A DNA stretch of 38,968 nucleotides from a virus. The position numbers and the translations under genes were made by a program. Positions 1 through 38,968 of the stretch are shown here, piece by piece. Under the pieces are notes generated by a model. The model saw only the letters and a program-made list of their open reading frames with translations, was not told where the DNA came from and ran no database searches. The first letter of the stretch is position 1, and each line of letters starts with the position of its first letter. The stretch lies in IMG/VR virus record IMGVR_UViG_3300027842_000090, positions 1 to 38,968 of that record; one strand, given 5' to 3'.

Positions 1-249
1 TACATCATTTATGTGGTCACAGCCATCAAGCTCTCGGAGGGCGGTTACAAGCTTTCGCAGGAAGCGCTCACCTGCATCGCGATGCTCGGCTGGGAAGGGC
101 TTACCCACAACGAGCGCCGCGACGGATTCGAAGTTTTGATGAGCGCGCACGATTACGTGTGGAAGGACCGGACGAAAGACATGGTCCACCGCCTGGAAGT
201 CTGCGAATTGCTGTTTGATCTGGCGGAGAGATGCGCGACCCGCTCTTGA
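1..249 (+). CDS. Hypothetical protein, 5' end outside the window
   Basis: The reading frame is open from the first base, so the gene very likely starts to the left; a GTG at 13 is the first possible start inside the window. The visible 82 residues are soluble and helical-looking, with many charged residues and isolated cysteines but no CxxC pair. I do not recognise the family. Its stop codon lies 19 bases inside the next gene, which starts at 231, so it belongs to the same tightly packed operon that leads into the terminase genes. Confidence 0.55.
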   Translation, partial: YIIYVVTAIKLSEGGYKLSQEALTCIAMLGWEGLTHNERRDGFEVLMSAHDYVWKDRTKDMVHRLEVCELLFDLAERCATRS

Positions 250-539
250 TTGTCTCCGATGAACAGCCGGTGCCGGAGCAGCGCATCCCGGACGAGTGGC
301 GCGCGAAATATCTCGACCGGGACATCAGCAAACTGCCTACCGATGTTCTTCACGCCTTTGATGACATTCACGAGCTGCGCAAGCAGCGCCGGCGTGACAA
401 GGACCTGATCATTGCAGAGCTCATCGCGACCAGGCGAAGGCTGAAGTGGGCGAAACGGCAAATCTGGATTATGTCGCTGTTGGTGAGCCCGATTCTCGGA
501 GCGGCAGCCAAAGCGCTGATCGACTGGTTAGTAAAGTGA
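231..539 (+). CDS. Small C-terminally membrane-anchored protein
   Basis: This 102-residue protein has a charged, helical body (residues about 25-75, rich in Lys/Arg/Asp) followed by a hydrophobic stretch at about residues 79-100, which looks like a tail anchor. The ATG at 231 follows a GAGAG purine run and overlaps the previous gene. The next gene starts with GTG inside its stop codon (GTGA), so the two are probably translationally coupled. The family is unrecognised. Together with the following lipoprotein-like gene it could be an envelope-related pair, but nothing else supports a function. Confidence 0.65.
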   Translation: MRDPLLIVSDEQPVPEQRIPDEWRAKYLDRDISKLPTDVLHAFDDIHELRKQRRRDKDLIIAELIATRRRLKWAKRQIWIMSLLVSPILGAAAKALIDWLVK

Positions 540-781
540 GGTTCGCTCGAATCATTCTTATTCTTTCTGGACTGGTTTCAAGTCTTGCCTGCGCCCACTC
601 TTCTCATCCGGCCTTCTCCGTAAATGCCCTGATTGACGCGCAGTGTTTGACCGCACCACTATTAATGCAGCGATGCGACGCTCGTAGCCAGCCACTGCGA
701 TGCGAGAAGGTGAAAGTCAGTTTCAGAAAAGGCTGCGAGCGGCTGGAGGTTAGCCGTGAGAACATGCCAGCCCCGAGGTGA
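536..781 (+). CDS. Putative exported or lipoprotein-like small protein
   Basis: The 81-residue product starts at GTG 536, which overlaps the upstream TGA. It opens with Arg residues and a hydrophobic segment of about 15 residues ending in Ser-Leu-Ala-Cys, a possible but imperfect lipobox (Ser rather than Leu/Val at -3). The mature part is short and contains several cysteines, which could form disulphides outside the cytoplasm. The family is unknown. A longer frame upstream to 446 exists, but the overlap start fits both the signal sequence and the operon style better. Confidence 0.55.
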   Translation: MRFARIILILSGLVSSLACAHSSHPAFSVNALIDAQCLTAPLLMQRCDARSQPLRCEKVKVSFRKGCERLEVSRENMPAPR

Positions 782-1112
782 ACTGGAGTCGGTTGGGAAC
801 CTGATCAAGCGGGCGCTAGAACGCGCCGGCGCCGATCCCAGATTTTATTTGCCGCAACGCCCTTTCCGGCACACGAGGAGTTCGAAACCTGCAGCCAAAG
901 GCTGCAACAAAAGCAGCGGGCGGCTGCAGGGCGTACAGCTGGAGCTGTTCGCACCAACACTAAAGACCGAGATGGAGCTGTTCGCACCAACACTAAAGAC
1001 CGAGAGTCAACCGTTGATCGAAAGTGAACCGTTGACCGCGATTCATTCGCAGATGAAATCGAGCGCGATCACGCCCGAGAATCCGATCACGGACGCAGAC
1101 GTACCGTTCTAA
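756..1112 (+). CDS. Hypothetical protein with an 11-residue tandem repeat
   Basis: This 118-residue frame begins at GTG 756 inside the end of the previous gene. The N-terminal 50 residues are basic. The middle contains two exact copies of an 11-residue unit (ELFAPTLKTEM/S), encoded by a 33-bp tandem duplication at 941-1005. The C-terminus is acidic and Pro/Thr-rich and ends in ITDADVPF, a terminus reminiscent of single-stranded-DNA-binding-type tails (acidic plus final Phe). That resemblance is only suggestive and no OB fold is visible. Function unknown. Confidence 0.5.
   Translation: MRTCQPRGELESVGNLIKRALERAGADPRFYLPQRPFRHTRSSKPAAKGCNKSSGRLQGVQLELFAPTLKTEMELFAPTLKTESQPLIESEPLTAIHSQMKSSAITPENPITDADVPF
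941..1005 (+). repeat. 33-bp in-frame tandem repeat, two copies
   Basis: The 32 bases starting GGAGCTGTTCGCACCAACAC at 941 recur identically from 974, a period of 33 bp. The period is a multiple of three and preserves the reading frame, adding an 11-residue unit to the surrounding protein. Confidence 0.9.
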
Positions 1113-1115
1113 CAA

Positions 1116-1394
1116 ATGAGCACCGCAAGTATCGGCAATTCAGTGAACACCACCCTCGCAGACGTACGAGAACGCCTCGGACACTTGTTCGATGAAGTCG
1201 AAGAAGACAGAGCTGCGAGCGTCACCGCGCCCCGCAAGCAAATATGGACCTGTGGCTGCGGCCAAGATCGCGTGTACGGGCTGGACGTGCCGCCCGACGT
1301 TCTCGAAACCTCGGAAAAGATGCTGAAGTGCACGAGCTGCCAGTCTGCCACGCCGCACGCGTTCCGTTGCATCACCAAGACCGACTTACGCTGA
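1116..1394 (+). CDS. Small zinc-knuckle protein
   Basis: The 92-residue protein has a helical acidic N-terminal half (about residues 12-33) and a C-terminal half with CGC and CTSC pairs about 25 residues apart, the spacing of a zinc ribbon. It begins 3 bases after the previous stop. The family is not recognised. It is the first of several zinc-knuckle genes in a row (1116-2333). Such proteins in phages often bind DNA or modify host transcription, but no specific role can be assigned here. Confidence 0.6.
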   Translation: MSTASIGNSVNTTLADVRERLGHLFDEVEEDRAASVTAPRKQIWTCGCGQDRVYGLDVPPDVLETSEKMLKCTSCQSATPHAFRCITKTDLR

Positions 1395-1395
1395 G

Positions 1396-1548
1396 ATGCG
1401 GACCGGTTACCGATTCGAGCGGCGCGAATGCGCCAAGTGCCATCAACTGATCTCGGTCGTGCAGTTCTCCAAGCACGAAGGCTCGAAGGCCTGCGCGGAC
1501 ATCGCCAGGGCGAACCTGAAAGCACAACAATGCTGGGCCCGCAAATGA
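1396..1548 (+). CDS. 50-residue zinc-knuckle protein
   Basis: ATG 1396 lies 1 base after the upstream stop, and the frame ends with a TGA that overlaps the next ATG (ATGA at 1545). The product is basic, with a CAKC motif near residue 12 and two further cysteines at about residues 34 and 45, compatible with a single zinc site. Tight spacing and overlap on both sides argue that it is a real gene despite its length. Confidence 0.55.
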   Translation: MRTGYRFERRECAKCHQLISVVQFSKHEGSKACADIARANLKAQQCWARK

Positions 1549-1625
1549 CCCAAGTTCTCTACGCGGCAAGCGCAGCCGCCGTCATGCTCGTTGCGCTGAA
1601 CCTCTTCGCCTCACTCATTCGATGA
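1545..1625 (+). CDS. 26-residue membrane microprotein
   Basis: The frame starts in an ATGA overlap with the zinc-knuckle gene upstream and stops in another ATGA overlap with the gene at 1622. Most of the peptide is one hydrophobic helix (Ala/Val/Leu-rich) ending in an Arg, so it would be a single-span membrane peptide. Being coupled on both sides is the main argument that it is translated. Function unknown. Confidence 0.45.
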   Translation: MTQVLYAASAAAVMLVALNLFASLIR

Positions 1626-1945
1626 ACCCTCTAGCTGAACACGGAGACGCGATCTCGGCTGCTTTGTCCGAGCAGCCGGTGATCGTCAACCCCGACTTCT
1701 TCGTGCACGTCCATGAAGAAGAGCTTCTACGGTTGCGTACCATGTTGATACCCTTCGTCCGGCGTCCGCTCGCTCGCGACGTTGACCGGCGGGTGCTTTG
1801 CGACTCCTGCCTTGCGGGAATCCACAAGTGCGCCGAGATCGACTGCCCCTGCGCGTGCCGCGAGAAGTTCCTACCCGGCGATCTTTGTATTCACGAAGTG
1901 TTTGCGGCCAGAGCTACGCGGCGTCCAAGGATCGACCTCACATGA
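1622..1945 (+). CDS. Cysteine-rich hypothetical protein
   Basis: The 107-residue product has an acidic N-terminal part and a Cys/His-rich part from residue about 60 (CDSC, then H-x-C, then C-x-C-x-C, then C-x-H), enough ligands for two zinc sites. It starts in an ATGA overlap with the microprotein upstream. It is not a recognised family; it fits the run of zinc-knuckle genes between 1116 and 2333. Confidence 0.55.
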   Translation: MNPLAEHGDAISAALSEQPVIVNPDFFVHVHEEELLRLRTMLIPFVRRPLARDVDRRVLCDSCLAGIHKCAEIDCPCACREKFLPGDLCIHEVFAARATRRPRIDLT

Positions 1946-1958
1946 GAGCTGCGCGTTA

Positions 1959-2135
1959 ATGGAGCACTTCGAATGCCGCGACTGTCTTCACGTTGGCTCG
2001 CTCGACGTGCACGGCGCCTGCGAACGTTGTGGAAGCCAGGCGGTCATCTCCGTCGAGGTCTTGTCAGTCCTCTGCCAGCTGAAGACGAACGCGACGATCC
2101 CGGCGAATGCTTCGAGCTGCCGCTTGACGGCGTGA
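1959..2135 (+). CDS. 58-residue zinc-ribbon protein
   Basis: The ATG at 1959 begins MEHFECRDC and is followed 12 residues later by CERC, a classic compact zinc ribbon (CxxC-x14-CxxC). A longer upstream frame exists from 1782, but that portion overlaps the previous gene and has no protein-like character, so the ATG at 1959 is preferred. The C-terminal 25 residues carry two more cysteines. Function unknown. Confidence 0.55.
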   Translation: MEHFECRDCLHVGSLDVHGACERCGSQAVISVEVLSVLCQLKTNATIPANASSCRLTA

Positions 2136-2138
2136 ACG

Positions 2139-2333
2139 ATGGCGATGGCGTGTAAAAACTGCCGCGCCGAACTGAGCGGCAAATACCCCACGCACCTGGT
2201 CCAGGGCAGCGTTTACTGCGACCTGTGCTTCGACCTGCTCTGGACCATCCTGTCGAGCGTTTACTTGCTGCGCGCGCACAACGAATTCGTGCGCGAGAAA
2301 ATCCGCCGGCGAGCGCGTCTCTTTGGAGACTGA
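2139..2333 (+). CDS. 64-residue zinc-ribbon protein
   Basis: CKNC at residues 5-8 and CDLC about 20 residues later form a rubredoxin-like knuckle pair with a short hydrophobic helix after it and a basic tail. It begins 3 bases after the previous stop and ends 3 bases before the small-terminase candidate. It is not a named family. Position directly before the packaging genes is conserved-looking but not diagnostic. Confidence 0.6.
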   Translation: MAMACKNCRAELSGKYPTHLVQGSVYCDLCFDLLWTILSSVYLLRAHNEFVREKIRRRARLFGD

Positions 2334-2336
2334 GCC

Positions 2337-2753
2337 GTGGCCGCAAAGAAAAAGCCGAAGCCGAAAGCGAAGCAAAGTAAGGCAAAGGGCAAACGCAAAG
2401 ACAAGCGCGCGCCTAAGACCGATCACCTCAAGCCGTATCAGTGGAAGCCGGGGCAGTCGGGGAACGCCGGCGGGCGGCCGTCGAAAAAACCCATCACCGA
2501 TGCAATCCTCGCGGCGATGGCGGAAGAGCCCCAGCAGGTCCGCAGGATAGCGAAGAACCTGCTCAAGCGCGCGGCCAAGTCCGACTCGTCCGTCGTAGTG
2601 GTGAGAGACACAGTGCAAGGTAAACCTGTCCAGGAAGTCTCCGGACCCGACGGCGGCGCGATCCCGGTCACGGTCGAAGGAATTGACGAGGCGCTGATGA
2701 AGCTGCTCGCCGCCGCGGAAGAACGCAGGAATGAAAATAAGTCTACTGCCTAA
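2337..2753 (+). CDS. DUF5681-type protein, probable small terminase subunit
   Basis: The 138-residue protein starts at GTG 2337. It has a very basic Lys-rich first 30 residues, then KPGQSGNAGGRP, the hallmark of the DUF5681 family, which commonly lies just upstream of phage large terminases. The central part (about 55-90) is helical and basic and the end is acidic. By position and family it probably recognises phage DNA and delivers it to the large terminase. The length is typical for this family. It ends 10 bases before the terminase ATG. Its identity as a DUF5681 protein is fairly sure; the small-terminase role is inferred. Confidence 0.7.
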   Translation: MAAKKKPKPKAKQSKAKGKRKDKRAPKTDHLKPYQWKPGQSGNAGGRPSKKPITDAILAAMAEEPQQVRRIAKNLLKRAAKSDSSVVVVRDTVQGKPVQEVSGPDGGAIPVTVEGIDEALMKLLAAAEERRNENKSTA

Positions 2754-2763
2754 CTCTCTCTAA

Positions 2764-4566
2764 ATGTCCGCTCAACCCATTCCGGTTGCGAAGCTCGCTT
2801 CCGTCCTTCCCTTCCTCACCGAAGACGAGAAGCTCTATGCGCTACGCCTGCTGAAAGCCCGCGAGGCCGCGGCGCCGCCACCGAAACCGGTATCGGCCGA
2901 GGAGCTCGTCACCCTCGAGGCCGACCTCGCCTCGTTCGTGAAGGCCGCCTGGCCGGCGCTTCATCCGGGCCGCAAGATGGCCTGGGACTGGTCGGACGAT
3001 CTCATCTGCGAGTGGCTGACCGCCGTGCGCAAACGGCAGGTTACGAGGTTAATAATTAACGTCCCGCCGCGCACCGGGAAGACCACCAAAGCCACGATCT
3101 GCTTCCCGGACTGGACCTGGGCGACCGATCCCGCGCACTGCTTCATGTTCGGGTCTTACTCGGCCGAGCTTTCAACCGAGCACTCGGTTGCGCGTCGGCA
3201 CCTGATCACTTCGCCCTGGTACCGCGCACTGTGGGGAGATAAGTTTTCGCTTTCGCTCGACCAGAACGAGAAGCGTCAGTTCGATAATGACAGGCGCGGG
3301 CAAATGATTGCTACCTCCGTCGGCGGGACCGCAACCGGCAAAGGCGCGGACACGATCATCGTCGACGACCCGATCTCGATCAACGACCGGACGTCGGACG
3401 CGATCCGCAAAACCGCTAACGACTGGATCGATTCGACCCTCAAGTCGCGCCTAAACGATCCCGCAACCGGCGCGATCGTGATCATCATGCAGCGCGTGCA
3501 CGAGCTCGATCCCTCCGGCTACCAGCTCGAGCACGACACCGGCTGGGAACAAGTCTCGATCCCGCTCGAGGCGGAAGAGCAGAAAACTTACAGCTTCCCC
3601 ATTTCCGGCCGCACGCATCTCCGCGAGCGCGACTCGGTGATTCACGCGGACCGCTTCCCTGCGAAGACCGTACTGAAACTTAAAGCCAGCCGGCTCGACT
3701 GGGCCGGACTCTACCAGCAGCGCCCGGCACCGATCGAAGGCAATCTGATTAAGCGCTCGGAAGTGCGCTACCACGGCGGAATCGATCCCGTTACGGGCGA
3801 GAAAGACCCCGAGCTTCCCGCGAGCTTGGACATGGTTTTGTTGTCGGTCGACTGTTCGTTCAAGGACCTCAAGACTTCGGACTACGTCGCGATCGGCGCG
3901 GTCGGCGTAAAAGGCCCGCGGCGCTACGTGCTCAATGTCGTGAATGCCCACCTCGACGTAGACGGCACGGAAAACGCCATCCTGCGCATGCGACGCGAGC
4001 AGCTCGCACTCGGGCGATCCGTCTCCGCGGTGCTGGTCGAAGACAAGGCCAACGGCCCGGCGGTGATCAAGCGGCTGAAGAAGAAAATCCCGGGCGTGGT
4101 CGAAATCGAGCCCCAGGGCGGGAAGATCGCGCGCATGTTCGCAGTGGCCCCGGAGTGGCAAGCCGGCGACTGGTCGGTCGACCGTAATGCCGCCTGGTGC
4201 GAACCGTTCATCCAGCAGATCACCATCTTCCCCGCGGCCGCGCACGACGATATGGCCGACATGATGTCGCAGGCCGGGATCCACCTGCAGCGCCCGGTAC
4301 ACGGCTTGATACAGGCATGGGCGGCGGATGCTGCGAGAATTGAGGCGGAGAAAGCGAAACCCGTGACCGCCGACGATCTGAAGAAGCAGCCGCAAGCCCA
4401 CAAGGACGAGCAATTCGGCCGCACCGTGACCAATAAAGGTCTGGGTAAGGTGATGACGTCGGTGCAGCAGACCGACAAGTGTCCGAACTGCGGAAACGCC
4501 TTCCTCTCGCGCTTCGGCGAGGGACAGTGGAAGTGCGGCGCTTGCGGCAAAACCGGAAAGGACTGA
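2764..4566 (+). CDS. terL: Phage terminase large subunit with a C-terminal zinc ribbon
   Basis: This 600-residue DNA-packaging motor couples ATP hydrolysis to DNA translocation and cuts the concatemer. The ATPase domain shows Walker A (VPPRTGKTT, Lys 106) and Walker B (TIIVDDP, Asp 201-202) preceded by an adenine-side region. The RNase H-like nuclease domain shows the first acidic residue in LSVDCSFKD (Asp 363) and a second in LVEDKANG. Unusual for the family, the last 30 residues form a zinc ribbon (CPNCGN ... CGACGK), and nearly the same ribbon ends the next gene. Neighbours (small terminase candidate before, portal after) confirm the role. Start ATG 2764 follows a short AT-rich gap. Confidence 0.93.
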   Translation: MSAQPIPVAKLASVLPFLTEDEKLYALRLLKAREAAAPPPKPVSAEELVTLEADLASFVKAAWPALHPGRKMAWDWSDDLICEWLTAVRKRQVTRLIINVPPRTGKTTKATICFPDWTWATDPAHCFMFGSYSAELSTEHSVARRHLITSPWYRALWGDKFSLSLDQNEKRQFDNDRRGQMIATSVGGTATGKGADTIIVDDPISINDRTSDAIRKTANDWIDSTLKSRLNDPATGAIVIIMQRVHELDPSGYQLEHDTGWEQVSIPLEAEEQKTYSFPISGRTHLRERDSVIHADRFPAKTVLKLKASRLDWAGLYQQRPAPIEGNLIKRSEVRYHGGIDPVTGEKDPELPASLDMVLLSVDCSFKDLKTSDYVAIGAVGVKGPRRYVLNVVNAHLDVDGTENAILRMRREQLALGRSVSAVLVEDKANGPAVIKRLKKKIPGVVEIEPQGGKIARMFAVAPEWQAGDWSVDRNAAWCEPFIQQITIFPAAAHDDMADMMSQAGIHLQRPVHGLIQAWAADAARIEAEKAKPVTADDLKKQPQAHKDEQFGRTVTNKGLGKVMTSVQQTDKCPNCGNAFLSRFGEGQWKCGACGKTGKD

Positions 4567-4572
4567 GAAGTC

Positions 4573-4845
4573 ATGGCAAAGAAGAAGACTGCGGTTGAAG
4601 TCGAAGCGGCGGCCGAAACCACACAAGCGGAAGAAACCACCGAAGCGACTGATCTGCAGCAGGCTGCCGGGCGCGAGGAAGAGCAAACCGCCGCGGCTGC
4701 AGGCGAAGAGACGGAACGCCGTCCGGATCCCAGCCAGGTGCGCATACTGAACCGACACGGAAACTGCGGGAACTGCGGCAACGCCCACATTGCGCGCTAC
4801 GGCGAAGGCAAGTGGAAGTGCGTCTGCGGCGCGGGGAACTGTTGA
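4573..4845 (+). CDS. Zinc-ribbon protein related to the terminase C-terminus
   Basis: The 90-residue product has a low-complexity, Ala/Glu/Thr-rich N-terminal two-thirds (probably disordered) and a C-terminal ribbon (CGNCGNAHIARYGEGKWKC, CVCGAGNC). This ribbon resembles the terminase C-terminus just upstream: the CGN start, RxGEGxWKC middle and CG end are shared, so the two were probably copied from each other. It starts 6 bases after the terminase stop behind a GAGAAG ribosome-binding site. It may act with the terminase or bind DNA or protein during packaging; that is inference. Confidence 0.65.
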   Translation: MAKKKTAVEVEAAAETTQAEETTEATDLQQAAGREEEQTAAAAGEETERRPDPSQVRILNRHGNCGNCGNAHIARYGEGKWKCVCGAGNC

Positions 4846-5228
4846 CGCTGAAGTTTAAATACCGCACGCTGCGCGTGGCGGTCCGCGTCATACACGGCTT
4901 CGTCCAGGCATGGGAGAAACTTTGCACGGTTACGGTTGCACTCTATGATCGCGCCAAGTTCAACCTGGTCCGCCTGAGAGTTCATTACCTTGTCGAAGTC
5001 AGCGAGTCGGCGAAGTGCCCAGCCTGTGGGATCCGGCAGAAGCACAAAATTCAGTGGGTTGACGACTACCAGTCGGTAATGCACGAATGCGCCCGCTGCA
5101 AAGCCCACTGGGGCGAGAAGCCGGTCGCGAAGCTCGAAGCGTGGAAAGTAAAGCCGATGCCGATGCCCGACGAAGAGCAGTCGAGCGAAGAAGTGAAGAC
5201 CACGTCGAAGATCCGGCAAGTTGTGTAG
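4842..5228 (+). CDS. Zinc-knuckle protein in the packaging operon
   Basis: I place the start at TTG 4842, which overlaps the upstream TGA (TTGA) with a GGGG purine run in front; an ATG at 4812 is an alternative that adds ten residues inside the previous gene. The protein is basic in its first 45 residues, has CPAC and CARC pairs about 30 residues apart, a W-rich segment, and an acidic Ser/Glu tail. It resembles phage zinc-ribbon proteins of unknown function. This is the third zinc ribbon in succession after the terminase. Confidence 0.55.
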   Translation: MTLKFKYRTLRVAVRVIHGFVQAWEKLCTVTVALYDRAKFNLVRLRVHYLVEVSESAKCPACGIRQKHKIQWVDDYQSVMHECARCKAHWGEKPVAKLEAWKVKPMPMPDEEQSSEEVKTTSKIRQVV

Positions 5229-5240
5229 TAGGGTTAGCTC

Positions 5241-5444
5241 ATGGCACAACAAACACCAGAAGCGAAACCTGAGCCCATAAGCGGCGGAGCCCACATGTTG
5301 AAGTATGAAGACATGAGCGCAGCTGCCAACTATTTTCAGTACCGCGGATGGATCACGGCCGAGCAGCAGCAACACATCGAAAGCGAAATCAGACAAATGT
5401 CAGCGGCGTCGCCGTCGGGAACGTGGCGCCCAGCCGGGTCTTAG
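5241..5444 (+). CDS. Hypothetical protein
   Basis: A 67-residue protein starting at ATG 5241. The first 18 residues are Pro/Glu-rich and probably flexible; the rest begins MLKYEDMSAAANYF and is a helical, Gln/Glu-rich segment. An internal ATG at 5295 is a second possible start. There is no recognised domain. It lies between the zinc-knuckle gene and the KTSC gene in the same direction. Confidence 0.5.
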   Translation: MAQQTPEAKPEPISGGAHMLKYEDMSAAANYFQYRGWITAEQQQHIESEIRQMSAASPSGTWRPAGS

Positions 5445-5460
5445 CGCGAATTGTAGTAGT

Positions 5461-5679
5461 ATGCCCGACCTGCAGAAGATCGAAGGCAGCTCGACCATCG
5501 CCGAAGTCGGCTACGAAAAAGACTCGCGCCAGCTGACCGTGCGCTTTCACCACGGCGGTACGTATTCGTTCGCCGATGTTCCCGAAGACGAACACAATGC
5601 GCTGCTCACGGCGCCCTCGATCGGGAAGCATTTTCACGCGCGCATTCGCGGTTGCTATCCCGCAACCAAACTGACTTAA
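5461..5679 (+). CDS. KTSC-domain protein
   Basis: The 72-residue sequence matches the KTSC domain pattern: a Ser-Ser-x-Ile near residues 10-13, Gly-Tyr, an aromatic strand (LTVRFHHGGTYSFADVP), and a late Gly-x-x-Phe. KTSC proteins are small beta-rich proteins found in many phages and in lysyl-tRNA-synthetase fusions; their exact phage role is unknown. It starts at ATG 5461 and ends 12 bases before the portal gene. Full domain length is present. Confidence 0.7.
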   Translation: MPDLQKIEGSSTIAEVGYEKDSRQLTVRFHHGGTYSFADVPEDEHNALLTAPSIGKHFHARIRGCYPATKLT

Positions 5680-5691
5680 AGAAAACCCTCC

Positions 5692-7362
5692 GTGGCCAGC
5701 GACTTCTCTAGCGCCAACCCCGGCAAGAGCCGGCTACACCTTCCCGCCGGCGTAGCTTCGCCGCTGCCGATCTCCGCGATCGCGCCGACAGGCGGTACCG
5801 GAACCATCCGCGACATATCGAGCGACTATTGGTTTGGCCCGCTCCAACCGGTCACGCCCGTCGCGCCCTCGGGCTATCGGCCGCGCCAGTACGGCTACCA
5901 GCCGGGCGCTAATCTCATCTGGCAGCCGCGCGGCGAACAGGGCGGCATCACGCCGGAGACGCTGGTTGCGCTTTCGAAGTCCTGGGACTTGCTGCGCATT
6001 GTCATCGAAACCCAACTCGACCGGCTGTGCGCGCGCAAGTTCGAAGTCCGCGCCAAGAAATCCGCGAAGGACAGAACCAACAAAGACTGGAAAGAGCGCA
6101 ACCTGTCGGACGCGAACGTCCAGGCACTGAACAACTTCCTCGCCTATCCCGACGGGCTTCACCCGTTCCCCACCTGGTTGCGCATGTGGCTCGAAGACAT
6201 GATCGTCCTTGATGCCACTTCGCTTTACCTTGAGCGCGACTTAAAAGGCCGCATCGCCAGCGTGCATCCGCTCTGGGGAGGCACCATCAACCGCCAGCTC
6301 ACAGACCAGGGCATTACGCCGCCGCCGCCCTACGTTGCCTACCAGCAAGTTGTGTACGGCTCGCCGGCATGTAACTTCACCACCGACGACCTGATCTACT
6401 TCATGCGCAACGAGAAGACCTACCAGCGCTACGGGTTCTCTCCGGTCGAGCAGATTCTTCTGACGATCTCGATCGCGATTCGCCGGCAGAGCTTCCAGCT
6501 CGACTACTACACGTCGGGGAATATTCCCGAAGCGCTGTGCTTCCTGCCCGAGAGCGTGCAGCCCGACCAAGTAAAAGAGGTGCAGGGCTGGTTTGATTCG
6601 GTCATGGCGGGCGATCTGGCGAAGCGCCGCCGGCTGACTTTCCTGCCCGGGTACGGCGACGGCAAGCCGAACGTGATCTTCCCCAAAGAGCCGCTCTTGA
6701 AAGACGAAATGGACGAGTGGCTGGCGAAGGTCGCCTGCTACTGCATCGGCGTCTCCGCGCAACCGTTCCTGAAGATGATGAACCGAGCCTCGGCCGAGCA
6801 AGCGCAGGAGACTTCGGAGAACGAAGGCCAGGAGCCTTTCTTGCAGTCGATCGAGTCTGTGCTCAACCTGATCATCCACAAGATGGGCTTCACCGACTAC
6901 GAAGTGGTGCGCCAGCAGGCGATCGAGCAGGACATCCTGAAAGCCGCGCAGGCCGACAACTTACTGACCGGCAAAATCTACACCACCAACGAAGTACGCG
7001 AGCGCCGCGGCGAAGATCCTCGTCCGGAAAAAGAAGCAGACATGCTCGGCGTCTTCTCGCCGCAAAACGGATTCATCCCGATGCAGGCCGAGGCCCAGCT
7101 CGATCGGCAGAAAACACTCGGCACCGACCCGGAGACCAAAGCGAAGCACGCGAAAGAGGCCGCAGCTGCCGCACCGGCGCCGGTCGCGGAACCAACGCCG
7201 GACAAGAAAACAAAGCCGGCGAAGAAAGCGAACGGCCACACCCACTTCTCGGTGTGCAAGAAGCACGCCGGCAGCTATCCCCGAACCTACTGCCATGACT
7301 GCAACGTGGCCAATATCGCCCGTGAGATGTCGAAGCAAATGGCGAGCGAGATCGTGCAGTGA
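5692..7362 (+). CDS. Phage portal protein with a C-terminal zinc knuckle
   Basis: This 556-residue protein forms the dodecameric channel at the capsid vertex. It is recognised from the typical central region (YGFSPVEQILLTISIAIRRQ, then SGNIPEALCFLPES) and the membrane-free mixed alpha/beta layout of the HK97-type portal family, and from its place between terminase and minor head protein. It starts at GTG 5692. The region from about residue 480 is Ala/Lys/Pro-rich, and the end carries C-x2-K-H followed by CHDC about 15 residues later, a zinc knuckle that portals normally lack. The stop overlaps the next GTG (GTGA). Confidence 0.88.
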   Translation: MASDFSSANPGKSRLHLPAGVASPLPISAIAPTGGTGTIRDISSDYWFGPLQPVTPVAPSGYRPRQYGYQPGANLIWQPRGEQGGITPETLVALSKSWDLLRIVIETQLDRLCARKFEVRAKKSAKDRTNKDWKERNLSDANVQALNNFLAYPDGLHPFPTWLRMWLEDMIVLDATSLYLERDLKGRIASVHPLWGGTINRQLTDQGITPPPPYVAYQQVVYGSPACNFTTDDLIYFMRNEKTYQRYGFSPVEQILLTISIAIRRQSFQLDYYTSGNIPEALCFLPESVQPDQVKEVQGWFDSVMAGDLAKRRRLTFLPGYGDGKPNVIFPKEPLLKDEMDEWLAKVACYCIGVSAQPFLKMMNRASAEQAQETSENEGQEPFLQSIESVLNLIIHKMGFTDYEVVRQQAIEQDILKAAQADNLLTGKIYTTNEVRERRGEDPRPEKEADMLGVFSPQNGFIPMQAEAQLDRQKTLGTDPETKAKHAKEAAAAAPAPVAEPTPDKKTKPAKKANGHTHFSVCKKHAGSYPRTYCHDCNVANIAREMSKQMASEIVQ

Positions 7363-8183
7363 GCGCAGCTCTCGCTACTCCGCTGCAGCTGGTCCCGAAG
7401 CAGGATCACGCGTCAAAGCTTGCTGCGATCGAGGAGCGGCTGACAGCGCGGCTGACAAAGTTTTTCGCAACCGCTGCGAAAGCCGCGTCGCTCGCGGTTC
7501 TGAAGCAGACGACACCTGCGACAAAAATTGTTCGCAAAGCTGACAACGAGCCACCCGACTACGAGCTCCTCGCTTCCTCCGCCTTTCAGGCAATCGACTG
7601 GGAGCCGGTAGTCCAGGAGATTGAAGACGACATCGAGGAAGCGGTCGAAGAAGGCGGACTCTCGGGGCTTGCCTACATCGAGGTCTCGGACGAGGACCTG
7701 TTCGCAGAAGTGAACACGATCGCACGCGACTTCGCGAGGAAGCGCGCAGCGGAGCTGGTCGGCATGAAGTACACGGCCGACGGCGAGCTGGTGGCGAATC
7801 CCGACGCACAGTGGGCGATATCTGAAACCACGCGCGAGGACCTGCGCGACCTGATCGAAGCCGCCTTTGAACGCGAGGCTCCGATCGCGGACCTGGTCGA
7901 CGAGATCAAAGCGTCCTCGATTTTCTCCGAAGCCCGGGCGGAGATGATTGCCGCGACCGAAGTGCAGCGCGCGCAGATCTTGGGCTCGGTAGAGATCTGG
8001 CGAGAGAGCGGCATCGTCGAGACCGTCATCTGGCAGGTGTCGAGCCTCGGGCCGTGTGACGAATGCGCGGACAATGCCGATCAGGAAGTTGACCTCGGCG
8101 ACGCGTTTCCGTCGGGCGCTCAGTATCCGCCGGCGCATCCTTTCTGCCGCTGCGTGCTGCGGCCGGGCAAGGTCAACGCTTGA
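7359..8183 (+). CDS. Minor head protein, Mu gpF-like head morphogenesis family
   Basis: The 274-residue protein begins at GTG 7359 in overlap with the portal stop. Its C-terminal third has the gpF-like signature: a helix with EMIAATEVQRA, then WQVSSLGPCDECADNADQ, and finally a PAHPFCRC motif, where paired Cys and His residues are thought to stabilise the fold. Proteins of this family sit inside the capsid near the portal and are needed for head assembly or DNA ejection. N-terminal part is helical and acidic. The length is normal. Confidence 0.8.
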   Translation: MSAALATPLQLVPKQDHASKLAAIEERLTARLTKFFATAAKAASLAVLKQTTPATKIVRKADNEPPDYELLASSAFQAIDWEPVVQEIEDDIEEAVEEGGLSGLAYIEVSDEDLFAEVNTIARDFARKRAAELVGMKYTADGELVANPDAQWAISETTREDLRDLIEAAFEREAPIADLVDEIKASSIFSEARAEMIAATEVQRAQILGSVEIWRESGIVETVIWQVSSLGPCDECADNADQEVDLGDAFPSGAQYPPAHPFCRCVLRPGKVNA

Positions 8184-8404
8184 CCTATCGGATTTACTAC
8201 GGTGGCGGCGAACGCGAACATGCGTGGATCATTCAGACGGTTGAAGGGCAGGAAGTACGCACGGTGGCCACGGCTCGCGAAGTATTTCTCTTTGCCGATT
8301 GCACGCTCGCGCCACAAGTCGAAGGCCCGAAACCGAACGGCTACTTACTGGTGAACGGCAAGCTCGAAATCAAGGATGGAGTGGCAACCATCCACAAACC
8401 CTAA
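8180..8404 (+). CDS. Hypothetical protein
   Basis: A 74-residue frame starting at TTG 8180, overlapping the end of the minor head gene (TTGA). The sequence is beta-rich (YRIYYGGG, then alternating hydrophobic residues to the end) and suggests a small globular domain. No motif or family is recognised. Overlap with its neighbour and protein-like composition support it. Confidence 0.5.
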   Translation: MTYRIYYGGGEREHAWIIQTVEGQEVRTVATAREVFLFADCTLAPQVEGPKPNGYLLVNGKLEIKDGVATIHKP

Positions 8405-8420
8405 CTCGGAGACCACAACC

Positions 8421-8903
8421 ATGAGCAACAAAACCCAGCGCGGCCGCTTTCAGAACGACTTGATGAAAGCCAACCACGAAATTCTTCGCCTCGGCAACAT
8501 CTGCACCCAGCAGGGCCAGCAGATTTCGCAGCTCGTGAACATGCTGTGCGCCGTACTCGTCAATCACCACAAAGGTTCCGTAGACCTCTCGCCCGAAGAC
8601 TGTCTGCGCTCGCAGGAAATGATGGTCAACGCGAAGTCGCTCGACCGGATGGGATGTGTGCGAATCAGCGCGAAGCCAGTTGGAGCGGACAAGCTGCAGC
8701 TGACCGACGCACCGCCGCCGGCTCCAGCACCTCCAGCTGCGGGCTTGGCGCTTGTGCCGTCCAAAGAATCGGCAACGCTGGAACAGGAGCCGCAGCCGGA
8801 ACCGTTGACTTGTTTCGATCCGTGGCATGCCGACGAGAACGCGATCGGGATTCGCTGCTCGTTGTGCGGGGACAGCAGGAAACTTCCGGCGGAGATCGCC
8901 TAG
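8421..8903 (+). CDS. Helical protein with a C-terminal zinc knuckle
   Basis: The start ATG at 8421 has a GGAG site about nine bases upstream; an in-frame ATG at 8376 overlaps the previous gene and lacks such a site. Residues 5-50 look like a helix or coiled coil (many Gln/Leu/Asn). A Pro/Ala-rich linker follows at about 90-125, and the last 30 residues hold C-x4-H ... CSLC, a possible zinc site. It has no recognised family. It may be an internal head protein or a scaffold helper by position, but this is a guess. Confidence 0.55.
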   Translation: MSNKTQRGRFQNDLMKANHEILRLGNICTQQGQQISQLVNMLCAVLVNHHKGSVDLSPEDCLRSQEMMVNAKSLDRMGCVRISAKPVGADKLQLTDAPPPAPAPPAAGLALVPSKESATLEQEPQPEPLTCFDPWHADENAIGIRCSLCGDSRKLPAEIA

Positions 8904-8943
8904 TCGTTTGCGATAACGCTTTTAGAAAGGAAACCTCACGGTT

Positions 8944-9735
8944 ATGCAAGCATTCTCTCGATTCGGCCGTATTGCCCTCGTCCCTCTGCTTCTCTGCGCT
9001 CTTACCTTTGCCCAGCGCGCGACCGGAAATGCAGTGATCTCGTCAAGCGGTGCGCAGGTCAGCTTTCCGAACTCGGTCGGCGGAATGACGGTGAGCGTCG
9101 AAGAGCTTATTGCCGGCGCGCCCGCGACCGTCTCAATCGTAATCTCGGGATGCAAGAACGGCGCCACCTGCGACGTGCTTGACACCTACACCACGGTTGC
9201 CAATGCGATCCGCAACCCGGCGCCGGCAAAAGCCTACGACTACTTCCTGGTCTCGGCCAGCTGGACCGGCGGTACAAGCGTTTCGGTCACCCTGAATTAC
9301 ACCTCAACCATCGCACGCAACTACAACGGGAGCGCCCCCGGCGGCACGGCGGGAGGCGACCTTTCGGGGAGCTATCCCAACCCTACGGTAGCGAAAGTGA
9401 ATGGCTCTACTCCTGGCGGAAGCTGCACCAATGCAGTCGTGACCTCCGTCAGCAGCAGCGCCGTTCCTGCGTGCACCCCCTCGCCAAGCGTGACTCGCAT
9501 CAGCGTGAACGGGGCGACCACGCTGGTGGCAGGGGACTTCACGCTGAGCGCGGGCTGGGGATCAACGGCGACTACAGCGATCACCGTCGCAACCTCCAAA
9601 GATTCAAGCGAACGTAACGACCATCACGACCGGCGGATCCGGGATCGCGGCGAATCCGACCTATACGCTGACCTTTCACGACGGCACCTGGACGCAGGTC
9701 CCGGTGTGCACAGCGATCCAAACCGGCGGCAATGA
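8944..9735 (+). CDS. Exported fibre-like protein, frameshifted near its 3' end
   Basis: The protein begins with a clear signal peptide (basic residues, then a hydrophobic core ending around residue 24) and contains GGTAGGDLSGSYPNPTVAKV, a motif typical of phage tail-fibre and collar-type proteins. From about base 9600 the frame loses protein character (charged, His/Arg/Asp-rich), while the +1 frame becomes well-formed beta-rich sequence to 9853. So a one-base insertion or deletion, or a sequencing error, near 9586-9602 has split the gene. An exported protein inside the head gene block is unusual. Possible roles are a decoration, an adhesin or a surface protein made by the lysogen. Confidence 0.6.
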   Translation: MQAFSRFGRIALVPLLLCALTFAQRATGNAVISSSGAQVSFPNSVGGMTVSVEELIAGAPATVSIVISGCKNGATCDVLDTYTTVANAIRNPAPAKAYDYFLVSASWTGGTSVSVTLNYTSTIARNYNGSAPGGTAGGDLSGSYPNPTVAKVNGSTPGGSCTNAVVTSVSSSAVPACTPSPSVTRISVNGATTLVAGDFTLSAGWGSTATTAITVATSKDSSERNDHHDRRIRDRGESDLYADLSRRHLDAGPGVHSDPNRRQ

Positions 9736-9853
9736 CATCATTGCGGACTTGACCGTGACCGCACGATCGGCGACCGCCTACACCTTCCAGTGGAACGGCA
9801 CGGCAACCACGGCGAAGACCTACGAAATTTCCATTCAGTGCATGGGGAGCTAG
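9602..9853 (+). pseudogene. Displaced 3' end of the exported fibre-like gene
   Basis: Read in the +1 frame relative to the gene starting at 8944, this stretch gives about 83 residues of coherent beta-rich sequence (IQANVTTITTGGSGIAANPT, later YTFQWNGTATTAKTYEIS) and stops at TAG 9851, three bases before the next ATG. It has no start of its own. It is best explained as the original C-terminus of the upstream gene. Confidence 0.6.
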
Positions 9854-9856
9854 AAG

Positions 9857-10390
9857 ATGACAAGACTCAAGCACGCGCTTCTCGTCGGCTTCATTATGGC
9901 CGGCTGTGTCTTCGCGCAGGTGTACAACTCGACCACCGGCCGATACCACGGGAGCGCAAGCGGCGTGGCACAGAAGACTGTGCTCGCCTCCGACTACACG
10001 AACGCGACCACCACCTTCTCGAATGTCGGCTTTTCGCTAACGGTCGCGGCCAACACCAGCTACACGCTGAGCTGCACGCTGATCTACCAGGGATCTACAA
10101 CCACTGCCGGCCCCAAGTTTCAGTTCACCGGACCGGCTTCGCCGACTAACGTGCTGGTCGGAGTGAACGGGGGAACTGGCGCGACCGCGATGGCGAACGG
10201 TGCAGCGACAGCTTTGTCGTCGGCCGTGACTTCGCTCGGCACGTTAGGCGACACGGCCACCAATCACGTCGGCACCGTGACCCTCGGTTTAGTCAATGGA
10301 GCGAATGCGGGCACGGTACAGCTTCAGGCGGCAGCGAACGGATCCGGCACGGTGACGATCAAAGCAGGGAGCGCCTGCACCAGCCTTTAA
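9857..10390 (+). CDS. Exported beta-rich phage protein
   Basis: The 177-residue product has a signal peptide (residues 1-21, ending VFAQ) and a mature part rich in Thr, Ser, Gly and Ala arranged as alternating beta strands with two cysteines that may pair. It starts at ATG 9857, four bases after the shifted stop of the previous gene, so the two form a pair. Like its neighbour it appears to be secreted. Similar proteins occur in tail-fibre neighbourhoods; function is unknown. Its stop codon overlaps the stop of the opposite-strand gene at 10387. Confidence 0.65.
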   Translation: MTRLKHALLVGFIMAGCVFAQVYNSTTGRYHGSASGVAQKTVLASDYTNATTTFSNVGFSLTVAANTSYTLSCTLIYQGSTTTAGPKFQFTGPASPTNVLVGVNGGTGATAMANGAATALSSAVTSLGTLGDTATNHVGTVTLGLVNGANAGTVQLQAAANGSGTVTIKAGSACTSL

Positions 10391-10593
10391 GACTTTTGCG
10401 CGGCCACTGCCGCTTGGCTTTTTTCGTTTTCGCGCTCCGCGTGAGCGCCGCACGTAGCCACCGAATCATGCAGCCACATAAACACACCGGGCGAGATTTC
10501 CCGGCGCACGGGCTCGCGTCCGAGTTTGCATTGAGGGCAGAGCTTCGCGTACTTCGCTTCGGGACTGACCGCGCTTCCCTTTTTCTTCTTCAT
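10387..10593 (-). CDS. Small zinc-binding protein on the opposite strand
   Basis: The 68-residue leftward frame begins with a Lys-rich run, then has CPQC followed by H ... C-x2-H about 30 residues later, enough for one zinc site. It stops in overlap with the stop of the rightward gene upstream and starts only 14 bp from the start of the protease gene, so it fills the gap exactly. The competing rightward frame here has no protein-like features. A moron-type insertion is the simplest view; function unknown. Confidence 0.5.
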   Translation of the reverse strand: MKKKKGSAVSPEAKYAKLCPQCKLGREPVRREISPGVFMWLHDSVATCGAHAERENEKSQAAVAAQKS

Positions 10594-10607
10594 TCTGAGG
10601 CCATCTT

Positions 10608-12677
10608 ATGACACCGCACACCTTCCGCAAATTCATTCCGCTCTCGAAAGTTGAAGAAGGCACCGACGGCGTCACTAAGGCCTACGGGATCGTCACTGGC
10701 GAAGCGCCGGACAAAGAGGGCGAGATCTGTGACTACGCCTTCGCCAAGAAGTCGTACAAGTCCTGGTCGAACGAAGCCGCCGAATCAACCGAGGCGGCTG
10801 GGCAGGACTTGTCGCTTGGGAATATCCGCCTACAGCACACCCTGCAGATCGCGGGCAAAGCCATCAAGCTCGACTTCGACGACACCAAGAAAGTTATCAG
10901 TGTCGGTTCGCAGACCGAAGATCCCCAAGTCCGCAAGCTCCTCAAAGGCGGCTACGTGCGCGGCTATTCGCAGGGCGGCGCCTACGCCTTCCGCAAGTGC
11001 AACACCTGCGAAACCGACATCCCCGACAACGAGGACGGCTCGAAGGGCCACTACTGCCCGTCCTGCAAAAAGAACGTGCACGTGCGTTACGGTCCGGTGA
11101 TCTCCGAGGTCAGCTATGTCGACAATCCCTGCTTTAAGCAGGCGAAGTTCTCGATGGTGAAGGGCGCGAAATTTCAACTGGTGAAGTCGGACGGCTCGGC
11201 CGAGCTGCAGAACTTTGCCGAAGGAGAAGATTCGATGGATACTCAACTCGCCGAGCGGCTGGAAAAACTCACCGCCCAGCTCGAAGCCGCACTCAACAAG
11301 GATTCAAAAACCAAGCGCGTGGCCGGGGAAGACCTGACCGCCGACTGCTTCGCCTACGTGGGCGACAAAGAAGACACGTCCACCTGGAAGCTCCCGATCA
11401 AGTTCTCGACTGATGCGAAATCGAAGTCGCACGTGCGCAACGCGCTCGCGCGCTTCAATCAGACGAAAGGAATTCCCGACGGCGAGAAGGCCAAGGTGAA
11501 AGCGAAGATCGTGGCCGCGGCAAAGAAGCACGGGATCGAGGTTTCGGACGAAGCCGACAAGGCCATGAAGGCCTGGGTCGACGGCGAAGTGAACTCGCTG
11601 ATCGAAAAGACCGCCGAGTCGAAGGGCATGAAGAAGGGCATGTACGAGGTCTCGCGCTTCGCCTCGATCCTGCAGGACATCGCCTACCTGCGGGTCTCGT
11701 CCGAATACGAGCGCGAGCGTGAAGGCGACGATTCCACCCTTCCCGAAGATTTACAGCAAGAGCTTGAGGCCCTGGCCGAGTGCTTCCTGGCCATGGCCGA
11801 AGAGGAAAGTTCGGAGTTAACTACAGCCGCCGACCAGGCGGGGAAAATTGGAGGACCGCTGTATATGTCAGACAAAAACGCCGACCTGGCGAAGGCGGCA
11901 CGCAAATCGGTGGCGGAGCATGCGAAGGCCATGAAGGATTCGATCTCCGAGCACTGCGACAAAGTCTCGAAGGCGATGAGCGACCACAAGGATGCAATGT
12001 GCGCGCACGTCGACAAACTCACCAAAATCCTGGGCGCCGACGAAACCGGAGAAAAAGGCGACAAGCCCGAATCGATCAACATCACCGCCGAAGGCACGCC
12101 GAACCTGAAGGCCGTGGTTGCCGAACTGCAGAAGACAGTGGCGGAACTGAAGAAAGACAAGCCGGCCGAGCCCAGTTTTGTCTCGATCGGCAAAACCGCC
12201 GACGGCGTCGAAGTCTTCAAGAAAGCCGATCCCGCTCCGGCCGCTGCCCCAGCAGCTGCGGGCGACGACAAGCCGCTCACCAAGGCCGACCTCGAAGCCT
12301 TCGGAGAGAAGATGTTCAACCAGGGCGCGCAGTCCATCCTCAAGGCCCTCACGGGCGCCGAGGAAGACGACGGCAAAGGCAAGGACAAAGAAGGCGCCGA
12401 CGTCAAGAAAGCTGCTGCCGCCCCGGGCGTCGGTGAGCGCACGACCACGCTGCTGAACGGCGGCCCGGTGCTGCGCGTCATGCCGGTGCGCAAAGCCGAA
12501 GACGAAGTCCCGACCACGAAGGCGCCTGACGCCGCGCAGCCTGCCGCAGTCGATGTCACGAAAGTGATGTCGGGCGACACCGCCGCGCAGCTGGCCTTCA
12601 TGAAGACTGCGAAGCCGGCCGATCTTCCTCCGACCATCGCGACGGCACTCTCGCAGCGTCACCACTCAGCAAATTAG
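10608..12677 (+). CDS. Fused prohead protease and scaffold protein
   Basis: A 689-residue protein with three parts. Residues 1 to about 205 resemble XkdF-type phage serine proteases (FIPLSKVEEGTDGVTKAYGI at the start) and contain an inserted zinc ribbon (CNTC ... CPSC) before a conserved VSYVDNPC region. Residues about 230-330 contain a DUF6582-like domain (DCFAYVGDKEDTSTWKLPIK). Residues 420-689 are highly charged and helical with Ala/Pro linkers, as expected of an internal scaffold cleaved during maturation. Two in-frame ATGs with strong ribosome sites at 11235 and 11865 could yield separate shorter products. It lies directly upstream of the capsid gene. Confidence 0.75.
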   Translation: MTPHTFRKFIPLSKVEEGTDGVTKAYGIVTGEAPDKEGEICDYAFAKKSYKSWSNEAAESTEAAGQDLSLGNIRLQHTLQIAGKAIKLDFDDTKKVISVGSQTEDPQVRKLLKGGYVRGYSQGGAYAFRKCNTCETDIPDNEDGSKGHYCPSCKKNVHVRYGPVISEVSYVDNPCFKQAKFSMVKGAKFQLVKSDGSAELQNFAEGEDSMDTQLAERLEKLTAQLEAALNKDSKTKRVAGEDLTADCFAYVGDKEDTSTWKLPIKFSTDAKSKSHVRNALARFNQTKGIPDGEKAKVKAKIVAAAKKHGIEVSDEADKAMKAWVDGEVNSLIEKTAESKGMKKGMYEVSRFASILQDIAYLRVSSEYEREREGDDSTLPEDLQQELEALAECFLAMAEEESSELTTAADQAGKIGGPLYMSDKNADLAKAARKSVAEHAKAMKDSISEHCDKVSKAMSDHKDAMCAHVDKLTKILGADETGEKGDKPESINITAEGTPNLKAVVAELQKTVAELKKDKPAEPSFVSIGKTADGVEVFKKADPAPAAAPAAAGDDKPLTKADLEAFGEKMFNQGAQSILKALTGAEEDDGKGKDKEGADVKKAAAAPGVGERTTTLLNGGPVLRVMPVRKAEDEVPTTKAPDAAQPAAVDVTKVMSGDTAAQLAFMKTAKPADLPPTIATALSQRHHSAN
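11221..11237 (+). promoter_or_regulatory. Internal ribosome-binding site and start in the protease/scaffold gene
   Basis: AAGGAG at 11221-11226 is eight bases before an in-frame ATG at 11235. Translation from here would give a 480-residue protein lacking the protease domain. Confidence 0.55.
11850..11867 (+). promoter_or_regulatory. Second internal ribosome-binding site and start (scaffold)
   Basis: GGAGGA at 11850-11855 lies nine bases before an in-frame ATG at 11865. Translation from here would give a 270-residue, charged, helical protein equal to the scaffold part alone, as in phages with nested scaffold genes. Confidence 0.6.
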
Positions 12678-12769
12678 TTTTTAGGGCCGCTACCAAACCC
12701 CCGGAGCGCCCAGTTCGATTTCGAAGTGTCCCGAGCGCACACAAAAAACAGAACTCAGGAGAAATGAAA

Positions 12770-14338
12770 ATGAACTTCAGCGAAGAAACGCTGGCGTTGA
12801 TTAAAGGTCTGCGCAAGGACATCACCACGTCCGGCATCTCGACCGGAACCAACCTCAACTTTTACTACCTGGAGCCGCAGGCGAAGAACATCTACCCGGT
12901 GTTCTATCCCATCCTCGCCTCGACTCCACGTGTTAACCCGATGTTCAATGGCATGCGCGTCGGCGGCACGGCCGTGAACTGGAAGGCTGTGGTCGGAATC
13001 GATGCTGGTGGATACCCGGCATTGTCGGAAGGAAACCGCAACGCCTTCATGAACATCACCGAGCGCGACTACGCCTCGACCTTCAAATTCCTCGGCAAAG
13101 ACACCGAAGTGAGCTTTCAGGCGCAGCAGTCGGGCTTGGGCTTCGAGGACAACATCTCGCTTGCCCAGCTCTCCATGCTGAATGCGCTGCTGAACGACGA
13201 AGAGCGCATGATTCTCTATGGCAACTCCGGGCCGTCCGGATCCGGCGGGAACAACGGCTACTCGCTGGGCACCACTCCGACTCCGGGAACTCCAACCACG
13301 GCAACCACCGGCGGCTCGATTCCGAACTCGGCACAGAACGTGGTGTTCTGCGTAGCGCTCACCGCGTGGGGCGTGCAGCTCGCAACCTCCACCGGCGTGA
13401 AGCTGCCCTTCCTGCGCACCAACGCCGACGGCTCGACCGACGTGATCAACGGCGGCACCGCCGTGATCTCGGCCGTTTCCGCTTCGGTAGCTACCACGGG
13501 CAGCGGCACGAGTGTGCTGAACGTCTCGGTGACTCCGGTCCAGGGCGCGTTCGGTTACGCGTGGTTCATCTCGCAGAACGCAGCGCCCACCACGGCGAAC
13601 GCCTTCTTCAGCGCGGTGACCTCGACCGCAACCGCACAGCTCACCACTTACAACAACACCAACCAGGCCGCGAACGCGCAGAGCGCCACGGTTGCGGGAG
13701 CTGCCGGCAACCTAACCGCCGACCACAGCTTCAACAACCTGGACTTCGACGGCATCTGCACCTGGAACGTCAACACCGCCTCCGCCTCTCAGCCTTCGTA
13801 CTACAAGGACCTGAACGGAGCGGGCTTCACCTCGAACGGCGACGGATCGATCAAAGAGTTCGAGGACGTGGCCGACTTCCTCTGGAACAACTACAAGGCG
13901 AGCGTCGACAAAATCTACGCCGGCGGCAGCTTGATCCAGTCGATTTCGAAAGCCATCCTGACCGCCTCGGGCGGACCGGGAGCGCAGCGCATCATGTTCG
14001 AATCGGGGCAGGCCGGGAAGCTCACCGGCGGCACGCTGGTCGCGCAGTACCGCTGGAAGTACTCGTCCAGCGCAGCGCCGAAGACCATCGATGTGTGCGC
14101 ACATCCGTGGCTGCCACAGGGCGCGGTCCTGTTCGATATCACCACCAACCCCTATCCGGCTGCCGGGAATTCGATTCCCGCGGTGCGGCGCATCGTCTCG
14201 CTCGAGGACCACTTCTCGATCAAGTGGCCTTACCGGAAACTCGAGCACGAGCTGGGCGTGTATTGCTTCGAGACCCTCGAACACTACATCCCGTTCGCGA
14301 GCGGCCTGATCCTGGGCGCCGCCAACAAGGTCAACTAG
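12770..14338 (+). CDS. Major capsid protein
   Basis: AGGAG at 12757-12761 is eight bases before the ATG at 12770 and only two before the ATG at 12764, so the later start is preferred. The protein of about 522 residues is identified by position (after protease/scaffold, before the connector), by the good ribosome site, by strong terminators just downstream, and by a layout typical of large HK97-fold capsid proteins. A Gly/Thr/Ser-rich insert at about residues 160-320 looks like an Ig- or fibronectin-type domain (VSVTPVQGAFGYAWFISQ) and makes the protein longer than most. The C-terminal part (FSIKWPYRKLEHELGVYCFE) is compatible with the capsid core. Confidence 0.75.
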   Translation: MNFSEETLALIKGLRKDITTSGISTGTNLNFYYLEPQAKNIYPVFYPILASTPRVNPMFNGMRVGGTAVNWKAVVGIDAGGYPALSEGNRNAFMNITERDYASTFKFLGKDTEVSFQAQQSGLGFEDNISLAQLSMLNALLNDEERMILYGNSGPSGSGGNNGYSLGTTPTPGTPTTATTGGSIPNSAQNVVFCVALTAWGVQLATSTGVKLPFLRTNADGSTDVINGGTAVISAVSASVATTGSGTSVLNVSVTPVQGAFGYAWFISQNAAPTTANAFFSAVTSTATAQLTTYNNTNQAANAQSATVAGAAGNLTADHSFNNLDFDGICTWNVNTASASQPSYYKDLNGAGFTSNGDGSIKEFEDVADFLWNNYKASVDKIYAGGSLIQSISKAILTASGGPGAQRIMFESGQAGKLTGGTLVAQYRWKYSSSAAPKTIDVCAHPWLPQGAVLFDITTNPYPAAGNSIPAVRRIVSLEDHFSIKWPYRKLEHELGVYCFETLEHYIPFASGLILGAANKVN

Positions 14339-14380
14339 TCGCAAGTTTGCCCGGTCTTTGTGTGCTCGCCGGGTGAATAA

Positions 14381-14427
14381 CAGTGGCCGGTTTTCCGGGG
14401 GAGGAGTCCCGGCCGCTGTCACTTTTT
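14381..14427 (+). terminator. Rho-independent terminator after the capsid gene
   Basis: CAGTGGCCGG (14381-14390) pairs with CCGGCCGCTG (14409-14418), a 10-bp stem with one G-T pair, followed by a run of five T at 14423-14427. It would end or reduce transcription beyond the capsid gene. Confidence 0.65.
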
Positions 14428-14471
14428 GACAGAAGGATGCGAACTTAACCGAGTTCCCTCCCTCCGTCCGG

Positions 14472-14519
14472 GGCTGGCAGTCCGCAAGAGCTGCCGGCCT
14501 CGCTCCCTTGTTTCTTTTC
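14472..14519 (+). terminator. Second hairpin followed by a T-rich stretch
   Basis: GGCTGGCAG (14472-14480) pairs with CTGCCGGCC (14491-14499) around a 10-base loop, and a T-rich tail follows to 14519. It may be a tandem terminator behind the first one. Confidence 0.45.
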
Positions 14520-14526
14520 GCAGTTA

Positions 14527-14844
14527 TGCCATGCCGCGATCGCACTTGCATCGACAACGGCAACCGCGATCGTCGCGAGCTCGAGCGGAAAAACCGTCTA
14601 CGTTTGCGGCATTAGTTACACGCTGGCCGGGACTTCCCCGACTTCAATCTGGTCCTCGGCTGCGAGCTGCGGGACCTCACCGACAAACCTGACCGGAACG
14701 TATGCCCCGAACACAGGCAGCGTAATCGAGATCGGGTTTGGAGGCCACGTGGCGTTCAAGAGCACCAGCGGCCAAAACCTCTGTCTCACACTTGCGGGAA
14801 CTTCGCCCTCCGCGCAGGGCGTCATTACCTACGTGCAGCAATAA
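14527..14844 (+). CDS. Beta-rich fibre/surface-type protein, start unresolved
   Basis: From 14527 to TAA 14842 one frame gives about 105 residues of well-formed beta-rich sequence (SSSGKTVYVCGISYTLAGT, and a C-terminal LCLTLAGTSPSAQGVITYVQ) with several cysteines. It resembles a family of small secreted or fibre-associated phage proteins seen in similar prophages. The frame is open back to 14449, but no ATG, GTG or TTG occurs in it, and the upstream part overlaps a terminator hairpin. A start by CTG 14491, a frameshift, or decay of the 5' end are all possible. It sits between the capsid terminator and the connector gene. Confidence 0.45.
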   Translation, partial: CHAAIALASTTATAIVASSSGKTVYVCGISYTLAGTSPTSIWSSAASCGTSPTNLTGTYAPNTGSVIEIGFGGHVAFKSTSGQNLCLTLAGTSPSAQGVITYVQQ

Positions 14845-14850
14845 ATCACC

Positions 14851-15723
14851 ATGCCCACACCGCCGGCCGATCCTCGCGACCTAGTGACGCTAAACGACGC
14901 CATGACCTGGCTCGGACTGCAGCCGTCGAATGCCGCCGAGCAGCCTATAGTCCAGAACCTCGTAACCGACGTGAGCCTGTCGGTTCTCTCCTACACTGGT
15001 CGCGCGACTCTGAATTCCATCCTGCCATTCAATGAGACCTACGACGGATCCGGATCGCAGCGCCAGTACGTCAAGAACTCCCCGATTCTTTCCGTGCTCT
15101 CGCTCTCTATCAACGGCCGTCAGCAAGCGCCTTCGACCGCGTTCGGCGTTGCCGGCTATTTGATCGACCAGGACCGCAAGTCAATTTCTTTGCGCGGCGG
15201 CTCGAGCGGATCCGGAAGCTTTTCGACGACGACTCTGGGGGGATGGGGCCCGTTCTTCCAGAAGGGGATTCAGAACGTAAACGTCAGCTACCTGGCCGGC
15301 TACAGCTTGATGCCGGCTGAGCCTTACAAAATTCCCGCGACTCCGTTTCAGATCACCGTCATCAATACTGCGAGCTTCGTGCTCGACATGGGCGTGACCT
15401 ACGCCCAGAGCGGGATCGCGCTGGTCCCGGTGACATCCCCGCCGGCGCAAGGCCAGTACAGCGTTTCTAGCGCTGGCGTCTACACCTTTAGTGCTGCCGA
15501 TTCCGGAGTGCAGATCGTTATCTCCTACGGATACAACGGAGCACCAGGCGACCTGCAGGTCGCCTGCAAACGGATTGTGGCGCTGATCTACAAGCGCAAG
15601 CCGCAGGAGGACCTGAAGTCGAAGATGATGACCGAAGGCGGGACCACGAACTTCCGCGACTGGGCGTGGCCGCCGGAAGTGAAGACCACGATCGAGAAGT
15701 ACAAGCGCAGGGCGATCGTCTAG
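14851..15723 (+). CDS. Head-tail connector (adaptor) with a beta-domain insert
   Basis: The N-terminal part (LVTLNDAMTWLGL, then AEQPIVQNLVTDVSLSVLSY) is the typical start of phage gp6-like head-tail adaptors, which dock under the portal. The C-terminal part (ACKRIVALIYKRKP) supplies the usual last helix. Between them, residues about 165-227 hold an extra beta domain (TPFQITV ... GQYSVSSAGVYTF ... VQIVISY) that also occurs in the major tail protein and the tail-tip protein. At 290 residues it is longer than simple adaptors, mostly because of this insert. It begins six bases after the previous stop. Confidence 0.75.
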   Translation: MPTPPADPRDLVTLNDAMTWLGLQPSNAAEQPIVQNLVTDVSLSVLSYTGRATLNSILPFNETYDGSGSQRQYVKNSPILSVLSLSINGRQQAPSTAFGVAGYLIDQDRKSISLRGGSSGSGSFSTTTLGGWGPFFQKGIQNVNVSYLAGYSLMPAEPYKIPATPFQITVINTASFVLDMGVTYAQSGIALVPVTSPPAQGQYSVSSAGVYTFSAADSGVQIVISYGYNGAPGDLQVACKRIVALIYKRKPQEDLKSKMMTEGGTTNFRDWAWPPEVKTTIEKYKRRAIV

Positions 15724-15755
15724 CCTGCGAGTTCTAGCCACTGATTGTCTAACTC

Positions 15756-16241
15756 ATGATCTCGCTCACTTTTTCCGGATCAGATGCGACGCTGATCGCG
15801 CGCTTCGAGCGCAAAGCGAACCTCGCTGTCCATGCGCTCGCGTCGAAACTGCAGGCGCTCAACTTCCAGCTGCAGGCGAAGATCGTTGGAGAGAAACTGT
15901 CCGGCCAAGTCCTTAATCAGCGCACAGGGAAAGGCGCGGCGTCGGTGCGGGCGTTGCAGGTGGAACAAGAACCAGGTCAGATTCGCGGATCCGTGCAGGC
16001 CGGGGGCGGTCCGGCGTTTTACATGCGCATCCAGGAAAAAGGCGGGACCAGCGACTACACGATCGCGCCCGTCGACAAGAAGGTGCTCGCTTTCATGATG
16101 GACGGCAAACAAGTGTTCGCGAAGATGGTGCACCATCCGGCGCTCAAAGCGCGGCCGTTCATGTCGACCTCGCTGAATGAAATGTCGCCCGAAATTGTCG
16201 AAGGCCTGCAGCTCACGCTGAACGAGGTGGCTGCGCAGTGA
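15756..16241 (+). CDS. HK97 gp10-like head-tail/neck protein
   Basis: The 161-residue product has the usual gp10 layout: a helical N-terminal half (HALASKLQALNFQLQAKIV), a KGAASVRALQVEQEPGQIRG strand region, then a Tyr/Gly core and the late P-x-F-M-x-T-S helix motif (ARPFMSTSLNEM). gp10-type proteins join head and tail. Position between adaptor and tail-completion genes agrees. Size is normal. Confidence 0.75.
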   Translation: MISLTFSGSDATLIARFERKANLAVHALASKLQALNFQLQAKIVGEKLSGQVLNQRTGKGAASVRALQVEQEPGQIRGSVQAGGGPAFYMRIQEKGGTSDYTIAPVDKKVLAFMMDGKQVFAKMVHHPALKARPFMSTSLNEMSPEIVEGLQLTLNEVAAQ

Positions 16242-16251
16242 GCTTCGCTAG

Positions 16252-16710
16252 ATGAACAATCCGCGCGAGACGATTTACGCGGCCTTGTTCGCACTTGGCT
16301 CCGGGCTCACCTGGACGGATCCGAATGGAGCGCAGCAGTGGCAGCTGAAGAGCCGCCGGCTGCTCGCATGGAGCGATCCGGGAGCGGGCAACCAGCCGGC
16401 TTTTTTTCAACGCGAAGCGCGCGAAGGCGCGGACCAGGTGCAGGCTTTTGGGGCAACCCGCTGGAAGCTGCGCGCGCAGTGGTGGATTTATTTGCAGATT
16501 GCGCCGGATGAAGCGACCATCCCGTCGCAGTTCATGAATCCACTGCTCGATGCGCTCGACAAGCTGTTCGTGAATCCCGCGCAGAACCAGACGCTCGGCG
16601 GACTAGTTACGAACTGCTGGATCGACGGCGAGATCGTCATGGACGATCCGGTGTATCCCGACCAGCAAGCGGTGATCGTAGTTCCGGTGTCGCTTCTCAC
16701 CGGGACATAG
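16252..16710 (+). CDS. Tail completion/terminator protein
   Basis: The 152-residue protein starts with RETIYAALFALGS, typical of the small phage tail-terminator group, has an Ig-free alpha/beta body with conserved Trp residues (RAQWWIYLQIA), and ends with a strand region (QQAVIVVPVSLLTGT). It should cap the tail tube where it meets the head. The call relies on pattern and gene order: gp10-like gene before, major tail protein after. It is followed by about 220 bp without a gene. Confidence 0.6.
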   Translation: MNNPRETIYAALFALGSGLTWTDPNGAQQWQLKSRRLLAWSDPGAGNQPAFFQREAREGADQVQAFGATRWKLRAQWWIYLQIAPDEATIPSQFMNPLLDALDKLFVNPAQNQTLGGLVTNCWIDGEIVMDDPVYPDQQAVIVVPVSLLTGT

Positions 16711-16931
16711 CCGCACACAGAATAGACCCACAACCAAGCTTGCCTCGCGGCCACGGGGCAGTGCGCCGCAGACTCTTCGGCGCAAGGGCGTGGCCTGCCA
16801 CTCCGAGGGCAGCTCACGCCCGAAGAAAACGTTTCGCGAATGTCGCTCGGAGAACTTCAACAGCGCACCTCGGAGGGCGCAGGTAAGTGGTCGGTCGGAA
16901 CTTTAACCCTCTCGTTTAAAGGAGCGTTACC

Positions 16932-17705
16932 ATGTTTGAATTTTTTGGAGCAGGATCTATGTTCGTCGCCCCAGTGGGAGGGAATCAGCCTGTAAACCCT
17001 TCCGCCATGGCCATCCTCGGCCTTCAGGGCGCGTCCGTTTCACAAGATCAAAAGCTGGTGGAACTGAAGGGCGCCAACAAAGGCCCGGACGATGTCGCAA
17101 CTGCAGATTTCACCGTGAAGGGCAACATCGAAATGGCGCGCGTCGATGTCGACCTTTTCAACCAGGCCTACTACTCGGAAGCCATGACCACCAACGCGCC
17201 GATCGTGGTGCCGAATGAAGCTGGCACGGTTCCAGGCATGACCACGTTCACCATCACAGTTTCGGGCTCCGCCACGTGGACGAAAGACCTGGGCGTGCGC
17301 TACACCAACGGCCAGCCGCTGGTGAAAGTCTCCTCCGTGACTGCGAAGGGGCAGTATTCAGTAGCTGCCGGCGTTTACACCTTCTTCTCGGGTGATGCTT
17401 CGGCAACCGTGCTGATCTCGTACGTGAAGACCTCAACCGCGGGCACGCTGCTGACCGTGCACAATCAGCTGATGGGCTTCGGACCGATCGTCGAAGTCTA
17501 CATGTGGGAGAACTACAACTCTCTCCTGAACCAATCCGTGAACAACGGCATCCATCTTTACGCCTGCCGTTTCGCGAAGAACGACCTCACTATCAAGCGC
17601 GACAACTTCGCGATGGTGAAGATGGAGTTCGAGGCCTTCCCCAACCCGAACATCGCGGGATCGCCGTGGTTTGACCTGATCGACGGCGCCGGCACCGGCC
17701 TGTGA
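16932..17705 (+). CDS. Major tail (tube) protein with a beta-domain insert
   Basis: The 257-residue protein follows AAAGGAG at a good distance from ATG 16932 and is followed by a strong terminator, both marks of a highly expressed tube gene. N-terminal SVSQDQKLVELKGANKGPDD and the C-terminal MVKMEFEAFPNPN region are like tail-tube proteins in gene order and style. Residues about 103-166 (MTTFTITV ... DLGVRY ... GQYSVAAGVYTF ... VLISYV) are the same kind of insert as in the connector gene at 15343-15532, here probably displayed on the outside of the tube. Confidence 0.75.
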   Translation: MFEFFGAGSMFVAPVGGNQPVNPSAMAILGLQGASVSQDQKLVELKGANKGPDDVATADFTVKGNIEMARVDVDLFNQAYYSEAMTTNAPIVVPNEAGTVPGMTTFTITVSGSATWTKDLGVRYTNGQPLVKVSSVTAKGQYSVAAGVYTFFSGDASATVLISYVKTSTAGTLLTVHNQLMGFGPIVEVYMWENYNSLLNQSVNNGIHLYACRFAKNDLTIKRDNFAMVKMEFEAFPNPNIAGSPWFDLIDGAGTGL

Positions 17706-17725
17706 TCCTGATCTGACCGACAGCG

Positions 17726-17755
17726 GGCGGTGGCGCGCGAGCGCTGCCGCCTTTT
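17726..17755 (+). terminator. Rho-independent terminator after the major tail gene
   Basis: GGCGGTGGCGC (17726-17736) pairs with GCGCTGCCGCC (17741-17751) around the tetraloop GCGA, with two wobble pairs, and four T follow directly. Confidence 0.75.
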
Positions 17756-17790
17756 GAAGTTCACACATTTCACATTGGAGGAATCGAGTT

Positions 17791-18024
17791 ATGGCAGACG
17801 GAAAGGCAGTACCCCTGAAGGTCGGCGCCTTCTCGGTCGGCGACAAAGTCACGGTCTCCGGAAAAGCCGGCAGCGCATTCTTGCTCGGCCGCGAGGTTGG
17901 AGCGAGAAAAGACGAGGAAAGCTTTCCTGCGACGATCGTGGGCTTCGCCGGAACGGACCGTGTCATCGTCGAAGAAGATGGCGGACTGCGCTACAGCGTC
18001 ACAGCCGAGCAGCTTAGAAACTAA
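17791..18024 (+). CDS. Small SH3/KOW-like beta protein
   Basis: The 77-residue protein starts at ATG 17791 behind GGAGGA. The pattern VGAFSVGDKVTVSGKAG, then FPATIVGFAGTDRVIVEEDG and a final LRYSVTAEQL, is typical of an SH3-like or KOW barrel (paired strands with central Gly-Asp). It is flanked by terminators on both sides, so it may be a separately controlled unit. Its role in tail assembly is unknown. Confidence 0.6.
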   Translation: MADGKAVPLKVGAFSVGDKVTVSGKAGSAFLLGREVGARKDEESFPATIVGFAGTDRVIVEEDGGLRYSVTAEQLRN

Positions 18025-18049
18025 GTTCTCTCTTCCCTTGTTTACGCAA

Positions 18050-18090
18050 CGGGAGCGGACGCCCATTGTGCCGCTCCCGATTATTGTTTC
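18050..18090 (+). terminator. Hairpin terminator
   Basis: CGGGAGCGG (18050-18058) pairs perfectly with CCGCTCCCG (18071-18079), with a 12-base loop, followed by an AT-rich, T-containing stretch. It separates the SH3-like gene from the tail chaperones. The same inner stem (GGGAGCGG/CCGCTCCC) recurs at 34484-34509. Confidence 0.6.
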
Positions 18091-18129
18091 CCGCACGCTT
18101 AACACTCTCGGAGCAACTCGGAGGAAAAC

Positions 18130-18492
18130 ATGAAGACCAAAGAAATAGAAGTTGGAGAGCAGAAGTTCACCATCGCATCACTCACCGTCGACCAGTACGA
18201 ACAGTTCATCGGAGATGGGGTGACCAAGAAAGGCAAAGAGTTCATCCGCGCGCACATGGTCCCGATCGTTGCAGCATCGCTTGAAAATGCGGCCGCTGGA
18301 AATGGCAAATGGTTTGTCGCGGCCGCTTCCGATTCCATGGCCGTACGCGAGCGCAAGTGGACCGACGCCGATGTCTCAGCGACGCTCGACTTCGGCGAGC
18401 TCGAGCAGCTGTACGGCGAAATCATCCAACTGAGCGGACTGAAAACCTCGGGCGCGAAGCCGGGGGAAGCCGCCGCGGCAACGAACCAGTAA
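18130..18492 (+). CDS. Tail assembly chaperone (gpG-type)
   Basis: The 120-residue acidic protein starts at ATG 18130 behind GGAGGA and lies in the fixed place between tail tube and tape measure genes. The conserved beginning (KTKEIEVGEQKFTIASLTVDQ) looks like other siphovirus tail chaperones that coat the tape measure during tail assembly. Near the end a GGGGGAA run is available for a -1 slip into the overlapping downstream frame. Both a short (G) and extended (GT) product are expected. Confidence 0.75.
   Translation: MKTKEIEVGEQKFTIASLTVDQYEQFIGDGVTKKGKEFIRAHMVPIVAASLENAAAGNGKWFVAAASDSMAVRERKWTDADVSATLDFGELEQLYGEIIQLSGLKTSGAKPGEAAAATNQ
18462..18468 (+). promoter_or_regulatory. Candidate -1 frameshift site
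   Basis: GGGGGAA occurs nine codons before the stop of the upstream frame. In frame 0 the codons are GGG GAA; slipping back one base re-pairs GGG perfectly and continues in the frame that stays open to 18800. It is not a textbook X-XXY-YYZ site, because the second codon would not re-pair fully. Confidence 0.45.
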
Positions 18493-18800
18493 GTTTTCTT
18501 CGTTGCCGCTTGCTTCTAGAAACCGGCTGGGAGTGGGACTTCGTCGGCCGGATGGAGCTGTGGCAGGCCCTCGCGCTCACCGAGTACCGCTACTTCCATC
18601 CCTCCGCCGATTCACTCGTAGCCGCTTATCTTGGCTACAAACCCTCTCGCGCGCTGGTTGAACTTCCGACACTCTCGGAAGAAGAGAAGCAGAAGTGGGA
18701 GCGCACCGGAGTTGTCTTTTCTCCGCATGCGCCGCCGGTCGAGAAACTCCCCAACATCATCAAGGAACGTTTCCCGTTTTTAGTCCAAGGCCATGCCTGA
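18462..18800 (+). CDS. Tail assembly chaperone extension (gpT-type), by -1 frameshift
   Basis: The frame at -1 relative to the gene at 18130 stays open to 18800 and encodes about 110 further residues, including LLETGWEWDFVGRMELWQAL, the kind of tryptophan-rich segment seen in phage T-type extensions. There is no well-placed own ribosome site; ATG 18552 could be an independent start. The end overlaps the tape measure start by eight bases. Gene order (G, GT, tape measure) is the standard siphovirus arrangement. Confidence 0.65.
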   Translation, partial: GGSRRGNEPVSFLRCRLLLETGWEWDFVGRMELWQALALTEYRYFHPSADSLVAAYLGYKPSRALVELPTLSEEEKQKWERTGVVFSPHAPPVEKLPNIIKERFPFLVQGHA

Positions 18801-21800
18801 AGACGATTCCACGTTACAGATAACCACGGTTGTCGATACGACACAGCTCGAACAGCTTCCCGCCAAAGGTGCGTCTGCGGTCAACCAGTTCGCGGACAAT
18901 ATGACGCAGGGGTTCGCTAAGGCTGGGCAGGCCGGCGATACGCTACAGGCGAAGATTCAGGAGACCTCCGCTGACCTCGCGCAGTTGACCGCGGCCGCGC
19001 GCGTGCAAGCGGAATCGCTGCGCGACAACTACCGCGCTCTCTACGAAGAAGCTGCCAATGGCGACGACGCGGTGCTCGAATCTCTCGGCCAGCAGGAAGC
19101 CGCTCTCGCTGCAACCAAGGCGCAAATTGCCGGAGTTCGCGAGGAGCTCGCCGGGCTGATCGAGCAGCAGCAGGAGCTTTCTTCCGTTGCGTCTCTGCCG
19201 GTGCTCGGCTCTGTGCCTGCTGGGGAAACCGCAGCCGCGGGGGGAAGCGAGGCGCAGGGCGCGGCAACTGGCGCCGATGCCGATGCGATGACCGCGCTCG
19301 CCACTGCGGAAAATGCTGCGGCCGAAGCTGCTAACCGCCTCACTGTTGCGCAGGAGGGCTTTACGGTTGCGGCGGAAAAGGCCAACACCATCGCCCTCAC
19401 TCAAGCCCAGGCACTCGCAGTCATGGGCCAGCAGCAGGCGCAAGTATCAGCCGCGCTTGCGCAATCGCAAGGCCTGCAGGCGCTAGCCGCGCAGGAAGCG
19501 CAGCGTCACGCGCAAGCCGAGACCCAGCTGGCAGCTTCCACAAATGCGGCTAACGAAGCCGCCATGCTGTCGGCAGAAGCCTGGCAGGAAGCTTTTGCGG
19601 CGAAAGAAGAGGATGTAATCGCGACGCAAGGCTCTACGCTGGCGCTGGATGAAAACATCGCCGCGCAATACAGCAGCGCAAACGCAGTGCGGTCGGGAAT
19701 TTCCGATCGCCAGGCCGCGTCCGCTTCGCTTCGCACGCTGGAATTGAATCTGCAGGGCTCGACCCGCGCGGCCGGAACCTTCTTGACGCAGGTGCTCGGC
19801 CTTGGCCCGGCTCTGCAAGTCGCCTTCCCGGTCATCGGTGCGATCGCGCTAGGCGAAGTTCTGGTTACCGTCGGCGAGCGGGTCTACACGCTCTACGAGA
19901 ACATCGTCAACCTGAAAGCGGAAATCTCGGCGCTCGGCGAAGCCTCCGAGAAAACCGCGAAGCAGGCGGCGGACGCCAACTGGAAGTGGATCGAATCGCA
20001 GGCGGAGGTTCTCAAGTCGCAGGGCAAAATTCGCGAGGCGCAGGAGTTGCTGGCTGCAAGTTCGGGCGAAAAACCTGTCTCACTCTCGCTCGGCGTCGAC
20101 GACAAGAAGCTGAAGGACCTGCCCGACGACATGCAGGCGTTCGCGCAGAAGTTGAAGGAGGTCCACACCCAAGCGCAGGCCGAATCCGTCTTCAAGGAAC
20201 TGGACACGCAGATGTCCACGACGAAGACCAGGATCCAGGAACTCGAGCAGCAGATCCCGGCTCTTACTCAGCAGCTGGAACAGTCCGCCGCGCATCCGAC
20301 CGGACCGGGCGGAGGCCTCGCCGCGGGAGAAGGCTTCGAGCTTTCCCATCTACAGGCGCAGCTCACCGCAGCGACCGAGTACTACAACACCCTGCAGAAC
20401 CTCCGAAACACAAACACCTCCAACGCCGCGACCGAGTCCACCAAGGTCTCCGACATGGACGTTTCCGTGTTCAGGCGCCAAACGGAAGAAGCGCGACAGA
20501 ACCTCGCCGCTGTCAAAACCATTCAGGACGCGAAAGCTTCGCTGGCCGAAGAAGAAGTGCGCAGGGAATTGCAGCTGGGCGAAATCTCCCAGTCGCAAGA
20601 GCTCACACAAATCCAGCAGATCGAGACCCGCAAACTCTCAGCCATCATCCAGGCGCAAGAGTCGGTGCGCTCCGCCATCCAGGCCGAGGCGTCGAAGACC
20701 GCGGCCATCTCCGAGAACATCGCCGAGACCGCGCTGTCGCAACACAAGATCACGCTGCAGCAAGAGCAGGAGCTCGTACGCGAAGCGGAGACCGAGAAGC
20801 TACGCACCACGCAGCAGCTTGACGCCGAGATCACCGCCGAAAAACTGAAACAGCAGCAGGACGTGATCAAGTCTCAAGTCGCCTCCGACCAGGCCGAGCT
20901 GAACGAGCTCATCCGCTCGATCGAAGTCCAGGTTGGAGCCACGAAGACCGGCAGCGCCCAGCGGGTTTCGCTCATTGAATCGGAAGTCGCGGTCGTCGGC
21001 CTCTTCTACAACTATCAGGGCGAAGAGTACGAAAAGATGCTGGCGAAGCTCGCGGCGGCGGATCGTGAGCGCGTGGCGGAGGTCCAGCGGCTCGCAACCC
21101 AGGAGCTCGAGCTGCGCCTGAAGGGAATCAAGGAAGCGGCCGACGCCGAAGCCCAGTCTACCGACAGAGCGATCGCGGACCAGCAGCGCGAGCTGAACGA
21201 GATCAACAGCATCCAGCAGTCGCAGCTGCGCGGCGCGGTCCAGGACGACAAACGTTTCGGGCTTCCGGACATCGGCAAGGTCCAGGCACTCTATCAGCAA
21301 ATGCAGGATGCCGAGCAGCGCTACATCAACGGCTCGATCCTGCTGGCGCAGTCGGCAGCGGACGCGAAGATTCAGGCCCTACAGAAAGTCGAGCAGGCCG
21401 CCGAGATCGCGGCCCTCGAGGACCCGGCGAACTCCGCGAAGTTCGTGCAGGACGCGCAGGAAGCGGCGAACAAAATCGCGGGCATCGAACAGGACCTGCA
21501 GGCGAAGCTCAAGCAGCTTCGCGAACAGGGTGCCGCGGAAGACCAAAAGATCGAACAGCAACTGGTCCAGTACAAAGAGCAGGAGGAGCAGAAGATCGCC
21601 TCGAAGATGCTTCAGTACGAGGACCAGGCGCTCTTCCACTCCAAGTCTTTCGGTCAGGCGGTGCAGAACATCTACCGCGACCTCGCCGAATCCGGCATCA
21701 ACGAAATCCTGCAGCTTGCGAACCGCTGGATTGCCGAGCACGTGATTATGGAGCTGGCCACGCGCCTGTTCCATCTTCACAACACCGTCGCGGGCGCCCA

Positions 21801-22365
21801 AGCCGACGCGCAGCAGTTGACGCAGACGGTTACAACCAACGTCTCGACCGTCACGTCCGAGGCTGCCGTCGCCGCTGCCAAGGCCTACGCCGCCTACGCT
21901 GAATTTCCTCCGGTTGCGGCGGCGATGGCAGCGGAAGCGGAAGCTTCGGTTCTGGCCTTCATCCCCGAGGCCTCCGCGGAAGGCGGCTATGACATCCCCG
22001 CCGGCGTCGATCCGATTCTTCAGGCCCACGCAAGAGAGATGGTTTTGCCGGAAGAGCACGCCGACACCATTCGCGGACTGGGCGACATCGTTCCGCACAT
22101 CGCCACACCCGGTTTCTCCGTGCCTCAACTTCCCGATTTCGCGCAAGCGCTTTCCCGCGGAGAATTCTCCGGACAGATCTCCAACATCCACAGCGAGTCT
22201 CGTTCCTCGGATGAATCCGGAGGCGACTTCCACTTCCACGCCGGCGACGTGAACGCGAACGCCCTCGACCGCACCGGGGTCTCGGAAATTCTGCGCAGGC
22301 ACGGAAGCGATGTAGCGAAGGCCGCCATGAAGCTCTATAAGCAGGGACACTTCTCGAAGCGTTAG
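18793..22365 (+). CDS. Tail tape measure protein
   Basis: The 1190-residue protein is the longest in the window and sets tail length. It is mostly helical and coiled-coil (Ala/Gln/Glu-rich, residues about 30-320 and 390-970), with a hydrophobic segment near residues 333-365 (GTFLTQVLGLGPALQVAF, then an Ile/Ala/Leu stretch) and a less charged end. The last part contains an Ala-rich helix and a His-rich FHFHAGDVN motif. It starts at ATG 18793 within the end of the chaperone frame. Its length suggests a tail of roughly 170-180 nm by the usual 0.15 nm per residue rule, an estimate. Confidence 0.88.
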   Translation: MPEDDSTLQITTVVDTTQLEQLPAKGASAVNQFADNMTQGFAKAGQAGDTLQAKIQETSADLAQLTAAARVQAESLRDNYRALYEEAANGDDAVLESLGQQEAALAATKAQIAGVREELAGLIEQQQELSSVASLPVLGSVPAGETAAAGGSEAQGAATGADADAMTALATAENAAAEAANRLTVAQEGFTVAAEKANTIALTQAQALAVMGQQQAQVSAALAQSQGLQALAAQEAQRHAQAETQLAASTNAANEAAMLSAEAWQEAFAAKEEDVIATQGSTLALDENIAAQYSSANAVRSGISDRQAASASLRTLELNLQGSTRAAGTFLTQVLGLGPALQVAFPVIGAIALGEVLVTVGERVYTLYENIVNLKAEISALGEASEKTAKQAADANWKWIESQAEVLKSQGKIREAQELLAASSGEKPVSLSLGVDDKKLKDLPDDMQAFAQKLKEVHTQAQAESVFKELDTQMSTTKTRIQELEQQIPALTQQLEQSAAHPTGPGGGLAAGEGFELSHLQAQLTAATEYYNTLQNLRNTNTSNAATESTKVSDMDVSVFRRQTEEARQNLAAVKTIQDAKASLAEEEVRRELQLGEISQSQELTQIQQIETRKLSAIIQAQESVRSAIQAEASKTAAISENIAETALSQHKITLQQEQELVREAETEKLRTTQQLDAEITAEKLKQQQDVIKSQVASDQAELNELIRSIEVQVGATKTGSAQRVSLIESEVAVVGLFYNYQGEEYEKMLAKLAAADRERVAEVQRLATQELELRLKGIKEAADAEAQSTDRAIADQQRELNEINSIQQSQLRGAVQDDKRFGLPDIGKVQALYQQMQDAEQRYINGSILLAQSAADAKIQALQKVEQAAEIAALEDPANSAKFVQDAQEAANKIAGIEQDLQAKLKQLREQGAAEDQKIEQQLVQYKEQEEQKIASKMLQYEDQALFHSKSFGQAVQNIYRDLAESGINEILQLANRWIAEHVIMELATRLFHLHNTVAGAQADAQQLTQTVTTNVSTVTSEAAVAAAKAYAAYAEFPPVAAAMAAEAEASVLAFIPEASAEGGYDIPAGVDPILQAHAREMVLPEEHADTIRGLGDIVPHIATPGFSVPQLPDFAQALSRGEFSGQISNIHSESRSSDESGGDFHFHAGDVNANALDRTGVSEILRRHGSDVAKAAMKLYKQGHFSKR

Positions 22366-22367
22366 CC

Positions 22368-22574
22368 ATGCAGTACATCTTCCACCGCACCCGGGGCAAG
22401 CTCACCAAAAGCGAAACGCCGTATCCGGTGCACATCTCCGAGGTGCGGCAGAACGGCGAGCTGGTCGCCTACGCGCAGGAAGTGTCTTCGCTGGTGTTGC
22501 AGAGCGTGCTGCTGTCGCTTTACGACGCGACCCTAATTGCGGACGATCCCGACTGGAAAGGGCCGCGCGCCTAG
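22368..22574 (+). CDS. Small tail-region protein
   Basis: The 68-residue protein begins three bases after the tape measure. It has alternating strands (PYPVHISEVRQNGELVAYA) and a helical second half. No family is recognised, but small genes at this place between tape measure and distal-tail protein are common. It ends seven bases before the next start. Confidence 0.55.
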   Translation: MQYIFHRTRGKLTKSETPYPVHISEVRQNGELVAYAQEVSSLVLQSVLLSLYDATLIADDPDWKGPRA

Positions 22575-22580
22575 CCTCCC

Positions 22581-23537
22581 GTGCCGCTCCCCATCATCAG
22601 CTTCGACCCGATCCTGGCGAACTCCGTTCGAGGCCTGGCCTGGTCGCTCAAGAAAACCGAGCAATGGAAGACCATCCGGCAGGAAGCCAACCGCCGCGTC
22701 GTCAAGCTTCCGCAGTACAACAATCCGCTCTTTCAGTGGGAGCTGAAGTGGGGCTATGTGAACGACGGCTGGCCGGGAGCGATTCAGCCGACGCAGCAAT
22801 CAAACGTTCCCTACTCCGACTTCAAGGTCCTGCGCTCGCTCTACTTTCAGGCCAAAGGCCAGGGCAACGAATTTTATTTCCAGCCGCCCGATGCGATCGT
22901 TGCCGGCCAGGCGATTCCCGCGCCAGATGCGAACAACAACTCCGAAGTGGTGCACACCTACGGCGGCTACCCGCTGCCCTTTACGACGTTCAACCTCGCC
23001 GTCACCAACGTCGTGATCCTGAACAACGTGCTCACCGTTACCGTGAGCAGCCTGTCCACCCTCGCCGTGGGAATGGGTATTCTCTTCGCCGGCATCGGCA
23101 CCGCGACTTTTCTCAACAATCAGACCGTCCAGGTGACGAGCATAAAGCCTGGATCGGTCACCTTCTCCGCACCCTTCGCGCACGCGAATTATTCTTCGAC
23201 GCCGGACACTGGTACGGCCAGCGTCGTCTCTTACATGCAGCCGGTGAATGAGAGTGTGCAGGTCCTCGCCGGCGGAGCGCTGACTTCGATCTTCGTGAAC
23301 GGATCTGCAGCCTCGAATTACACGCTGGCCGCGCCATCGACGGTCGCGCCTTATGACGGCTATGTGATCCAGTGGAACTCGACCGGCGGATCGATCCCGG
23401 TCTCGACCGATTCGATCATCGCCAACTACACCTACTACTACGATTGCGAATTTGGCGAAGACTCGCTCGAATACGAGAACTTCATGCCTTATTTGTGGAA
23501 GGTGGGCGCGCTTAAGTTTCAGCAGGTGGGCCTGTGA
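22581..23537 (+). CDS. DUF2460-type distal tail protein
   Basis: The 318-residue protein starts at GTG 22581. The first 110 residues (RQEANRRVVKLPQYNNPLFQWEL, then LRSLYFQAKGQGNEFYF) and the last 40 (YDCEFGEDSLEYENFMPYLW) look like the two halves of DUF2460, which corresponds to the gene-transfer-agent distal tail protein. Between them is a beta-rich insert (NVLTVTVSSLSTLAVGMGIL ... NNQTVQVTSIKPGSVTFSAP), an Ig-like repeat type common on surface proteins. It should form the ring at the end of the tail tube. The next gene overlaps its stop by four bases. Confidence 0.7.
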   Translation: MPLPIISFDPILANSVRGLAWSLKKTEQWKTIRQEANRRVVKLPQYNNPLFQWELKWGYVNDGWPGAIQPTQQSNVPYSDFKVLRSLYFQAKGQGNEFYFQPPDAIVAGQAIPAPDANNNSEVVHTYGGYPLPFTTFNLAVTNVVILNNVLTVTVSSLSTLAVGMGILFAGIGTATFLNNQTVQVTSIKPGSVTFSAPFAHANYSSTPDTGTASVVSYMQPVNESVQVLAGGALTSIFVNGSAASNYTLAAPSTVAPYDGYVIQWNSTGGSIPVSTDSIIANYTYYYDCEFGEDSLEYENFMPYLWKVGALKFQQVGL

Positions 23538-25039
23538 GGAAGGTTTACGACACCAACGGCAACGACGTGACCTCGACCGTGCTGTCGTTTCTCCGCACCA
23601 ACCGCACGCTCTACATGTGCGACCTGTTAAGCCTTTCGACATGGATCTGGTGGGCGCCGCAGATGTCGCCGCAGACAGCCACGTTTTATTTTTCCTTCGG
23701 CGATTTTCCCGTGCAGACGGGCTTTCTGCAGACCGGACCGGGCGCGCCTTCGGCGGCGCAGATGTACGGTAGCACCATCCCCGCGATCTTTCTCCCGCAG
23801 CCGATGACGCGCGACAAGTTCGAGTACGGCATCGGCTTCACCGCGCAGAATGCCGACATCGACTGGTTCTGCGGCGACACTCTGGTTCCGGTAGTGGTGA
23901 GTGGCTTGATGTCGCCCTACGTTTATGTTTCGGGTGGACTAAACAGCCAGTATCCGATTTCCGCGCTCGGCCACGGACAGGGCATTTCTCCCGCCGCAGT
24001 GCAGGTCAAAGCCGGCAGACGCATCTCGATCAAATGGGTGGGAGGGCTGGCCTCGGGAAGCGGATCGGGCGGCCTGAATAGCGGTTTCGGTGTAGTGGGC
24101 TTTGCGGGAAACTCGTCGGGTGTATTTCCCGGCGCCTACGTCCCGAATGTGACCGCAGCGCAATCGGCCGCCGGGCAGCCGTGGTTTGGTGCGCTGATCG
24201 GCGGATTCGCAGATTCGACCGGGCAACTGGTCGAGCCTCCGTTTTTGATTGGAACCGGTATCGACATCGACGTTCCAATCGGAGCAACCCAGCTACTGAT
24301 GGGGATCAACGATAACTTCGATACCGACGGCGACAACATCGGGCAATGGCTGGTGCTGGTCTCAGGCGGCGGCTATTGCTCGAATCAGACGCAACCTACC
24401 TGGCAGCAAGGCCTCGCCGCCGGCATGTTCGACGAATGCTCCACCAATATCTACCGCGCGTTTTTTAACGGCGACCCCAAGCAAGGCGGCACGCTGCTAG
24501 GTACGACGCTGATGTATCGCGGCTTCATCCGCGAAGCCGAGACCGCGCAGGACCACGCCAAGCTCACGATTTCGAGCCTGCTCGATCTCTTCCAGGAAGT
24601 AAAAGTCCCCACGCAAATTATTCAACCGGGAAACCGCACCACGCCTTACGTTCCGAGCGGCGTCACCTACACGGTGAGTGGACTCGACACGATCAACAGC
24701 ACGGCCAGCGTGCTGCGATTTTCATCCGGCGGCGGCATCGCGGACCACGCCCTACAAGATGCCTACCTGCTCACCGGCGGAGTTTCCTCCTGGACTCCGG
24801 TGAACGGCCAGCCTCCGCCAGTGTTTCTGAGGATCCGCGACAACGTCACCATCAGCGGCGTGCTCTACGTTTACCTCTACGAGCCGACCATCATTCCCAT
24901 TCCGCAAATTGGCGCCGGATTCGGAGCGACCGGAGGAAGCATTTCGCTAAACGTCGGAATCCTGCTGCAGAAGCCGCTTTCGAACAGCTACGGCGCGCCG
25001 GGCTTCCCTAGTGTTCCCGTACCGGAGATCGGAATCTGA
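23534..25039 (+). CDS. DUF2163-type tail hub protein
   Basis: The 501-residue protein begins at GTG 23534 in overlap with the previous stop. It matches the hub-type layout: an N-terminal MCDLLSLSTW region, a central MYRGFIREAETAQDHAKLTI segment typical of the DUF2163/baseplate-hub family, then a C-terminal beta-rich part. Several insertions rich in Gly and Ser enlarge it. By family and order it forms the hub under the tail tube, next to the peptidase and the large tip protein. Confidence 0.7.
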   Translation: MRKVYDTNGNDVTSTVLSFLRTNRTLYMCDLLSLSTWIWWAPQMSPQTATFYFSFGDFPVQTGFLQTGPGAPSAAQMYGSTIPAIFLPQPMTRDKFEYGIGFTAQNADIDWFCGDTLVPVVVSGLMSPYVYVSGGLNSQYPISALGHGQGISPAAVQVKAGRRISIKWVGGLASGSGSGGLNSGFGVVGFAGNSSGVFPGAYVPNVTAAQSAAGQPWFGALIGGFADSTGQLVEPPFLIGTGIDIDVPIGATQLLMGINDNFDTDGDNIGQWLVLVSGGGYCSNQTQPTWQQGLAAGMFDECSTNIYRAFFNGDPKQGGTLLGTTLMYRGFIREAETAQDHAKLTISSLLDLFQEVKVPTQIIQPGNRTTPYVPSGVTYTVSGLDTINSTASVLRFSSGGGIADHALQDAYLLTGGVSSWTPVNGQPPPVFLRIRDNVTISGVLYVYLYEPTIIPIPQIGAGFGATGGSISLNVGILLQKPLSNSYGAPGFPSVPVPEIGI

Positions 25040-25043
25040 CGTC

Positions 25044-25499
25044 ATGACGCCAGAAGAGCAGCGCACGGCCGTCGTCAGAGAAGCGCTCACTTGGGTCGGG
25101 ACCCCATTCCATGAACGCGCAGCGGTCAAGGGCGCGGGCGTCGATTGCGCGCGCTTCATCTCGGCGGTGTTCAAAAACGCGCTCGGCATCGACATGCCGG
25201 TGCCGGACGTCTCGCTGCAGTACAACCTGCACCACGACCGGGAGATTTATCTCGAAGAAGTGCAGAAGTATTTTCACGAGATCAAACCGCCGGTGCTTCC
25301 CGGTGACCTGATCATTCCGAAAATCGCGCGCATCCACTGGCACGGCTCGATTGTCGTCGAGTGGCCGAAGGTGATCTCGGCTCACGGACAAGCAGGCAAG
25401 GTGCTGGTATCGAATGCCGAAGTGGATGACTGGATTGTGGGACGGGAGTTGAAGCGCTTCAGTCTGTGGGGAACAGCTTCTCGCGTGTCACCTCTGTGA
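25044..25499 (+). CDS. NlpC/P60-type tail tip peptidase
   Basis: A 151-residue C40-family cysteine peptidase. The catalytic Cys is Cys 35 in GAGVDCARFI and the catalytic His is probably His 100 in HWHGSIVVEW, with the expected spacing. Members on phage tails cut peptide cross-links in the cell wall during DNA entry. The ATG at 25044 (MTPEEQ) is preferred over an in-frame codon at 25011 that overlaps the hub gene. It follows DUF2163 and precedes the large tip protein, the order also seen in gene transfer agents. Confidence 0.8.
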   Translation: MTPEEQRTAVVREALTWVGTPFHERAAVKGAGVDCARFISAVFKNALGIDMPVPDVSLQYNLHHDREIYLEEVQKYFHEIKPPVLPGDLIIPKIARIHWHGSIVVEWPKVISAHGQAGKVLVSNAEVDDWIVGRELKRFSLWGTASRVSPL

Positions 25500-25647
25500 T
25501 TTCGGTCTCGCTCACGTCTCCAACTTTAACGAACTCTTTGCGCCCAGTGGCCGAGAAGAAAAGCTGGCCGTTCACCAGCTTCACGCGACTTTCCTTAGTG
25601 ACATTTCCTTCGCCATCGATACGGACCTCTGGTAGATCGCTCTCCAT
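25459..25647 (-). CDS. Small antisense-strand protein in the tail-tip region
   Basis: The 62-residue leftward frame is acidic and has a strand-rich, protein-like pattern (VKLVNGQLFFSATGRKEFVK). A GAGGGAG ribosome-site-like run lies just before its ATG. It fills the gap between the peptidase and tip genes, overlapping the peptidase 3' end by 41 bp and starting 17 bp from the tip gene start. The rightward frame in the same place is Ser/Thr-rich and looks spurious. Function unknown; probably a moron. Confidence 0.5.
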   Translation of the reverse strand: MESDLPEVRIDGEGNVTKESRVKLVNGQLFFSATGRKEFVKVGDVSETEITEVTREKLFPTD

Positions 25648-25664
25648 AACTCCCTCACTCTAGC

Positions 25665-28406
25665 ATGTCGCACATCTTCAAAACCGGCCAGGGGCAGGCC
25701 TCTCAGGTCTACACCGCCATTCGTGTCACTGCCGCCCAGTACGGCCAGCCGATTCACGCGGTATACGGCCGCCGGCGCGTTTCCGCGCAATTGATCGACT
25801 GCAATAACTTCCAAAGCCACAACCAGTCGGGAAAGAAGAACAAGGGCAACAAGTTCTACACGGTCAACGCCGACTACATGATGGGCTACGGCCCCATGCA
25901 GGGCATCGCCCAGTTCTTCATCGACCGGAACTACTTTCAGGGTCAGTCAAACGGCGGCGCGGTCCCCTCCGATCCTTTCCAGCTTTCGCAGACTTTCACC
26001 TTCGCCGGACCCGCGACCACTTTCACCTGCACCGTCACTCCGACCTTTCAGCTGGAGATGATCATCGGCGTGGCCGTGCAGAAGTCGTTCTCGGTCACCT
26101 ACAACGACTACGGCGGTCCGGGCTCGGTCACGCTTTCAGGGACCACGCTGCTTCCGCTCTACAACAATGCATTCCCTGCGCCTAATAACGGCACTTGGGC
26201 GAACGCGGGAATCGCTTATGCCTCCTACAATTCCACAGTTTCAAATACCACCGTCACCGTCACCTTCCCCACCGCGCAAACCGGAGTCACGATCATCGTG
26301 TACTTCCAGGCGGCGGGAAACTCGACGGGCTCGGCGCTGACAACGACCAACATTCAATTCGAGAAGCAGCTCGGCTCCGGCACCGAAGGCTCGCCCATCA
26401 CCTACCCGGAATTCTCCGGCTTCGGGATGGTGAACTGGAACATGCAGTCGGCGAACGTGCTGCCGAACTTCGAGCCCGAAGCTTACGGGCTTTACGGCTA
26501 CGGCCAGCACGGAGATGCCAACCCCGCCGACATCATCATCGACCTGATCTGCTCCGGCAGTTACGACAGCCTGGGAGCAAGCGCCACCTGGAACCACGGA
26601 CTAGGGCTTTCGTCGTTCAACCCGGGCACGGCGCGAAGTTACTCGCGCTTCGGAGGGATCCTGCAGGACGAACCGAATCTTTTTTCTGGCGGGGGGACAA
26701 ACCTTGGACTGAACGCGGTCCGCAACTACTGCCAGGCGAACGGTATTCAAATCTCGCAGGTGCTCGACGCGCAAGACACACCCGCGCGCTTTCTCGACGA
26801 CCTCTGCGACATCGCGAACTGTGCGGCCGTATGGGACGGAGCGCAGCTGTGGTTTATTCCTTACGCGGAAGTGTCAAACTACGGCAACGGCGCGAGCTAC
26901 GTAGCGCCCACGGCTTCCGGTCCGCTTGCGACGCTCACCACCAAAGACTTCATACTGGACAAGAACGCGCCGCCGCTGACAGCGCATCGCGCCCGCCCGC
27001 AGGACAACTGGAACTCGCTGCCCATTGAATTCAGCGACCGCTCGAACATGTACAACCGCAACTCGGTGACCGTCTCGGACGCCATGGACATCACCGTGCA
27101 GGGTCCGGTCCCAGGGGCGACCAAGAGCTACCCGGCCATCACCGACTCGAACACGGCGACGCTCGTCGGGCAGACGCTGCTCAAGCGCAATTTGATGGTC
27201 AAGCGGAAGGCGCTGAAGTTCAAGCTGCCCGCGCCGCATTGTCTGTGGACGCCGATGGATTTGCTTTTGGCGTCGGAGCCGGGACTAGGCAACACACCGG
27301 TTCCCTTCCGCTTCACCAAGCTGACCGAGAATCCGGACTTCTCCTGGGACTGCGAAGGCGATCCGTTCATCTACGGCGCCAGCGCGCCAATCATTCCGTC
27401 GGTTGCGGGCACTCCCCAGGCGCCGAATAACGTGCCAGTCGCAACCAACGTGGATCCAGGGACGGTGAACACGCCGATCATCTTCGAGGCCATCCCTGCG
27501 ATTTCTTCCTTGCCGCAAATCTGGTTTGCCCTCTCAGGATCGTCGCAGTTCTATGGCGGCTGCCACGTGTATCTCTCGACTGACGGCGGCTCGACTTACA
27601 ACTTAGTCGGCACCGCGGGCGGCTCGAACAACATGGGCGTGACTTACTCGGCCGATTACCCGAACCACGCGGATCCCGACGCCACCGACACCTTGAATGT
27701 CGACCTCACCGAATCGCTCGGAGCGCTGACTTCGTTCACCACTGGACAGCGAGACGAATTCCAGAGCCTGTGTTTGCTCACTCCGGGCGGCACGGTCGCA
27801 CTTGCGAGCGGGCAGACACTCACCATTCCCTACGAGTTGGTAGCCTATGCGACCGCGACGCTTTCTTCGGCGAACAAGTACGCGCTGCCGCCGACCATCC
27901 GCCGCGGCGTCTTTGGAACGCCGACCGCCGATCACCCCATCGGGTCGAACTTTTCTTTTCTGAACGATGGCTTCATCTTCAAGCTGAACATGCAGCAGTC
28001 CTGGATCGGGCAGACGCTGCACTTCAAGTTCACTGCCTTCAACGTTTATGGCCAGGCGGAGCAGGCACTTTCGGCAGTCACCGATTACACCTTTACTCCG
28101 ACCGGGCTGGTCGGCTGGAGCTGGACGCCGAACGGAGTCTCAGGCTCGGGCGGATCCGGGACCGGGCCCACCACCACGCCGGTGCCGACGGGCTCGATGT
28201 CCACTAGGGCCGACGAAGTTCCACCGTCCGGATCGGGTACGACTTACACCCTGGCGCATACGCCGCTCACCGGCACGCTCGAATTCTTTGTGGATGGCCA
28301 GCTGCTGACCGGTGGCGGAGCCGACTACACGCTCTCCGGAGTCACAGTCACCCTTGTGACCGCGCCACGCTCGGGAGCAAACATCCGCGCGACTTACTGG
28401 TACTAA
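25665..28406 (+). CDS. Large tail tip protein (gene-transfer-agent megatron / TipJ-like)
   Basis: The 913-residue protein starts at ATG 25665. The N-terminus (QPIHAVYGRRRVSAQLIDCN) and the central ILQDEPNLFSGGG/NYCQANGIQISQVLD region match large tip proteins that close the tail and contact the cell. Residues about 117-214 contain a third version of the beta insert seen in the connector and tube proteins (ATTFTCTVTP ... VTFPTAQTGVTIIVYF). The C-terminus (about 845-913: PSGSGTTYTLAHTPLTGTLE) is a further beta domain. It is the likely main receptor-contact platform, with the fibre gene just downstream. Confidence 0.75.
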   Translation: MSHIFKTGQGQASQVYTAIRVTAAQYGQPIHAVYGRRRVSAQLIDCNNFQSHNQSGKKNKGNKFYTVNADYMMGYGPMQGIAQFFIDRNYFQGQSNGGAVPSDPFQLSQTFTFAGPATTFTCTVTPTFQLEMIIGVAVQKSFSVTYNDYGGPGSVTLSGTTLLPLYNNAFPAPNNGTWANAGIAYASYNSTVSNTTVTVTFPTAQTGVTIIVYFQAAGNSTGSALTTTNIQFEKQLGSGTEGSPITYPEFSGFGMVNWNMQSANVLPNFEPEAYGLYGYGQHGDANPADIIIDLICSGSYDSLGASATWNHGLGLSSFNPGTARSYSRFGGILQDEPNLFSGGGTNLGLNAVRNYCQANGIQISQVLDAQDTPARFLDDLCDIANCAAVWDGAQLWFIPYAEVSNYGNGASYVAPTASGPLATLTTKDFILDKNAPPLTAHRARPQDNWNSLPIEFSDRSNMYNRNSVTVSDAMDITVQGPVPGATKSYPAITDSNTATLVGQTLLKRNLMVKRKALKFKLPAPHCLWTPMDLLLASEPGLGNTPVPFRFTKLTENPDFSWDCEGDPFIYGASAPIIPSVAGTPQAPNNVPVATNVDPGTVNTPIIFEAIPAISSLPQIWFALSGSSQFYGGCHVYLSTDGGSTYNLVGTAGGSNNMGVTYSADYPNHADPDATDTLNVDLTESLGALTSFTTGQRDEFQSLCLLTPGGTVALASGQTLTIPYELVAYATATLSSANKYALPPTIRRGVFGTPTADHPIGSNFSFLNDGFIFKLNMQQSWIGQTLHFKFTAFNVYGQAEQALSAVTDYTFTPTGLVGWSWTPNGVSGSGGSGTGPTTTPVPTGSMSTRADEVPPSGSGTTYTLAHTPLTGTLEFFVDGQLLTGGGADYTLSGVTVTLVTAPRSGANIRATYWY

Positions 28407-28410
28407 TCCC

Positions 28411-29652
28411 ATGAACAAACGCTCACTAAAAGTCAAAGCTGTTGCCGTCTTCGCTTGCCTGGTTTTTCTCGTGGCCTTGCTCTACGCTGGGCCGTCGATC
28501 TTATCCGTGTATCAGGGTGGAACGGGAGCATCGTCGTTCACCGCACACGGCGTGCTGATCGGAGAAGGATCGAGCGCGATCGCGGCGACTGCGGCGGGAA
28601 CCTCCGGCCAATGCTTGATTTCTAACGGAAGCTCCGCTGATCCGACTTACCAAACCTGCGCCGCAAGTGCCCACGGCATTGCTACGGCGCTCTCCTGCGC
28701 GGATGCGTCGGGTTCGGGCACGGCGCAAACCTGCACGACTTCACCCACGTTTACTCCGGCGGCGAAAGATTGCATCAACTACACGCCCGGAACGACGAAC
28801 ACGGGAGCGCTCACGCTGAACGTGAACTCTTCGAGCGCAGCGCCGGTGCAGAAGTGGCTGGGCACGGCGCTCGCATCCGGGGACATGGTTTCCGGAAAAA
28901 CCGTGACCGCCTGCTATGACGGAACTAACTGGCAAGTGATGACCATCGGCAATGCGCCGAGCGGAGGCGGAGGAACAACAACGTGGATATGCGACCCCAC
29001 GAATTATGTCTGCATGTACGATGATTTTCTTAGTTTCAATCCAGCAAGCTCTGACGGGACAATATTTTCCACAGGTCAGCTATCCTGGCGTCTTGGTTTA
29101 AGTGGTGGCGGAGGCACCAGTTTTGCGATTGATTCTGGGGCATACGGATCAATCCACCTCAACACGGGTTCCAGTTCTGGCAACGGCGATGAAATCAACG
29201 TGAGTGGCACGGGAACGCCTGGTGATGTCCCTTACAATGCGACGACCTTTGATGCCCGCATCAGATTCGCACTCCAGCAGACTACCTCTATTTCCGTGTT
29301 GCTTGGATTCGATGATCACACCACCATCGGAGAGCAGCACTCTAACTACATAGGAATCGCTTACGACACATCCCAGAGCGATACTGGATTCAAGTGTGCC
29401 GTAAAAAAATCTGGCTCAGCGACCCGGAGCTCCGTGTCGGGTACAGTTGACACTAACTATCACACGGCGCGCATACGTTCGACCTCGGCGGGCACGATTT
29501 TGTGCTCGATTGACGGAGGAACGGAAACGTCAGTGAATACCAACGTGCCAACCGCTAATCTAGTTCCTGGGCTAAGCGTGAGAACACAAACCAGTGGCAT
29601 TCGCTCCCTTAACCTCGACTATTTCTGGCACTGGTATGCAATCAGCCGTTGA
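28411..29652 (+). CDS. Tail fibre / receptor-binding protein
   Basis: The 413-residue protein starts at ATG 28411, five bases after the tip gene. Residues 1-30 form a basic start and a hydrophobic helix, so a signal or membrane anchor is possible. YQGGTGASSFTAHGVLIGEG is a motif common in tail-fibre shafts. From about residue 195 (base 28990) the sequence changes to a separate globular domain resembling a concanavalin/laminin-G-like lectin fold (FDARIRFALQQTT, YIGIAYDTS, YHTARIRSTSAGTILCSIDG), and codon use becomes visibly more AT-rich. Its last 81 bases overlap the end of the leftward acyltransferase gene. Confidence 0.7.
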   Translation: MNKRSLKVKAVAVFACLVFLVALLYAGPSILSVYQGGTGASSFTAHGVLIGEGSSAIAATAAGTSGQCLISNGSSADPTYQTCAASAHGIATALSCADASGSGTAQTCTTSPTFTPAAKDCINYTPGTTNTGALTLNVNSSSAAPVQKWLGTALASGDMVSGKTVTACYDGTNWQVMTIGNAPSGGGGTTTWICDPTNYVCMYDDFLSFNPASSDGTIFSTGQLSWRLGLSGGGGTSFAIDSGAYGSIHLNTGSSSGNGDEINVSGTGTPGDVPYNATTFDARIRFALQQTTSISVLLGFDDHTTIGEQHSNYIGIAYDTSQSDTGFKCAVKKSGSATRSSVSGTVDTNYHTARIRSTSAGTILCSIDGGTETSVNTNVPTANLVPGLSVRTQTSGIRSLNLDYFWHWYAISR

Positions 29653-30642
29653 TCGCTGCGGCAGCAGGCGCTCTCTCAGGTGAAGCGCGGGAAACTCGAT
29701 GAGTTTTGCCATCACGACACCAGCTGCGATGCACAGAAGTACGCATGACCAGAACGAAACAAAGCAATCGCCTCGCAGCCAGCGCACGATCGGAAGATGC
29801 CAGATGTAAATCGAATAGGAGTATCGCCCAACACTGGCCAGAGGCCCGAGCAGTTTCCAGGGTTGGCGCGGAACCGCCCATGCTACGAGAAGAGAAAATC
29901 CGCACATTAAAAATGTGATTCCCACTCCCTGCATCAGTCGGGTATGTTCCTCGAAGATGAAAGCCGGAAGAGGGCATACTGCCAAGATCGGCATCCATCG
30001 CCAGTTGCTCAGTCTCGTGAATATTTGTTGCCGGAAGTGAAACCAGTAGCCAAGTGCAACTCCGCAGAAAAGGCTATCGATGCGTAGGTGGGTTTGAGAG
30101 AGCACCGGGCTGGTGCCGAGGGGCGTCAGCACACGCATGGTTAAACACGCGGCCATCAGTACCGCACAAATCCCGGGAATGAAGTGCAACCGGTTCTCTC
30201 CCTGGATGAGCCACCAGAGCAGGAGCGGGAGCATTAAATAGAAGTGCTCTTCGACGCACAGCGACCAGGTGTGCGAAGTGATGTCCGGTCCGCCCCAGTA
30301 GTTTTGCAGGAAAAGCGACCAGAACGCAAAAGCCTTAACGACAATCTTCCACGACAGCCCATGCCAGAGAGCGACCGCTGACACCGCGACGATGAGGGCA
30401 TAGAACGACGGCCAGATTTTGAGTCCTCGGCGAAGAATGAAACGATCGATATTCAGGTCGCCGTTCGCTTTGTATTCCTGAAAAAGAAGGCTTGAGACGA
30501 GAAAGCCGCTTAGCACGAAGAAAAGATCAACGCCGATCCAGCCTGCCCGATTCCACACGTGGTAGTAGGTCAGATGGTTGCCAAAAACCAGCAGAATGGC
30601 CACGCCGCGCAGCACGTCAAGAGCTTGATTACGGGAGTTCAT
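29572..30642 (-). CDS. Membrane acyltransferase, probable surface-modifying conversion enzyme
   Basis: The 356-residue protein is an acyltransferase-3 family member (OafA/YrhL type). Motifs include the N-terminal ALDVLRGVAILLVFGNHL with its conserved Arg and His, then GWIGVDLFFVLSGFL and WSLCVEEHFYLMLPLL. It has about ten membrane segments. Such enzymes move acetyl or other acyl groups onto O-antigen or other surface sugars; in phages they can change the lysogen surface and block other phages. The start ATG overlaps the stop of the small upstream gene (ATGA), so I prefer it to the GTG at 30672. It runs against the phage late genes. Confidence 0.85.
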   Translation of the reverse strand: MNSRNQALDVLRGVAILLVFGNHLTYYHVWNRAGWIGVDLFFVLSGFLVSSLLFQEYKANGDLNIDRFILRRGLKIWPSFYALIVAVSAVALWHGLSWKIVVKAFAFWSLFLQNYWGGPDITSHTWSLCVEEHFYLMLPLLLWWLIQGENRLHFIPGICAVLMAACLTMRVLTPLGTSPVLSQTHLRIDSLFCGVALGYWFHFRQQIFTRLSNWRWMPILAVCPLPAFIFEEHTRLMQGVGITFLMCGFSLLVAWAVPRQPWKLLGPLASVGRYSYSIYIWHLPIVRWLRGDCFVSFWSCVLLCIAAGVVMAKLIEFPALHLRERLLPQRSTADCIPVPEIVEVKGANATGLCSHA

Positions 30643-30824
30643 TGATGGCAATTTAGTTGCGAAGTCCAGCACTCGGCCGATGCAGCCACATCCTGAGAGA
30701 GCGAACCAGAGCTGGCGACAGTCGCGAACAAAAGGAGCATGGTCAGCAGAATGATTTCAACCAACCCGACGCGATGCGTCTCTTCGCGGTGATGCTCGAC
30801 GGGGGATTGGTCGTGACTCGGCAT
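30639..30824 (-). CDS. Small membrane protein coupled to the acyltransferase
   Basis: The 61-residue product has a charged N-terminal part (about 20 residues, His/Glu-rich) and one membrane helix (VEIILLTMLLLFATVASS) followed by a polar end with two cysteines. GGAG lies six bases before its ATG. Its stop overlaps the acyltransferase start (ATGA), so both are made from one message. A shared promoter with a palindrome lies just upstream. It may be a partner or regulator of the enzyme, by context only. Confidence 0.6.
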   Translation of the reverse strand: MPSHDQSPVEHHREETHRVGLVEIILLTMLLLFATVASSGSLSQDVAASAECWTSQLNCHQ

Positions 30825-30827
30825 TAT

Positions 30828-30864
30828 GCACTCCGGTGTACACCACGGTACACGCTCACGTCAA
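30828..30864 (-). promoter_or_regulatory. Leftward promoter with palindromic operator, copy 1
   Basis: On the minus strand TTGACG (30859-30864) is followed after 16 bases by TGTACA, which lies in the perfect palindrome GGTGTACACC (30835-30844). GGAGTGC and the start codon follow directly. The same module, with the same spacing, is found at 31148-31184. The palindrome over the -10 box suggests a dimeric repressor site. Confidence 0.6.
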
Positions 30865-30985
30865 TATGCAAGATTTTGCGGCCTGAACAGGGGAATCGAG
30901 CAGCGATCGGGCAGCTAGCGCAGTCTGCCATCCGAGAGAGCGGCGCGCACGAAAAAGTGAGTTTTGTTACGAAAACGGAACAGGA

Positions 30986-31147
30986 CTAGCGAGCGGGCTT
31001 GTGTTTCTTAGCTTTGGGGCGGTTCCAGTAGGGTGATTTGCACTTCGCGCAGCGGGGGGGAATGTGATCCGACTTCCACTTGTGGCCACAGACCTCACAG
31101 GTGCATTGATAACGCTTTTCGACAACAGTCTTGACGCTCACTGGCAC
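30986..31147 (-). CDS. 53-residue zinc-ribbon protein
   Basis: Read leftward from GTG 31147 (or the second GTG at 31141, which is better spaced from GGAG) to TAG at 30986. The product has CTCEVC and CAKC about 15 residues apart, aromatic and basic residues between them, and a Lys/Arg-rich tail (WNRPKAKKHKPAR). It looks like a nucleic-acid-binding zinc ribbon of the kind that starts host HTH- or ribosome-associated proteins. It is expressed from its own promoter (31148-31184). It is short enough to be missed by common gene finders. Confidence 0.65.
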   Translation of the reverse strand: MPVSVKTVVEKRYQCTCEVCGHKWKSDHIPPRCAKCKSPYWNRPKAKKHKPAR

Positions 31148-31184
31148 GCACTCCGGTGTACACCGTAGTGCTGGAGGATGTCAA
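31148..31184 (-). promoter_or_regulatory. Leftward promoter with palindromic operator, copy 2
   Basis: TTGACA (31179-31184, minus strand) and, after 16 bases, TGTACA within the palindrome GGTGTACACC (31155-31164). The 17 bases GCACTCCGGTGTACACC read on the plus strand are identical to copy 1. The transcript would begin only a few bases before the start codon, so a very short leader is expected. Confidence 0.6.
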
Positions 31185-31260
31185 TGGGGGATGTTTTAGG
31201 GAGAGCGGCGCTAGGCGGCTTCCACACGCCGTGCACGTCCGGGAGATGGGTTAGGGGCGG

Positions 31261-31608
31261 TCATGGCTTATGATTGGCCGCTTTCTCGACTGCTTCGCTC
31301 ATCAGCTGCTTGCAATCGGCATCGTTGATGTGGAACTTCTTGCAGGAGCCGAACAGACCGTACAGACATTGCGCGGTGTTTGAGGAAACGGAGCACACCT
31401 TCACGCCGGTGTCCATCAGATCGTGCGCAGCCTTCCACTCGTATTCATTGGCGGTCGACCTGGTCGTGTACCAGCCGTAGAGACGGGCTGCGCCGAAAGC
31501 CAATCCGGCGGCCAACAGAACGCCTAGCGTGATTTGCAGCACCAGCTTCACAAGCGACTGAACTCTACCCCAGCTGCTCACCTCCCGACAAGCTGAAAAG
31601 TTCTGCAC
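31261..31608 (-). CDS. Membrane-anchored hypothetical protein
   Basis: The 115-residue leftward protein starts at GTG 31608, eight bases after AGGA; a TTG at 31614 is an alternative. After about 20 residues there is one strong membrane helix (LVLQITLGVLLAAGLAFGAA), then a soluble region with five cysteines (VCSVSSNTAQCLYGLFGSC, and later DADCKQ) that could lie outside the membrane. It is divergent from the endolysin gene, only 28 bp away. It might take part in lysis control or superinfection exclusion, but there is no family match. Confidence 0.6.
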   Translation of the reverse strand: MQNFSACREVSSWGRVQSLVKLVLQITLGVLLAAGLAFGAARLYGWYTTRSTANEYEWKAAHDLMDTGVKVCSVSSNTAQCLYGLFGSCKKFHINDADCKQLMSEAVEKAANHKP

Positions 31609-31636
31609 TCCCAAGGTCCTGAGAAAGCGGACATTT

Positions 31637-32119
31637 ATGACCGACGATCAGAAACAATTTCTACTCAAGGCAGCTGCGGCTGCGAAGCAGTCAGGGCACG
31701 TCTTTCCTGAAATGGCTGCCTGCGAAGCCGCGCTCGAATCGGCCTTCGGCAAGTCCGGCCTGGCCACGCTCGATAACAATTTGTTTGGCATGAAGCAGCA
31801 CAAGCACCCGATCTACGGCACCCACATCCTGCCGACCCGGGAATTCGAGAATGGCCAATGGGAAGTGGTGAACGCCGCCTGGGTGCACTATCCCGATCAG
31901 GCTTCGTGCTTTGCCGATCGGATGGCTACATTGCAGCGCCTCGCCCCTGTCTATCCGCACTACGCGGCCGCGCTCGATGCTTCGGACCGGGACACCTACA
32001 TCACCGCAGTCTCGCAGACCTGGTCCACCGATCCGAACCGCGCCGCGAAGGTGCAGGCGATCTATGCCGAGATGGTATCGGACTGGGACGCGACCGCATC
32101 TTCGACAACGGCCGTTTAG
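31637..32119 (+). CDS. Endolysin, GH73-type glucosaminidase
   Basis: The 160-residue protein resembles the flagellar-type (FlgJ/GH73) glucosaminidase domain. The catalytic Glu is probably Glu 34 in AALESAFGKSGLA, followed by NNLFGMKQHKH and a late YITAVSQTWSTDP segment. It hydrolyses the glycan backbone of peptidoglycan at the end of infection. It has no signal peptide, so it needs the holins encoded next. Start ATG 31637; the stop overlaps the next GTG (TAGTG). Confidence 0.85.
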   Translation: MTDDQKQFLLKAAAAAKQSGHVFPEMAACEAALESAFGKSGLATLDNNLFGMKQHKHPIYGTHILPTREFENGQWEVVNAAWVHYPDQASCFADRMATLQRLAPVYPHYAAALDASDRDTYITAVSQTWSTDPNRAAKVQAIYAEMVSDWDATASSTTAV

Positions 32120-32262
32120 TGCGCTGGATTCTCTGGAAGCTTGAGTACTGGCTTTCGTGGCGACGGCGCCGACTCGCCGAATCGGTTTTCGCTGATGCAC
32201 GGGCGCTGGCCGGACTAAGGCTGGAGCAGTTCAACGCGGATCGCGAAATCTATCCCGAATGA
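32119..32262 (+). CDS. 47-residue coupled protein in the lysis block
   Basis: GTG 32119 overlaps the endolysin stop (TAGTG) and the stop overlaps the ATG of the holin gene (ATGA), so the frame bridges the two exactly. The peptide starts with a Trp/Leu-rich amphipathic region (WILWKLEYWLSW), then an Arg run and an acidic helix. The first half could lie on a membrane. Function unknown; the tight coupling argues it is translated. Confidence 0.5.
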   Translation: MRWILWKLEYWLSWRRRRLAESVFADARALAGLRLEQFNADREIYPE

Positions 32263-32537
32263 CTCCCCAGCAAATTGTCTTGCTCTCGGTTCTGGCAACC
32301 TCCGGCCTGGTCGTGATGTGGGCGACCTTCTGGCGAACGGTGGCGAAGTCGGGCGGAAACATTCATGAGGTTCTGCTGAGCCCGGCATTCTTTCGAACCG
32401 TCTGCGTGATGGGGATCATCGCGGCAACCGTGGTACTGAGTTTGGCGGGACGGCTCGAAGGAAATATCACGGGAGCGATCTTGAGCGGGATCGCGGGCTA
32501 CGTGTTAGGCGGACTTCGGCAGGAGACAAAATCGTAA
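32259..32537 (+). CDS. Holin candidate 1
   Basis: The 92-residue protein has three hydrophobic segments: about residues 6-22, 45-62 and 68-86, with a charged end. Size, position behind the endolysin and membrane layout suggest a class I-like holin that opens the inner membrane for the lysin. The start ATG overlaps the previous stop. Specific sequence family not recognised. Confidence 0.6.
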   Translation: MTPQQIVLLSVLATSGLVVMWATFWRTVAKSGGNIHEVLLSPAFFRTVCVMGIIAATVVLSLAGRLEGNITGAILSGIAGYVLGGLRQETKS

Positions 32538-32555
32538 TTCAAAGGGGAGACAGCA

Positions 32556-32951
32556 ATGCACGAGACACATTTTCAATCGCAGTTCACGGCCGCAGCGGTC
32601 CTTGAGTACCTTCTGCACTTCTTACAGAAGTGGTCGAAGACCCCGTGGATCACCGAGCACACGGAAAAGATCACCATCGCCTGCAGGACCTCGTTCGCGT
32701 TCGCCGCCACGCTTGGCATCAACTGGAAATACAGCGGCGACACGCACACCCTCGTCATCTCGGGGCTTTCGGCCATCGTGATCATCACCGGCCTATGGCA
32801 CGTGGTCTCTCAATACGCGATGCAGCATGCCTTTGGCGGACTGGTGCGATCGGGGAACCTCGAAAAGATCAAGGCGATCGTGCAGGCGGCCGTGGCGGAG
32901 GCGATCGCGAATCAGATCGTGCCGACGCAGGTCGCGACGAAGCAGCCATGA
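32556..32951 (+). CDS. Holin candidate 2 / small membrane protein
   Basis: ATG 32556 follows GGGGAG. The 131-residue protein has a first amphipathic region, then two possible membrane helices (about residues 47-62 and 66-86, including ISGLSAIVIITGLWHVV), and a cytoplasmic helical C-terminal region rich in Ala/Ile. It may be the true holin or an antiholin. Its stop is overlapped by the next ATG. Confidence 0.5.
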   Translation: MHETHFQSQFTAAAVLEYLLHFLQKWSKTPWITEHTEKITIACRTSFAFAATLGINWKYSGDTHTLVISGLSAIVIITGLWHVVSQYAMQHAFGGLVRSGNLEKIKAIVQAAVAEAIANQIVPTQVATKQP

Positions 32952-33601
32952 ACCGCCTCGTCGCATTCGGAAAACTGCTCGCCCTGCTCGCCTGTAGTTT
33001 CACTCTAGTTACAGTTGGCCTGTTCGCGCTCCAGCTCCGCCGCACGGCCGCAAAGCTGGGCGACGTGGCCGACGAGACGAAAACGGCCGTAACCGAAACG
33101 AACCAGCGGATCGGCGAGACGACCAAGCAGCTCGACCTGGTCCTTTTGCAATCGAGCGAGACTATGAACCAGGTGCGGCACGTCTCGATGGACGAGCGGG
33201 AATTCGCGCGATCGGCGAACGTGAAGACGCTCGCCGTTCTCGCGCGAACCGATTCCCTGCTCTCGCACGTGAGCGACACCGTCGACTCAATGGACGCCTC
33301 CCAGCAGCAGATCGCCAAAGCCTCGGTCGCAGCGCTTCAGTCTCTGCGTCCTGCGGCCGAATCGAGCGAACAGGCGATGGCGCAAGCCGCAGCTGATCTC
33401 GAATTACTGAACACGATCCTCCGAGATCAGAACATTCCCGCAACGCTCGCGCACGTGAACGACACCAGCGCCCACCTAGACTCCATGTCGAACAATCTCG
33501 ACCAGGCGGTGAAACGCTGGACCAGGCCGCGCTCGCTTTTCAAGTCTCTGCTCTTCGGAGGCCTGGACACAGGTTCAAAAGTAGCCGTGATGGTGAAGTA
33601 G
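32948..33601 (+). CDS. Membrane-anchored coiled-coil protein
   Basis: The 217-residue protein starts at ATG 32948, overlapping the previous TGA. Residues 8-28 form one membrane helix; the rest is a long helical region with Thr/Gln/Asp-rich heptads (KLGDVADETKTAVTETNQRI and onward). The layout, an N-terminal anchor with a long periplasmic helix, is reminiscent of an inner-membrane spanin or of a receptor-like coiled coil. No outer partner of spanin type is evident right next to it, so this is tentative. Confidence 0.6.
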   Translation: MNRLVAFGKLLALLACSFTLVTVGLFALQLRRTAAKLGDVADETKTAVTETNQRIGETTKQLDLVLLQSSETMNQVRHVSMDEREFARSANVKTLAVLARTDSLLSHVSDTVDSMDASQQQIAKASVAALQSLRPAAESSEQAMAQAAADLELLNTILRDQNIPATLAHVNDTSAHLDSMSNNLDQAVKRWTRPRSLFKSLLFGGLDTGSKVAVMVK

Positions 33602-33645
33602 CAAGCCTTCAAATTCCACAAATCCAAAACTCAGGAGAAATTCTC

Positions 33646-34059
33646 ATGTCACTCAAGACGAAATTCGTTTCCTTCGCGCACGCGATCGCCGCTGGCGCCA
33701 AATACTTCGAGACCGGCGTGCTCGATGGAATTAAGTTCGCCAACAAAGCCCAAGCCGTCTCGCCGGAAGTAGAAGCAGTGATCGGCGCCGTGGCCGGTCC
33801 ACAAGCAGCGCAGATTTCCGATCTCGCCTTCCACGCGCTCGGTTCGCTCGCCGAAGCCGCGCAGACGGTGAACACCGATGCCGTGGGCGACGTTGCCGCC
33901 AAAGGGTTGAATGTCCAGCTCGACATTCAGACCATCAACGACATCAAGTCGGCGGCCGCAACCATTCAGACTGTGCTGAAGCTGCGCGGAACCCCAGCTC
34001 CGGCGCCATCGCCTTCATTGTCACCAGCTCCGGCCGCACCTGCCGTTGCCGGGAAGTAG
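33646..34059 (+). CDS. Hypothetical helical protein
   Basis: ATG 33646 has AGGAG upstream. The 137-residue protein is helical and Ala-rich with no cysteine, and ends in a Pro/Ala/Ser-rich tail of about 20 residues. The regularly spaced hydrophobic residues suggest a compact helical bundle. No family is recognised. It is the last gene before the small-gene chain and has no clear terminator after it. Confidence 0.6.
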   Translation: MSLKTKFVSFAHAIAAGAKYFETGVLDGIKFANKAQAVSPEVEAVIGAVAGPQAAQISDLAFHALGSLAEAAQTVNTDAVGDVAAKGLNVQLDIQTINDIKSAAATIQTVLKLRGTPAPAPSPSLSPAPAAPAVAGK

Positions 34060-34091
34060 TCTTCCCAGCACCTTTTCTGTGGCACCGACTT

Positions 34092-34109
34092 CGTTTTGCG
34101 GATTAGTAT
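34092..34109 (+). promoter_or_regulatory. 18-bp repeated promoter-like motif, copy 1
   Basis: CGTTTTGCGGATTAGTAT occurs here and identically at 35866-35883, each just upstream of a small gene. TAGTAT could serve as a -10 box. The 10-mer TGCGGATTAG inside it occurs a third time at 37946-37955 near the attachment site. Confidence 0.5.
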
Positions 34110-34136
34110 GTGCCGCACACGGAGGAGGGAAAAACA

Positions 34137-34382
34137 ATGGTTCGAGGAAAGTTCCGAGTCACCAAGATCGCCGACACCTGCTACAGCGGAGGCAAGGAAG
34201 TCACGCTCTCCGCTGAGTACGACAACACACTCGAAGAAGACCGCCGTTTCGCCAAAGCCACGCCCAGCGCATCGATTACGATGTTCATCGATAATCCTCC
34301 TGCGCTTGAGCAGCTGAAGTTGGGCGGCTATTTCTACGTCGATTTTTCCGAGGTGCCGAAGAAGGAAGAAGCGGCAGCCTGA
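34137..34382 (+). CDS. Small beta-rich hypothetical protein
   Basis: The ATG at 34137 has a perfect GGAGGAGG site in front, so it is preferred over an upstream in-frame ATG at 34110. The 81-residue product begins MVRGKFRVTKI and has strands (KEVTLSAEYDN, SITMFIDNP, GGYFYVDFS) typical of a small beta barrel. An acidic tail follows. Related small proteins are common in phages, but I cannot name the family. The repeated 18-bp motif lies just upstream. Confidence 0.65.
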   Translation: MVRGKFRVTKIADTCYSGGKEVTLSAEYDNTLEEDRRFAKATPSASITMFIDNPPALEQLKLGGYFYVDFSEVPKKEEAAA

Positions 34383-34483
34383 AACGAAGTCCATCTGTTG
34401 GCCACTGGCAAGGACTCAGCCCACGATTGAATGCAGTGCAAACGATCAAATGCTGACCTAGCAATGGCAGCCTAATCCGAGGC

Positions 34484-34509
34484 GGGAGCGGAAATGTGAC
34501 GCCGCTCCC
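34484..34509 (+). other. Hairpin with the same stem as the terminator at 18050
   Basis: GGGAGCGG (34484-34491) pairs with CCGCTCCC (34502-34509) around a 10-base loop. The stem is identical to that at 18051-18078. No T-run follows, so termination is doubtful; it might control the next gene, since a GTG (34496) lies in its loop. Confidence 0.4.
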
Positions 34510-34528
34510 AATCCGGCACGAAAACCGA

Positions 34529-34714
34529 ATGCAAAAGTCTCTCGGCCAACTCGCGTACGAAGCCTACTTCGAATTCTCGAATGGGAAGTCACTGATTTCC
34601 GGCGCACCTTTGCCTGAATTCGCCGCCCAGCGCGAAGAGGTAAGAGGCGCATGGGAAGCTGCATCCGAAGCGGTCACGGCTGCGCTACTCAAGAAGCCGC
34701 CGGAGTCCGCATGA
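34529..34714 (+). CDS. Small conserved phage-type helical protein
   Basis: The 61-residue protein starts at ATG 34529 (an in-frame GTG at 34496 sits in a hairpin loop). The pattern LGQLAYEAYFEFSNGKSLISG, then P-x-x-x-x-x-x-R-x-x-W-x-x-A, matches a widespread short phage protein of unknown role (consensus A-Y-D-A-Y ... W ... EVR-x-AWEAAA). The next gene starts in an ATGA overlap with its stop. Confidence 0.55.
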   Translation: MQKSLGQLAYEAYFEFSNGKSLISGAPLPEFAAQREEVRGAWEAASEAVTAALLKKPPESA

Positions 34715-35214
34715 CCCCAGCCGCTCCCACTCCCGCGCGCGTCGACGAACTGGCGATCGAGCACAACGCGCTCGAATCGAAGATCGAGGAAATTCAGAAA
34801 GCCGCCAAGGAGGAAGCTAAAGAGCCGTCCGAGAAACTCACGAAGCTTATCGCCGAACTGAAAGCTCTCGTTGAATCCTTCGGTTCCGCGCACGAGAAGA
34901 AATCCAAACTGCTCAGCGGTCTCGAATGGGAAATGATGCTCACGCACTCTTCGAGCGTCGGGATCGACAATGCGGCGGTCGAACGATTCTGGGCGTGGGC
35001 AAAAAAGGAGAGGGCGAAGAAGGCCATCGTCGAGTCGCTGTTCGTCTCTGTTAAGCGCTGGGAGCTGACTCCGAATGCGACCGTACTGATTCAGGCGCCG
35101 AATATCCCGCTGGCAGCAAAGCGCCTATTCTCCGCGTGTCTGAACATCACGCCCAACTCTCCGCGCTTCAAGGTAAGGCCGAGGAAGAAAGAAGCGCAGG
35201 AGAAGACCGCGTGA
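34711..35214 (+). CDS. Hypothetical coiled-coil protein
   Basis: The 167-residue product starts at ATG 34711, which overlaps the stop of the previous gene. Residues about 10-70 form a charged helix or coiled coil (IEEIQKAAKEEAKEPSEKL). The second half (residues 70-150) has a W/K-rich globular part and a basic Lys/Arg tail. It might bind nucleic acid or a partner; no named family is recognised. Its stop overlaps the next GTG. Confidence 0.6.
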   Translation: MTPAAPTPARVDELAIEHNALESKIEEIQKAAKEEAKEPSEKLTKLIAELKALVESFGSAHEKKSKLLSGLEWEMMLTHSSSVGIDNAAVERFWAWAKKERAKKAIVESLFVSVKRWELTPNATVLIQAPNIPLAAKRLFSACLNITPNSPRFKVRPRKKEAQEKTA

Positions 35215-35300
35215 AGTCCTTCGCCACAATTCTCTACGCGATCGCGCTCGCCGGCGGCACGATGTTTTTTCTGGTGATGATAATGGAGGTCGGACGGTGA
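35211..35300 (+). CDS. 29-residue membrane microprotein
   Basis: GTG 35211 overlaps the upstream TGA, and the TGA at 35298 overlaps the next GTG. The peptide is one hydrophobic helix (ILYAIALAGGTMFFLVMIM) with charged ends. It is a good candidate for a true single-span microprotein because it is coupled on both sides. Confidence 0.5.
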   Translation: MKSFATILYAIALAGGTMFFLVMIMEVGR

Positions 35301-35575
35301 AGCCTCTTACCGCACTTGTCCTGTTGCTGTGCTTGACCGAATGCGGCATTAATCATGAACCAGCGGTCACGATAACCGGATACGTTCGCGCCCAGAACTG
35401 GGACAGCTGCGAGTTCACAATGGAATTTCCCGACGGGAGTGTAAAGCGTATTCAAACCGACTGCAGCTCTCGCGCGCTATGGAGCGGCATGCACGCCGAA
35501 ATCACGATGCAGCTCGAGGATGGAATGAACGGCTGCGGCTGTTATCGATTTCTCGGAGTGAAACGTTTGCCGTGA
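35297..35575 (+). CDS. Exported cysteine-rich small protein
   Basis: A 92-residue protein from GTG 35297, coupled to the microprotein. The N-terminal hydrophobic stretch (LTALVLLLCLTECG) with a Cys at about residue 16 could be a signal or lipoprotein signal, although Thr-Glu before Cys is not a good lipobox. The mature part has four more cysteines and beta strands (VTITGYVRAQNWDSC, then CYRFLGVKRL). It may act in the envelope as a superinfection-exclusion or lysis-related protein; family not recognised. Confidence 0.55.
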   Translation: MKPLTALVLLLCLTECGINHEPAVTITGYVRAQNWDSCEFTMEFPDGSVKRIQTDCSSRALWSGMHAEITMQLEDGMNGCGCYRFLGVKRLP

Positions 35576-35652
35576 AGAAACCCTCCCAGCCCATTCCCAT
35601 CCCCGCCCGCAGACGCCGCGCTGACCGCGTGATTCCACCGAAGGCCGCGTGA
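35572..35652 (+). CDS. 26-residue basic microprotein
   Basis: GTG 35572 overlaps the previous stop (GTGA) and the frame ends one base before the next ATG. The peptide is Pro/Arg-rich (PARRRRADR in the middle). Overlap and tight spacing are the only support. Confidence 0.35.
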   Translation: MKKPSQPIPIPARRRRADRVIPPKAA

Positions 35653-35653
35653 A

Positions 35654-35824
35654 ATGGCGGAAAGCACTACATCCACGGTTAATGCTGAAACCGTTCCGCG
35701 TTCTGAATTTATCGCCGTGCTCCGCATGCTGGTACGCCGCGCAACCTGGCGCGACAAATGGCGAGCCCGCCGCATCGCTGGGCACTGGCTGAATTGTGCA
35801 AAGCGCGAAATATTGATCGGTTAA
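35654..35824 (+). CDS. 56-residue basic helical protein
   Basis: ATG 35654 follows the previous stop by one base. The product starts acidic/Thr-rich and continues as a basic Trp/Arg-rich helix (LRMLVRRATWRDKWRARRIA) that could bind nucleic acid or a membrane surface. It ends the coupled chain of six small genes that begins at 34529. No family recognised. Confidence 0.5.
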   Translation: MAESTTSTVNAETVPRSEFIAVLRMLVRRATWRDKWRARRIAGHWLNCAKREILIG

Positions 35825-35865
35825 AAAGTCATCTACCCCAACCCACTTCCTGATTGCAAATTCTC

Positions 35866-35883
35866 CGTTTTGCGGATTAGTAT
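35866..35883 (+). promoter_or_regulatory. 18-bp repeated promoter-like motif, copy 2
   Basis: Identical to 34092-34109. Here TTGCAA at 35854-35859 precedes the -10-like TAGTAT by 18 bases, supporting a promoter. It ends nine bases before the ATG of the AT-hook gene. Confidence 0.5.
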
Positions 35884-35892
35884 CCGGGCTGC

Positions 35893-36189
35893 ATGGTGAA
35901 ATCGCCTAAAGGTGGCCGTCCTCGCGGCTCCCGCAGCAGCTACAGCAAGACCCGCCGTCGCTCTGGCGACGTGGCCGGCCAGAAGCGCGTCACCTTCCGC
36001 TTTGCATCCGACGCGCAGCGCGCCTTCGCCGAAGAAGCCGCCAGCGAAACCTACCCTGATATTTTTCCGAAGTTCCGCCTGACGATGTTCCTGAACGAAG
36101 CCGTACTCGAGAAGGCCGAGAAAGTGAACGGCCGCTCTCGCCCTGCGCTTCCCGCCGAAGAAGCCGCCACTGAAGCGGTCCCCGCCTGA
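35893..36189 (+). CDS. Putative DNA-binding protein with an AT-hook-like start
   Basis: The 98-residue protein starts at ATG 35893. Residues 7-12 (GGRPRGSR region) look like an AT-hook, followed by a basic Arg/Ser run; residues 30-75 form a strand-helix-helix pattern (KRVTFRFASDAQRAFAEEAA) that could be a ribbon-helix-helix-like fold. The end is Ala/Glu-rich. Position before the integrase and the promoter-like repeat make a regulatory role plausible, but a known repressor or excisionase is not recognisable. Confidence 0.55.
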   Translation: MVKSPKGGRPRGSRSSYSKTRRRSGDVAGQKRVTFRFASDAQRAFAEEAASETYPDIFPKFRLTMFLNEAVLEKAEKVNGRSRPALPAEEAATEAVPA

Positions 36190-36414
36190 TCGTTCTGTAA
36201 AGAACAGTAAACATCCCTCCACAGCCTTGTGGCACTTTCGTGCCATTCGGCAAGCTAAGTAGCACTCGTATAAACTTCCCTTCGCTACTTCGCCCCACTT
36301 CCCCGGGGCGCCGTCAGCTATGTCTATGAATCGGTAGAAAGGAGCGTGACCACTTTCAAAATTTGGCAGGAAGCCCGTTTTCCACAACTTTTATTTCCGA
36401 AGCCCTCTTGGCAA

Positions 36415-36442
36415 TTGTTTTTCCCGTAGCTGCTGCTATAAG
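36415..36442 (+). promoter_or_regulatory. Possible promoter for the integrase
   Basis: TTGTTT (36415-36420) and TATAAG (36437-36442) are 16 bases apart, a weak sigma-70-like pair in the 338-bp gap before the integrase. The gap from 36190 holds no convincing gene. Confidence 0.35.
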
Positions 36443-36496
36443 TCTCGCTTGCTGCGAAGCCCGAGCTGGGCCCGCGCAACCGTGAAAACTCTCCGA

Positions 36497-36526
36497 AGGG
36501 GTGTGGTCTTCCGAGACCTAACCCCT
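36497..36526 (+). other. Hairpin immediately before the integrase start
   Basis: AGGGGT (36497-36502) pairs with ACCCCT (36521-36526), and inside it GGTCT pairs with AGACC around TCCG, with a small symmetric bulge. It lies in the leader of the integrase and could control its translation or termination. Confidence 0.5.
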
Positions 36527-36554
36527 CGTGTTTCACCACTTCCACAATGGGGAG

Positions 36555-37784
36555 ATGACGGAGTTGCGCGGCGAAGGTACGGCCTATAAACAAGACGGTT
36601 CACGGTTCTGGTGGATCCAGTGGTACGTCCAGGGCAAGCGGTTCACCGAATCTTCGAAATCCGAAGACGAGAAAGTTGCGCGGCGCCTGCTGCGCAAAAA
36701 ACTCGCTGCGGTTGAAGCCGGCGAACTCACCAGCGGATCCCGTGACACGCTGCTCTCGCTCTACGAAGCGCTCGAGCGCGACTACACCATCAACCACCGC
36801 AAGGACCTCGCCAATCTTCAAAGCCGCTGGGCGAACCATCTGAAGCCCGCCTTCGCCGAGAAAACCGTCTCGACCATCGACCAGGCGTCGATCTCCGAAT
36901 ACGTCGCCACGCGCCAGGAGCAAGGCGCCGCGAACGCGACCATCAACCGAGAGCTCGCGATCGTGAAGCGCATGTACAAGCTCGCGGTGAAAACCGGCCG
37001 GCTGAAAGTCGGACAGCAGCCCTACATCGAAATGCTCAAAGAGCGGAACGTGCGCAAGGGCTTCGTGAAAGACGAGCAATACGAAGCGCTGGTCCGGGAA
37101 ACCGGCAAGATCGGCCTGTGGCTGCGCGCCATGTTTGAACTCGCCTACACCTACGGCTGGCGCAAGTCGGAACTTTTGAACATGAAGGTCGCGCAGATCG
37201 ACATCCGCGAACGCTTGGAAGATTGCGCGGTCCTGCTCAACCCGGGCGAAACGAAAAACGATCAGGCACGCACCGCGCCCATGACCGAACGCGTGCGCGA
37301 ACTGCTGAAAGCCTGTATCGTCGGGAAAACTCAGGACGACTACGTGTTCACCCGTGAACGCGACCACCGCGGGCGCAAACCTAAGACCGCGTACATCGTC
37401 GACTTTCGCGACGACTGGAACCGCGCCTGTGTACGTGCCGGCGTGGGAAAATTCTTCTGCCTAGAGCACAAGCTGGAACTGGTGAACGAAAGCTGCCCGA
37501 CCTGCGGCGAGGTGAGGGACGGCGGCCGCTACTACCAAGGGCTGCTCGTTCACGACCTGTGCCGCACCGGAATCCGCAACATGCGCCGCAACGGGATCTC
37601 GGAAAAGGTAGCGATGACGATCGCCGGCCGCAGAACGCGCAGCGTGTTCGAGCGCTACAACATCGTCGACCCGAACGACCTCTCCGAAGCCGGCCGCATC
37701 ATGAACCGCGCTTCGCTGACCCGCCCGCGCACCGACTTCCGCCAACTGGACATGTCCTTCCAGTCGGAATCGAAACCCAACTGA
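36555..37784 (+). CDS. int: Tyrosine integrase with an inserted zinc knuckle
   Basis: The 409-residue site-specific recombinase is expected to insert and excise the prophage at the tRNA site 450 bp downstream. The N-terminal arm-binding part contains GSRFWWIQWYVQGKR, followed by a SAM-like core domain. Catalytic residues (numbered from ATG 36555): Arg 203 in YGWRKSELL, Lys 234, His 333 and Arg 337 in VHDLCR, Tyr 368 in FERYNIV. The usual third His is replaced by Arg (AGRRTRSVF). Between Lys and His an insert contains C-x2-H ... CPTC, an unusual zinc knuckle. GTG 36528 is an alternative start adding nine residues. Confidence 0.9.
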   Translation: MTELRGEGTAYKQDGSRFWWIQWYVQGKRFTESSKSEDEKVARRLLRKKLAAVEAGELTSGSRDTLLSLYEALERDYTINHRKDLANLQSRWANHLKPAFAEKTVSTIDQASISEYVATRQEQGAANATINRELAIVKRMYKLAVKTGRLKVGQQPYIEMLKERNVRKGFVKDEQYEALVRETGKIGLWLRAMFELAYTYGWRKSELLNMKVAQIDIRERLEDCAVLLNPGETKNDQARTAPMTERVRELLKACIVGKTQDDYVFTRERDHRGRKPKTAYIVDFRDDWNRACVRAGVGKFFCLEHKLELVNESCPTCGEVRDGGRYYQGLLVHDLCRTGIRNMRRNGISEKVAMTIAGRRTRSVFERYNIVDPNDLSEAGRIMNRASLTRPRTDFRQLDMSFQSESKPN

Positions 37785-38004
37785 ACGACTTTAGGTATAA
37801 CTAAAGCGGGGAATTCCGCTATAGAACCGTCGAAGCTCCGCGCGCTATAGCTGCCCGGAGAACCGTCATAGAACCGCCGAAGGGGGATTTTTGTGCCTTG
37901 TAAGTGACGAAAGAACAACGACTTTCGTAATCGGTTTCGCAAACCTGCGGATTAGGAATCCGAGGGTCTGTGGTCATGCTTACGACTTTCACCAGAGAAC
38001 CGTC
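37785..38004 (+). repeat. Repeated short motifs between integrase and attachment site
   Basis: ACGACTTT occurs three times (37785, 37918, 37982) and AGAACCGTC three times (37823, 37859, 37996), with a fourth near-copy at 37870 (AGAACCGCC). Such clusters beside an integrase gene are typical of arm-type integrase or accessory-protein binding sites. The region 37785-38239 has no convincing gene; a weak 43-codon frame from TTG near 38086 to TGA near 38217 is the best candidate. Confidence 0.55.
37949..37967 (+). other. tRNA anticodon-arm-like sequence near the attachment site
   Basis: GGATTAGGAATCCGAGGGT matches 16 of 19 bases of 38240-38258 in the tRNA remnant, and the three differences fall exactly in the anticodon position. 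It is not followed by a T-arm, so it is not a gene. Confidence 0.5.
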
Positions 38005-38239
38005 AGAGTTTCCACCTCGCTTTTCCACGTGACCAAAGATATTCACAGGACGAATTGTGTTGACACGAAAAACTTAGCGTGAAACATTGAATGCGCTCGC
38101 GGACGTAAATTTCTCAGCATTCCGCGCAAGGTTTGTGGCCGTCGAAATCCTCCAGGATGATCACGGCATCTTGAAAAGCTGCGAAGCCCGCAGAGAGTGG
38201 GGCGACGCAGTTGGTTGATTGGCCTTCGGATTTAGGGGT

Positions 38240-38287
38240 GGATTTCTAATCCGAGGGTTGCAGGTTCAAGTCCTGCCGCGCCTACCA
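38240..38287 (+). other. attR candidate: 3' part of a tRNA-Arg(TCT) gene
   Basis: From GGATTTCTAATCC the sequence has a TCT anticodon region, a full T-arm (GCAGG-TTCAAGT-CCTGC), the 3' acceptor strand and an encoded CCA ending at 38287. The 5' acceptor strand and D-arm are missing upstream. This is what remains on one side after integration into a tRNA gene; the integrase lies next to it. Confidence 0.7.
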
Positions 38288-38443
38288 AGTTCGAACCGCG
38301 CCTTCTGCGCGAGGCTCGCCTTTCTCTTCCATCTGGCCGAGTCGCACGTGGTCTCCGCTCTCTCATAGTCCGGCACAGCGGTTCAGCAAGATGGCGCATT
38401 TTGGCGCTTTCACCCAACCAGCGTTTCCCACCACAATTTTTTC

Positions 38444-38650
38444 GTGAGCTCGTCTTCGCTTCGTAAAGGAAATGCAGGAGCCCGTTGCCCCTATTGTGTC
38501 GAAGGCGATAAGTTTCGCCTGATGATTCCAACCGATGGCGGCCACTCGTGCGCGAACTGTGGACATTCCGCATTCGCCACAGGATCTTCTCTTACCTGCG
38601 AGTGCTCGAAATGCACGCAGTACGCGCGGCCGCCGGCCGTCTCTCAATAG
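38444..38650 (+). CDS. Small zinc-ribbon protein, probably chromosomal
   Basis: The 68-residue frame from GTG 38444 has CPYC ... CANC, a zinc ribbon with 20-residue spacing, and a final CECSKC. It lies on the far side of the tRNA remnant and therefore is probably a host gene. The start is uncertain. It is not a known named family. The sequence between it and the tRNA-Pro gene contains only a palindrome. Confidence 0.5.
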   Translation: MSSSSLRKGNAGARCPYCVEGDKFRLMIPTDGGHSCANCGHSAFATGSSLTCECSKCTQYARPPAVSQ

Positions 38651-38709
38651 ACGTACTGGGCTGGCACACAAACGAAATGCGCCGGACTAAGTAGGAGTTG
38701 CCGGCGTAA

Positions 38710-38735
38710 GCGATAGTTGCGATCGCAACTATCGC
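38710..38735. repeat. Perfect 26-bp palindrome
   Basis: The half-site GCGATAGTTGCGA (38710-38722) is followed directly by its exact reverse complement (38723-38735), with GATC at the centre. It is flanked by direct GCGTAA repeats at 38704-38709 and 38737-38742. It stands about 40 bp before the tRNA-Pro gene. Confidence 0.85.
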
Positions 38736-38772
38736 AGCGTAAACTTTCAATATCACCTTTTCGTTCGTGTGT

Positions 38773-38849
<77 letters not shown>

Positions 38850-38872
38850 TATCTAGTTGGTCCGGCCCGGAG

Positions 38873-38909
38873 ACATGGGTGACAGAATGTACCGGCTACA
38901 TGGGTAACA
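38873..38909 (+). mobile_element. End of an insertion sequence with internal repeats
   Basis: ACATGGGTGACA (38873) and ACATGGGTAACA (38898) are near-identical direct repeats in the terminal part just outside the transposase stop codon. The element starts around 38866-38873, about 20 bp after the tRNA-Pro gene, and continues past the window. Target duplication cannot be seen here. Confidence 0.5.
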
Positions 38910-38968
38910 CTTTCGGGCCGAAGGGATTTTCCAGCGGTTCCAAGACTCTGGTCTCCAGATCGAAGTAT
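38896..38968 (-). CDS. Transposase C-terminus, cut by the window end
   Basis: Read leftward, the frame open from the window edge ends at TAG 38896 and gives the last 23 residues of a protein (VLEPLENPFGPKVLPM). This tail resembles the C-termini of DDE-type insertion-sequence transposases. The family is uncertain (IS481/IS3-like ends are possible). It is the 3' part of an element that continues to the right. Confidence 0.55.
   Translation of the reverse strand, partial: YFDLETRVLEPLENPFGPKVLPM

Follow-up and report, generated by a model that had tools for sequence, protein, structure and literature searches.

A duplicated, predicted leaderless promoter module with an overlapping dyad, linked to small zinc-ribbon genes, in a prophage of a probable acidobacterial host

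The repeated module and its prophage setting

Two leftward transcription units in the virus record analysed here are preceded by the same short sequence, which raises the question of where their transcription would begin, what would control it and what the two copies have in common with related genes elsewhere. The window, by which we mean the whole record of 38,968 bases, is an incomplete prophage. The 17-nt sequence GCACTCCGGTGTACACC occurs in it exactly twice, at 30828-30844 and 31148-31164, 320 bp apart and read leftward in both cases, within a pair of 38-nt sequences that are 74 % identical and end in GTCAAT. The palindrome GGTGTACACC likewise has exactly two copies in the 38,968 bases, and 15 nt lie between the end of TTGAC and the palindrome in both modules. 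The initial annotation had described two leftward modules in which TTGAC(A/G) is followed after 16 bp by TGTACA, and this spacing is literally as stated. Scanning the whole window for TTGAC-N16-19-TANNN(T/C)-N5-10-(A/G)TG returned exactly the two module sites, against a mean of 0.475 sites in 40 dinucleotide shuffles, two of which reached two sites. Chance is far from accounting for the repeat and its common offset, and two other phages, L004 and L005, have kept this element too.

A second record, IMGVR_UViG_3300005542_000011 (46,584 bases; G007), is identical to window positions 2-28791 and adds 17.8 kb on the left, where it reaches attL with an intact tRNA-Arg(TCT) gene; the promoter-to-start scan found one unrelated site in these left 17.8 kb. 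The 49-bp attR core in the window (38240..38288, plus strand) repeats the 3' end of that tRNA gene and is identical in the intact copy, which puts the prophage at about 56 kb. The tRNA-Pro gene right of attR has matches in acidobacterial genomes that reach 100 % over 80 bases, and acidobacterial genomes also hold relatives of the zinc-ribbon gene described below; judged from this one tRNA and these relatives, the host is probably an acidobacterium. The reverse complement of G007 contains an ORF that resembles an acyl carrier protein by eye (8742-8954, in the early region of the prophage) and a long ORF with many ALDARAARDARDA-type repeats (1203-2840). The window also holds a second repeat, CTTCGTTTTGCGGATTAGTAT, at 34089-34109 and 35863-35883 (20/21 identical), before two rightward ORFs; it ends in a -10-like TAGTAT and has a partial copy, GCGGATTAG, near 37948.

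The right-hand module, P1, precedes a 53-aa zinc-ribbon gene (30989..31147, minus strand; stop codon 30986-30988), whose GTG start at 31147, predicted to be leaderless, aligns with the ATG of L004. Upstream of P1 is a 117-aa ORF (31261..31614, minus strand), and by eye a similar small ORF occupies the same place in L004. The left-hand module, P2, precedes a 61-aa ORF (30639..30824, minus strand) with one likely membrane segment and no match in family searches, which would be the first ORF of the P2 transcript. Its TGA overlaps the ATG (at 30642) of an acyltransferase gene (29572..30642, minus strand; Acyl_transf_3; PHROG O-acetyltransferase) in the sequence ATGA at 30639-30642, and the acyltransferase would be translated by stop-start coupling to the small ORF. 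In mycobacteria, small ORFs are coupled to the gene behind them by overlapping stop and start codons more often than expected (PMC4633059). The annotated assignment of the modules to an acyltransferase pair and the zinc-ribbon gene thus survives as two transcription units, the pair being the 61-aa ORF plus the acyltransferase. To call these separated lysogenic genes was too strong, as the units are adjacent and in tandem. A phage moron would be expected to have a promoter and a terminator of its own and to run opposite to the late genes around it. The two units sit, leftward and with their own promoters, between rightward tail and lysis genes, and terminator signals there did not rise above chance.

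In the viral collection the 53-aa protein is most similar to its relatives in L004 (77 %) and L005 (72 %). Both carry GGTGTACACC at the window's distance of 7 nt from the zinc-ribbon start codon, and in L004, as in the window, a second copy lies beyond. A scan of the viral collection with the full element returned six contigs, four encoding a zinc-ribbon gene directly behind it and two looking like chance. Searches of PHROGs, NCBIfam and Pfam gave no confident family for the protein, and no zinc-ribbon match was found among named phage records. The apparent invariance of the CAKCKSPY block is partly due to its use as a search seed. Variants of the zinc-ribbon arrangement were also observed: in L008 (4875-5099) a single leaderless-type promoter precedes a 269-aa HNH ORF that shares part of its sequence, in another frame, with a zinc-ribbon ORF, and L107 has a similar pair, whilst L113 and L115 have an N-terminal zinc ribbon in proteins of 116-122 aa, with a possible winged-helix part and a conserved 175-aa gene after them.

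Several further matches were set aside. The 17-mer itself was found in the viral collection only in L003, inside coding sequence (TPVYTG), a coincidence; matches in L063, L064, L069 and L071-L074 look like chance and lie mostly in coding sequence, and the L068 match belongs to a sequence present twice in one genome. In a Magasanikbacteria genome (L070, position 3536), GGTACACC and GGTGTACAC repeats occur in the leader of a gene resembling an antitoxin, a similarity that is probably convergent.

Promoter architecture and the predicted start of transcription

Both modules have a -35 box on the minus strand, TTGACA in P1 (31179..31184), which is kept in L004, L005 and 16 homologous genes, and TTGACG in P2 (30859..30864). 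The initial annotation had placed the -10 box at TGTACA, a sequence in which the two best-conserved positions of such a box do not have their A and T, and homologues instead keep TACACC or TACACT 16-18 bp from the -35 box. The -10 box is more likely TACACC, with an 18-bp spacer, at 31155..31160 in P1 (minus strand; 7 nt before the start codon, homologues having TACACT, TATACT or TATATT there) and at 30835..30840 in P2 (minus strand; 10 nt before the ATG). Compared with the sigma-70 consensus (TTGACA, 16-18 bp, TATAAT), the -35 boxes and the 18-bp spacer fit and TACACC matches at 3/6 positions. A simple sigma-70 scan requiring T at position 6 of the -10 box picked up neither module; homologues have TACACT or TATACT. 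Just upstream of the P2 -35 box, GCAAAATCTTGCAT (30866..30879, minus strand) is identical in L004 and is a possible activator or UP-type element.

This architecture recurs at zinc-ribbon genes. Sixteen of them, from phages and acidobacterial genomes and in 15 of the 31 loci examined, have TTGAC-N14-20-TANNN(T/C)-N4-10-(A/G)TG in frame at their own start. In 491 kb of strand sequence the pattern was otherwise matched 23 times, and the P2 copies account for two of these matches. Of the 19 promoters listed, 16 have their -10 box 6-7 nt from the start. In distant homologues the palindrome fades and the promoter stays (TTGACA, 16-18 bp, TACACT/TATACT/TATATT, 6-7 nt, ATG). Judged by these homologous promoters, TACACC is the likely -10 box and transcription is predicted to begin at the start codon. 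The architecture is also that of the presumed host group, in that five acidobacterial genomes gave 26 matches to TTGACA-N15-18-TANNNT-N6-7-ATG against one for the reversed control. A survey that recognized leaderless genes by a similar criterion, TANNNT some 12 bp ahead of the start, put their share in Acidobacteria at 13.3 % (PMC3160421). Counted from the first T of the -10 box, the start codon of the zinc-ribbon gene is 13 bp away, that of the 61-aa ORF 16 bp and that of most homologues 12-13 bp, consistent with the spacing of about 12 bp that marks leaderless genes. The window's TACACC has C where the leaderless TANNNT has its last T, which homologues retain; this departure, and the 10 nt between the P2 -10 box and its ATG, speak against the leaderless reading.

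As the -10 box is only 7 nt (zinc-ribbon gene) or 10 nt (61-aa ORF) from the start codon, the mRNAs should be leaderless or nearly so, and the earlier expectation of transcripts with almost no leader is supported by this distance. Transcripts starting at or near the start codon would be translated without a Shine-Dalgarno leader. Leaderless translation in mycobacteria needs no more than an ATG or GTG at the 5' end of the transcript (PMC4633059).

The dyad, its candidate regulators and competing readings

In P1 the predicted operator is AGCAC-TACG-GTGTACAC-CGGA-GTGCGT (31146..31172, minus strand), recognized from its inverted repeat and from alignment with L004; its inner 24 bp (31148-31171) form an imperfect palindrome (inverted repeat, 93 %). 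The predicted P2 operator is TGTAC-CGTG-GTGTACAC-CGGA-GTGCAT (30826..30852, minus strand). Nearly the whole promoter is kept between the window and L004 at P1. At P2, the blocks GCAAAATCTTGCAT, TTGAC, TGYAC, GGTGTACACC and GTGCAT are kept and the intervening bases have changed, a pattern that delimits the predicted operator as TGYAC-N4-GTGTACAC-N4-GTGCAT, with three dyad centres about 11 bp apart. GGAGTGC, which the initial annotation saw as leading into the start codon, forms the right arm of this dyad. Relatives have AACGTGC or TGCGTGT in its place, which argues against a conserved ribosome-binding site. Since the dyad lies mostly upstream of the predicted transcription start, a role as a DNA site is likelier than one as an RNA hairpin. 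It covers the -10 box and spacer of the zinc-ribbon gene, as in autoregulated repressor promoters of the lexA and acuR type.

The modules might be nothing beyond a duplicated strong leaderless promoter, with the palindrome a by-product of CACC and a GTGTA before the -10 box, and no specific regulator involved. Several homologues (L023, L024, L026, L117 and L127) do show the architecture without a clear dyad; at L024 (position 2234) a leaderless-type promoter with a different dyad (AACGGTTACA / TGTAACCGTT) was observed before a 67-aa ORF. We scored dyads by taking as right arm the six bases ending with the TA of the -10 box and counting the best left-arm pairing; the promoters are related and hence non-independent, so that the resulting values are guides, not probabilities. 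The 19 zinc-ribbon-linked promoters scored 72 against 56.4 +/- 3.4 in shuffles (0/3000), whereas no dyad was evident in 25 host leaderless promoters (76 against 73.3 +/- 3.8; 806/3000 shuffles). Without the GGTGTACAC subgroup the excess was weak, 41 against 36.0 +/- 2.5, with 101/3000 shuffles reaching 41. GTG stands directly before the -10 box in 12/19 zinc-ribbon-linked promoters compared with 1/25 host leaderless promoters. Together with the block-wise conservation of both outer arms between the window and L004 P2, this excess makes a promoter without a dedicated regulator fairly unlikely.

We consider it probable, on the basis of these sequence comparisons, that each module combines a leaderless sigma-70 promoter with an overlapping dyad operator, and that one regulator, likely a local one, serves two adjacent accessory units. 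Each promoter (TTGACA/G, 18 bp, TACACC) would produce a transcript beginning at the start codon or within about 3 bases of it. The operator would cover the spacer, the -10 box and the start site, so that RNA polymerase would be kept off by a dimer bound there, or by two adjacent ones. Under this arrangement a single regulator would control two accessory units of the moron type, one being the zinc-ribbon gene and the other the 61-aa ORF with the acyltransferase, both presumably expressed in the lysogen. The earlier proposal of one dimeric regulator for both modules stands in so far as the dyad would suit a dimer and two units use it; its placing of that regulator at the immunity region finds no support in the left 17.8 kb, which has no copy of the element.

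The leading candidate for a local regulator is the zinc-ribbon protein itself, acting as an autorepressor. It is the simplest candidate because the non-chance matches to the full element in the viral collection adjoin zinc-ribbon genes, and leaderless genes that regulate themselves, such as acuR, offer an analogy. That it represses both modules is plausible, if somewhat short of probable, as a 53-aa zinc ribbon without a helix-turn-helix is an unusual DNA-binding repressor. Its predicted structure, a monomer only, has a middling pLDDT of 73, and the best solved-structure match of the zinc-ribbon profile was PF0610 (2gmg; zinc ribbon only, E 0.001), which provides a lead to the role of the protein rather than a test of it. 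More tentatively, zinc ribbons of about 50 aa without a helix-turn-helix could form a new family of DNA-binding repressors on mobile elements that are expressed without a leader and regulate themselves. Their operators would overlap the start codon, and copies of these could bring captured accessory genes under the same control.

A host regulator such as LexA could instead bind the palindrome and tie the accessory genes to a host signal, and the promoter type is indeed the host's own. We regard this as clearly unlikely. TTGAC-N13-15-GGTGTACAC had 10 matches in 396 acidobacterial genomes against 6 for the reversed control, arguing against a host-wide regulon, and only the match in G292 adjoins a zinc-ribbon gene. 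The repeat of acidobacterial lexA is TTCGC-N6-TTCGC, not GTGTACAC, and this box is absent from both modules, which led us to reject LexA control. NrdR genes were located in six genomes.

The cargo behind P2 appears to change while the promoter stays. In L004, P2 leads into the first codons of an acyltransferase (MATRNQSLDVLR, cf. MNSRNQALDVLR); the gene breaks off there, and an unrelated ORF of 136 aa comes next, again with ATGA. This could mean that the repeated module is chiefly a recombination boundary, with accessory genes exchanged behind a standing promoter. As the chief explanation it is improbable, since it leaves the conservation of the dyad blocks unexplained; it is compatible with the promoter-operator reading rather than opposed to it. 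We find it very improbable that the GGAG of GGAGTGC is a Shine-Dalgarno sequence served by ordinary leaders from upstream promoters. Its spacing of 6 nt to the ATG of the 61-aa ORF would suit that role, but the aligned zinc-ribbon start is only 3 nt away, and GGAG is replaced by AACG in L004 P2 and TGCG in L005, whereas GTGYAT is kept. Least probable is control of both modules by the prophage immunity repressor, which a lysogenic-conversion type gene such as the O-acetyltransferase might suggest: the left 17.8 kb, scanned as sequence with the repressor gene not located, has no GGTGTACACC, GTGTACAC or TRCAC-N4-GTGYA (≤1 mismatch), the window has no further exact GTGTACAC, and the expected copies at the immunity region are thus missing from the rest of the prophage.

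Known systems and implications

A leaderless promoter with an overlapping operator is of a known kind. In the acuR-acuI-dddL operon of Rhodobacter sphaeroides the transcript starts at the AUG of the first gene and an inverted repeat, tested as operator by mutation, overlaps the promoter, an architecture predicted in other taxa as well (PMC3017554). The modules share the start-codon transcript start, as predicted here, and the promoter-overlapping inverted repeat, and acuR, the first gene, encodes its own repressor; AcuR, however, is a TetR-family protein, whereas the regulator here is a candidate only. The acidobacterial lexA genes (L141-L146) offer an architectural precedent from the same phylum, with a -35 box, a TTCGC-N6-TTCGC repeat within the promoter spacer and a start codon that directly follows the -10 box in most of the genomes read; they differ in having a direct repeat instead of the GTGTACAC dyad and in encoding another protein family. 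Lambda cI and Tn1721 tetR are named leaderless mRNAs (PMC9938897, PMC3160421) and resemble the present case in the leaderless expression of a mobile-element gene, but they encode known repressors, whilst the zinc ribbon is a candidate only and lies in an accessory region. In CRISPR-associated transposons, CvkR and cas12k are leaderless mobile-element genes with a palindromic motif at a promoter; CvkR, which is MerR-type, did not bind its own promoter, so a leaderless mobile-element regulator need not do so (PMC9938897). The SAS/ESAS elements of Cluster K mycobacteriophages are short repeats directly before several start codons, some with inverted repeats (PMC3203893). They belong to other phages, and the 17-bp ESAS repeats have a variable spacer; the two cases were compared by description only. 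Literature searches for GTGTACAC as a bacterial operator, and for zinc ribbons with leaderless expression in prophages, had nothing relevant among the results listed.

What is new is the recurring link to zinc-ribbon genes and the reuse of the module for cargo genes. These results describe a widespread and previously undescribed family of very small zinc-ribbon genes, in phages and bacteria, that is tied to a fixed leaderless promoter design, and the module provides a concrete candidate operator. They suggest how a temperate phage may add an accessory gene under existing control, namely by carrying its 40-bp promoter-operator twice. They suggest further that, in a phylum that has received little study, small phage genes may share the leaderless habit of their host.
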